Program-made: the position numbers and the translations under genes | Shown here: piece after piece, positions 1-37,134 of the stretch | Layout of the letters: every line of letters starts with the position of its first letter | How positions within the stretch are numbered: position 1 is the first letter of the stretch | The notes under the pieces: generated by a model | What the model was told of the DNA's origin: nothing | Databases searched by the model: none | The model's input: only the letters and a program-made list of their open reading frames with translations | From: a virus | Length of the DNA stretch: 37,134 nt | Strand: one strand, 5' to 3' | Virus record (IMG/VR): IMGVR_UViG_3300047510_001046 | Location: 1 to 37,134 of that record

Positions 1-137
1 TATATAAGGTTAAAGCCTAATAAGTGCTTATTATAAGCTTATAGACTGTTAATGTTGTGTGTTTAAAGCTAAGATTAATGTTTAGCTATATTACTGCTTG
101 ATCTGTAAGGGTATAGTATGATGTGGTAAAATGTGGT

Positions 138-170
138 GAAAAGTGGTAGAGTGAGTCTACCACAAAAAAA
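138..170 (-). terminator. Terminator-like hairpin for leftward transcription
   Basis: GTGGTAGA (143-150) and TCTACCAC (156-163) form a perfect 8-bp stem with a 5-base loop. On the minus strand it is preceded by a run of seven T and followed by TTTTC, as in a rho-independent terminator. It lies about 200 bases beyond the last leftward gene. Confidence 0.5.
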
Positions 171-219
171 CACACACGCACACACGTAGTTTTTTTGAAA
201 ACTTTGCAGTAAATGGTAA

Positions 220-264
220 CATTCTTTGAAAAGAATGCAAAGACTCTCGGAGAGAAATTGCATT
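220..264. repeat. Two overlapping inverted repeats
   Basis: CATTCTTT (220-227) and AAAGAATG (230-237) are perfect 8-base arms around GA. AATGCAA (234-240) and TTGCATT (258-264) are 7-base arms. They enclose a symmetric 3-base internal loop and an inner stem of CTCT (244-247) and AGAG (251-254). The two structures share bases 234-237 and so are mutually exclusive. Confidence 0.55.
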
Positions 265-311
265 TCTTTCAATAAACAGCTGATGTAACAATTACACAGC
301 AGATGTAACAA

Positions 312-342
312 GGAATGCAGCAAGCGTAACCTGCTGCACTCC
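312..342 (-). terminator. Possible terminator hairpin after the 92-aa gene
   Basis: GGA-A-TGCAGCA (312-322) pairs with TGCTGCA-C-TCC (332-342), a 10-bp stem with one mismatch and a 9-base loop. It starts 18 bases beyond the stop of the leftward gene at 360. The following bases on the minus strand (TTGTT) are only mildly T-rich, so termination is possible but not certain. Confidence 0.4.
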
Positions 343-359
343 TCCATTACAAAACACTA

Positions 360-638
360 TCAGATAGATAGTGCTGCTTCGCGACCGTAGCACAATACAA
401 ATGCACCTTCAGGTGTTGCATAGATGCGCAAGCGATCAGTTTCTACGCTCTTAGACGCAATGTCAGTGCGCAATGTACCTTTTGTAGTAGTACCTACAAT
501 TACATCTTCTCCGAAGACTTTGACACGACACCAGTACTTTCCAGTGTTCTCTTTGTCATTTGCAAACTGCAGCTTCTGGTCTGCAGACATTCCAGCTAGT
601 TCTTTGAACTCAGCGATCGACATACTTACGTTTTCCAT
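360..638 (-). CDS. Hypothetical 92-aa phage protein
   Basis: I do not recognise this family. The N-terminal half (about residues 5-30) looks helical and charged. The C-terminal half (about 33-90) alternates hydrophobic and polar residues like a small beta-rich domain, with single Cys at about 37 and 83. There is no signal peptide or membrane segment. The gene is separated from the rest of the leftward cluster by about 190 bases that hold a terminator, so it is probably transcribed from its own promoter within 639-780. I could not find a clear TAnnTTTG box there. The start at 638 follows an A/T-rich leader without a Shine-Dalgarno, as for most genes in the window. Confidence 0.7.
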   Translation of the reverse strand: MENVSMSIAEFKELAGMSADQKLQFANDKENTGKYWCRVKVFGEDVIVGTTTKGTLRTDIASKSVETDRLRIYATPEGAFVLCYGREAALSI

Positions 639-786
639 GATAAATAATAGTTTTGTTTAAATGATAGTGGGGGCAGAGCCCCGCAAGAGTAGGTGGGGGA
701 GTTTTTTTTGGAGACCCACTCACAACCTCATACACAGTAGAATCAAAATACCGGAGGAGAATTTTGCAGTAGTTACCAAAAAGAAA
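639..786. other. Intergenic stretch with short GC-rich hairpins
   Basis: Positions 669-715 contain GGGGC-AGA-GCCCC and a further GTGGG/CCCAC pair flanking a run of eight T. This is markedly more GC-rich than the surrounding DNA. It lies directly upstream of the leftward 92-aa gene, so it is its 5' leader or promoter region. I found no open frame of note and no consensus Bacteroidota promoter. Confidence 0.35.
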
Positions 787-808
787 ACCTCAGCATTTCT
801 ACTGAGGT
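775..808 (-). terminator. Rho-independent terminator of the leftward cluster
   Basis: ACCTCAG (787-793) and CTGAGGT (802-808) form a 7-bp stem with an 8-base loop. Read on the minus strand the stem is followed by TTTTCTTTTT. It starts 22 bases beyond the stop codon of the gene at 831-1148. Confidence 0.7.
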
Positions 809-830
809 CTTCAACTTGACAGGGCGGAGT

Positions 831-1148
831 TTAATATTTGTCTAGCTGTCCTAGTATCTTTCCTCCTAGGACAGGATCATTGATCTGCTCTAGTATATCT
901 TCTAATAGAGCTTTCATTTCTTTCTTACTACGTTCCTTGCTGTGTTGTCTGTTTGCCCGCTCTACTAAATATAGGTGGTAAGCTAGCTCATCAGTTGCTT
1001 TTAGTTTGTCGTAGTACTTTTGTATGCGCATATCCAGTTTTCTAGATCTGCTTAGATCAAGGACTGTAGGAAATGCTTTATGGAGTTCGTCCAGTCTACC
1101 TTTTAGATACTGGACCTCACCAAACTTCTGAATCTGTGCTTCTGTCAT
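831..1148 (-). CDS. Hypothetical 105-aa helical protein
   Basis: No family is recognised. The sequence is charged, lacks Cys, and is predicted by eye to be almost entirely helical, with heptad-like stretches around residues 10-60 and 75-100. Such proteins are common among early phage genes and often act as small binding partners of host proteins, but nothing here shows a specific function. The start is supported by a 4-base ATGA overlap with the upstream 40-aa frame and by GGAG five bases before the ATG. A Shine-Dalgarno-like site is unusual in this window. The gene is the last of the leftward cluster before the terminator at 775-808. Confidence 0.75.
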   Translation of the reverse strand: MTEAQIQKFGEVQYLKGRLDELHKAFPTVLDLSRSRKLDMRIQKYYDKLKATDELAYHLYLVERANRQHSKERSKKEMKALLEDILEQINDPVLGGKILGQLDKY

Positions 1149-1267
1149 GTTCTCCTATTGCTATTGTTATTCCCCGGTTCCACCAAAAAATATCTATGCA
1201 GTAAAATCCGAATAGAAGTTTGGTAGGAGTAATTATTACAGTAGGGTATAGGTAGTATTGGTCCCAT
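1145..1267 (-). CDS. Small hypothetical protein, 40 aa
   Basis: This short frame starts 3 bases after the stop of the acidic 56-aa gene and ends with a TGA that overlaps the ATG of the 105-aa gene (ATGA). It thus fills the gap exactly, as small phage genes often do. The peptide begins MGPILPIPYCNNYSYQ, carries a basic stretch (RILLHRY) and ends in an Asn/Arg-rich tail. No family is recognised. The position is the main evidence; the alternative is a 120-base untranslated spacer. A longer overlapping frame (1117-1371) is rejected because it runs across both neighbours in the wrong frame. Confidence 0.5.
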   Translation of the reverse strand: MGPILPIPYCNNYSYQTSIRILLHRYFLVEPGNNNSNRRT

Positions 1268-1270
1268 ACT

Positions 1271-1441
1271 CTAGTCTTCATAATCCTGGTCGTCTTCAAC
1301 AGTTTTAGTAGACGGACGATGGACATCATCTTCAAGATCTTCCCAGTCATCCCAGTCGTAGTGTTCGCCATGTAAGTCTAGTTCTTTGTTCTTGGTGTTG
1401 CTCCTAACCAGAGCGTGTTTTTGAATGCTTGTTTTTTCCAT
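1271..1441 (-). CDS. Acidic 56-aa protein overlapping its upstream gene
   Basis: The frame begins at ATG 1441 (MEKTSIQKHALV) and ends at TAG 1271. Its C-terminal 35 residues are strongly acidic and aromatic (YDWDDWEDLEDD, then VEDDQDYED), which is typical of real acidic phage proteins and unlikely by chance. It overlaps the end of the gene at 1378-1656 by 64 bases in another frame. Either it is translated from its own ATG, or ribosomes reach it by a -1 shift near the stop of the upstream gene, where an A-AAG sequence lies just before the TAG. Acidic small phage proteins can mimic DNA or bind basic host proteins, but that role is only a guess here. Confidence 0.6.
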   Translation of the reverse strand: MEKTSIQKHALVRSNTKNKELDLHGEHYDWDDWEDLEDDVHRPSTKTVEDDQDYED

Positions 1442-1656
1442 GATTTGATTTTGTATTCTTTGATAACTTCATCTATGATTCTTTCCATATCTTTTGTTGA
1501 TATTAGATAGTTGTCAAAAGGTATGTGCTTCATACCTCTTTCATCAATGGTAGCATTTGCCAGAAGTTCAGAAAAAACAGCAGGGGGCTCAGCTGCTGCA
1601 TAGATTCTGGTGTAGCATTCCATTAATGCATCTTCATCAGTCTTCTTTGCTTTCAT
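1378..1656 (-). CDS. Hypothetical 92-aa protein
   Basis: No family is recognised. The first two thirds look helical and the C-terminus is basic (KIKSWKKQAFKNTLWLGATP). The start at 1656 overlaps the end of the thioesterase gene by 20 bases; a second in-frame ATG at 1623 is possible. The last 64 bases overlap the acidic 56-aa frame, and the basic tail followed by an acidic frame is compatible with a frameshifted fusion product. It sits in the middle of the tightly overlapping leftward cluster and so is co-transcribed with the thioesterase and the phosphoribosyltransferase-like gene. Confidence 0.7.
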   Translation of the reverse strand: MKAKKTDEDALMECYTRIYAAAEPPAVFSELLANATIDERGMKHIPFDNYLISTKDMERIIDEVIKEYKIKSWKKQAFKNTLWLGATPRTKN

Positions 1657-2056
1657 GGTCCTTTTTGTCTTGGGAAAGATAGCGATTTCTTACAACTTCA
1701 TCAATGGGTACAGCATCACCCATTTCATCTATACGTACAAATCTGACATTAGTATGGAGTACCACTGTTTGTGTACCGCTGTATACATTGTGAGCTCTAG
1801 CTTCCATGTATAGAGTGATGCTGGTATTGCCTATGTGCATAACGCTTGCATATATCTTAAGTAGCTGACCTTCTTTTGCTGGTTTTTTAAAGATGCATTT
1901 GTCAATCATTACAGTAACCATCCGGGGGTTATTGCAAACCTCCATGGCGTAGGCGGCTGCTGCTGCATCCAGCCAGGCCAGAAGTTTACCACCAAATAAA
2001 TTAGCATGAAATCCAAGATCTGATTTCTTGATAGGGTGTGTGGTTATTAAGGTCAT
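1637..2056 (-). CDS. Acyl-CoA thioesterase, hotdog fold (YciA/BACH-like)
   Basis: Enzymes of this family hydrolyse acyl-CoA to free acid and CoA. The protein (139 aa from the chosen start) shows the family pattern in order: HANLFGGKLLAWLDAAAAAY, the hotdog loop and helix with conserved Asn, Gly-Gly and Asp; then VTVMIDKCIFKKPAKEG, the strand leading to the 'hxxP...G' turn; then YASVMHIGNTSITLYMEA, the 'v..vG.TSi.v.v.' strands; and a last strand ending VRIDEMGDAVPI. The length fits a single hotdog domain. ATG 2056 is preferred because it forms a 4-base ATGA overlap with the upstream stop; ATG 2083 would add nine residues and a 31-base overlap. A metabolic enzyme of this type is unusual in a phage. 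Substrate chain length cannot be read from the sequence. Confidence 0.85.
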   Translation of the reverse strand: MTLITTHPIKKSDLGFHANLFGGKLLAWLDAAAAAYAMEVCNNPRMVTVMIDKCIFKKPAKEGQLLKIYASVMHIGNTSITLYMEARAHNVYSGTQTVVLHTNVRFVRIDEMGDAVPIDEVVRNRYLSQDKKDHESKED

Positions 2057-2532
2057 TTCCAATGTTTGTTTTCTCTTTCCCAATAGAATTCTAACTGTTC
2101 CTTGTTCCAGTCATAATATCGTCCTACTACATCACACTTAAAGCTGCTGTGTATGTTTTCATATTGAGCTACTGTGATTACTTCTTTGTCTACAATGTTT
2201 GTTAGTACGTTAACCATAAAGGTGTAGTTAGCGCCATTGATAATGCCAGCTTCTACCAGTACAAGTTTACTCTTAGTGAACAATGGTAGCTTTTTGATGA
2301 AAGCATCTCTGTAAGGCTGGGGGTCTTCGTCGGGGTATGGTACATCTATGGGTAGCATTTCCAGCATTTCCCCCATAGAGCTTAAATGATGTGCAACATG
2401 CATAGATATTGTGGAGCTGTAATCTGGTGATACATTTAGTATCAATGCGTTTAAAGGATTGAGATTGTAGTTCTCAAGATCCTTACAAACTCTTTGGATT
2501 GTGATCCACTCCTCGTTTCTGTTTACTTTCAT
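2053..2532 (-). CDS. Phosphoribosyltransferase-like protein, degenerate PRPP loop
   Basis: The 159-aa protein has the layout of a type I phosphoribosyltransferase. A segment KLVLVEAGIINGANYTFMV (about residues 88-106) sits where the family has a hydrophobic strand followed by the acidic PRPP loop and a Gly-x-x-Thr turn. Near the C-terminus FYWERENKHW resembles the W/P-WE ending of hypoxanthine/xanthine-type enzymes. The usual pair of acidic PRPP-loop residues is reduced to a single Glu, so catalysis may be lost or altered. It is the first gene of the leftward cluster, starting 91 bases from the divergent rightward operon. The family call is inferred from pattern only; an unrelated Rossmann-like protein is the alternative. 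Confidence 0.55.
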   Translation of the reverse strand: MKVNRNEEWITIQRVCKDLENYNLNPLNALILNVSPDYSSTISMHVAHHLSSMGEMLEMLPIDVPYPDEDPQPYRDAFIKKLPLFTKSKLVLVEAGIINGANYTFMVNVLTNIVDKEVITVAQYENIHSSFKCDVVGRYYDWNKEQLEFYWERENKHWK

Positions 2533-2623
2533 AAAATTTAAATTGCACTACTAATGTAATACTAAATTTGTAATGTTTAAACTTTTAACGTATATTTGAT
2601 TGTAAACCAAAAATATTTTAGTT
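2533..2623. promoter_or_regulatory. Divergent intergenic control region
   Basis: These 91 bases separate the leftward cluster from the rightward virion operon and must hold promoters for both. The rightward promoter is clear (2567-2598). For the leftward direction I see only a weak candidate, a TTTG on the minus strand followed after 20 bases by TAAAAGTT. The perfect palindrome GTTTAAAC (2575-2582) sits between the boxes of the rightward promoter and could be an operator. Confidence 0.55.
2567..2598 (+). promoter_or_regulatory. Bacteroidota-type promoter for the rightward operon
   Basis: TTTG (2567-2570) is followed after exactly 20 bases by TATATTTG (2591-2598). This is a full match to the known Bacteroidota vegetative promoter (-33 TTTG, -7 TAnnTTTG, spacing about 19-21). 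Transcription would start near 2602-2606, leaving a leader of roughly 20 bases before ATG 2624. Confidence 0.75.
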
Positions 2624-2893
2624 ATGTCAGCTACAAACCAAGAGCACGAAAACTACGAGGAACTTACACCTGAAGAGCTTGAACAGCAAAAGCAGGGCCT
2701 GATTGATTTTTACAAGTCATCTATTGAAACGCTTCAGATTCAGCTTGACTACGAGAAGCTTGTAACCGAGATTGAAGAGACTCGTCTTGGAAGACTTGTT
2801 GCTCAAGCACGCATTGCTCAGATCTTAGCACCTGCGCCTGAAAGTAACGAAGAAGAGGAACCAGCGCCCAAAAAAACTCTGAAGCGCTCATAA
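2624..2893 (+). CDS. Small acidic coiled-coil protein, first gene of the virion operon
   Basis: The 89-aa protein is helical and acidic. Residues 15-80 form one long amphipathic stretch (ELTPEELEQQKQGLIDFYKS, then a Leu/Arg-rich second helix), followed by an acidic and Pro-rich linker and a basic tail (KKTLKRS). No enzyme motif, signal peptide or membrane segment is present. Similar small helical proteins occur at the start of structural operons in Bacteroidota phages, but I cannot name a function. The leader is A/T-rich with no Shine-Dalgarno. It is separated from the next gene by 9 bases and shares the promoter at 2567-2598. Confidence 0.75.
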   Translation: MSATNQEHENYEELTPEELEQQKQGLIDFYKSSIETLQIQLDYEKLVTEIEETRLGRLVAQARIAQILAPAPESNEEEEPAPKKTLKRS

Positions 2894-2902
2894 TTCACAA
2901 CA

Positions 2903-3265
2903 ATGGCTTTAGTGAAAAGAGTAGAGAAAACAGCACGTTTATCTAGACGTGCGCTGGTTAAGTATCAGATTATGACACATTGTTTTTTTAATAATGTGCA
3001 GATATCTGATGCCGATCTAGAGAGTCTTGCCCTTTTAGCTGAGTCTGGTGAACAGGAACTTACCTTTTTCTGTCTATCTATTAGTGATCAGTCAATATTT
3101 AAAAGCCCGCAGTCAGCAAGAAACGCTGTCGCTAAGGCTGAGAAAAAGAAACTGATTGTTAAAGCAGGAAATAATAAGAAGACAATCAAGCTTAATCCTG
3201 ATATCCAGGTTCAGTCTGCAGGCAATATTCTTTTAGAATACAAATTTGTGAGCCTTGAATCCTAA
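2903..3265 (+). CDS. Possible winged-helix DNA-binding protein
   Basis: The 120-aa protein has a basic N-terminus (ALVKRVEKTARLSRRALVKY) and a segment at about residues 66-88 (KSPQSARNAVAKAEKKKLIV) that reads like a recognition helix followed by the 'K-x-L-I-x-K' start of a wing. Then come short strands (KTIKLNPDIQV). This layout is typical of winged-helix transcription or replication factors with a 'sxxSvrnaixkLeekGli' core. Its location beside an HU/IHF-like gene at the head of the operon fits a regulator or DNA-structuring protein. The call rests on a visual pattern only. Confidence 0.5.
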   Translation: MALVKRVEKTARLSRRALVKYQIMTHCFFNNVQISDADLESLALLAESGEQELTFFCLSISDQSIFKSPQSARNAVAKAEKKKLIVKAGNNKKTIKLNPDIQVQSAGNILLEYKFVSLES

Positions 3266-3611
3266 AAAACCCAATACGTTTATAAAGCAGACTGCAGAAG
3301 AAACTGGAGTCTCTGAAGAAACGGTTAAAGAAGTAGTAAACTATTACTGGGCACGTGTAAGGAACAGTCTTGCTGAACTTAAACACCACTCTGTAAAAGT
3401 TTCCAACTTGGGAACATTTAAGATAAGAGCTAATAAAATTCAAAAGGAGATACAGAAAAATGAAGACATTGCAAGACACTCAGATCCGACAGAGTTTAGA
3501 CAGTACGCCATACACACGCACGCATCTGATAAGCTTGTAAAGCTAAAAAATCTTGTCGTCCTTATTGAAGAAGAAAAACAGAAACGACTGTCAATCAAAA
3601 ACTTACGCTAA
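3255..3611 (+). CDS. HU/IHF-like DNA-bending protein
   Basis: The 118-aa protein shows the HU/IHF order. An N-terminal helical pair contains a 'T-x-x-E-T-G-V-S-x-E-T-V-K-x-V-V' segment (about 12-32). Next is the core turn SVKVSNLGTFKIRANK (about 45-60), matching the family's 'v-x-l-x-g-F-G-x-F-x-v-r'. The second half is basic and helical and replaces the usual long beta arm. Family members bend DNA and help compaction, replication or transcription control. They are recurrent in Bacteroidota phages, including crAss-like ones. Translation probably starts at TTG 3255, inside the last codons of the previous gene (11-base overlap), which suggests translational coupling; no ATG lies in a suitable place. 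Confidence 0.7.
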   Translation: MNPKKPNTFIKQTAEETGVSEETVKEVVNYYWARVRNSLAELKHHSVKVSNLGTFKIRANKIQKEIQKNEDIARHSDPTEFRQYAIHTHASDKLVKLKNLVVLIEEEKQKRLSIKNLR

Positions 3612-3689
3612 TAGAGAACAAATTATATTCCGCCAAATGTCTGTTTTTAATGGCGATTTGGCGAGTTATAGATAAATAAACTTTGCCAA
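3612..3689 (+). promoter_or_regulatory. Intergenic leader with alternative hairpins over a start codon
   Basis: CGCCAAAT (3631-3638) is perfectly complementary to ATTTGGCG (3656-3663). A further copy, GCCAAAT (3685-3691), overlaps the ATG of the next gene (3690) and can pair with the same ATTTGGC. The two pairings exclude each other, and the second one hides the start codon. TTTG at 3657-3660 and 3682-3685, 21 bases apart, also give a weak promoter match that would make the downstream message nearly leaderless. Confidence 0.45.
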
Positions 3690-4004
3690 ATGAAAAGTTT
3701 GATAGAAGCCTGGAAGAATAAAAATCAGATCCTTGAAGGGATCATGAACTCTGTGTTTAAGAAAGAACACGTTGAGGAAGTTGCAGAGTTGCGCAATGCA
3801 ATTTGCAATGATTGTCCTGATATAGATACTAAGGGTACAGAATGTCTAGCACCTGGTACACAACCTTGTTGTTCCTTGTGCGGGTGTTCTCTTACTTTTA
3901 AAACAAGGTCTATGTCAGCCGAGTGTCCTGCTGGAAAGTGGAAGTCACTTATGACAGAAGAAGAAGAAAACGTTCTTAATGATAAATTAGGACTAAACGA
4001 ATAA
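3690..4004 (+). CDS. Zinc-ribbon protein with CGC-KTR-CPxGKW motif
   Basis: The 104-aa protein has an N-terminal helical half and a Cys-rich C-terminal half (about residues 39-83): CNDC, a lone Cys, CC, then CSLCGCSLTFKTR, then ECPAGKW. The combination of CGC-x-L-x-x-KTR and C-P-x-GKW recurs in small phage proteins and is expected to bind zinc. Their function is not established; a role in DNA handling or virion assembly is plausible given the nuclease and terminase genes next to it. The ATG at 3690 lies inside a repeated GCCAAAT element that may control its translation. The next gene follows after 3 bases. Confidence 0.75.
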   Translation: MKSLIEAWKNKNQILEGIMNSVFKKEHVEEVAELRNAICNDCPDIDTKGTECLAPGTQPCCSLCGCSLTFKTRSMSAECPAGKWKSLMTEEEENVLNDKLGLNE

Positions 4005-4007
4005 AGT

Positions 4008-4823
4008 ATGTCAGTATTATTTAAAGAAGAAGACCACAGTTATGTAAGCATTGGTGAAGAGAACATCAACTGGACTAGTGTAACATCCTTTATAGGAAAG
4101 TTTAAGCAGAAGTTTGATGCTGATGCTATTGCCGAAAAGGTTTCTAGAAACAAGCGTTCCAAGTGGTTTGGAATGAAGAAACAGGAAATCCTTGATACCT
4201 GGAAAGCAGAATCCGATAGAGCAACCACTCTTGGAAACTGGTATCACAACCAGAGAGAAGCTGACATTCTAGAACTTACAAGCTTGGGTAGAAACGGTGT
4301 GGAAGTTCCGATCTTTAGACCCGTTCTTAACGAAGAAGGTCACAAACTTGCACCAAACCAAAAACTCACAGATGGTGTATACCCAGAACACTTTGTGTAT
4401 TTGAAGTCTGCAGGTCTCTGTGGACAATCAGATTATGTGGAGGTTGTAAATGGTTATGTTAATATCATTGATTACAAAACCAACAAAGAGATAAAGAAAG
4501 AATCTTTTAAGAACTACGAAGGTATTTCTCAGAAGATGAACGCTCCTTTATCCCATCTTGATGATTGTAACTATAACCATTACAACCTTCAATTGTCTGT
4601 TTACATGTATATCATTCTCAGACAAAATCCACGTCTTAGACCTGGAAAGTTGTCTATTCATCACGTACTGTTTGAGCAGGCTGGTACAGATCCTAATGGA
4701 TACCCGATTACCAGCATTGTAAACGGATCACCCGTAGTACAAGACGTTGTGGTATACGATATGCCTTATCTTAAAGATGAGGTTCTTTCCCTAATACACT
4801 GGATTCAAAATAATAACTCATGA
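4008..4823 (+). CDS. PD-(D/E)XK nuclease, RecB/Cas4-like
   Basis: The 271-aa protein carries the ordered motifs of RecB-family nucleases: H80 in GNWYH, E127 in PEHFVY, D142 in GLCGQSDYV, the core D155-Y-K157 in IIDYKTNK, and Q195 with Y199 in LQLSVYMY. These correspond to the metal-binding His and Asp, the catalytic Asp-x-Lys and the 'QxxxY' helix. The proteins cut or resect DNA ends, and phage members act in recombination, replication or DNA processing at packaging. There is no helicase domain and no Cas4-type iron-sulphur cysteine set, so it is a stand-alone nuclease. The gene overlaps the next one by 4 bases (ATGA), within the run that leads to TerL. Confidence 0.8.
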   Translation: MSVLFKEEDHSYVSIGEENINWTSVTSFIGKFKQKFDADAIAEKVSRNKRSKWFGMKKQEILDTWKAESDRATTLGNWYHNQREADILELTSLGRNGVEVPIFRPVLNEEGHKLAPNQKLTDGVYPEHFVYLKSAGLCGQSDYVEVVNGYVNIIDYKTNKEIKKESFKNYEGISQKMNAPLSHLDDCNYNHYNLQLSVYMYIILRQNPRLRPGKLSIHHVLFEQAGTDPNGYPITSIVNGSPVVQDVVVYDMPYLKDEVLSLIHWIQNNNS

Positions 4824-5356
4824 TAGTAAGACTCTTTGATATACAGAATGGTAAGGTCATTCCTTCTGAGCACAGTTATACATTAAATTTTCTAAGAGCT
4901 ATCAGAGAGAACTATGATGAAGAATTGGTAAGTGCAATTTTTGCATATTGCTTTTACATGACCTGTCCTAATCCGGATTTGAATCCCTTCTTTAATGTTC
5001 CTGAAACAGATAAAGAAGACTTGATTAGAAGAGAGCTAAGAACTTCAGAAGATTTTCCAGACTTTGATCCTGACGATATGATAATCAAAGAAGCTCTGGA
5101 AATGTGTAGAAAGCTTTATGAAACTCCAACATCCAGAGCATATCGTGGAATTAGCTCAATGCTTGACAGACTTGCTTTGTATATGGAAAAGACACCAATT
5201 GAGCACGGTAGAGATGGTAACATTACTGCTATTGTTAATGCTGCAGCTAAATTTGAACAGATACGCAGCTCATTTAGAGGTGCTTATAATGACCTGATTG
5301 ATGAACAAAAGAGTTCTGTCCGCGGTGGGCAAGGACTTTCTTATGACCAAATCTAA
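4820..5356 (+). CDS. Conserved-looking 178-aa protein upstream of terminase
   Basis: No family is recognised with certainty. The protein is acidic in the middle (PDFDPDDM), mainly helical (about residues 20-45, 85-135, 145-165), and ends in a Gly/Ser-rich tail (SVRGGQGLSYDQI). It is coupled to the nuclease gene by an ATGA overlap and lies two genes before TerL, where a small terminase subunit often sits. However, no helix-turn-helix is evident, so that role is a positional guess only. Confidence 0.75.
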   Translation: MIVRLFDIQNGKVIPSEHSYTLNFLRAIRENYDEELVSAIFAYCFYMTCPNPDLNPFFNVPETDKEDLIRRELRTSEDFPDFDPDDMIIKEALEMCRKLYETPTSRAYRGISSMLDRLALYMEKTPIEHGRDGNITAIVNAAAKFEQIRSSFRGAYNDLIDEQKSSVRGGQGLSYDQI

Positions 5357-5579
5357 TATGGAAGACAAAAAGAGTGCGCTGTACAACTGGTTGTTTCATT
5401 ACAACCCTTATGATGAATGCTGGCATGCCTTTGTAAGAGAAGATTACATTGGATACTTCGGTTCTATCAAAGCATTAAACCCTGATTTTAAATCACCTAA
5501 GATTTCTGTACTAACAGAGATTATTGTAAAATGTGAAGGTGATCCCAAACGTGTAGCTGAGTATATTCAAGAGCTGTGA
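5343..5579 (+). CDS. Small aromatic-rich protein before TerL
   Basis: The clearly coding part begins MEDKKSALYNWLFHYNPYDE, continues with REDYIGYFG and ends with a helical segment (SVLTEIIVKCEGDPKRVAEY). The pattern 'NWLFHYNPY...W.AF.RED...YF' looks like a conserved small phage family, function unknown. Three starts are possible: ATG 5298 (long overlap with the previous gene), ATG 5343 (14-base overlap, used here) and ATG 5358 (one base after the previous stop). I favour the two later ones. The stop overlaps the GTG start of TerL (GTGA), so translation is probably coupled. Confidence 0.75.
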   Translation: MTKSNMEDKKSALYNWLFHYNPYDECWHAFVREDYIGYFGSIKALNPDFKSPKISVLTEIIVKCEGDPKRVAEYIQEL

Positions 5580-7768
5580 GTTTTATAGACGTACCTACCT
5601 GGAAAGATGGTGTTTGGCAAAGCACTGAATTTCAAACTCGACAAGAGTTTGCAGATTTTGTTTTATCTGTATTTGACATTCCTGGTAAGTATCAGTTTGA
5701 TGAAACATCATTGATCTTTAATGAGCAGTCTAGAATCTTTAATAAGGAGGGTGTCTATTGTACGGCACCCTTTAAATCTAAAGATTTTGTAGAATATTGG
5801 GAAGATCAGAAGAAAAAATGCAGAAATGGGGTAATCATACACGGTAAAAACAGAAAAATTTTCTATATAACCCGTGATTACTACATGTGGTTAAACTTCC
5901 TTCCAATCTTTGATAAGGAAGAAAAGAAGTATGGTTTTGCAAAAGTCAGAGATGCCCAGTATCACATGGCTTTGTATGAAGCTCTGGCTGAACTAAACTA
6001 TAAGCACACCGCAATTCTAAAGAAACGTCAGATTGCATCGTCTTACTTTCACATGGGCAAGCTTATTAACCAGTTCTGGTTTGAAGAAGGTGCTATTTTA
6101 AAAATTGGTGCTGCCCTAAAAGACTACATTAACGATAAAGGTTCTTGGAAATTTCTTGACGAGTATCGAAACTTTCTAAATGAGCACACTGCTTGGTATA
6201 GACCGTGTTCTCCTGATAAGGTTCTTATCTGGGAACAGAAGATTCAAGTAAGAATAAACAACAGAATAACTACTAGAGGTCTTAATTCTAAGATTCAGGG
6301 CATGTCATTTGAGAAAGATCCTACTACTGGTGTAGGTGGACCTGTGACATACTTCTTTCATGAAGAAGCTGGTATTGCTTCTAAGATGGATAAAACATAT
6401 GAGTACATACGCCCTGCAATGCAGTCTGGTATGATAACTACTGGTATGTTTATAGCAGCCGGATCTGTGGGTGACTTGGATCAGTGTGAACCTCTTAAGC
6501 AGATGATTATTAATCCAGACATTAATGACATCTATGTTGTTGAAACAGACCTTATTGACTCTGACAGAACTTGGGGTAAGTCTGGTCTTTTTATTCCTGA
6601 GCAGTGGTCAATGCCTCCATTTATTGATGAGTGGGGTAATTCTTTAGTAGAAGAAGCTTTAGAAGCGATTGTAGAGGAAAGAATTAAGTGGAAAAGAGAG
6701 CTTCCACCTGAACAGTATCAGCTTCGTATTTCTCAGAAACCTACAAATATTCAAGAAGCTTTTGCATATCGTAAAGAGTCAATATTTCCTATTGGTCTTG
6801 TAGCTTCACAAGCTAAACGAATTGAGGACAAAGAGTATTCCGTAGAATATTTGCAACTTGATAGAAATGACCAGGGTAAAGTTTTTCCAGAACGTAGTAG
6901 AAAGATACCTATCAGTGAGTTTCCAATATCTAAACGTACTGAAGATAAGACCGGAGTTCTTTGTGTTTGGGAAAGACCTGATGAAAATCCCGGCTTTGGT
7001 ACTTACTATGCATCTATTGACCCTGTATCAGAAGGTAAAACAACTACCTCAGACTCTCTCTGTAGCATCTTTGTATACAAGAACCCAGTGGAGGTTACCA
7101 GAACTACAGAAAATGGCGTAGAGAGCTTTATTGAAAGAGATAAGATTGTAGCTAGCTGGTGTGGTCGTTATGATGACATTAATAAAACACACGAGATGTT
7201 GGAAAACATTATCGAGTGGTACAATGCATGGACTATTGTAGAAAACAACGTGTCTCTTTTTATTCAGCATATGATTGCAAAAAAGAAACAGAGATACTTG
7301 GTACCAAAACAACAGATTCTATTCCTTAAAGATCTTGGCTCAAACAACAATGTGTTTCAGGAATATGGTTGGAAGAACACAGGAACCCTGTTTAAGAGTC
7401 ACTTGATATCCTACGCAATAGAGTTTTTGAGAGAAGAACTAGATGTAAAGACTAAATCTGATGGTAGTATTGTAAAAACTACTTATGGAGTTGAGAGAAT
7501 TCCTGATCCAATGCTTCTTAAAGAAATGCTTTCTTATCATCCTGGTCTTAACGTTGACCGTCTTGTTTCTTTTTCAGCTTTAGTAGCCTTTGCTAGAGTG
7601 CAACAATCCAATAGAGGATACTCAAAACGTACAGAGAATACCACCAAGTCCTTGGATAAATCAGATAATTTGTATAAATTAAAAATGAGCCCGTTTAGAC
7701 ATATGGGTGGACGCTCTATTGGTACAACAGACAAATTCAGAAAAGGCGCTTTTAAAAATTTTAAATAA
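5576..7768 (+). CDS. terL: Terminase large subunit (TerL)
   Basis: This is the packaging motor, with an N-terminal ATPase and a C-terminal RNase H-like nuclease that pump DNA into the prohead and cut it. Visible motifs are a Walker-A-equivalent KKRQIASSY (about 149-157), Walker B TYFFHEEAG with E263/E264, and a coupling motif GMFIAAGSVGD (about 290-300). The nuclease shows D482 in YYASIDPVSEGKTT, E556 in IVENN, and a third acid near D661 in NVDRLVSFSALVAFA. The length of 730 aa exceeds many TerL proteins because of an extra N-terminal region (about 1-130). The P-loop is atypical, lacking G-K-T/S. The start is GTG 5576, overlapping the previous stop by 4 bases. The stop overlaps the ATG of the next small gene (taATG). 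Confidence 0.9.
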   Translation: MSFIDVPTWKDGVWQSTEFQTRQEFADFVLSVFDIPGKYQFDETSLIFNEQSRIFNKEGVYCTAPFKSKDFVEYWEDQKKKCRNGVIIHGKNRKIFYITRDYYMWLNFLPIFDKEEKKYGFAKVRDAQYHMALYEALAELNYKHTAILKKRQIASSYFHMGKLINQFWFEEGAILKIGAALKDYINDKGSWKFLDEYRNFLNEHTAWYRPCSPDKVLIWEQKIQVRINNRITTRGLNSKIQGMSFEKDPTTGVGGPVTYFFHEEAGIASKMDKTYEYIRPAMQSGMITTGMFIAAGSVGDLDQCEPLKQMIINPDINDIYVVETDLIDSDRTWGKSGLFIPEQWSMPPFIDEWGNSLVEEALEAIVEERIKWKRELPPEQYQLRISQKPTNIQEAFAYRKESIFPIGLVASQAKRIEDKEYSVEYLQLDRNDQGKVFPERSRKIPISEFPISKRTEDKTGVLCVWERPDENPGFGTYYASIDPVSEGKTTTSDSLCSIFVYKNPVEVTRTTENGVESFIERDKIVASWCGRYDDINKTHEMLENIIEWYNAWTIVENNVSLFIQHMIAKKKQRYLVPKQQILFLKDLGSNNNVFQEYGWKNTGTLFKSHLISYAIEFLREELDVKTKSDGSIVKTTYGVERIPDPMLLKEMLSYHPGLNVDRLVSFSALVAFARVQQSNRGYSKRTENTTKSLDKSDNLYKLKMSPFRHMGGRSIGTTDKFRKGAFKNFK

Positions 7769-7893
7769 TGTTTACTTATCAAACTAATACTGCCGGAGTA
7801 CCTATCACTTATGTTTACATCAGTGATGAGCCTATAAACGAAATAAACGAAACGGTCACATACTCTCTAGAGTCAACCACAACAACTTACTAA
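7768..7893 (+). CDS. Small 41-aa protein between TerL and portal
   Basis: The frame starts at ATG 7768, sharing one base with the TerL stop (taATG), and ends 1 base before the portal start. It fills the gap exactly and so is very likely real. The peptide is Thr/Tyr-rich (MFTYQTNTAGVPITYVYISD) with an acidic middle (EPINEINE) and no Cys, membrane segment or basic patch. It reads like a short beta-hairpin-forming peptide, perhaps a minor virion or assembly factor. No family is recognised. Confidence 0.65.
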   Translation: MFTYQTNTAGVPITYVYISDEPINEINETVTYSLESTTTTY

Positions 7894-7894
7894 G

Positions 7895-10642
7895 ATGCAA
7901 GTATTTAACGCAATGCAGCTTAAGGCTGGGGCCAAAGCAGAGTACAATAAAATGGGTACTCTTACCCAGCCCGTACAGTTTATTAGCAAAGCTGACAAAG
8001 ATGATGAATGGGCAGCATGGAACATTGACTGGATTGAAACTCAGGGTGTTAAGCAGCTCAGAAGAAACTCAAGACGTCTTCTCAAGAACTATAAACTTGC
8101 AAAAGGCATCATTGATAAGACTGATTACATCATTGAAGAAGATAACGAGTACGTAGATCTTGTAGATATTCTGACTAAAGAAGATGAGTCAGCTCTTGAG
8201 ATCAAGTTCTACCCTATTGTACCTAATGTTATTAACCTGCTTGTAGCCGAATTTGCTAAAAGATCTAGCAAGATCCAATTTAGAGCAGTTGACGACACCT
8301 CATATCTTGAAATGATTGAGGAAAAAAGAACAATGCTTGAAAGAACTATTCTTCAACAGGCAGAACAGAAGATGGCTCAGAGACTTATGGCAATGGGCGC
8401 TGATCCTGAGAGTGAAGAATTTCAGCAAGCAATGGCTCCAGAGCAGTTAAAGACGCTTCCTGAAATTGAAGGATTCTTTAGAAAAGACTATAGATCACTT
8501 ATTGAAGAGTGGGCGGAGCATCAGATGCGTGTAGATGAGGAGCGTTTTAAGTTACAAGAACTTGAAGAGAGGGCATTCCGCGACATGCTTATTACAGATC
8601 GTGAGTTCTGGCATTTTAAGCTCAATGAAGATGATTATGAGTTAGAACTCTGGAATCCTATTCTTACTTTCTACCACAAGTCTCCGGATATTCGTTATAT
8701 ATCTGATAGTAACTGGGTAGGTAAAGTAGATATGATGACCGTTGCTGACGTAATAGACAAGTACGGTTATTTAATGGATGAAGAGCAGCACAAAGCTCTT
8801 GAAGCTATTTACCCTATTCGTTCAGCAGGTTATGCTGTAGGAGGATATCAAAACGATGGTTCATATTATGATGCAACTAGATCACATGAATGGAATACAC
8901 AAATGCCTTCATTGGGCTTCCGTCAATTCACTGCTACTAGAGATGCTTACAATGGCTTTAATGGTGACATTGTAAACTGGTTGCTAGGTGAGTCTGAAGA
9001 CTTTTTTGACTTTGGAACGACTCTTATGTTGCGTGTTGCAACTGTTTACTGGAAGTCTCAAAGAAGAGTGGGGCACCTCTATAGAATTGACGAAAACGGA
9101 AACGTTACTCAAGATATAGTTGACGAAACGTACAAGGTTATGAACAAACCTATGTACAATAACACTCTTATTAAGCAGAAGACCAAAGAGACCTTAGTTT
9201 TTGGTGATCATATTGACTGGATCTGGATTAATGAGACTTGGGGCGGTGTAAAGATTGGACCTAACTATCCTTCACACTGGGGTCTAACAGATCCTGATGG
9301 ATTCAATCCTATCTATCTTGGTGTAAATAAAGCAAAACCAGGAAGACTTCAGTTCCAATTTAAAGGAACAGATTCTCTATATGGTTGTAAACTTCCTGTA
9401 GAAGGTGCTGTATTCTCTGATCGTAACACAAGATCGGTATCTCTTGTAGATCTGATGAAGCCTTTTCAGATTGGATATAACATTGTAAACAACCAAATTG
9501 CAGATATTCTTGTAGATGAGCTTGGTACAGTTATTATGCTCGATCAGAATGCTTTACCGCGTCACTCTCTGGGAGAAGATTGGGGTAAAAACAATCTAGC
9601 AAAAGCATATGTGGCTATGAAGAACTTCCAGATGTTACCTCTGGATACTTCTATCACTAACACAGAAAATGCTCTGAACTTCCAACACTATCAAGTTCTT
9701 AGTCTTGAGCAGACTAATCGTTTGATGTCTCGTATTCAACTTGCCAACTACTTTAAAGGGCAAGCGTTTGAAGCTATTGGTATTACTCCACAAAGACTTG
9801 GAGAAGCTGTTGAACAGCCTACAGCTACAGGATTGCGTATGGCCATGACAAACTCATATGCACAGACAGAGATGTACTTTGTACAGCACTCTGATCACCT
9901 GATGCCTAGAGTACACCAGATGCGTACAGATCTTGCTCAGTACTATCACAGTACCAAGCCATCTATTCGCTTACAGTACATGACTACTGTTGATGAGAAG
10001 GTAAACTTTGAGATGAATGGTGTAGATCTTTTGATGCGCGACATCAATATTTTTGCTACAACCAAGACAAATCATAGACAAGTTTTAGAGCAGCTAAAGC
10101 AGCTTGCTATGACAAATAATACTGCTGGTGCAAGTATTTATGATTTAGGCAATATCATCAAAGCTGATAGCATTGCTGAAGTAACCGGTGTTCTTAAAGA
10201 TGCTGAAGCTAAACAACAGCAGATGAAAGAATCTGAAATGCAGCAGATGCAGCAGATGAAAGAGCAAGAGATTCAAGCTCGTCAGCAAGAGGCTATGATG
10301 AAGATGCAGTTTGAGCAGGAAGAAGCAGAAAAAGATCGTCAGAAAGATATTACTGTTGCTGAGATCAGATCTGCTGGATACGGAGCTATGCAAGACATCA
10401 ATAAAAATGAGGTATCTGACTATCAAGATTTCATGAAAAACATGCGTCAAGAAGATAGATATCAAGAACAGATGAATATGCGTAGAGAAGAAAACGTAAA
10501 TAAGCGTGCTTCAGATACTGCAAAACTTGATATAGAAAGAGAGCGTCTGTCTACTCAAAGAGAGATAGCAGATAAGCAACTACAAGTGGCTAGAGAGAAT
10601 AAGAATAGATTTGATGTGCAATCTAAGAAAGATTCTAAATAG
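7895..10642 (+). CDS. Portal protein, long form with C-terminal coiled coil
   Basis: The portal forms the dodecameric ring at the capsid vertex through which DNA enters. Support comes from its position directly after TerL, its 915-aa length and its portal-like start (LRRNSRRLLKNYKLAKGIID, then PIVPNVINLLVAEFAKRSSK). Helical clip and stem regions lie between about 120 and 700. A recognisable helix (GQAFEAIGITPQRLGEA, about 625-645) is of the type seen in P22-like and crAss-like portals. From about residue 765 to 905 the protein is a Gln/Glu/Lys-rich coiled coil, comparable to a barrel extension into the capsid. It is followed by a 129-base gap before the scaffold-like gene. Confidence 0.85.
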   Translation: MQVFNAMQLKAGAKAEYNKMGTLTQPVQFISKADKDDEWAAWNIDWIETQGVKQLRRNSRRLLKNYKLAKGIIDKTDYIIEEDNEYVDLVDILTKEDESALEIKFYPIVPNVINLLVAEFAKRSSKIQFRAVDDTSYLEMIEEKRTMLERTILQQAEQKMAQRLMAMGADPESEEFQQAMAPEQLKTLPEIEGFFRKDYRSLIEEWAEHQMRVDEERFKLQELEERAFRDMLITDREFWHFKLNEDDYELELWNPILTFYHKSPDIRYISDSNWVGKVDMMTVADVIDKYGYLMDEEQHKALEAIYPIRSAGYAVGGYQNDGSYYDATRSHEWNTQMPSLGFRQFTATRDAYNGFNGDIVNWLLGESEDFFDFGTTLMLRVATVYWKSQRRVGHLYRIDENGNVTQDIVDETYKVMNKPMYNNTLIKQKTKETLVFGDHIDWIWINETWGGVKIGPNYPSHWGLTDPDGFNPIYLGVNKAKPGRLQFQFKGTDSLYGCKLPVEGAVFSDRNTRSVSLVDLMKPFQIGYNIVNNQIADILVDELGTVIMLDQNALPRHSLGEDWGKNNLAKAYVAMKNFQMLPLDTSITNTENALNFQHYQVLSLEQTNRLMSRIQLANYFKGQAFEAIGITPQRLGEAVEQPTATGLRMAMTNSYAQTEMYFVQHSDHLMPRVHQMRTDLAQYYHSTKPSIRLQYMTTVDEKVNFEMNGVDLLMRDINIFATTKTNHRQVLEQLKQLAMTNNTAGASIYDLGNIIKADSIAEVTGVLKDAEAKQQQMKESEMQQMQQMKEQEIQARQQEAMMKMQFEQEEAEKDRQKDITVAEIRSAGYGAMQDINKNEVSDYQDFMKNMRQEDRYQEQMNMRREENVNKRASDTAKLDIERERLSTQREIADKQLQVARENKNRFDVQSKKDSK

Positions 10643-10771
10643 GAAGTGATCAAATCTTAGCTATATTCTCCGAAAAATTTTACTAAGCATGTATGGATAA
10701 ACAAATTTTAAAAGTTTATTTGTAAACAGCTTTGTATATTAATAGTGAGCTAATACTCAAAACAAACCAAC
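10643..10771 (+). promoter_or_regulatory. AT-rich gap with possible weak promoter
   Basis: This 129-base gap separates portal from the scaffold-like gene. It contains TATG (10692-10695) and, 19 bases on, TTTATTTG, a one-mismatch version of both promoter boxes. It also holds the element TTAATAGTGAGC, which resembles TTATAAGTGAGC before the gene at 17378. No terminator hairpin is seen. A promoter here would let capsid genes be expressed apart from packaging genes. Confidence 0.35.
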
Positions 10772-11995
10772 ATGAGTGAAAATAACCAACAAACAACAGT
10801 TAGTGAAGTAGACATTGATATTGATGCGCTATTTGCAGGAGCACCTGGAGCAGACAGTATCACACTTCCTAACGATGAAGAAAAGAAACCGTCACTTTTC
10901 TCTAACGAGAAACTTGACACATCGTTCTTAGACAACACAGATTCAAAAGGATCATCTGATGAATCTACTGAAGAAGAGGAGACTGCAGATGATATCATCT
11001 CAGATCTAGATAATGAAGCTGCTGGCGAAGAAGAGGAGGAAGAAGTAAAGAAAAAAGCAGGCAGACCTCGTAAAGATTCAGTAGGTATTAGTGAAGTGTT
11101 CTCTAAGCTTATAGAGGATGAACTCTTGATTCCTTTTGACGATGAAAAACCTTTGGAGGAGTACTCTGCAGCTGACTGGAAAGAACTTATTGAAGCAAAC
11201 TTCAAGGAAGTAGAAAACAAAGTCAAATCAGAAACTCCAAAAGAGTTCTTTGAAAGTTTACCTGAGGAGCTACAATACGCTGCTCAATACGTTATGAATG
11301 GTGGTTCTGATCTAAAAGGTTTGTTCAGAGCCCTTTCTACCGTAGAAGAGTATCGTGAGTTAGATCCTCGTAATGAAGGCGACCAAGAGGTAATTGTTCG
11401 TGAATATCTAGTAGCTACCGGTTTTGGTAACACTGAAGATATCGATGAAGAGATTCAGAACTGGAAGGACCTTGGAAGACTTGAGCAGCAAGCTAATAAG
11501 TTTAAGCCGAAGTTGGACAAAATGCAGGAAGAAGTTATTGGACAGAAGCTTGCACAACAAGAACAACTACAGCAGCAACAGCAGCGTGCATCAGAGCAAT
11601 ACATGGAGAATGTATATAATGCTTTGAAACCAGGCGAAATCAATGGGATTAAGTTAGATAAGAAGACTCAATCTCAACTTTACGCCGGTCTAGTACAACC
11701 AAACTATCCGTCTATTTCTGGAAAGAGCACAAACCTTTTGGGCCATTTGCTTGAGAAGTATCAGTTTGTAGAACCTAACTACTCTCTTATTTCTGAAGCA
11801 CTTTGGTTACTCTCTGATCCTGATGGATATAGAAACAAGATCATGGATGTTGGTAAGACTAAAGCTGTAGAATCTACTGTTAGACAGCTTAAGACTGAAC
11901 AATCTAAACGCATGAGCTCTTCTGTTGCTGATGAAAAAGAGACTAAACCTTCTAGGAAAATAAGTAGACCAGCTAACATATTTAAACGTTTTTAA
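10772..11995 (+). CDS. Scaffold-like capsid assembly protein
   Basis: The 407-aa protein lies between portal and major capsid protein, the classic scaffold position. Residues 1-92 are very acidic and low in complexity. Residues 93-101 are a basic AT-hook-like patch (KKAGRPRKD). A mixed helical region follows, then a Gln-rich coiled coil at about 245-280 (QKLAQQEQLQQQQQ) and a basic C-terminus ending PANIFKRF. Acidic N-termini and basic C-terminal hooks that bind the capsid lattice are usual for scaffolds. An internal core or cargo protein is the alternative. The leader AAACCAAC directly before the ATG is shared with two other genes in the window. Confidence 0.6.
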   Translation: MSENNQQTTVSEVDIDIDALFAGAPGADSITLPNDEEKKPSLFSNEKLDTSFLDNTDSKGSSDESTEEEETADDIISDLDNEAAGEEEEEEVKKKAGRPRKDSVGISEVFSKLIEDELLIPFDDEKPLEEYSAADWKELIEANFKEVENKVKSETPKEFFESLPEELQYAAQYVMNGGSDLKGLFRALSTVEEYRELDPRNEGDQEVIVREYLVATGFGNTEDIDEEIQNWKDLGRLEQQANKFKPKLDKMQEEVIGQKLAQQEQLQQQQQRASEQYMENVYNALKPGEINGIKLDKKTQSQLYAGLVQPNYPSISGKSTNLLGHLLEKYQFVEPNYSLISEALWLLSDPDGYRNKIMDVGKTKAVESTVRQLKTEQSKRMSSSVADEKETKPSRKISRPANIFKRF

Positions 11996-12021
11996 TCAAT
12001 CCTTAATTCTAATCAAAAACA

Positions 12022-13635
12022 ATGGCAACACCTGTTTTAAACAATGGTATCTTCCTGAGAGACACTGCTTACAAAGCATCCTCTCACGTTGATTCTTATC
12101 ACTTGGCAAACATGCTGGGTGGTTCTGAACCTACAGACCTTGGTCCTGTAGATCTTTGGGCTATGGCCCAGAAAGTAGAGATGCCTCTCTACCAGATGGC
12201 ATCTTTTGGTGGTAAAAACACCATCTCTGTTGATAATGCTCGTGGAGAGTACAAGTGGCAGGTTCCTGTTACTCAAGATCTTCCCTACATTGTAGAGAGC
12301 TTGAGCGGTAACTTGGGCGCTGATGGCGTACCTTTTACCATTAAGCTGAACAAGCGTGCATTTGGTCACGGTGACATCATCACTTACGACAAGTACAACG
12401 GTATGGAAATGTACATCACTGCAGAAGACATTCTTCCTGCTAATGATGGTTTCGTTTACACTGTTCGTCTTGTAAACAACAACAACAGCGCTTCTCTTGA
12501 CGCTGCTTTGTATCTGAAAGCTGGTACTAAGTTGTTCCGTAAAGGTTCTGCACGTGGTGAGTACGGTGAGCGTTTCTCTGACATCGGAGAATTCGGAACT
12601 GGATTCCGTGAGTTCTACAACTTCGTAGGAGGTGCTGAAGCTCACGTACACTACAGTGTATCTAGCCGTGCTGACTTGATGCTGAAAGGCGGAATGAGAG
12701 CTGATGGTACTGTACCTGTAGTAGAGATCTGGAGAAACTTCGACAAGAACATGGATCCTTCTATCACCAACTTGGAAACAATGGTGCAGAAGATGGGCAA
12801 AGACTCTGTAAAGCGTGCTTTTGAGTCTGGTTCTTTGTCTCGTACTTTCTTGACTTCTATGGAAGCAGCTCACTTGACCAAAATTGCTAACGACATTGAA
12901 ACTTACCTCATGTGGGGTCAGGGTGGTCGCATCAAGCAAGACGGTCCAGATGATCTTCGTCTGTCTGTAGGTTTGTGGAAGCAGCTTGACAACTCATTCA
13001 AGCGTATCTACAACAAGTCTGGTTTCTCTCTTGACATGTTCAAGGCTGAATTGTACAACTTCTACCAAGGTCGTGTTGAACTGCAAGGTCCAGACCCCAA
13101 GCGTCAGATCATTGTACAGACTGGTCTGGGTGGTATGAAGCTTGTTAACGAAGCTATCAAGAAGGAAGCTAATGCTTCTGGTCTGTTGATCCGTGCTACT
13201 GATATCGGTGCAGTTAACGGTCAAGCTATGGATCTTAACTTCGGTTTTGCTTACACTAGCTACGTTATTCCTTTCTTGGCAAACGTTAAGTTTGTTTTGA
13301 ATCCTGCATTCGACAACCTGCACACCAACGACATTGAGAATCCTTTGATCGACGGTCATCCTTTGAGCTCTTACAGCTTTGTAGTATTTGATGTTACTGA
13401 AAACGGTAACGACAACATCTACTTGTTGAAGCTTAACTGGGACAATCAGTTGAAGTGGTTCTACCAAAATGGTACTATGGACTACATGGGACGTACTCAA
13501 GGTTTCCAGTCTTCTGGTAACTTTAACGGATACCGTGTATTCATGACTCAAACGATGCCAGCTATCTGGGTTAAAGACGCTACTAAAGTGTTGAAGATCG
13601 TTATGAGAAACCCAATCACTGGTGGATCATTCTAA
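12022..13635 (+). CDS. Major capsid protein
   Basis: This is the building block of the icosahedral shell, expected to have the HK97 fold. The 537-aa protein follows the scaffold-like gene. Its codon use differs clearly from its neighbours, with preference for CGT over AGA and many C-ending codons such as AAC, TAC and GAC, as expected for the most highly expressed gene. The sequence is Gly-, Asn- and aromatic-rich with a long mixed alpha/beta pattern and no coiled coil. The leader is AAAAACA directly before the ATG. A long hairpin follows the stop (13644-13683). The call rests on gene order, length and expression signature rather than on a specific motif. Confidence 0.85.
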   Translation: MATPVLNNGIFLRDTAYKASSHVDSYHLANMLGGSEPTDLGPVDLWAMAQKVEMPLYQMASFGGKNTISVDNARGEYKWQVPVTQDLPYIVESLSGNLGADGVPFTIKLNKRAFGHGDIITYDKYNGMEMYITAEDILPANDGFVYTVRLVNNNNSASLDAALYLKAGTKLFRKGSARGEYGERFSDIGEFGTGFREFYNFVGGAEAHVHYSVSSRADLMLKGGMRADGTVPVVEIWRNFDKNMDPSITNLETMVQKMGKDSVKRAFESGSLSRTFLTSMEAAHLTKIANDIETYLMWGQGGRIKQDGPDDLRLSVGLWKQLDNSFKRIYNKSGFSLDMFKAELYNFYQGRVELQGPDPKRQIIVQTGLGGMKLVNEAIKKEANASGLLIRATDIGAVNGQAMDLNFGFAYTSYVIPFLANVKFVLNPAFDNLHTNDIENPLIDGHPLSSYSFVVFDVTENGNDNIYLLKLNWDNQLKWFYQNGTMDYMGRTQGFQSSGNFNGYRVFMTQTMPAIWVKDATKVLKIVMRNPITGGSF

Positions 13636-13780
13636 TCATTAATAAGCAAGTGAGGGGGAGTAAAATCCCCCTCTACTTCGCTTTAAGCTGTTACACGCCT
13701 GTATCTAAGGAACGTATGCCGAAGATAGAGCTGGCAACTCTGGCAGCTACTAAGTTTACCCAAACTTAATTAAACCAACT
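13636..13780 (+). other. Intergenic stretch with hairpins and a possible leader peptide
   Basis: These 145 bases hold the hairpin after the capsid gene, then a 17-codon frame (13716-13769, MPKIELATLAATKFTQT) preceded by AAGGA at a Shine-Dalgarno-like distance, and a 7-bp hairpin TAAGTTT/AAACTTA (13751-13768) that overlaps its end just before the next gene. The short frame may be a leader peptide or chance. Confidence 0.3.
13644..13683 (+). terminator. Long hairpin after the capsid gene
   Basis: GAGGGGGA (13652-13659) and TCCCCCTC (13666-13673) form a perfect stem. The pairing continues outward through AAGT/ACTT and AAGC/GCTT with two single-base bulges. No clear T-run follows, so the hairpin may stop transcription only partly or protect the 3' end of the abundant capsid message. 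Confidence 0.6.
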
Positions 13781-14791
13781 ATGACAACAATTATTGAAAA
13801 GTATCAAGAAAACAAGAGCAAGCAAATTGCGATTCGTCCTTTCTTTGATGCAAGAAACGAGAACATGGGTCTCGAAAAGTACAGTTTGACACTGTACGAC
13901 AATGTTTATCACGAAGAGCAGCTTGCTTGCTTAGAGTATAACGGTATCAAAAGGTATCTTACAGGATTAAACGAGTTTGCTCCTGATGTGAAAGCTCTTG
14001 ATCCAGATGCTCAAAAAGCTAAATCTCAGCATATTAGAGAAGTTGTTTCTCAGCTTGAGAAAGAACTGGCTGCAAATATTATAGATCCTAAGGATCCTGA
14101 GTTCTGGAACAAAGTAAAACTACTTCGTCCTGATAACGACGATTTTTGGGGTAGAATTACTCTTCGTTGTGGTAATGAACCTTTGTATTTAGATCCTAAG
14201 AGAGATCCTTACGATCTTATTAAGCTTTATGCTATTGAAGCCGGTGGTTTTTCAATTGTTGCAAAAAGTCTTGAGGCTGCTAACAAAGCTCCTAAAGCTC
14301 CTAAATTTTATCTTGACAAAGTTGAATCTACAGTATCTCACAGAACTGAAATTAGTAAGGTTCGTAACAAAGCGCTTGCAGAGCTTCAAAAGCTTTACGA
14401 TAAGCATGTATCTAAACTATTCTTGGTTGCTAAAGTTCTAGATGTAGATAGCACGCAGTACGTAAAGAGCACTCCTACTGATATTCTTTACGAAAACATG
14501 GATGCTTTTATCAATGGTCTTTCTGTAGAGAAAGATAAAAAGCGTACTGCACAAATGTTTATTGATGCTGCTGGAGATAGCATGGAGAACCTAAAATTGA
14601 GAGCAATTGTTAAAGATGCTACTAGATACAAGGTAATTGCTGCTAAATCTGACGGATTTATCTATCACATGGAGACTGCTGCTAACATGGGTAGAACTCC
14701 TGCAGACGTTGTAGAGTACCTAAAGAATCCTTTGAATGAAGAAATTCTTATGAAGATGCTCTCAACAGTTGAAAGTTACTGGAATAATTAA
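13781..14791 (+). CDS. Hypothetical 336-aa virion-operon protein
   Basis: No family is recognised. The protein is charged and mostly helical after about residue 65. It has an N-terminal region with mixed strands (IAIRPFFDARNENMGLEKYS) and a Lys-rich central helix (about 180-215). It sits between the major capsid and the neck/adaptor genes, the usual place for head completion, decoration or minor capsid proteins. Codon use (many AGA, GAT, AAA) is unlike the capsid gene, so it is probably not made in very large amounts. The start is supported by the AAACCAACT leader shared with genes at 10772 and 17944. Confidence 0.75.
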   Translation: MTTIIEKYQENKSKQIAIRPFFDARNENMGLEKYSLTLYDNVYHEEQLACLEYNGIKRYLTGLNEFAPDVKALDPDAQKAKSQHIREVVSQLEKELAANIIDPKDPEFWNKVKLLRPDNDDFWGRITLRCGNEPLYLDPKRDPYDLIKLYAIEAGGFSIVAKSLEAANKAPKAPKFYLDKVESTVSHRTEISKVRNKALAELQKLYDKHVSKLFLVAKVLDVDSTQYVKSTPTDILYENMDAFINGLSVEKDKKRTAQMFIDAAGDSMENLKLRAIVKDATRYKVIAAKSDGFIYHMETAANMGRTPADVVEYLKNPLNEEILMKMLSTVESYWNN

Positions 14792-14802
14792 TAACTTATA
14801 GT

Positions 14803-14922
14803 ATGAGCCAGCAAGGAGACATCGAGGACGCTTTTGCAGATTGGGTAAATGACTTAGAAAAAGCTAAGCAACCAACCTGTAATATTGATAATCCAGAAGA
14901 TTGTGAAGCTTGCGGTTCGTAA
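14803..14922 (+). CDS. Small acidic 39-aa protein with Cys-rich tail
   Basis: The frame runs from ATG 14803 to TAA 14922 and fills the gap between two real genes, with 11 and 6 bases on either side. The peptide begins MSQQGDIEDAFADWVNDLEK, an acidic amphipathic helix, and ends with three Cys (TCNIDNPEDCEACGS). The Cys spacing could bind a metal as part of an oligomer. No family is recognised, and the evidence is position and composition. Confidence 0.6.
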   Translation: MSQQGDIEDAFADWVNDLEKAKQPTCNIDNPEDCEACGS

Positions 14923-14928
14923 TAAGCT

Positions 14929-15630
14929 ATGAATAACGCTACCCTCCAACTAAAAATTAAACAGCGGCTCAACAAGCTTGCCAGTAACGACTATGATAAT
15001 ATAGAGTGCTGGCAGATTGTTGAAGCTTTTAATAAAGCTCAGATTGAATGGGTCCGTCGTCAGCTGCATGGTAATAACATGAGTAAAGAAGGTGACGAAG
15101 AATCTAAAAGACGTGTTGATGATCTTCAACAGCTTCTTGTAGATAGCGTTATGACTGGTAATGATAGAGTTACGTTTTTTGAATCAGATGCTCTTCCTGC
15201 CAACTATATGGAATTTAAGAGAGTATCTGCTTTTGCTAAAGACGAATGCTGCCCTGAAAGAGTTCTTGCAATATATCAAACTGAAGAAGCTGATGTTGAT
15301 TTGCTTCTTAGAGATAGATATAAATCGCCAAACTTTGAATGGGCGGAAACATATTGCACTCTTTTAAGTGATCGTATAAGAATCTACACAAATAATAAAT
15401 TTGAGATTGTTAGACCTAGACTATACTACTATAGAAAGCCTATCAATATACAGATTTTAAACTGTGTAGACCCGTATACACAAGTTGCTTCTACGTCAGA
15501 TATAGCTTGTGAATTTAGAGATGATATAGTTGAACTTTTGATTGATGAAGCTGCCGCTATTCTTGCAGGCGATATCGAGTCAATGATTCAATATCAACGT
15601 GGTACAACCTCAGCAGAAAGAAGTAACTAA
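14929..15630 (+). CDS. Neck / head-to-tail adaptor protein
   Basis: The 233-aa protein follows the capsid genes where head completion proteins lie. It starts with a helical segment (LQLKIKQRLNKLASNDYDNI) typical of adaptor proteins that sit under the portal. It contains mixed strands in the middle (about 85-185). It ends with the helix FRDDIVELLIDEAAAILAGD followed by MIQYQRG, a pattern I associate with adaptor or connector proteins of Bacteroidota phages. Tail tubular protein A-type rings of podoviruses are the alternative. The stop codon overlaps the ATG of the next gene (taATG), so the two are probably translationally coupled. Confidence 0.6.
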   Translation: MNNATLQLKIKQRLNKLASNDYDNIECWQIVEAFNKAQIEWVRRQLHGNNMSKEGDEESKRRVDDLQQLLVDSVMTGNDRVTFFESDALPANYMEFKRVSAFAKDECCPERVLAIYQTEEADVDLLLRDRYKSPNFEWAETYCTLLSDRIRIYTNNKFEIVRPRLYYYRKPINIQILNCVDPYTQVASTSDIACEFRDDIVELLIDEAAAILAGDIESMIQYQRGTTSAERSN

Positions 15631-16058
15631 TGGAAGCTCCTAAAAAATTAAGTCGCCCAGTCTCATCAGACAAAGCAACACAGGCTATGGGATCTCTGAT
15701 TTCAGAGATGCTAATGGCATCAATGCATACACATAAACTTCATCTTAAAGTAAGAAGCACTGGTTCTTATGCCCAGCATAAAGCGCTTCAGGAATTTTAT
15801 GAAGGAATCCAAGATCAACTTGACACTCTTGCAGAGCAATATCAAGGTCATAAAATGTTACTTCTTAATATAGGAGAACCAGTTATGAAAAATATTTCTT
15901 TGCAGTCGGTGGAAAATTGTTTGGATTATTTAGATAAATTGTATACATTAATTAGTGAGACACAGTCAATGATGACATGTAGTTCTATCATTAATGAGAT
16001 GGACAACACGAAAGGATTGATTAACTCAACCAAGTACAAACTTAAATTTTTGTCTTAA
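15630..16058 (+). CDS. Dps/ferritin-like protein (miniferritin candidate)
   Basis: Dps proteins form 12-subunit cages that oxidise and store iron and can protect DNA. The 142-aa protein is all-helical. Around SYAQHKALQEFYEGIQDQLD it has His38, His50, Asp65 and Glu69, i.e. H-x11-H-x14-D-x3-E, exactly the spacing of the Dps ferroxidase residues (His31, His43, Asp58, Glu62 in the Listeria protein; 51, 63, 78, 82 in E. coli). The auxiliary Asp four residues after the second His is Gln54 here. The length is slightly short for Dps. Ferritin-like phage proteins of this appearance exist with unknown function. Its place between the neck and probable tail-tube genes, coupled by taATG, suggests production late with the virion. 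A helical chaperone or assembly factor is the alternative. Confidence 0.6.
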   Translation: MEAPKKLSRPVSSDKATQAMGSLISEMLMASMHTHKLHLKVRSTGSYAQHKALQEFYEGIQDQLDTLAEQYQGHKMLLLNIGEPVMKNISLQSVENCLDYLDKLYTLISETQSMMTCSSIINEMDNTKGLINSTKYKLKFLS

Positions 16059-16090
16059 ACTTTTTCTTATAACCCCAAAAAACAAAAACA

Positions 16091-17254
16091 ATGGCTTATT
16101 TTCCCCATGCCTATCAAAAGCTGCTCTTGGCAAAGAGTGCTGAAGCAGCTTCTGGCGTAGCATCTAGTGCTCTGTCAGCCGGTGAAGTTGGTTTGCTCGA
16201 TGCTACCACTTACCAATCTATTGCAATTGCTACTGCTGCTAACGCTGCTAGTACGCTAACTGCTCCAATGTATGTTCTTGCTCAAGGTAGCTTGCATACA
16301 ACTGACAAACTTGGTCCTTTTCACGGAGGTTACAAGGAGTCTGTAAAATCTAAGGGTATTAATCCTAAGTACGTAAGTGCTATTTGGAAATCAGATGCTG
16401 CTGCCGAAGTTGCTGCTACATTGACTGTAGAAGCTGAAGGTGACTGCTTCAAGTGCGGTGTTGAGCGCTATTTGCGTTTGGACATCAAAGGTTCTCCTGC
16501 TCTGCGTTTCTTGGGTCGTAATGCTTACTTTGTAGCTGACTGGACTAACTACTGCTGCGCTACTGGCCAAACTACTGTAGATCCTTACACTGTATTGTCT
16601 ACTTGGGCTGAGCAAATTGCTGGTGATCCTTTGGTATCTCCTTTTGTTTCTGCTGTAGTACAAAAGTGGGATACCGTAAATGAGGAGTGGATTTCTTCTG
16701 CTGGTCACACAGTAACTACTTCTAGCCACGGTAAGTTCCGTATCGTTCTTACTGCTAAGACTACTGCTCAAATCTCTACTCACTTTGGTGATGCTGGATT
16801 CCGTCCTACGGATCACTTTGAGTTGGAGCCCTTGCAGCTTTTTGCATCTGAGCTTGATGAGACCGGAAATCAGTGTAATGTAGCTTGTACTACTATCGCT
16901 GCTACTGTAGGTACTCAGAAAAAAGGTTCTGGTGAGTCTGTTGTTCGTCAGTTGATTTTGAGCAACCGTTACGAGCAAGACCCTTTCCAACAGGATTCAA
17001 GAATGCGTGAAATTTTGGATGAAGTAGCTTTCAATGTTGATCGCACTGCTTCTTACAACTTGTATCACTTGCTTCACAGCGTACCTCGCAAGAGCAATCC
17101 TAGCGGTACTATGGATAACGATCAATACTTGATCACAATTGCTGTTCTTTCTACTGACACAACCACTAATACTCGTGTTGACGATATGTTGGTTGATCTT
17201 GGTAAAGCTGCTGGTTTGTTTGCAAATGCGGTACTTAATGTACCTGTAAAGTAA
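16091..17254 (+). CDS. Abundant virion protein, probably major tail protein
   Basis: The 387-aa protein is beta-rich with Ala/Thr/Val-rich segments and several Cys (CFKC near 118, CC near 155, QCNVAC near 265). Its codon use matches the major capsid gene: CGT, GGT, GCT and TTG/CTG preferred and AGA nearly absent. It has the same AAAAACA leader and is followed by the strongest terminator in the window. Together with its position after the neck protein this points to a high-copy virion protein, most simply the major tail (tube) protein; a capsid decoration or podoviral ring protein is the alternative. If it is a tail tube protein, the phage has a long tail. Confidence 0.65.
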   Translation: MAYFPHAYQKLLLAKSAEAASGVASSALSAGEVGLLDATTYQSIAIATAANAASTLTAPMYVLAQGSLHTTDKLGPFHGGYKESVKSKGINPKYVSAIWKSDAAAEVAATLTVEAEGDCFKCGVERYLRLDIKGSPALRFLGRNAYFVADWTNYCCATGQTTVDPYTVLSTWAEQIAGDPLVSPFVSAVVQKWDTVNEEWISSAGHTVTTSSHGKFRIVLTAKTTAQISTHFGDAGFRPTDHFELEPLQLFASELDETGNQCNVACTTIAATVGTQKKGSGESVVRQLILSNRYEQDPFQQDSRMREILDEVAFNVDRTASYNLYHLLHSVPRKSNPSGTMDNDQYLITIAVLSTDTTTNTRVDDMLVDLGKAAGLFANAVLNVPVK

Positions 17255-17260
17255 TAAACT

Positions 17261-17310
17261 TTGCAAAAACATTGAAGGGGCTGTAAATCAGCCCCTTTTT
17301 TGTTTTGCAA
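17261..17310 (+). terminator. Strong rho-independent terminator
   Basis: AAGGGGCTG (17275-17283) and CAGCCCCTT (17289-17297) form a perfect 9-bp stem with loop TAAAT, followed by TTTT. Flanking TTGCAAAA and TTTTGCAA extend the pairing across an internal loop. It ends the head-to-tail-tube transcript 6 bases after the stop of the probable major tail gene. Because the outer arms give T-runs on both strands it may work in both directions. Confidence 0.85.
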
Positions 17311-17335
17311 CACTGAGGTTTTTTCAGTAAATTAT
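17304..17335 (+). promoter_or_regulatory. Possible promoter for the fibre operon
   Basis: TTTG (17304-17307) in the 3' arm of the terminator is followed after 20 bases by TAAATTAT, six of eight matches to TAnnTTTG. A start near 17340 would give a leader of about 40 bases before ATG 17378. The element TTATAAGTGAGC overlapping this site resembles one at 10739-10750. Confidence 0.35.
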
Positions 17336-17377
17336 AAGTGAGCACTGAATATACATTGCTCTATTATTTTATAAATT

Positions 17378-17926
17378 ATGGCATCCAGACACATTCTTAG
17401 TTTAGAAGTACCTGAAACAGCTAACGAAGCGCTGTTCAGAGTAGTAGATACCAGCACATATGATGTGAATCTGCCGGTAGAGTGTGCTATTCTGCAAATA
17501 ATGGCTCCAGGCTTTAATGCCCCTAAAAATATTGATGTTACTCCAGGATTTAATCTTGCTCTTAATGCATGTACTTTGGGTATTCAAACGGTAAACTGTG
17601 GAGAAAAGAATCAACCTCTTCCAGATGGAGTCTATGTAATCAGATACAGCATCTCTCCTAATGATAAAGCGTGGGTAGAATATAATCATTTGAGAACTAC
17701 TTCTACTCTTACTGCTTATTATAAAAAACTTTCAGAAATTGATCTGTCTCCTTGTGAACCAAGTACAGAGACTAGAAAGATTATGTCTGAAATGAAGTAT
17801 ATAAGAAGTCTTATAGACGCTGCAAAAGCTAAAGTAGAATATTGCAAGAGTCCTAAAGAAGGTATTGAGCTTCTAACTTATGCAATCAAGAAGCTTAAGT
17901 CTTTGGAGTGTAATACTATGTGTTAA
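17378..17926 (+). CDS. Hypothetical 182-aa virion-operon protein, first after the terminator
   Basis: No named family is recognised. The N-terminal 115 residues look like a beta-sandwich (ECAILQIMAPGF, then QPLPDGVYVIRYSISPND, then AWVEYNHLRTT). The C-terminal 60 residues are helical (MKYIRSLIDAAKAKVEYC, then ELLTYAIKKLKSLECNTMC) with Cys at the end. An N-terminal virion-binding beta domain plus C-terminal helices suits a tail or neck protein that anchors the fibres encoded next. It starts a new transcript after the strong terminator and is followed directly by the 43-aa Cys-rich gene. Confidence 0.75.
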   Translation: MASRHILSLEVPETANEALFRVVDTSTYDVNLPVECAILQIMAPGFNAPKNIDVTPGFNLALNACTLGIQTVNCGEKNQPLPDGVYVIRYSISPNDKAWVEYNHLRTTSTLTAYYKKLSEIDLSPCEPSTETRKIMSEMKYIRSLIDAAKAKVEYCKSPKEGIELLTYAIKKLKSLECNTMC

Positions 17927-17943
17927 ACCTAAACAAACCAACT

Positions 17944-18075
17944 ATGACCTGTACTAATTGTGGTAAGCAAATTACTTGCGGTTGCCAAAAAAAGGTAGCA
18001 TCCAACGGAAAGCAAGTATGTTCATCCTGCATCACTAGTTACGAGCAACAGATTAAAGAGAGTAAAGCACAGTAA
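17944..18075 (+). CDS. 43-aa Cys-rich (zinc-ribbon-like) protein
   Basis: The frame runs from ATG 17944 to TAA 18075, directly before ATG 18078. The peptide starts MTCTNCGKQITCGCQKK and continues with VCSSC, giving CxxC, CxC and CxxC, seven Cys in 43 residues. This resembles a minimal treble-clef or zinc-ribbon knuckle. The leader AAACAAACCAACT before the ATG matches two other genes, which supports translation. Function is unknown; a structural zinc peptide of the tail or a small assembly factor is possible. Confidence 0.75.
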   Translation: MTCTNCGKQITCGCQKKVASNGKQVCSSCITSYEQQIKESKAQ

Positions 18076-18077
18076 AA

Positions 18078-18665
18078 ATGTCAAACTACGCAGATAAAGA
18101 AATCAAAATAAACGGCAGCTTTGCTGAGGCTGTGTACAAACAGTTTGTGCAAGATAGATTTGGTATTACCATGTGTGGTGATACCGACTATGAAAAGCAC
18201 GGTACACAACTTGAACTTTGTAACTGGGATAAGTTAGCTCTTGCTAATGGTCTTGATAGAGTTACAGTTCGCAAGTTTGACTTTGAGCCAATCTATTACA
18301 ACTCTGCGCTTATCATATCTGATTTTACTACTGGATCTGCTGTAAATGCTCCTATTACTACAACTGTAGATTATCAATACGGAACAAACGGCATACAGAG
18401 CCTTATTACTGTTAACTCTGGAGGTAACATTACAAACATTACTGTTAATCCTGAGATTAATATTAACAGAAACAACGAGTTTACGTTTGAGCAACTTACT
18501 GCATCTTGCAGCTGGCTCATTACTCACAACTTTGGATTTGTACCTAACGTTTATACAACAAATCTGCAAGGTCAGGAAATTGAAGGTGTAGTAGTACCTA
18601 TTGATACTAATACTATCCAAGTAAACTTCTCTGAAGACGTTGCAGGCTACGCATACCTAAGCTAA
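18078..18665 (+). CDS. Tail fibre-associated protein with shared C-terminal module
   Basis: The 195-aa protein has an N-terminal part of unknown type (about 1-75, with CGDTDYEKHGTQLELCNWDK) and a beta-rich middle with a repetitive Asn/Thr/Ile segment (GGNITNITVNPEININ) like a thin fibre shaft. The C-terminal module at about 145-195 (WLITHNFGFVPNVY... then VNFSEDVAGYAYLS) reappears in the next gene and, diverged, in the 658-aa fibre. That suggests a small fibre or fibre connector whose tip module is shared. It starts 2 bases after the stop of the 43-aa gene. Confidence 0.7.
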   Translation: MSNYADKEIKINGSFAEAVYKQFVQDRFGITMCGDTDYEKHGTQLELCNWDKLALANGLDRVTVRKFDFEPIYYNSALIISDFTTGSAVNAPITTTVDYQYGTNGIQSLITVNSGGNITNITVNPEININRNNEFTFEQLTASCSWLITHNFGFVPNVYTTNLQGQEIEGVVVPIDTNTIQVNFSEDVAGYAYLS

Positions 18666-18666
18666 G

Positions 18667-19197
18667 ATGTCATCCTGCCCAGCAAAAAAGATATTCTACA
18701 GTGACTTAAGCATTGCTTATAATGAACTGTTAGATGCACGGATAGAAAATAAAACTACCGTGGACAGACTTGCTATGTCTTTGGGTGCACCCCACACAGG
18801 TCTTGCTATTTGGGATATTGATCTAGAAGGATTGTTTGTGTGGCAGTATGATCATTGGGTAAGAGTAGGTGCAAGCCAACAGGAAATTAACAACTGGAAT
18901 GAAGCATATGATGACTCAGTTGTAGATTTTACTTTAAACCAAGGAACAGATAGTGTCTTTACTATTCACAGACGCAATAGCTCTAACTTGTCAGTAACTT
19001 ATCACAGCGGTTATATACATAATCAGACTGTACCAAGTGATACTTGGATTATTACTCACAATCTTAATAAAAATCCTTCTATAACAGTTACTAACTCAGC
19101 TGGTGATGAGGTAGAAGGAGCAGTTACCATTAACTCTCTTAATCAAGTAACAATAACTTTTTGTGGTGCGTTTTCCGGAAATGCGTATCTCAATTAA
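18667..19197 (+). CDS. Short tail fibre protein, paralogue of the 658-aa fibre termini
   Basis: The 176-aa protein has an N-terminal module NELLDARIENKTT followed by GAPHTGLAIWDIDLEGLFVW. It matches the start of the next gene (CELLNARVHNL, then GTPVSGQIYYNT and a W-containing turn). Its C-terminal module WIITHNLNKNPSITVTNSAG ending GNAYLN matches the previous gene. It thus looks like a minimal fibre with an anchor and a tip but almost no shaft. It begins 1 base after the previous stop (taagATG). The role in adsorption is inferred from these modules and from the neighbours. Confidence 0.7.
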   Translation: MSSCPAKKIFYSDLSIAYNELLDARIENKTTVDRLAMSLGAPHTGLAIWDIDLEGLFVWQYDHWVRVGASQQEINNWNEAYDDSVVDFTLNQGTDSVFTIHRRNSSNLSVTYHSGYIHNQTVPSDTWIITHNLNKNPSITVTNSAGDEVEGAVTINSLNQVTITFCGAFSGNAYLN

Positions 19198-19216
19198 TCA
19201 AATATTTTAAACTGTC

Positions 19217-21193
19217 ATGGCAAAAAAATTCTTAACCTCAATCGACCTTAGCAAGTGTGAACTGCTTAATGCTAGGGTTCACAACCTCGCTGCGGCTCCA
19301 GGGACGCCAGTGTCAGGTCAAATCTACTACAACACTGTTGATGGACAGATGTACTATTACGATGGTGCAATCTGGCAATCAATGCGTGGTGACATTACCA
19401 GCGTATCTATTACTGCAGGTAATGGTCTTAGTGGAACTTCTTCAACTCTTAATGGAGCTTTTTCAGCTACGTTAGATGTAAACGTTGATACCACTACAGT
19501 TGGTATTAATGGTTCTGATGAACTATATGTAATAAAAGATGCAGCATATCTTGCTAATCTTTATACTGCAGATGGAACACTTACTGGTGCCCGTGTTGCT
19601 ACTCTTGGTGCAAATAACTTAACCTTTAATGCTACTAGCACCGGTAAGTTTACTATCCAAAATAGCCTTTACATTGGTCAAGTTGCTACTGGTGGTACTG
19701 GTCAAATTTATATCTATGCTCCTGATGCTGGTCTTGGTAGCGGTATTACTTGGGATGATGGTACAGCCCCTACAGCAAAGATTAAATTCCAGCATAACGT
19801 AGGTGACTTTGTATTTGAGATTGGTGGTACAGAACTTCTTCAATTAGATGGTACTGCTGGTAATACAGGTCTTAAAATCAATAAAGGTGTAGTATCCTCT
19901 GTATACGCTCTTGACGTGACTGCAAACTCAGGTTCTGATGTTGCTCGTCTTGAGGGAATGATTGAGTCTACCACAGAGTCACGTTTTGTAACTATTTCTA
20001 CTGGTGGTGTCCTTAAGTACCGTACAGTAACTGGTATTAGTTCTACTGGTGCAGTACAAAACCTTGGTAATACTAACCTTTCAGTAACTGCTGGAGAGTC
20101 TAGAACTTTTACAATTAATGATGCAAGAGCTGACGCATTTAAAATTGCTGATGTTGATGGCACGCTTCTTAACTTTAATACTACTGGTGCTTCTGTTACC
20201 GCCAAAGTTGCAACTTTTGGTACTTCAGTTGTAATTGATGGTAACCTTACTGTATCTGGTACTACTACAACTATCTCTACTGAGACTGTAACAATTGCAG
20301 ATAACATTATTGTACTTAACTCTAATGCTGCTGGAGCTGCTACAGAATCTGCTGGTTTTGAAATTGAGCGTGGTACAGATACAAACGTACAGTTCCTTTG
20401 GAATGAAACTAATGACTATTGGTCTGCTGTAAATACAAAGCTTCATGTAGGTACGATTGCTACGGGTACTTCAACTAGCATTCTTATTGAGAACTCAGGA
20501 GTTATTGAGAAGAGAACTCTTAGCGGAATGCTGGATACTCTTACCTTTGCTGGTAACTCTGGTACAGCTGTTCCTACAGGTGGTACAATTACTTTTTCTG
20601 GATCTAACGGTGTAAACATTGTAGCTGCTGGTAACATAGTTGCTGTAGCTGGTGTAGATGCAACTACAACTACTAAGGGTGTTGCTAGTTTTGCTGCTGC
20701 TGACTTTGATGTAACTTCTGGTGCAGTAAGTCTTGAAGATACTGTTGTTAAGACAGTAACTACTGACTCAGGTGCACTTACTCCTTCTTCTCATGGATTC
20801 TCAATTCTTGGTGGAGAAGGTATGGATGTTACTCACACGGGTACAACCATTACAGTTGCAGGAGAAGATGCTACAACCACTAATAAAGGTATTGTAGAGC
20901 TTGCTACAGCAGCTGAGACAAACGCTCTTACAGACACTGCAAGAGCAGTAACTCCAGCAAGTCTTGCAGGTCTGCGCTACGCTGCCCCAACTCCTCCTAT
21001 TACTGCTGGTACAACGGGACCTATTCCACATAATCTTAACGGTACACATATACTTTTCCAAGTATTTGAAACAGCTACTGGAGAAAATGTGGAAATGGAT
21101 GTAATTAGAATTGATAATAATACTGTAGAGCTTAGAACATGCAATGATCATGCTGCTGGAGCGTTCCAATTGATGGCAATAAAGATTGCATAA
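19217..21193 (+). CDS. Tail fibre protein, 658 aa
   Basis: The N-terminal anchor module (about 10-60: CELLNARVHNL, GTPVSGQIYYNTVDGQMYYY) is followed by a long beta-rich shaft of Thr/Ser/Gly/Val-rich repeats, including the segment SGTTTTISTETVTIADNIIV common in phage fibres. The C-terminal domain (about 600-658) has HNLNGTHILFQVFE, related to the tip module of the two previous genes. There is no S74 chaperone. The protein is expected to be a trimeric fibre or a fibre-base segment that carries the larger fibres encoded downstream. No signal peptide or coiled coil is present. Confidence 0.8.
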   Translation: MAKKFLTSIDLSKCELLNARVHNLAAAPGTPVSGQIYYNTVDGQMYYYDGAIWQSMRGDITSVSITAGNGLSGTSSTLNGAFSATLDVNVDTTTVGINGSDELYVIKDAAYLANLYTADGTLTGARVATLGANNLTFNATSTGKFTIQNSLYIGQVATGGTGQIYIYAPDAGLGSGITWDDGTAPTAKIKFQHNVGDFVFEIGGTELLQLDGTAGNTGLKINKGVVSSVYALDVTANSGSDVARLEGMIESTTESRFVTISTGGVLKYRTVTGISSTGAVQNLGNTNLSVTAGESRTFTINDARADAFKIADVDGTLLNFNTTGASVTAKVATFGTSVVIDGNLTVSGTTTTISTETVTIADNIIVLNSNAAGAATESAGFEIERGTDTNVQFLWNETNDYWSAVNTKLHVGTIATGTSTSILIENSGVIEKRTLSGMLDTLTFAGNSGTAVPTGGTITFSGSNGVNIVAAGNIVAVAGVDATTTTKGVASFAAADFDVTSGAVSLEDTVVKTVTTDSGALTPSSHGFSILGGEGMDVTHTGTTITVAGEDATTTNKGIVELATAAETNALTDTARAVTPASLAGLRYAAPTPPITAGTTGPIPHNLNGTHILFQVFETATGENVEMDVIRIDNNTVELRTCNDHAAGAFQLMAIKIA

Positions 21194-21233
21194 TCAGTTA
21201 TATTCGTAAATAGTAATATAGAGCTTTGCTGTA

Positions 21234-24200
21234 ATGAAGAAGTTTTACTCAGATATAGAAGCATTATGTGGTTTTACAGTGGCAGGTACTACTAGTCTTA
21301 GTACCGCCACTGGAATCACTGTTGCCACATCGGACAACTCTACAAAACTTGCAACAACAGCATTTGTAAAAGCTCAGGGTTACTTAACTGCTGAGGTAGA
21401 TACTCTAGATACAGTAACTGATAGAAACAGTATTACAACTAATTCTATAGGTGTAGGTGCTGTAAACATTATAGGTACTACAGCAGGAGCAGAACTTTTA
21501 ACTGTAGACGGAACATTTGGTAGACTATTTACAGTTACTGATGATCTTTCTGATTCTTTATTTAGTGTAAATACTATTGCGGGTTTACCTGTAATTGAAG
21601 TATTTGCTGATAATACTATTAATCTAGGAGCATTTTCTAATCCTATTACTATAGACGGTAGTAGTAATATTGTTATCCCTGGAACTATTACAGCTTCCGG
21701 TTATAATAATACAAACTGGAATACGGCTTATAATGATAGAATTGTATCAGCAGCTGTAAGCGGTACAACTACAAAAACACTTACACTTACACAAACAGAT
21801 GGTGGTACCATATCTACCAGCTGGACTGATATAAATACAGACACCGACGGATATATTAGTAATGTATCTCTAGTAGGATCAACACTATCATTTACTTCTG
21901 TAGGTAGTGCATTTTCTGGTATAATTGATTTATCTACACTTACACCAACTGTTCGTACAGTATTTGAAACTGTAAAGAACGTATCTGGTGCCACCATTTT
22001 AAAGGGTACACCGCTTGCTGTAGTAGCTGGTCAGACATCTGGTAATGTATCAGATGTTATTCCGGCGGATGCTGCGGATCCGGCAAAAATGCCAGCAATA
22101 TTTATTGCTAACCAAAATATTGCAGATGAGGCAGAAGGTGAAGCAGTATTATTTGGTAATCTTACAGGTGTAAATACATCCGCTTATACTTCTGGCACAA
22201 CAGTATATGTTGCACCAGGTGGTGGATGGACAGCTACAAAACCAGTACATCCAAATCTTATTCAGAATCTTGGTGTAATTACTAAGCAGCACGCTACTAA
22301 CGGTGCTGGTATTGTAACAGGTGTAGGTAGAGCTAATTCATTACCTAACCTTACTGCTGGTAAGATTTGGGTAGGATCAGCAACATACCCTATTGAGTCA
22401 ACTACAGTACATGTAGATGAAGCTAATGGTAGAGTGGGCATTGGTACAACTAGTCCTGCGCAAAAGTTGCACGTAGTAGGTAATACAACAATAACAGGAG
22501 TTACATATACTGACATTGTTCAGACTTATAGTGGAGCTTCAATAGACTTTAGACATCAGGACGCATCAGTTGTTATGCGTGTTGATACCGCAAATGCAAG
22601 AGTAGGTATTGGCACGACTAGTCCAACTGATAAACTTCAAGTTGTAGCATCTACATATAATGGTATAACAATTACTACCCCAGATGTAGCAACATTTAAA
22701 ATGAGATCTTCTGGTGGAGGAACTACAAACTGGGGTTTTGCAACAACAAACTTGGCCGCTAGTGATTTTGGAATTTATGAAAGTAATTCTACTGGTGGTG
22801 ACCCTATTAATGCTGGTACAGCAAGATTATACTTTAAGACTGGAGGAAACGTAGGTATTGGCACTACTAATCCATCGTATAAGCTACAAGTAAATGCTGC
22901 CGGCGAAGGTCTATATGTCATAGGAGCAAACACAGCACCATATACTCAAACTATTGCTTCATTTGTATACGGAGGTAACGGTAATAGTATAAACATAGAG
23001 AACCAAGGAGGTAAAGCATCTATCCAAGCAAGAGCAGGTGCTTCTAGCATGGATCTTCTTTTAAATGCAGATGGAAGTAATGTTGGAATAGGAACTATAA
23101 GTCCTACAACAAAGTTACATGTAGTAGGTACAGTAACTGCAACAGCCATTCAGTTAAATACTGGTAGTGGAGATTATTACATTAACGGCTCAAGTAATAT
23201 ACTAAGGATTGGTTCTTTAAGTACTGCTAATAAAATACAACTTGAGTTATTTCATGCTACTAACCCAGTATCTCTAGGTATAGCATACAATGGGGGACAA
23301 GCACTTCCTTATATTGAAAGTGTGCATCCATCTTACGATGTTAATACACATCTTTTATTTAAACCAGGAGGTGGAGAGACTTGGAGAATAGGTTCTCATG
23401 GGTCTAATCATGTTTATGCATCTGCATTTGCAATTAAACCAGCTTCTAATAACTATGATTTTTATTTAGCAAATTCAAGTGGTACTGCATTATTCTATTC
23501 AGATACTAGTACGGGTAACATAGGCATTGGGACGGCGAGTCCTGACGTAAAACTTTCAGTAGCGCCATCTACTGATGTTTCTGCAAAAATCGGTTACGCA
23601 TTTATAGGTAAAGGTACAGATGCAGGTCTGAGCGGCTGGGCGGCATTTGGAAATATAAATATGCAAGCAGCAAATCAAATTGCTTTAACTCAAGATGGCA
23701 ATGGATTAACTGTATTAAATGCAGCAAGTGGACAAAATATAAGATTTAGAATTGCTAATGCTGACAAAGCAATAATTGATTCTTCAGGCAACGTCGGAAT
23801 TGGGACCACAAGTCCGGCCTTTAAGCTAGATATAAATGGAGCTAGTAATTCATCACCATTTAGAGTACTAAGTACAAACACTACTTCATTACGCACTTTC
23901 TTTGAAGCAACATCAGGCAATGTAGAACAGCATTTCCTATATACGGGTAATCAAGATTGGGTACTGGGACTGGATAAGGCAGATTCAAATAAGTTTAAAC
24001 TAGCTTCGGCGGATGATGGTTTTGCTTCTGCAAAACTTACAGTTACCACTAGTGGCAACGTCGGCATTGGAATTGCAACACCAACAAACAAGTTACAAGT
24101 AGCTAATGGTAATATGAGTATTACCACTGGTTACTCATTTATTCTTGCTGATACTGATACTAACTGGAGACTAGGTAGAAATATTATTGTAGAATCTGGA

Positions 24201-24734
24201 AATTATCTTACTGCTAGTACCTTTCAATTAGTTGCCGCTAATGCTGTAAATGAAGGTTGGCAGTTTGTAAATGATGATGGGTTTACAGTACTAGAAATTG
24301 GTGCAGAAACAAGTGCAAGAAATGTATGGATTAATGCTGGCAATCTTAGTGTTGGTGTAGCATCTCCTCAAGAAAAGATTCACGTTGCTGGTAATATAAG
24401 AATTGATGGTGGTAGCACTGCAGCAATTTTACAAACAAATAATGCAACAGCTGCAGAAGCTGGTACTACTTACAGAACATTTACTACTGCTGATCACTAT
24501 GCAGTATTTGTAGATTATGTAGTTTATGATGCTGGTAGAAGTAATATGAGAACTGGAACATTCCGTGCTGTATGGACTACTGGTGATGTTGTATATACAG
24601 ATGTGTCAACAGTTGATCTTGGAGCAACAGATAATGTTACTCTGACTGCGGCAATTAGCGGTGCAAACGTTAACTTAATAGTGACAGGACCTGCTGATTA
24701 TACTTTGAAGTATAGTTTGAAGGTTATAAAATAA
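21234..24734 (+). CDS. Large tail fibre protein with GxVGIGTTSP repeats, 1166 aa
   Basis: The N-terminus (KKFYSDIEALCGFTVAGTTS) is followed by fibre modules such as TTKLATTAFVKAQGYLTAE and LFTVTDDLSDSLFSVNTIAG. From about residue 400 there are eight copies of a VGIGTTSPxxKLxV unit spaced by variable beta segments of about 60-150 residues. The protein ends in a beta domain (about 1085-1166) and lacks the S74 chaperone, unlike the next two fibres. The variable segments between repeats are probably exposed and could bind surface glycans. It is likely a distal or side fibre subunit. A clear example of a mosaic host-range gene. Confidence 0.85.
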   Translation: MKKFYSDIEALCGFTVAGTTSLSTATGITVATSDNSTKLATTAFVKAQGYLTAEVDTLDTVTDRNSITTNSIGVGAVNIIGTTAGAELLTVDGTFGRLFTVTDDLSDSLFSVNTIAGLPVIEVFADNTINLGAFSNPITIDGSSNIVIPGTITASGYNNTNWNTAYNDRIVSAAVSGTTTKTLTLTQTDGGTISTSWTDINTDTDGYISNVSLVGSTLSFTSVGSAFSGIIDLSTLTPTVRTVFETVKNVSGATILKGTPLAVVAGQTSGNVSDVIPADAADPAKMPAIFIANQNIADEAEGEAVLFGNLTGVNTSAYTSGTTVYVAPGGGWTATKPVHPNLIQNLGVITKQHATNGAGIVTGVGRANSLPNLTAGKIWVGSATYPIESTTVHVDEANGRVGIGTTSPAQKLHVVGNTTITGVTYTDIVQTYSGASIDFRHQDASVVMRVDTANARVGIGTTSPTDKLQVVASTYNGITITTPDVATFKMRSSGGGTTNWGFATTNLAASDFGIYESNSTGGDPINAGTARLYFKTGGNVGIGTTNPSYKLQVNAAGEGLYVIGANTAPYTQTIASFVYGGNGNSINIENQGGKASIQARAGASSMDLLLNADGSNVGIGTISPTTKLHVVGTVTATAIQLNTGSGDYYINGSSNILRIGSLSTANKIQLELFHATNPVSLGIAYNGGQALPYIESVHPSYDVNTHLLFKPGGGETWRIGSHGSNHVYASAFAIKPASNNYDFYLANSSGTALFYSDTSTGNIGIGTASPDVKLSVAPSTDVSAKIGYAFIGKGTDAGLSGWAAFGNINMQAANQIALTQDGNGLTVLNAASGQNIRFRIANADKAIIDSSGNVGIGTTSPAFKLDINGASNSSPFRVLSTNTTSLRTFFEATSGNVEQHFLYTGNQDWVLGLDKADSNKFKLASADDGFASAKLTVTTSGNVGIGIATPTNKLQVANGNMSITTGYSFILADTDTNWRLGRNIIVESGNYLTASTFQLVAANAVNEGWQFVNDDGFTVLEIGAETSARNVWINAGNLSVGVASPQEKIHVAGNIRIDGGSTAAILQTNNATAAEAGTTYRTFTTADHYAVFVDYVVYDAGRSNMRTGTFRAVWTTGDVVYTDVSTVDLGATDNVTLTAAISGANVNLIVTGPADYTLKYSLKVIK
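22426..24384 (+). repeat. Eight VGIGTTSP-type repeat units in the 1166-aa fibre
   Basis: Units begin near 22426, 22594, 22842, 23076, 23514, 23788, 24052 and 24339. Each encodes G-N/R-V-G-I-G-T-x-x-P-x-x-K-L-x-V. Several keep the same synonymous codons, such as GGCAACGTCGG at 23788 and 24052, which stand out as GC-rich against the AT-rich gene. Confidence 0.8.
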
Positions 24735-24771
24735 AACTAACTCCTTTGGATAGGGAAAAAGGAACAATAAG

Positions 24772-27700
24772 ATGGCAAATGAATTTATAGCTCGCAATGG
24801 TATAATTGCAAAAGATAACTCCACTATTACAGGCACACTTGCTGTTAGTGGAAATATCACAATGGGTGGCGTTATTGTCGCCACTAGAACATGGGTAACT
24901 GGCACAGCCTTAATAGGTTATGCTACAGAATCTTATGTTACAACAGCTATTAACAATCTTATTGATTCCGCACCAGGAGCTCTTGATACACTTAATGAAT
25001 TAGCTGCTGCTTTAGGAGATGATCCTAATTTTGCAACTACTGTAACTACTAGCATAGGTACTAAAGTATCTAAAGCTGGTGATACAATGACCGGCAACAT
25101 TAACTGGGGTACTTCAGACCGAGGTCTTACCTGGGTAATGAACACTGATGGAGCTTACATTAAGTTTTTTAATACCGGTGATGGTGATACTAACTCAAGA
25201 TTAGAATACGGTACTTCTGATAACGGTAATGAGTTCCACAGATGGATGGTGAGTACCGCAGAAGAAATGACCCTTAAGTCAGATGGTCTTCGTGTTACTG
25301 ATTCTATTTGGATGGGTGGTAATCTTGTTGCTACTCAAGCATGGGTTAACTCTCAGAATTACCTTACTACGGTTCCTGATGAATATCTTACAGAGACTGA
25401 AGGCGATGCTCTGTATGCACCTATTAGTCATACTCATGCTGCTACTGATATTACTTCCGGTACACTAGCTGCTGCCAGACTTTCTGGTAACTATGCTATT
25501 AACGTTACAGGTTCTGCTGCTACACTTACTACAGCCAGAACTTTGACTATAGGTAATACAGGAAAAACATTTAATGGTGGAGCTGATGTAGCTTGGACTT
25601 TAGCTGAGATAGGTGCTTTTTCAGCAGTTGGGGGTACAATTAGTGGAGTAGTTACTATTGAAAGTACTAGTGATGGTATACTTAATCTTAAACAATTAGG
25701 TGTTGCTGGAACTGCTGGTGTTAAAAACGCTGCTTGGAATTATATTCAATTTCTTGATTCGGAAGGAGATAGGCAAGGTTACTTTGGTATAGACTCGTCT
25801 GGTAATTTTCAATTTGCTTCAGAGATTACAGGATTAGCTCTTATTGGTGGTGATATTATTGCAACTAGACCCTGGGTAACTTCTCAAAACTATATTACAG
25901 CATCTGCTTCTATTACAGGTAATGCAGCAACGGCGACTACTTTACAAACAGCTCGTACATTAACTATAGGCAATACAGGTAAGACATTTAACGGATCTGC
26001 CAATGTATCTTGGAGCCTTGCTGAAATAGGAGCACAAGCTGCTTTAACAAATCCAGTAACTGGTACTGGAACTACTAATTACTTACCTAAGTTTACAGCA
26101 GCAAGCACTATTGGTAACTCACAGGTGTTTGATAATGGTACCAACGTTGGCATTGGGACGACTAGTCCTGCTGGCATATTTGAAGTTTTTGAACAAGGAA
26201 CAGGAAGAACAAGAGGTGACCTATTAGTTGATTCAACTAATAGATATACAATAGTTGGTAGATTAAGTTCAACTACTGGAGATGTTAGTAGTTTTAAAGT
26301 AAGAGATAGACTTGATAGGGCTTATTTTGATGTAAATACTGCTTCTAAATATATTTCATTTAATCCTGAAATTGGGGACATAACTATGCAGATTGCATCA
26401 GGTTATGGATTCAAAGTAAATACTAGTCAGTTTATTGTTAATGCTACTAATGGCAACGTCGGTATTGGGACGACTTCATCCATTAGTAACTCGTTGTTAA
26501 ATGTTGGTGGAGGTATAAATACGACTACTGGAATTATAGGCTATAATACGGCAGATTGGTTTACTTTAAATGGTAAAACTCAACCGCATTATGGTTTTAA
26601 CTTAATTCCAACATCGAGTAGTCCAATAGGAATATCTGGATATTTTGGAATCTCATTAGCTACAGAGGGCTCCGAGCGCATACGCATTTTAGGCAACGGC
26701 AACGTAGGTATTGGGACGACGTCGCCTTCATATAAGTTAGACATTTCAACAGCCCAATCTATAAGAGTTACTGGCGCATCAACTGGATATACTCAAGGGT
26801 CTATTATATTCCAATCTTCAACAACCGATACCCCTGAGGCAAGAGGATTAGGTGTTTATCTTTTTAATGAAGGAACCGATGCTACTTGGTTTTATGGTAC
26901 TGGATATGGAGCTGGTGACACGTTTTTAATAAATAGAAAATCAGGAGCAACATATCAGGCTTCTGCCGCTGCACCAGGAGAATCATCTAACTTTTTTGCA
27001 ATTACAAATGCAGGCAACGTAGGCATTGGTAAAACAAATCCAGCTACAACGTTAGATGTTAATGGTGTTACTACTGCTAATGGTCTTATTATATCTGGAG
27101 GAGCTGCTGTAGAAGATGCTATAAATATTACTAATGGTAGACTTACACTTGGAGGTCATAATAATGGTGCTGGAGTTTGGTATGAAGATATTGCTGGAGC
27201 AAGTGAGTGGTTTGTAGGTCTTTCTGCAGATGATGTTAACTATAGATTTTACAACGCCCCTGCTGCTACTGATAGAGTTGTTATTTATGCAAACGGTACT
27301 GTACAGTTTAATGCATATGGAGCTGGTTTACTTAGAACTAATGCTAGTGGTTCAATTACCGTAGATACTAATACTTACTTAACTGGTATAACAGCAGCTC
27401 AAGTTCATGGAGCAATTTATACTACTGGCGGTGATGCAAATACATACACCACTTTTGGTATATACAGAAACTATGCTGTAAACGGTCCAGTTGCTGGACA
27501 CACTACAATTTTTAACGTAATGCAATACGATGGAAACTATGGTTTCCAGCTTGGTGCAGATACGACATCATCGGCAGATGGTTTATACTTTAGAAGTAAA
27601 GATGCCACTATTGGTACTTGGAAGCAAGTAGCATCTAGACAATGGGTTACTGCACAAGGATATGCAACTACAGGATATGTAGACACGGCAATTGCAAATC

Positions 27701-30700
27701 TTGTAGACACAGCACCTGATGCGCTAAACACTCTTAACGAGCTTGCTACTGCACTTGGTGATGACCCCAACTTTGCTACTACAGTAACTAATAGTATTGC
27801 GGGTAAGGTCTCCAAGTCTGGAGATACAATGACTGGAACACTTACGCTGTCTTATGCGTATCCAAGAATAAATCTTACTGATACAGACAACGACTCTGAC
27901 TACTCCATTATAAATGATGATGGAACATTCAGTATTTACGATGTCAATAATAACTCTCATAGACTAAGAATATCTGCAGCTGGAGCTGTGACATTAGTTG
28001 GAACAATTAATGCGTCTAACTTCAGTGGTACTTCTTCTGGCACTAATACAGGAGACCAAACCACCATCACCGGTAATGCAGGTTCCGCTACAGTATTACA
28101 GACAGCACGTACACTTACAATTGGTAATACAGGTAAATCATTTAACGGTAGTGCTAATGTATCGTGGACATTAGCGGAAATTGGTGCACAGCCCGCTGGT
28201 TCTTATTTAACTGCTGAGGCTGATACTCTAGCCACAGTTACTGCTAGAGGAGCTAGTACAAGTACAGCTGTTACTTTTAATGGCGGTGTTAATCTTGCTC
28301 CAGACACAGGTATAAGAAAAGCGGGTGATAACTGGATTATTGGATATTCTACCTCTCTTCCTGGAATTGCAATTGGTTCAGGAACAGTAACTGATAAAGT
28401 AAGTATTAGTTCTGGAGGAACACAAAGAGTTTGGTTTGATACAAACGGCAATGTGGGTATTGGTACTGCTAGTCCCGGTTATAAACTTGATGTAGCAGGA
28501 GATATTAATTTTACAAGCACATTAAAGTTTGGAGGAACAACAGTACTTTCTAATAGCGGTGCTGATGTCTATGCAAATATTCGTGTAATAAGGAATGAAT
28601 CTACCGCACTCAACGATGGAATGTACATCGGCTACAATAATTCAGGTGGCGCTAGTGGGCATTTAAGATTTTACGCTAATGGTACTAATGAACGGATGCG
28701 TATTGACGCATCAACTGGCAACGTCGGCATTGGTACGACGTCGCCAAGTACGAAGTTGGAGGTTGGAAACTTCCTTGATGCTGTTACCAATAAAATAACT
28801 GTAGCCGCTAGGTATGAATACGAGCCTGAGTTCAACTTTAGGCTTGGTCAATCAGGAACCAACCTTGATTGGATAGGCGCTGTTATATCATCTGGTGATG
28901 ATGGTAACTACAATGGTAAGATATTATTCAAGACTGCAAATGCAGGGAGGGATACTCCTACTACTAAGATGGTTATTAAGGCCAGCGGCAACGTCGGCAT
29001 TGGTACTACTAGTCCAATTTACAAACTACAAGTTGCCGGCTCTGCCTATGTAAATGGAGGTACTTTATTTATTGACTCAGGACAATACTTGAGATGGGGC
29101 AACAGTAATCAAGGAATTGTAGGGGAAAATGATAGTCACGTTTCTATAGTTTCTGGAGGTTCAACAAGACAAACAATTTATGCAGATGGACGCACTTACT
29201 TCCCTGGTCTTGATCTTTCTATTTCTAACGTAAACAGTACAGGAAGTGCCAACTACTTCAGAGGAGATGCTGCACATTTTGTATTGGGTACAGGAGGAAC
29301 TCTTTATCTTAACTATTCTAATACTTCTGGTACTACTTATATTTTTGGTACTACATACATCAACAGCAACGTAGTATGGCACGCAGGTAATGACGGAGCT
29401 GGAACTGGACTTGATGCTGACTTATTAGATGGACAACAAGGTTCATACTACCTTGACTGGACAAACGTTACTAACAAACCAGATCCTACAATTACTCTTG
29501 CTGGTGCTGTAACAGGTGCAGCTACTATGACCGATCTTGGTAATATTACTATTACTACTACGGCTACTTCTGATCCTGTTCTTACACTTGCGGGTGATGC
29601 TACAGGTAGTGCAACATTTACCAATCTTGGTAATGCTACTCTTACGGTAACGGTTGTTGATGATAGTCACACCCACGACGGTAGATATTACACAGAAGCA
29701 GAATCAGATGCTCGTTTTGTAAATGTTACCGGTGATACTGTTACTGGTGATCTTACAGTATCTGGAGCAGCTCTTGGTGTAATTAGTACAGCAGCCGGAT
29801 CAGATGCGTTTTATGTAGATGGTGTAAACGGTAGATTGTTTACTGTAACAGATAGTCTTGATGATAGTCTGTTCTCTGTGAACACAGTTGCCGGTCTTCC
29901 AGTTATTGAAGCCTTTGCAGATAATACAGTAAATCTTGGACCATTTACAAATCCTGTAACCATTAGTTCTACCGGTACTCTGAGTATTGGTGGATTACAA
30001 GCGGCTACACAATCATATGTAGATACCGCTATTACTAATCTTATTGGTGGAGCTCCGGGTGCATTAGATACACTTAATGAACTTGCGGCAGCTATTAATG
30101 ATGATGCTTCTTATGCATCTACTATTACTTCTGCTCTTGCTCTTAAAGCACCGCTAGCTTCTCCGGCACTTACAGGTACACCAACTGCACCCACAGCAGC
30201 TACGGCTACTAACAGCACACAGATTGCTACCACTGCATTTGTTAAGGCTCAAGGATATATTACTGGGTATACTGAAACTGATACACTAGCCACTGTAACT
30301 GGAAGGGGTAATACAGCTAACAGTAGAATTATAATAAATAGTACAGGAGCCGCTGGCGCACCTACTTTAAGTGTAAATACTTCTACATCTTCAACATTTG
30401 TACATTCTCAAGAAAATCTAGCAGCAAATCTTACTGCTGGTCAACATAACATTATAGTTGTTGGTAAAACCGGGAATACTAAGAATAGTGGATATATTGG
30501 TTACTACTGGGCAGGTGCTGCATCAGATAGTAATTTTGTTACTATAGGACATTGGGGAGCGGATGATTTATTTAGAGTTTATGGTGACGGTAGGGCAACA
30601 GTAGGTACAAATACTGTTTGGCATGCTGGTAATGATGGAAGTGGAAGTGGTTTAGATGCTGACTTACTAGACGGTCAACAAGGATCTTACTATCAACCAG

Positions 30701-31740
30701 CCTCTACAGCTATAACAACTTCTAATATTGGATCTCAGAGTGTATCATACGCAAGTAGTGCAGGCAGTTCTGGGTATGCTTCTTATACACCACGTGTTGC
30801 TATTGAAGATACACGTGCTGCTCAAAGGACTCCTAATGACTATGAGGATTACCGTGCAAGTTGGGAATTTACAAACCAAATAACTGGAATAAGTGACTGG
30901 CATAGTGCAATGACTTTGCAAGGATGGCATGATAATTATTCCGCTTGGCAAATAATTGGAGGTTCTAGTACGTCAGCGCACGAAAACTGGTATTTAAGGA
31001 GTGGTAATGTTACTACTTGGAATCCTGTTCGTAGAATTTGGCATTCAGGAGATTTTACATCAAGTAATGTAAGTAACTGGAACACCGCATACGGATGGGG
31101 TAACCACGCCGGTTTATACTTACCAATTGGTGGAGGTAACGCTACAGGATGGGTATCATTCTCATCATCTACTCAAGGAACGCCAATTATAAAGGCTGTC
31201 CAACAGGATAGCTCATCCGGTTATTATTTGTTTCAGGGTGTTACCGGAAGTTCTGAAGTGTTTAGAGTTGAACGGACTGGTAACATTGTTACTAGTGGAA
31301 CTCTTTCTGCAAGCGGTTACAACAAATCAAACTGGGATGCCGCACATTCTTGGGGTAACCACGCTGATTACGCATACTGGAACACAGATTCAGTAGATGC
31401 GAAGAACGTGCAATCAGCTGAAGTAGTATTTGCTGGTAACGTAACAGTAGAAGGAACATTTACAGAAAGCTCTTCTATCCGCTTTAAGGAGAATATTGTA
31501 GATCTAGAATCATCTACTAAAAAAGTAGAACAACTACGCCCAGTACGATATAATAAGATTGGTGTAGAAGAAGAGGAAATTGGTCTTATTGCAGAAGAAG
31601 TTGCAGAGATTTATCCAGAAGTTGTAACTTATAATGAAGAGGGTCAACCGAGTGGTGTTAACTACACTAGACTATCAGTAATTTTACTGAAGTCTGTACA
31701 AGAACTTGCTGAAAGAATCAACAAATTAGAAAACAAATAA
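24772..31740 (+). CDS. Giant tail fibre protein with S74 chaperone, 2322 aa
   Basis: The protein is a chain of modules: three copies of a 'APGALDTLNELAAALGDDPN ... SKAGDTMTG' unit (about residues 60-115, 980-1025, 1755-1800), three of a TARTLTIGNTGKTFNGSANV unit, seven VGIGTTSP units, two WHAGNDGxGxGLDADLLDGQ units, and HTHDGRYYTEAESDARF, a known phage tail repeat. The last 90 residues form a Peptidase_S74 intramolecular chaperone (SSIRFKENI with the Ser-Lys pair, then EIGLIAEEVAEIYPEVV), which trims itself off after helping trimer folding and ends in a coiled coil (LAERINKLENK). AAAGGA eight bases before the ATG is one of few Shine-Dalgarno-like sites. It is likely the main receptor-binding fibre. 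Confidence 0.9.
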   Translation: MANEFIARNGIIAKDNSTITGTLAVSGNITMGGVIVATRTWVTGTALIGYATESYVTTAINNLIDSAPGALDTLNELAAALGDDPNFATTVTTSIGTKVSKAGDTMTGNINWGTSDRGLTWVMNTDGAYIKFFNTGDGDTNSRLEYGTSDNGNEFHRWMVSTAEEMTLKSDGLRVTDSIWMGGNLVATQAWVNSQNYLTTVPDEYLTETEGDALYAPISHTHAATDITSGTLAAARLSGNYAINVTGSAATLTTARTLTIGNTGKTFNGGADVAWTLAEIGAFSAVGGTISGVVTIESTSDGILNLKQLGVAGTAGVKNAAWNYIQFLDSEGDRQGYFGIDSSGNFQFASEITGLALIGGDIIATRPWVTSQNYITASASITGNAATATTLQTARTLTIGNTGKTFNGSANVSWSLAEIGAQAALTNPVTGTGTTNYLPKFTAASTIGNSQVFDNGTNVGIGTTSPAGIFEVFEQGTGRTRGDLLVDSTNRYTIVGRLSSTTGDVSSFKVRDRLDRAYFDVNTASKYISFNPEIGDITMQIASGYGFKVNTSQFIVNATNGNVGIGTTSSISNSLLNVGGGINTTTGIIGYNTADWFTLNGKTQPHYGFNLIPTSSSPIGISGYFGISLATEGSERIRILGNGNVGIGTTSPSYKLDISTAQSIRVTGASTGYTQGSIIFQSSTTDTPEARGLGVYLFNEGTDATWFYGTGYGAGDTFLINRKSGATYQASAAAPGESSNFFAITNAGNVGIGKTNPATTLDVNGVTTANGLIISGGAAVEDAINITNGRLTLGGHNNGAGVWYEDIAGASEWFVGLSADDVNYRFYNAPAATDRVVIYANGTVQFNAYGAGLLRTNASGSITVDTNTYLTGITAAQVHGAIYTTGGDANTYTTFGIYRNYAVNGPVAGHTTIFNVMQYDGNYGFQLGADTTSSADGLYFRSKDATIGTWKQVASRQWVTAQGYATTGYVDTAIANLVDTAPDALNTLNELATALGDDPNFATTVTNSIAGKVSKSGDTMTGTLTLSYAYPRINLTDTDNDSDYSIINDDGTFSIYDVNNNSHRLRISAAGAVTLVGTINASNFSGTSSGTNTGDQTTITGNAGSATVLQTARTLTIGNTGKSFNGSANVSWTLAEIGAQPAGSYLTAEADTLATVTARGASTSTAVTFNGGVNLAPDTGIRKAGDNWIIGYSTSLPGIAIGSGTVTDKVSISSGGTQRVWFDTNGNVGIGTASPGYKLDVAGDINFTSTLKFGGTTVLSNSGADVYANIRVIRNESTALNDGMYIGYNNSGGASGHLRFYANGTNERMRIDASTGNVGIGTTSPSTKLEVGNFLDAVTNKITVAARYEYEPEFNFRLGQSGTNLDWIGAVISSGDDGNYNGKILFKTANAGRDTPTTKMVIKASGNVGIGTTSPIYKLQVAGSAYVNGGTLFIDSGQYLRWGNSNQGIVGENDSHVSIVSGGSTRQTIYADGRTYFPGLDLSISNVNSTGSANYFRGDAAHFVLGTGGTLYLNYSNTSGTTYIFGTTYINSNVVWHAGNDGAGTGLDADLLDGQQGSYYLDWTNVTNKPDPTITLAGAVTGAATMTDLGNITITTTATSDPVLTLAGDATGSATFTNLGNATLTVTVVDDSHTHDGRYYTEAESDARFVNVTGDTVTGDLTVSGAALGVISTAAGSDAFYVDGVNGRLFTVTDSLDDSLFSVNTVAGLPVIEAFADNTVNLGPFTNPVTISSTGTLSIGGLQAATQSYVDTAITNLIGGAPGALDTLNELAAAINDDASYASTITSALALKAPLASPALTGTPTAPTAATATNSTQIATTAFVKAQGYITGYTETDTLATVTGRGNTANSRIIINSTGAAGAPTLSVNTSTSSTFVHSQENLAANLTAGQHNIIVVGKTGNTKNSGYIGYYWAGAASDSNFVTIGHWGADDLFRVYGDGRATVGTNTVWHAGNDGSGSGLDADLLDGQQGSYYQPASTAITTSNIGSQSVSYASSAGSSGYASYTPRVAIEDTRAAQRTPNDYEDYRASWEFTNQITGISDWHSAMTLQGWHDNYSAWQIIGGSSTSAHENWYLRSGNVTTWNPVRRIWHSGDFTSSNVSNWNTAYGWGNHAGLYLPIGGGNATGWVSFSSSTQGTPIIKAVQQDSSSGYYLFQGVTGSSEVFRVERTGNIVTSGTLSASGYNKSNWDAAHSWGNHADYAYWNTDSVDAKNVQSAEVVFAGNVTVEGTFTESSSIRFKENIVDLESSTKKVEQLRPVRYNKIGVEEEEIGLIAEEVAEIYPEVVTYNEEGQPSGVNYTRLSVILLKSVQELAERINKLENK
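26140..29030 (+). repeat. Seven VGIGTTSP-type repeat units in the 2322-aa fibre
   Basis: Units begin near 26140, 26451, 26696, 27011, 28444, 28717 and 28984. GGCAACGTCGG recurs exactly at 26453, 28720 and 28987, with GGCAACGTAGG at 26698 and 27014. GTC and ACG codons used here are otherwise sparse in these genes. Confidence 0.8.
31465..31740 (+). other. Peptidase_S74 domain of the 2322-aa fibre
   Basis: The domain begins at SSIRFKENI, where the first Ser and the Lys five residues later correspond to the Ser-Lys dyad that self-cleaves. It continues through RPVRYNKIG and GLIAEEVAEIYPE and ends in a short coiled coil. Cleavage would release about 90 residues. Confidence 0.8.
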
Positions 31741-31741
31741 G

Positions 31742-34700
31742 ATGGCTGTTTTATTAACCGGAACAACAATTGGTGGACACAGTGCAATACATGCTGGTAA
31801 CTTAGCTACACACGGTATTATTACTACTAGTAATATTAGCTCGTCTGCTCTTTCTCTTAGTGGTGGTACTTTAACAGGTCAGTTGAATCTTCACGCTGGA
31901 TCTTATGAAGGTTCTATTGTATTTGGAAGTCAATCTGTTTGGAGAACCGGAATACGTCAGCACGATGACGGTGATGCTGAATTAAGAATCTGGGCAAAGA
32001 ATGCAAATGGAATGATATTTATTGCCACCGGATATGATGGAGAGCCAGCAAGCATTTCTAGACCTACTGATGGTTTAGCAATTCAAGGAAATAAACTTGG
32101 CATTGGTGACTTTAGTGCAGCAGACCCTTTATACAAGCTTCACGTTAAAGGAGACATTTACGCAAATGGTGGTTGGGTAAGAGTCTCTGGTTCAGAAGGT
32201 CTTTATTTTGAGTCGTATGCTGGAGGCTGGAGAATGACAGACTCTACTTGGATTAGAGCGTATAATGACAAAAATATTTATACCGGTGGTAGTATTGAAG
32301 CTGGTGGATCGGTTAGGGCTGATTCTGGTATTTTAGATTCAAACAGAAGATTTGTAATTCCCGGTGGAGCATCTACTGTAAATCATCCATCTGGAACAGG
32401 TGGGGCCATTAGAATTAATCTACCTACAGCAGCGTATGGAATAAATACTATGATGAGTATGACTGTGCAAGTATATGAGTATAGCACAGGTCAGTCGTTT
32501 ACTATTAGATGTGGTGGATACAATTACTATACTCACGATTGGTATAATGTATTTGCATACCTTTTAAATGATTCAGGTAAAGGTGCTGATGTTCCTGTAT
32601 ACTTTGGTAACAATGGAACAAGAGATGTTATTTGGATTGGAGAGCCGGGTTGGTCTTGGACTTACCCTAACGTATTTGTAACAGATTTTCAGGCAGGGCA
32701 TTCACAATCTGAATATTGGAAAACCGGATGGTCTATTTCTTTTGATACAGCTGCTCGTACTAATGTTTCAGCATCAAGAACAGCATACAGACAGATTGAT
32801 ACCGGAACGATTGGTTCTCAGTCAGTAAACTATGCTGCATCTTCTGGTTCTACATCTGGTAACGCTGCTACCGCTACAACATTAGCTACAGCACGTACTT
32901 TAACAATTGGAGCAACAGGTAAGACTTTCAATGGTTCAGCTAACGTCAGTTGGACCTTAGCGGAGATTGGAGCTCAGGCTGCAGGTTCTTACTTAACTGC
33001 TGAATCGGATACACTTGCAACTGTTACTGGTAGAGGTGCTACAACTGCATCTCAACTAAGTTTTACCAAAACTGATGACCACGCTATATCGGTAGGTACA
33101 ATTAGAGGTAGGGCGGTTGGTTCTCAAACTGGTGAATTTATTCATTTATATGAGCGAGTTCATATTGGTAGCCCAAGTGGTTGGGGCGCAGCTAATACAG
33201 CAGCACCATCTTATGGATTGTCTGTGTATGGTGGTGCAACGATTGGATATGGAAATAGTGGTGGTTTAACTGTAACAGGTACATTATCAGCAACTAACTT
33301 TAGTGGAACATCAAGTGGCACAAACACTGGCGACCAAACTACTATTACTGGAAATGCTGGTAGTGCTACTGTTTTACAGACGGCCAGAACTCTTACAATT
33401 GGTGCCACTGGAAAGAACTTTAATGGAAGTGCAAATGTTAGTTGGACATTAGCAGAGATAGGCGCTCAAGCGGCTGGAAGTTATGCTGCTGCTTCACATA
33501 CTCACGATGACAGATACTATACTGAAACAGAAATTGATTCACAAATTAGCAATAGGTTATATCAGGTAAGTGTAGGGACATTTAATGTCAATGACTTCAA
33601 TGGTACAGGACTCTATAGGGGCTCTACAGGTAACTGGTCAAATAGACCAACGGTAGTTCATAACGGAGGAGCGGTACTTCAGATAGACACACACCCTGGA
33701 AACTACCACTCTCAGTTATTTTTTGACACTGGTGGAGATAGATTGTATCTACGTAATGCAAATGCTGGTTCTTGGGGAGGCTGGAATACAATATTACATA
33801 GTGGAAACTATACTTCTTATTCTCCTTCTTTAACAGGTAGTGGTGCTTCAGGGACATGGTCTATCAACGTAACAGGTAGTGCAGGATCTGCTCCTAATGG
33901 AAGTAATATAAATCAGTTTTATGATGTAACGGCAGGAGTAGGAAATGGTTTAAGATTCTGGAGTGGAAGTGACTCATACAAAATAAGTATGGGTGTAGGT
34001 TCTTTGTATCAATATGGACCTGTTACTGACTACTCTATTAAGGCGCAAATGAATGATGGAGATACGGGTAGAGGATTTACTTGGGGAAGAATTAGCTATG
34101 CTCCTATTGCTGCTCTTAACTCTACTTCAGGAGATTTGCAGATAGCAGGTTCATTAAGAGCTGCTGGGCATTTATTTACTAGTTACAATGGTAACAATAT
34201 ATTACTAAGAACTGCTGATGCTGGAGGTGATGCAGGAATACTTGTACAAAATAGTAGTGGATCATTTAAATTCCAAATTTATGGTAACGGAAGTGATTAC
34301 GGCTTCTTAAACGGAAACTGGGCAGGTTGGGATATTAGAAAGACTATAAGTGGTGCAATGTATATGAATAATGACAATAGTTATTATTTACAAACAAATA
34401 GCACTTCTAACTTTGTTGCTCTTAACATCCAAGGTAATGCAGTAGTCCATGCAGGCAACATTGGGTCTCAATCAGTAAGTTACGCTACAACAGCAGGTAG
34501 TGCTGATCAAATAGATGGCTGGGGTTTTGTAAACACTGGAAGTAACAGTGCAACAAATGCTGATAGTATTAACAGTAACGGTATTTCTTACTACACTGGT
34601 GGTGTAGCAAACTTCTCAGGTAACTCTACTGATGGCGCTTTATACTCTCAGAGATATAGTGATAGCTGGCAACACCAAATTGCAGGTGATTACCGTTCTG

Positions 34701-37134
34701 GTCAAATTGCCCTTAGAGGTAAAAATAGCGGAACTTGGCAAGCTTGGAGAACAGTTTTAGATTCTTCAAATTTTAGCACTTGGGCGCAACCAGCTGGAAG
34801 TTATGCAGCAGCTTCACACACGCACGATGATAGGTACTATACTGAGACAGAGTCTGATGGAAGATTTTTAAAACTTGCTGGTGGTACAACCACTGGAACC
34901 GTTGTAATGAACGGTGATAACTATCTGAATGGTGGTTTGTCAGGTATTAAGAATATACATTATCAATACTCAGGAATAGGATACACTGTTACAAATGGTG
35001 CCGCCGCTTGGTACAGAATTGCAAAACTTGATAATTTTGGTGCAGGTATACTTATACTAGGTTTTACTAATAATGGCTCAATAAATGAAGTTATATATGA
35101 AATTACTTACTGGCTTGGCGAAGGTGATAACGCAACCATAGATTTAAGAAAGTTTGGAGTAGATGACTATGTGACAGAAGCAAGAATTGTAAAAAATAAT
35201 TCTCTTTATTATATAGAAGCATACTTTGCTGCTGCACCAACAACACCTCAAACTTACCATTCTCCGGAAATATTTAATGTTAGAACTTTAGGAACTAACC
35301 TTAATAAAGTAATTACAGTATACACCGGTAACTTATCTGTTACTTCAGGTACTCAGACAACACTTGTTACCAAAGCTTTTATTGATAATGGAAATACTTT
35401 TAGTGTTACAAATGCTACAAATGCTACCTCTACTTTAGCTGGTCTTGCTGTTCACAGTGGAAGAAACAATGAAGCCGATAAAGTTGTCCGTACTGATGTA
35501 AATGGATATATTCAAGCAGGATGGATTAATACTACGTCTGGTAACACTACTTCTACTATTACAGATATTTATGTAAACACGAATGATGGATACATAAGAA
35601 AAGCTACACCTGCACATTTTAGAAGTCAAATTACAGATGGAGTATATGCACCAGTTAGTCATACACATAGTATTGCTAACGTAACAGGATTGCAATCAGC
35701 CCTAGATGGCAAGCAAGCAAGTGGTTCTTATTTAACATCACTTGGTTTTTCTTATAGTACAGGTGTAACAGCAAATCACGTTGTACAAAGAGATGCTAAT
35801 GGTTACATATATGCAAACCATATAAATTTTAGTACAGGTGAAACTGAAAACCCTACTATTAGTTCATTTTTTGTTTCAAATGGAGATGGATGGAGTAGAA
35901 AAGCTAGTGTTGCTCACGTAAAAAGTCAACTTGGCTTAGGTTCAGCAGCATATGTTGCAACAAGCACATTTGCAGATGCATCACATACTCACACTTTTGC
36001 ATCATTAACATCAAAACCAACTACCATAAGTGGATATGGAATAACAGATGCCATCACTACTGGAAACATTGGCTCACAGTCTGTGAGTCGTGCAAGCGGG
36101 GTAAGCATTACAGGTTTTGGAACTGATAGTTTTACTTACCATCAAACATCCGGCAATGTTCACAGCTGGACCGGTGGTTGGGCATCACATTTTATAGGAA
36201 ACCACGGTAATGGTGACACCTACTACTCTCAGAGTATTATTATGCCATTCTGGGGCGTACCTAGATATCAGAGAAATGAGGCTGGAGCTAAAGTTGGACC
36301 TTGGCAATTTATTACTGAAGAAAATATTGCTACTCAATCTGTAAGTTTTGCAACTACTTCAGGTAGTGCTACAAGTTCAACTACAGCTAACAGATTAGAC
36401 AACTATGGCATTAATTACAGCACTGACTGGAACAGCTGGGGTGTAAATGGTAAACTTGTCGCTTCATCATATCACGATGCATCTGGGGCTAACAAACCAC
36501 CAACATACACGTATGGTAGTTTTCTTTCATTCTTAAATGCTGGTGCAGATAGTTTTCAAATAGCAATTCCAGAGAATCAGTTTAATGGTACTGGTAAGCA
36601 GAGAGCAATGCATTTTCGTTCTGCTTGGAACGGAACTTGGAGTTCTTGGAGGCAGGTTCTTGATATTCAAAACAACACATGTGATATTCTAGCTGATGGA
36701 AATTCAACATTGATTGTTCGTCAAGGTGTAGGATATAATCAGCCATTTAACTCTAACATAGAGATCCACGGTTCAGTAGATGACTGGGCATATGGTAGAT
36801 TTAGATTTAGAGTACAGAATGAAGCAGGAACTGAACCTGTATATGGTGCTCAGTTCCGAATTGAACGTTTTAGTGTAAACACAGGATGGCAGCTTCTTGG
36901 TATGGTTCCAAGAGGTTCTCAGAACTTGGAATGGCAGGGTGATATACTTCCAGGTCTTTCAGACCAAAGGGTTAAGGAGAATGTTGCTACCTTAACTGAT
37001 GGTGTTGCTATCGTTCAGCAAATTAATCCTGTAGAGTTTGACTGGAAACCAGTAGAGAACGTTTCAGAAAGAGAAGGTCACGATATTGGTTTTATTGCAC
37101 AACAGCTTGAGGAGATTGTTCCAACAGCTGTGCA
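31742..37134 (+). CDS. Giant tail fibre protein with S74 chaperone, partial at window end
   Basis: The frame opens at ATG 31742, one base after the previous stop, and is still open at the window edge (1797 codons seen). The start MAVLLTGTTIGGHSAIHAGN is a typical fibre start. The body contains one LGIG...LYKLHVKGD unit, two TARTLTIGATGK modules, three HTH-type tail repeats (two of them HTHDDRYYTETE), several 'NIGSQSV' linkers, and repeated WHSGN/LHSGNY-type turns. The C-terminus visible here is a Peptidase_S74 domain (SDQRVKENV, then PVEFDWKPVEN, then GHDIGFIAQQLEEIVP), so only the end of the chaperone is missing. Parallel organisation to the previous gene suggests that the two are paralogous fibres with different binding regions. 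Confidence 0.85.
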   Translation, partial: MAVLLTGTTIGGHSAIHAGNLATHGIITTSNISSSALSLSGGTLTGQLNLHAGSYEGSIVFGSQSVWRTGIRQHDDGDAELRIWAKNANGMIFIATGYDGEPASISRPTDGLAIQGNKLGIGDFSAADPLYKLHVKGDIYANGGWVRVSGSEGLYFESYAGGWRMTDSTWIRAYNDKNIYTGGSIEAGGSVRADSGILDSNRRFVIPGGASTVNHPSGTGGAIRINLPTAAYGINTMMSMTVQVYEYSTGQSFTIRCGGYNYYTHDWYNVFAYLLNDSGKGADVPVYFGNNGTRDVIWIGEPGWSWTYPNVFVTDFQAGHSQSEYWKTGWSISFDTAARTNVSASRTAYRQIDTGTIGSQSVNYAASSGSTSGNAATATTLATARTLTIGATGKTFNGSANVSWTLAEIGAQAAGSYLTAESDTLATVTGRGATTASQLSFTKTDDHAISVGTIRGRAVGSQTGEFIHLYERVHIGSPSGWGAANTAAPSYGLSVYGGATIGYGNSGGLTVTGTLSATNFSGTSSGTNTGDQTTITGNAGSATVLQTARTLTIGATGKNFNGSANVSWTLAEIGAQAAGSYAAASHTHDDRYYTETEIDSQISNRLYQVSVGTFNVNDFNGTGLYRGSTGNWSNRPTVVHNGGAVLQIDTHPGNYHSQLFFDTGGDRLYLRNANAGSWGGWNTILHSGNYTSYSPSLTGSGASGTWSINVTGSAGSAPNGSNINQFYDVTAGVGNGLRFWSGSDSYKISMGVGSLYQYGPVTDYSIKAQMNDGDTGRGFTWGRISYAPIAALNSTSGDLQIAGSLRAAGHLFTSYNGNNILLRTADAGGDAGILVQNSSGSFKFQIYGNGSDYGFLNGNWAGWDIRKTISGAMYMNNDNSYYLQTNSTSNFVALNIQGNAVVHAGNIGSQSVSYATTAGSADQIDGWGFVNTGSNSATNADSINSNGISYYTGGVANFSGNSTDGALYSQRYSDSWQHQIAGDYRSGQIALRGKNSGTWQAWRTVLDSSNFSTWAQPAGSYAAASHTHDDRYYTETESDGRFLKLAGGTTTGTVVMNGDNYLNGGLSGIKNIHYQYSGIGYTVTNGAAAWYRIAKLDNFGAGILILGFTNNGSINEVIYEITYWLGEGDNATIDLRKFGVDDYVTEARIVKNNSLYYIEAYFAAAPTTPQTYHSPEIFNVRTLGTNLNKVITVYTGNLSVTSGTQTTLVTKAFIDNGNTFSVTNATNATSTLAGLAVHSGRNNEADKVVRTDVNGYIQAGWINTTSGNTTSTITDIYVNTNDGYIRKATPAHFRSQITDGVYAPVSHTHSIANVTGLQSALDGKQASGSYLTSLGFSYSTGVTANHVVQRDANGYIYANHINFSTGETENPTISSFFVSNGDGWSRKASVAHVKSQLGLGSAAYVATSTFADASHTHTFASLTSKPTTISGYGITDAITTGNIGSQSVSRASGVSITGFGTDSFTYHQTSGNVHSWTGGWASHFIGNHGNGDTYYSQSIIMPFWGVPRYQRNEAGAKVGPWQFITEENIATQSVSFATTSGSATSSTTANRLDNYGINYSTDWNSWGVNGKLVASSYHDASGANKPPTYTYGSFLSFLNAGADSFQIAIPENQFNGTGKQRAMHFRSAWNGTWSSWRQVLDIQNNTCDILADGNSTLIVRQGVGYNQPFNSNIEIHGSVDDWAYGRFRFRVQNEAGTEPVYGAQFRIERFSVNTGWQLLGMVPRGSQNLEWQGDILPGLSDQRVKENVATLTDGVAIVQQINPVEFDWKPVENVSEREGHDIGFIAQQLEEIVPTAV
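36956..37134 (+). other. Peptidase_S74 domain of the last fibre, cut by the window edge
   Basis: SDQRVKENV provides the Ser and, five residues on, the Lys of the self-cleavage dyad, followed by NPVEFDWK and GFIAQQLEEIVP. The remaining strands and the terminal coiled coil lie beyond the window. Confidence 0.8.

Follow-up and report, generated by a model that had tools for sequence, protein, structure and literature searches.

A predicted hotdog acyl-CoA thioesterase of Bacteroidota origin carried by unrelated phages

Main finding

The gene described here lies in a window of 37,134 nucleotides (the whole stretch of viral DNA analysed, IMG/VR record IMGVR_UViG_3300047510_001046) and, judging from its sequence and the predicted structure of its product, quite probably encodes an active acyl-CoA thioesterase with a TE6/YciA-like hotdog fold, captured, most likely once, from Bacteroidota and subsequently spread among unrelated phages that infect this phylum. 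Enzymes of this type are already known, also under that annotation in phage genomes; the breadth of its distribution across unrelated phages and its altered active site are new. A search of titles and the beginnings of abstracts, with subscription literature thinly covered, found no paper on this clade of phage thioesterases and, to our knowledge, the rewiring of host lipid and CoA metabolism by phages has been little studied compared with photosynthesis or nucleotide supply. If active, the enzyme would represent a common and compact handle on acyl-CoA in Bacteroidota phages, and since the cultured phage immuto_2-6A, which grows on Flavobacterium sp. LMO8, carries the gene, an experimental test is within reach.

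The phage and its gene layout

The window carries terminase (PHROG_6681), portal, major head protein and tail fibre genes. The terminase search retrieved 123 phage records, the best of which, at about 23-26% identity, include crAss-like phages as well as phages of Flavobacterium psychrophilum, and it is on account of these distant matches that the phage is called crAss-like, as an informal assignment. The thioesterase belongs to a leftward gene group on the strand opposite to the structural genes, and this orientation makes host takeover, rather than virion assembly, a plausible putative role. The features of the window are collected in Table 1, including two possible promoters that follow the Bacteroidota-type pattern. 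Both matches lie between the leftward and rightward gene groups, inside the gap or on its border; their number is not significant, as 0.88 matches are expected by chance and at least two occur in 21 of 100 shuffles.

Table 1. Features of the window discussed in the text
Feature	Positions	Strand	Basis or remark
Thioesterase gene, 139 aa, single hotdog domain (4HBT)	1637..2056	-	ORF, Pfam, model, structure matches
Codon of D30, catalytic Asp (D44 of YciA HI0827, D43 of the S. aureus enzyme)	1967..1969	-	
Codon of G15, site of the catalytic Asn in characterised relatives	2012..2014	-	
Upstream gene, 159 aa, PHROG_29004 (no assigned function)	2053..2532	-	4-base overlap (ATGA) with the thioesterase start
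Downstream gene, 92 aa, no assigned function	1378..1656	-	20-base overlap with the thioesterase end
Possible promoter of Bacteroidota type, TTTG-N18-TAnnTTTG, preceding the leftward genes	2608..2637	-	Weak
Possible promoter of Bacteroidota type, TTTG-N20-TATATTTG, preceding the rightward structural genes	2567..2598	+	Weak
Tail fibre-type protein, 2322 aa	24772..31740	+	Matches many fibre families

Family and fold

The thioesterase reading frame has a sound start at the ATG of position 2056, since Met1 is invariant across the 30 aligned phage rows. The product matches Pfam 4HBT (PF03061) at 4.7e-17, with 62.5 bits against a gathering cut-off of 20.6, and PHROG_18230 at 1.4e-21, and its single-chain AF2 model (mean pLDDT 92.5) has the hotdog fold, with a long helix, H23-41, wrapped by antiparallel strands. 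The 4HBT hotdog domain is thus complete and its match far beyond chance, as the preliminary description had claimed for this reading frame, and the motifs quoted there are present as well (H17-A-N19-L-F-G-G, D30 and G76-N-T-S79-I). Solved structures retrieved with the model include 1vpm, YciA HI0827, y2039, NmACH, S. aureus ACH, ACOT7 and ACOT12 at the top, with Z up to 18.2 and an rmsd of 1.4 over 117 residues, and the sequence matches in the PDB are acyl-CoA hydrolases or thioesterases, except for chains that bear no functional name. Among viral models, BFVD returned only two at E below 0.001, one of them named as a PaaI-type thioesterase. Taken with the terminase, portal and head genes of the window, the profile and structure matches bear out the proposal of a hotdog thioesterase fold on a true phage. 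PHROG_18230 is listed as of unknown function, and the match of the window protein, a predicted thioesterase, suggests that the family holds thioesterases of this kind and offers it a likely function.

In the proposed check on profiles of hotdog families, 4HBT is matched well above its cut-off. The best NCBIfam model, the YciA equivalog NF007970, scores 39 bits, far short of the 162 that it requires, so that by this rule the window protein is no YciA ortholog. Compared with YciA (HI0827) and the TE6 hydrolases (1vpm, NmACH, S. aureus ACH, Cj0915), it shares the fold, the domain length, the catalytic Asp, the FGG helix start, T48 and the G-x-T-S strand, but it is only 24-31% identical to them and has Gly15 where they have Asn.

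Active site

The structural alignment with 3bjk (model position 1 to chain position 15) places D30 on D44 of YciA, and that with 5egj (model 2 to chain 15) places D30 on D43 and residue 15 on Asn28 of the S. aureus enzyme. Moreover, the alignment with 2v1o_A (model 4 to chain 13) sets residue 15 on Asn24 of ACOT7; the placement of Asn24 and Asn28 assumes a gapless short stretch, and the sequence alignments agree with it. D44 of YciA is named as catalytic (PMC10560148, PMC2698920) and Asn24 of ACOT7 is named together with Asp213 (PMC2698920). The latter source lists the Asp as the only catalytic residue of subfamily 2a, and its Table 1 does not treat the Asn as defining. Of the features expected of TE6 and subfamily 2a, the catalytic helix Asp is present as D30 and the second active-site Asn is replaced by Gly15; because PMC2698920 assigns a single catalytic Asp, the protein can still belong to subfamily 2a despite lacking the Asn. 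The assembly typical of these enzymes is a hexamer, built as a trimer of dimers.

Residues were counted in 84 phage copies, 50 near bacterial copies and 33 more distant ones, with the loci L085, L086 and L142 kept apart (L142 is the same gene as L086) and L141 left out. D30, T48 and S79 are unchanged in all 167 copies and FGG is invariant in the 84 phage copies, whereas residue 15 divides the set, being Gly in 83 of the 84 phage copies and in all 50 near bacterial copies and Asn in all 33 distant ones. H17 and N19 are each kept in 82 of the 84 phage copies. Two positions are specific to the phage copies, namely residue 24, which is Lys in 84 of 84, whereas Lys is absent from the list of the five most frequent residues at this site in the 50 near bacterial copies, and residue 31, which is Ala, Ser, Thr or Gly in 83 of 84 as opposed to Glu or Asp in 50 of 50 near bacterial copies. 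The Asn/Asp catalytic pair of the preliminary description therefore holds for its Asp, since every one of the 84 phage copies has D30, and fails for its Asn, because N19 is not the canonical Asn, which falls on residue 15. Gly15 in place of this Asn makes the chemistry a real question, and the Asn-less active site is a useful natural variant for the study of hotdog thioesterase catalysis.

Spread and phylogeny

In IMG/VR, 353 stretches encode relatives of the thioesterase; the best 80 of these, at 64-92% identity, form the viral set, and 27 of the 80 enter the tree. Four phage records, corresponding to three genomes, also match: immuto_2-6A (67% identity), an uncultured 642-kb phage (58%) and Xanthomonas phage XacN1 (38%). 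The idea that such genes are rare in phages is contradicted by these 353 viral stretches and by annotated phage genomes in which the gene was already named a thioesterase. Specifically, gene 50 of Flavobacterium phage immuto_2-6A ("hydrolase/thioesterase") belongs to the same clade as the window copy, but it is carried by a 160-kb phage and has thymidylate synthase and deazaguanine genes in its vicinity, and ORF409 of XacN1 ("acyl-CoA thioesterase") likewise has a 4HBT domain, but keeps Asn15.

As exact 8-residue peptides found no bacterial relative, the bacterial scan was repeated using alignment, and 57 loci of the bacterial collection then matched, the closest of which, L085-L132, bear Bacteroidota titles. 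The chromosomal Bacteroidota thioesterases (L087-L132) are 40-59% identical to the window protein, supply the nearest tree rows and have Gly15, mostly His17, Asn19 and Asp30, as in the phage protein; they differ from it by Glu or Asp at position 31, by position 24, where Lys is not listed, and by their location on bacterial contigs. The genomic context of the near bacterial relatives is varied and revealed no shared partner.

The tree comprises 30 of the 84 phage copies, thinned at 95% identity, and 45 of the 57 bacterial-collection loci, with near-copies thinned and L141 left out; its inner forks are weak because it rests on only 135 columns. Twenty-nine of the 30 phage copies, together with the bin contigs L085 and L086, form one clade (support 100/99) that stands beside nine Bacteroidota rows (96/91), and the proposed phylogenetic check thus supports an affinity of the gene with Bacteroidota. 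The thirtieth, that of XacN1, pairs with a Balneolales copy and is, from its sequence placement, a separate and independent capture.

The two bin contigs are of different character. L085, from a Sphingobacteriales bin, looks phage-like by eye, with ribonucleotide reductase-like and fibre-like neighbours. The neighbours of L086 look bacterial by eye; this contig comes from MED-G21 (L086:5001-5390; genome G020), a small-genome marine bin that holds the phage-type copy and a second, less similar one. The order of MED-G21 was searched in 296 genomes, of which 95 give a match below 1e-30 and only MED-G21 itself exceeds 200 bits. The tree places L086 inside the phage clade at weakly resolved forks, and a grouping of the 29 phage copies and L085 without L086 is not rejected (p-AU 0.12), so that the MED-G21 copy may represent either a donor lineage or a capture back from phage.

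Mobility and selection

The 84 thioesterase loci fall into 11 neighbourhood groups when linked by two shared neighbour families, and the median identity of the thioesterase between groups is still 72%. In 19 larger contigs, chosen by the author from the 80 IMG/VR loci, nine have a crAss-type terminase that covers most of the profile, another two give weak local matches to it, three have a T4-type capsid and seven have neither marker; since a crAss-type terminase is found in some and a T4-type capsid in others, the clade is common to unrelated phages. Purifying selection on the phage thioesterase is strong, with a median omega of 0.10 and a maximum of 0.23 over the 118 of 378 pairs that are unsaturated at silent sites (28 phage copies, left after L003 and L004 were set aside from the thinned 30), a rough value because most pairs are saturated. 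The proposed check on related phage genomes did not show conservation: among the contigs with the nearest terminases, which may be fragments, the thioesterase is present in 2 of 21 (those of 80 loci on contigs of at least 28 kb) and in 1 of 6 longer than 75 kb. The thioesterase is an accessory gene in the near relatives of this phage.

Proposed role and alternative explanations

In the favoured reading, a Bacteroidota host would have been the source of the gene long ago, most likely in a single capture, with later transfer between unrelated phages of Bacteroidota. Its product would form an oligomer with active sites between subunits, in which D30 would drive the splitting of the acyl-CoA thioester and the canonical Asn would not be needed. 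Expressed from the leftward, probably non-structural, gene group, the enzyme would lower acyl-CoA and release CoA and free acids in the infected cell, and host lipid and carbon metabolism might thereby be shifted towards phage production. A more far-reaching version, which is possible yet rather unlikely, is that a phage-adapted lineage with a reshaped active site circulates as cargo among unrelated Bacteroidota phages and seizes the acyl-CoA pool, perhaps starving lipid synthesis or an acyl-dependent defence; here the reshaping would have begun with Asn15 to Gly, shared with the bacterial kin, followed in phages by Glu/Asp31 to Ala/Ser and the fixation of Lys24.

The loss of the canonical Asn, with that of the acidic residue 31 in nearly all phage copies but in none of the near bacterial ones, could also point to a hotdog protein that binds CoA esters with no or very poor hydrolysis and serves to sense them, to soak them up or to assist a host enzyme. 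This is decidedly unlikely, as Gly15 is found in the chromosomal relatives too, the invariance of D30 and T48 extends to every copy compared and the Asp is the only catalytic residue that PMC2698920 assigns to the subfamily. A different task on CoA or ACP thioesters, be it the hydrolysis of acyl-ACP or of a toxic or signal ester, or the removal of an acyl donor as counter-defence, would fit the phage-specific K24 and A/S31 and the status of the gene as mobile accessory cargo of unrelated phages with varied neighbours, which is the pattern of host-interaction genes; the nearest solved relatives are nevertheless acyl-CoA hydrolases, broad-specificity ones among them, and this analysis connected the thioesterase with no gene for defence or signalling, so that such a task has a slim chance of being the true one. 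Lastly, the Bacteroidota origin and the phage-type copy in the bacterial bin MED-G21 would be expected if a host gene had been misjoined to a phage contig, an explanation that is practically negligible because terminase, portal, head and tail genes are all present in the window, further viral contigs carry members of the clade (best 80 of 353, 27 in the tree), 295 of the 296 genomes of the MED-G21 order are without a phage-type copy above 200 bits and the isolate genome of immuto_2-6A, with a member of the same clade, refutes it.

Neighbouring genes

The upstream gene of the window had been described as phosphoribosyltransferase-like, a claim that is not sustained, as it has no phosphoribosyltransferase match in Pfam up to E 1 and no informative Pfam match, and hhalign against the phosphoribosyltransferase of immuto_2-6A gives a probability of 0.1; its model (pLDDT 46) is too poor for use. 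Nor does the proposed cluster behave as a functional unit, since the upstream gene is present at 3 of the 83 other thioesterase loci and the thioesterase directly follows its homologue in 2 of 14 viral relatives; on these counts, this gene was rejected as a partner of the thioesterase. Among annotated phages, its nearest relatives come from the cyanophages S-RSM4, S-SSM6a and S-SSM7, at about 40% identity, and are labelled as hypothetical proteins.

An acyl-carrier protein was likewise considered as a partner and ruled out, being detected in 0 of the 19 larger contigs with control genomes positive in 11 of 14, and a Pfam scan of 20 neighbour proteins revealed no lipid gene, so that the thioesterase has no pathway context. 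At the other loci, a thymidylate synthase family occurs within five genes of the thioesterase in 27 cases, and the other recurrent neighbours are mostly nucleic-acid or nucleotide genes, PhoH, a chorismate mutase-like gene, or genes of no recognised function. The chorismate mutase family, unusual for a phage, has members in 12 loci, and in this phage group a type II gene (Pfam CM_2, 1.6e-11; L008:10377-10676, + strand) begins right where the thioesterase gene ends. A spore photoproduct lyase-like gene (Pfam SPL, 3.9e-18; L017:7113-7946, + strand) is found near the thioesterase in nine loci.

Follow-up and report, generated by a model that had tools for sequence, protein, structure and literature searches.

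Phage-encoded Dps-like proteins have been reported before (PMC8008677; PMC6669764). Such enzymes include the DPS of Gratiaviridae and of a Lactobacillus phage and the DpsA of a gut crassvirus; the Lactobacillus phage gene lies near replication genes and that of crassvirus cr106_1 (MT774378.1; locus L312, positions 5701-6144) among tRNA genes, neither of them in a virion operon. In E. coli Dps, a basic N-terminal tail binds DNA. The cargo ferritins of encapsulins (EncFtn and ferritin-like cargo) are ferroxidases that a short terminal peptide sends into an HK97-fold shell. Bacterial non-heme ferritins (FtnA) constitute a different branch of the ferritin superfamily, with ~200 residues and an intrasubunit diiron site. 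A further phage family, DUF5856 (PF19174; PHROG 858), is that of T4 rI.-1 and of Vi01-type proteins, whose genes reside in the rI lysis cluster of T4-like phages and, in Vi01-like phages, near the gp61 primase gene, downstream of a 'tail completion' operon. The DUF5856 family is already known, though misnamed, and no paper dealing with it by name was found in the open-licence literature.

Here, a DUF5856 gene was analysed in a stretch of viral DNA of 37,134 nucleotides (IMG/VR record IMGVR_UViG_3300047510_001046, positions 1 to 37,134), termed the window, which derives from a freshwater-type crAss-like phage. By the curated cut-off, its product belongs to the same family as the T4-like and Vi01-like proteins, and it displays the same H-H / H / D / E pattern. 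The locus differs, since the window gene occupies a slot of the virion operon between the neck and auxiliary capsid genes, and since in this lineage the Dps-like gene is replaceable by a ferritin gene, which sets it apart from the T4-like and Vi01-like DUF5856 loci.

A DUF5856 gene in the virion operon

The features of the locus are presented in Table 1. The Dps-like reading frame sits among particle-building genes and starts at the sequence taATG, in which the final A of the upstream gene's TAA also serves as the A of the ATG; this one-base overlap at 15630 agrees with the translational coupling to the neck gene proposed in the initial annotation. The protein matched Pfam DUF5856 with an E-value of 4.9e-16 and 60 bits, above the gathering cut-off of 34.6, and phrog_858, a family named 'starvation-inducible transcriptional regulator', with an E-value of 5e-24. 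A search of the PDB with the single sequence retrieved Dps/NapA chains (E 9.4e-6), and the E-value fell to 4e-8 when a profile of 30 homologues was used. These family and PDB matches indicate that the reading frame is not a chance reading, and the invariance of the ligands described below, together with a median dN/dS of 0.12 between close homologues, rules out both a chance ORF and a dead active site. The curated models for the classical families were not reached, as PF00210 (Ferritin) was unlisted at E-values up to 1 and the NCBIfam Dps equivalog NF006975 gave 14.3 bits where 114 are needed. A scan of viral contigs with the single Dps-like sequence returned no matches, whereas the profile scan did find loci; the window lineage is crAss-like (major capsid protein PF23898), and no fewer than 599 relatives were found among viral contigs.

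Table 1. Coordinates of the Dps-like gene, its putative functional elements and the surrounding virion genes in the window.
Feature	Position	Strand	Basis and remarks
Terminase large subunit	5576..7768	+	PHROG 6681, 4.3e-67
Portal protein	7895..10642	+	PHROG 6547, 3.8e-89
Major capsid protein	12022..13635	+	Crass_capsid PF23898, 2.2e-27
Conserved virion-operon gene between major capsid protein and neck genes	13781..14791	+	Order kept in relatives
Upstream 'neck' gene, virion structural protein	14929..15630	+	233 aa; PHROG 29507
Dps-like (DUF5856) gene, predicted ferroxidase	15630..16058	+	142 aa; PF19174, PHROG 858, AF2 fold
N-terminal extension, residues 1-14, MEAPKKLSRPVSSD, K-x-L-x-R-P motif	15630..15671	+	Motif scan, composition; precedes helix 1
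H35 and H38 codons (helix 1); H38, first putative ferroxidase ligand	15732..15743	+	H38 aligns with NapA ferroxidase His
H50 codon, second putative His ligand	15777..15779	+	Invariant, 115/115
D65 and E69 codons, putative carboxylate ligands (D-x3-E)	15822..15836	+	Invariant, 115/115
Downstream gene, auxiliary capsid protein of gp36 type by predicted fold	16091..17254	+	387 aa; AF2 model fold

Crassvirus virion genes flank the Dps-like gene, with the Crass_capsid major capsid protein on one side and a gp36-type auxiliary capsid protein on the other. Judged by gene order, the neck gene product is probably a tail-barrel ring protein like gp34/gp35 of phicrAss001; hhalign of the neck protein profile against gp34 gave an E-value of 0.0089 but a probability of 4.5, and a PDB profile search with the neck gene found nothing relevant. 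The gene downstream had been annotated as a probable major tail gene, a reading that its predicted fold rules out, as the model matched chain 7qof_a, named 'Auxiliary capsid protein gp36' (phicrAss001), with a Foldseek E-value of 5.5e-11 and, in VIA-align, a Z of 16.5 and an rmsd of 4.4 over 302 residues. Direct hhalign comparison with gp36 detected no sequence similarity, so that the gp36-type assignment is one of predicted fold. The nearest named relative by major capsid protein, Leptolyngbya phage Lbo-JY46 (28% identity full-length), has its genes in the same order but nothing in the slot.

Further features were observed elsewhere in the window. The adjoining ORFs at 18078-18665 and 18667-19197 have a C-terminal domain of ~60 residues in common (PHROG 30556), which the C-terminal end of 19217-21193 resembles by eye; it is perhaps a fibre attachment domain. 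The strand opposite the virion operon carries a 4HBT hotdog thioesterase (1637-2083; PF03061, 5.6e-17), which is unusual in a phage.

Ferroxidase ligands and predicted fold

Read directly from the sequence, and as claimed in the initial annotation, the protein displays the spacing H38-x11-H50-x14-D65-x3-E69, which is identical to that of NapA H25/H37/D52/E56 in a phmmer alignment (NapA numbering assigned in this analysis); the Trp that follows the first ligand in NapA corresponds to Leu39. Residues H35, H38, H50, D65 and E69 are invariant in 39 syntenic proteins, most of which share 29-52% identity with the window protein, and in all 115 distinct homologues when every collected sequence is considered, a set that includes the T4-type rI.-1 of phage AR1 and proteins from a Vi01-like phage, Xanthomonas phage XaC1 and Chryseobacterium phage MA9V-2. 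Conservation of the four ligand residues, whose absence had been named as a result that would count against the miniferritin reading, is thus complete in this set. The gut crassvirus DpsA of cr106_1, which scores just under the DUF5856 cut-off, retains the four ligands but not H35.

The AlphaFold2 model, calculated from 30 window-lineage sequences, is a four-helix bundle (pLDDT 91.3, pTM 0.84) with helices predicted at residues 15-44, 47-75, 94-112 and 118-140, so that the other result named as counting against the miniferritin reading, a model lacking such a bundle, did not arise either. Foldseek comparison with the PDB, the check suggested in the initial annotation, returned mostly Dps among the top matches, and VIA-align superposed the model on MsDps2 with a Z of 16.4 and an rmsd of 2.3 over 128 residues; the YciF and bacterioferritin families scored within 1-2 Z of this value. 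The predicted loop between helices B and C has no helix of four or more residues between positions 76 and 93. Dps and NapA are therefore the best PDB matches by both sequence and fold and have an identical ferroxidase spacing, while the window protein differs from them in its own kind of N-terminal extension, in a B-C loop for which no helix is predicted and in remaining under the curated thresholds. Family, fold, ligands and gene position uphold a Dps-like miniferritin in the virion operon, but 'Dps' in the strict sense lacks support, and, because no B-C loop helix is predicted and the curated models were not reached, the protein is named here a Dps-like miniferritin of DUF5856.

Recurrent exchange with ferritin behind the neck gene

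Where the neck gene was in view in the Dps-like profile scan, the Dps-like gene followed it directly in 75 of 76 loci, one gene intervening in the remaining locus. An extra ORF of ~318 residues was observed between the neck and Dps-like genes in L107 (4033-4989; the same phage is present in L238). In L037, L050 and L051 a true ferritin is encoded in the slot (PF00210, 71-78 bits; cut-off 24.5), and a scan with these three proteins revealed 48 loci with a ferritin gene behind the neck gene, five of which then carry a Dps-like gene in tandem. The tandem order of neck gene, ferritin and Dps-like gene was observed in L202, L203, L205, L206 and L208. The slot ferritins are of the bacterial non-heme type (FtnA) and, with their six diiron ligands invariant in 35 of 35 distinct proteins, are distinct from the window protein. 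Exchange with ferritin is independent evidence that points to iron.

Loci from a scan with the neck gene, taken without selection on slot content, comprised 33 with a Dps-like gene, one with ferritin and 40 in which the capsid gene comes directly next; the Dps-like gene is dispensable, and about half of these loci have an empty slot. Genomes with an empty slot that keep a Dps-like gene elsewhere were looked for, and 15 records whose slot was empty or untypical, many of them maybe incomplete, contained neither a Dps-like nor a ferritin gene in the rest of the record. One further such record, that of L261, does carry a Dps-like gene; in this 136 kb record (G009), DUF5856 genes lie at 600-1046 and 123824-124270, reflecting either duplication or assembly overlap. 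In L247 (4199-4384) and L284 (4168-4383) the slot is occupied by a small holin of the Pam3 gp28 type (PF23987) rather than by an iron protein.

When ferritin presence is mapped onto a tree built from 173 neck proteins, 16 changes are required, at least nine of them forced by starred branches, although the tree was built by a quick method and recombination of the neck gene itself is possible. Start-stop overlaps are alike for Dps-like and ferritin genes. In the sister loci L075 (Dps-like) and L175 (ferritin), the DNA is almost the same up to and including the neck stop and for ~30 nt into the following ORF, after which the two sequences diverge; the pairs L036/L045 and L136/L246 differ by a clean presence or absence right behind the neck stop.

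The N-terminal extension

The K-x-L-x-R-P motif of the window protein is common to ferritins that occupy the same slot in relatives. Both kinds of enzyme have basic, P/S/T-rich N-terminal extensions, with a median length of 24 residues in Dps-like proteins and 39 in ferritins and a mean net charge of +2.4 and +3.1, respectively, that of the window protein being +1. A motif of the form LKR or K-x-[LI]-x-R-P/S/N, defined after inspection of the data and counted in sets whose near relatives are not independent, was identified at the N-terminus of 53% of Dps-like proteins and 46% of ferritins, compared with 0.9% of other plus-strand ORFs and a mean of less than one per set in shuffled sets. In the tandem of L206, a K-I-x-R-P N-terminus is present on both the ferritin and the Dps-like protein. 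The alignment of solved ferritins with the L037 ferritin begins only around residue 42 of the reading frame, which identifies the ferritin extension as an addition. The similarity between the extensions of ferritins and those of the Dps-like proteins with the nearest neck protein is only moderately above random, eight of 1000 random draws being as high. A recombination breakpoint just past the start can explain some of this sharing, and an origin of the common N-terminus by recombination alone is conceivable.

Homologues in purified virions and protease fusions

Proteins of the family have been detected in CsCl-purified particles of two unrelated phage families, both outside the window lineage, although spectra from purified virions can also represent contamination. 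In Vi01-like phage Sajous1, gp217, identified as 'ferritin' by Phyre2, yielded 10 spectra, and gp214-216 yielded 196, 32 and 20 (PMC10892097); gp217 was confirmed here as a DUF5856 homologue. In the T4-like Klebsiella phages ValerieMcCarty03 and ValerieMcCarty04, gp108 and gp100 yielded 26 and 27 spectra, respectively, exceeding the authors' virion cut-off of 15 (PMC13119998), and both were confirmed here as DUF5856 proteins encoded beside rI. In the text description of phicrAss001 virion mass spectrometry, no Dps is named.

In Chryseobacterium phage MA9V-2 (OR513085.1; L004, 2600-6223), a protein of 1207 residues combines a head maturation protease (residues 23-267) with a DUF5856 domain (464-576); all ferroxidase ligands are present, and the gene adjoins that of the major capsid protein. 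Relatives of this fusion were not found in viral contigs. The 'prohead protease' proteins A0A6J7XDU5, A0A6J7WIS1 and A0A6J7WPK9 of uncultured phages, observed in a viral fold library, contain a region of Dps-like fold, and going by these entries the fusion of protease and Dps-like domain may recur.

Proposed function and alternatives

We consider it somewhat probable that the protein is an active ferroxidase that is produced together with the proteins of the particle and travels in or on the virion. Ferroxidase function, taken separately, is highly probable; given that function, packaging is fairly likely. For the window lineage, several points are inferred rather than observed: that the enzyme oxidises iron, what oligomer it forms, that it is made late and packaged, what the extension does and what the phage gains. 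In the proposed mechanism, the miniferritin would be a late product, its translation coupled to that of the neck gene and its gene lying between the neck and auxiliary capsid genes, and would oxidise Fe(II) in a Dps-like manner at paired His/His and Asp/Glu sites. The metal sites would lie at the subunit interface if the assembly is Dps-like, and the oxidised iron would be kept in a small cage. The N-terminal extension, which is short, basic and disordered, probably directs the protein to the particle under assembly or to its DNA, and the enzyme, most likely in or on the virion, would remove Fe(II) and limit Fenton damage to DNA that is packaged or has just been delivered. The earlier reading of a Dps-like ferroxidase made with virion proteins is well supported, apart from the strict Dps label and the major tail neighbour. 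Going by sequence, the roles of DNA protection, iron supply for virions and DNA compaction are inseparable, although the ability of a ferritin to stand in for the Dps-like protein favours iron handling over compaction. More tentatively, the locus may constitute an iron-cargo system in which an N-terminal address peptide kept at the locus loads interchangeable Dps-like proteins or ferritins into or onto the particle, as in encapsulins. The likeness to encapsulin cargo ferritins is a possible analogy; the window protein carries its extension at the N-terminus, with no sequence relationship to theirs, and its packaging is here inferred.

In the main rival explanation, the ferroxidase is active but remains inside the infected cell, where it detoxifies iron and peroxide late in infection, shielding both the DNA under replication and the dying host; its place in the operon would reflect late timing only. 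We regard this as possible, if doubtful. Neither the invariant active site nor the exchange with ferritin requires packaging; moreover, protection of the host has been proposed for DPS and Mn-catalase encoded by phages (PMC8008677), ferritin has been put forward as one of the ROS defences of freshwater phages (PMC6802176), and the gut crassvirus DpsA is encoded outside the virion operon. A purely cellular enzyme leaves unexplained why the gene so strictly follows the neck gene, why two different enzymes carry the N-terminal motifs and why homologues are detected in the virions of two families. Packaging has difficulties of its own, since empty slots are common, cr106_1 DpsA lies outside the virion operon, the T4-type homologue belongs to the rI lysis-inhibition cluster and Dps goes unnamed in the text description of phicrAss001 virion mass spectrometry.

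A DNA-binding, DNA-compacting protein of Dps type, with its basic tail on the packaged DNA and iron chemistry secondary, would suit basic extensions comparable to the tail through which E. coli Dps binds DNA, but is unlikely, as the metal ligands are best conserved while the tail varies, the window protein's own tail carries a net charge of just +1, and ferritins, which do not usually compact DNA, occupy the slot. Particle iron might instead serve as bait for iron receptors or as a cofactor for tail proteins, the Ferrojan-horse proposal made for Sajous1 gp214-217 by its authors, who nevertheless saw no TonB or FeoB dependence (PMC10892097); with a capsid protein rather than a tail-tip protein as the window neighbour, we consider this quite improbable. 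Least credible, and very improbable, is a regulator of lysis inhibition or transcription, as implied by database names and by work on T4 rI.-1, over-expression of which slightly delays the collapse of lysis inhibition (Golec 2010, according to the review PMC6832632). The name of PHROG 858 speaks for such a role, but its 'starvation-inducible' part suits the relationship to Dps stress proteins; ligand conservation and ferritin exchange argue against it, and a homologue is present in RaK2 in the absence of rI, t or rIII (PMC3622015).

Significance

The virion-operon slot, the recurrent exchange with ferritin and the common N-terminus appear to be new, no description of them having been found in the open-licence literature. 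At one fixed place of a virion operon, two different iron-oxidising enzymes have been exchanged repeatedly in nature. DUF5856, which comprises T4 rI.-1 and relatives in more than 1000 phage records and is annotated as 'transcriptional regulator' or hypothetical, gains a testable biochemical function, and together with the published virion mass spectrometry, the question of whether and why phage particles carry ferroxidases becomes directly testable in T4-like laboratory phages. The iron-cargo system, if true, would make iron chemistry a virion function. These observations suggest that phages of this lineage handle iron during particle assembly, perhaps inside the particles.
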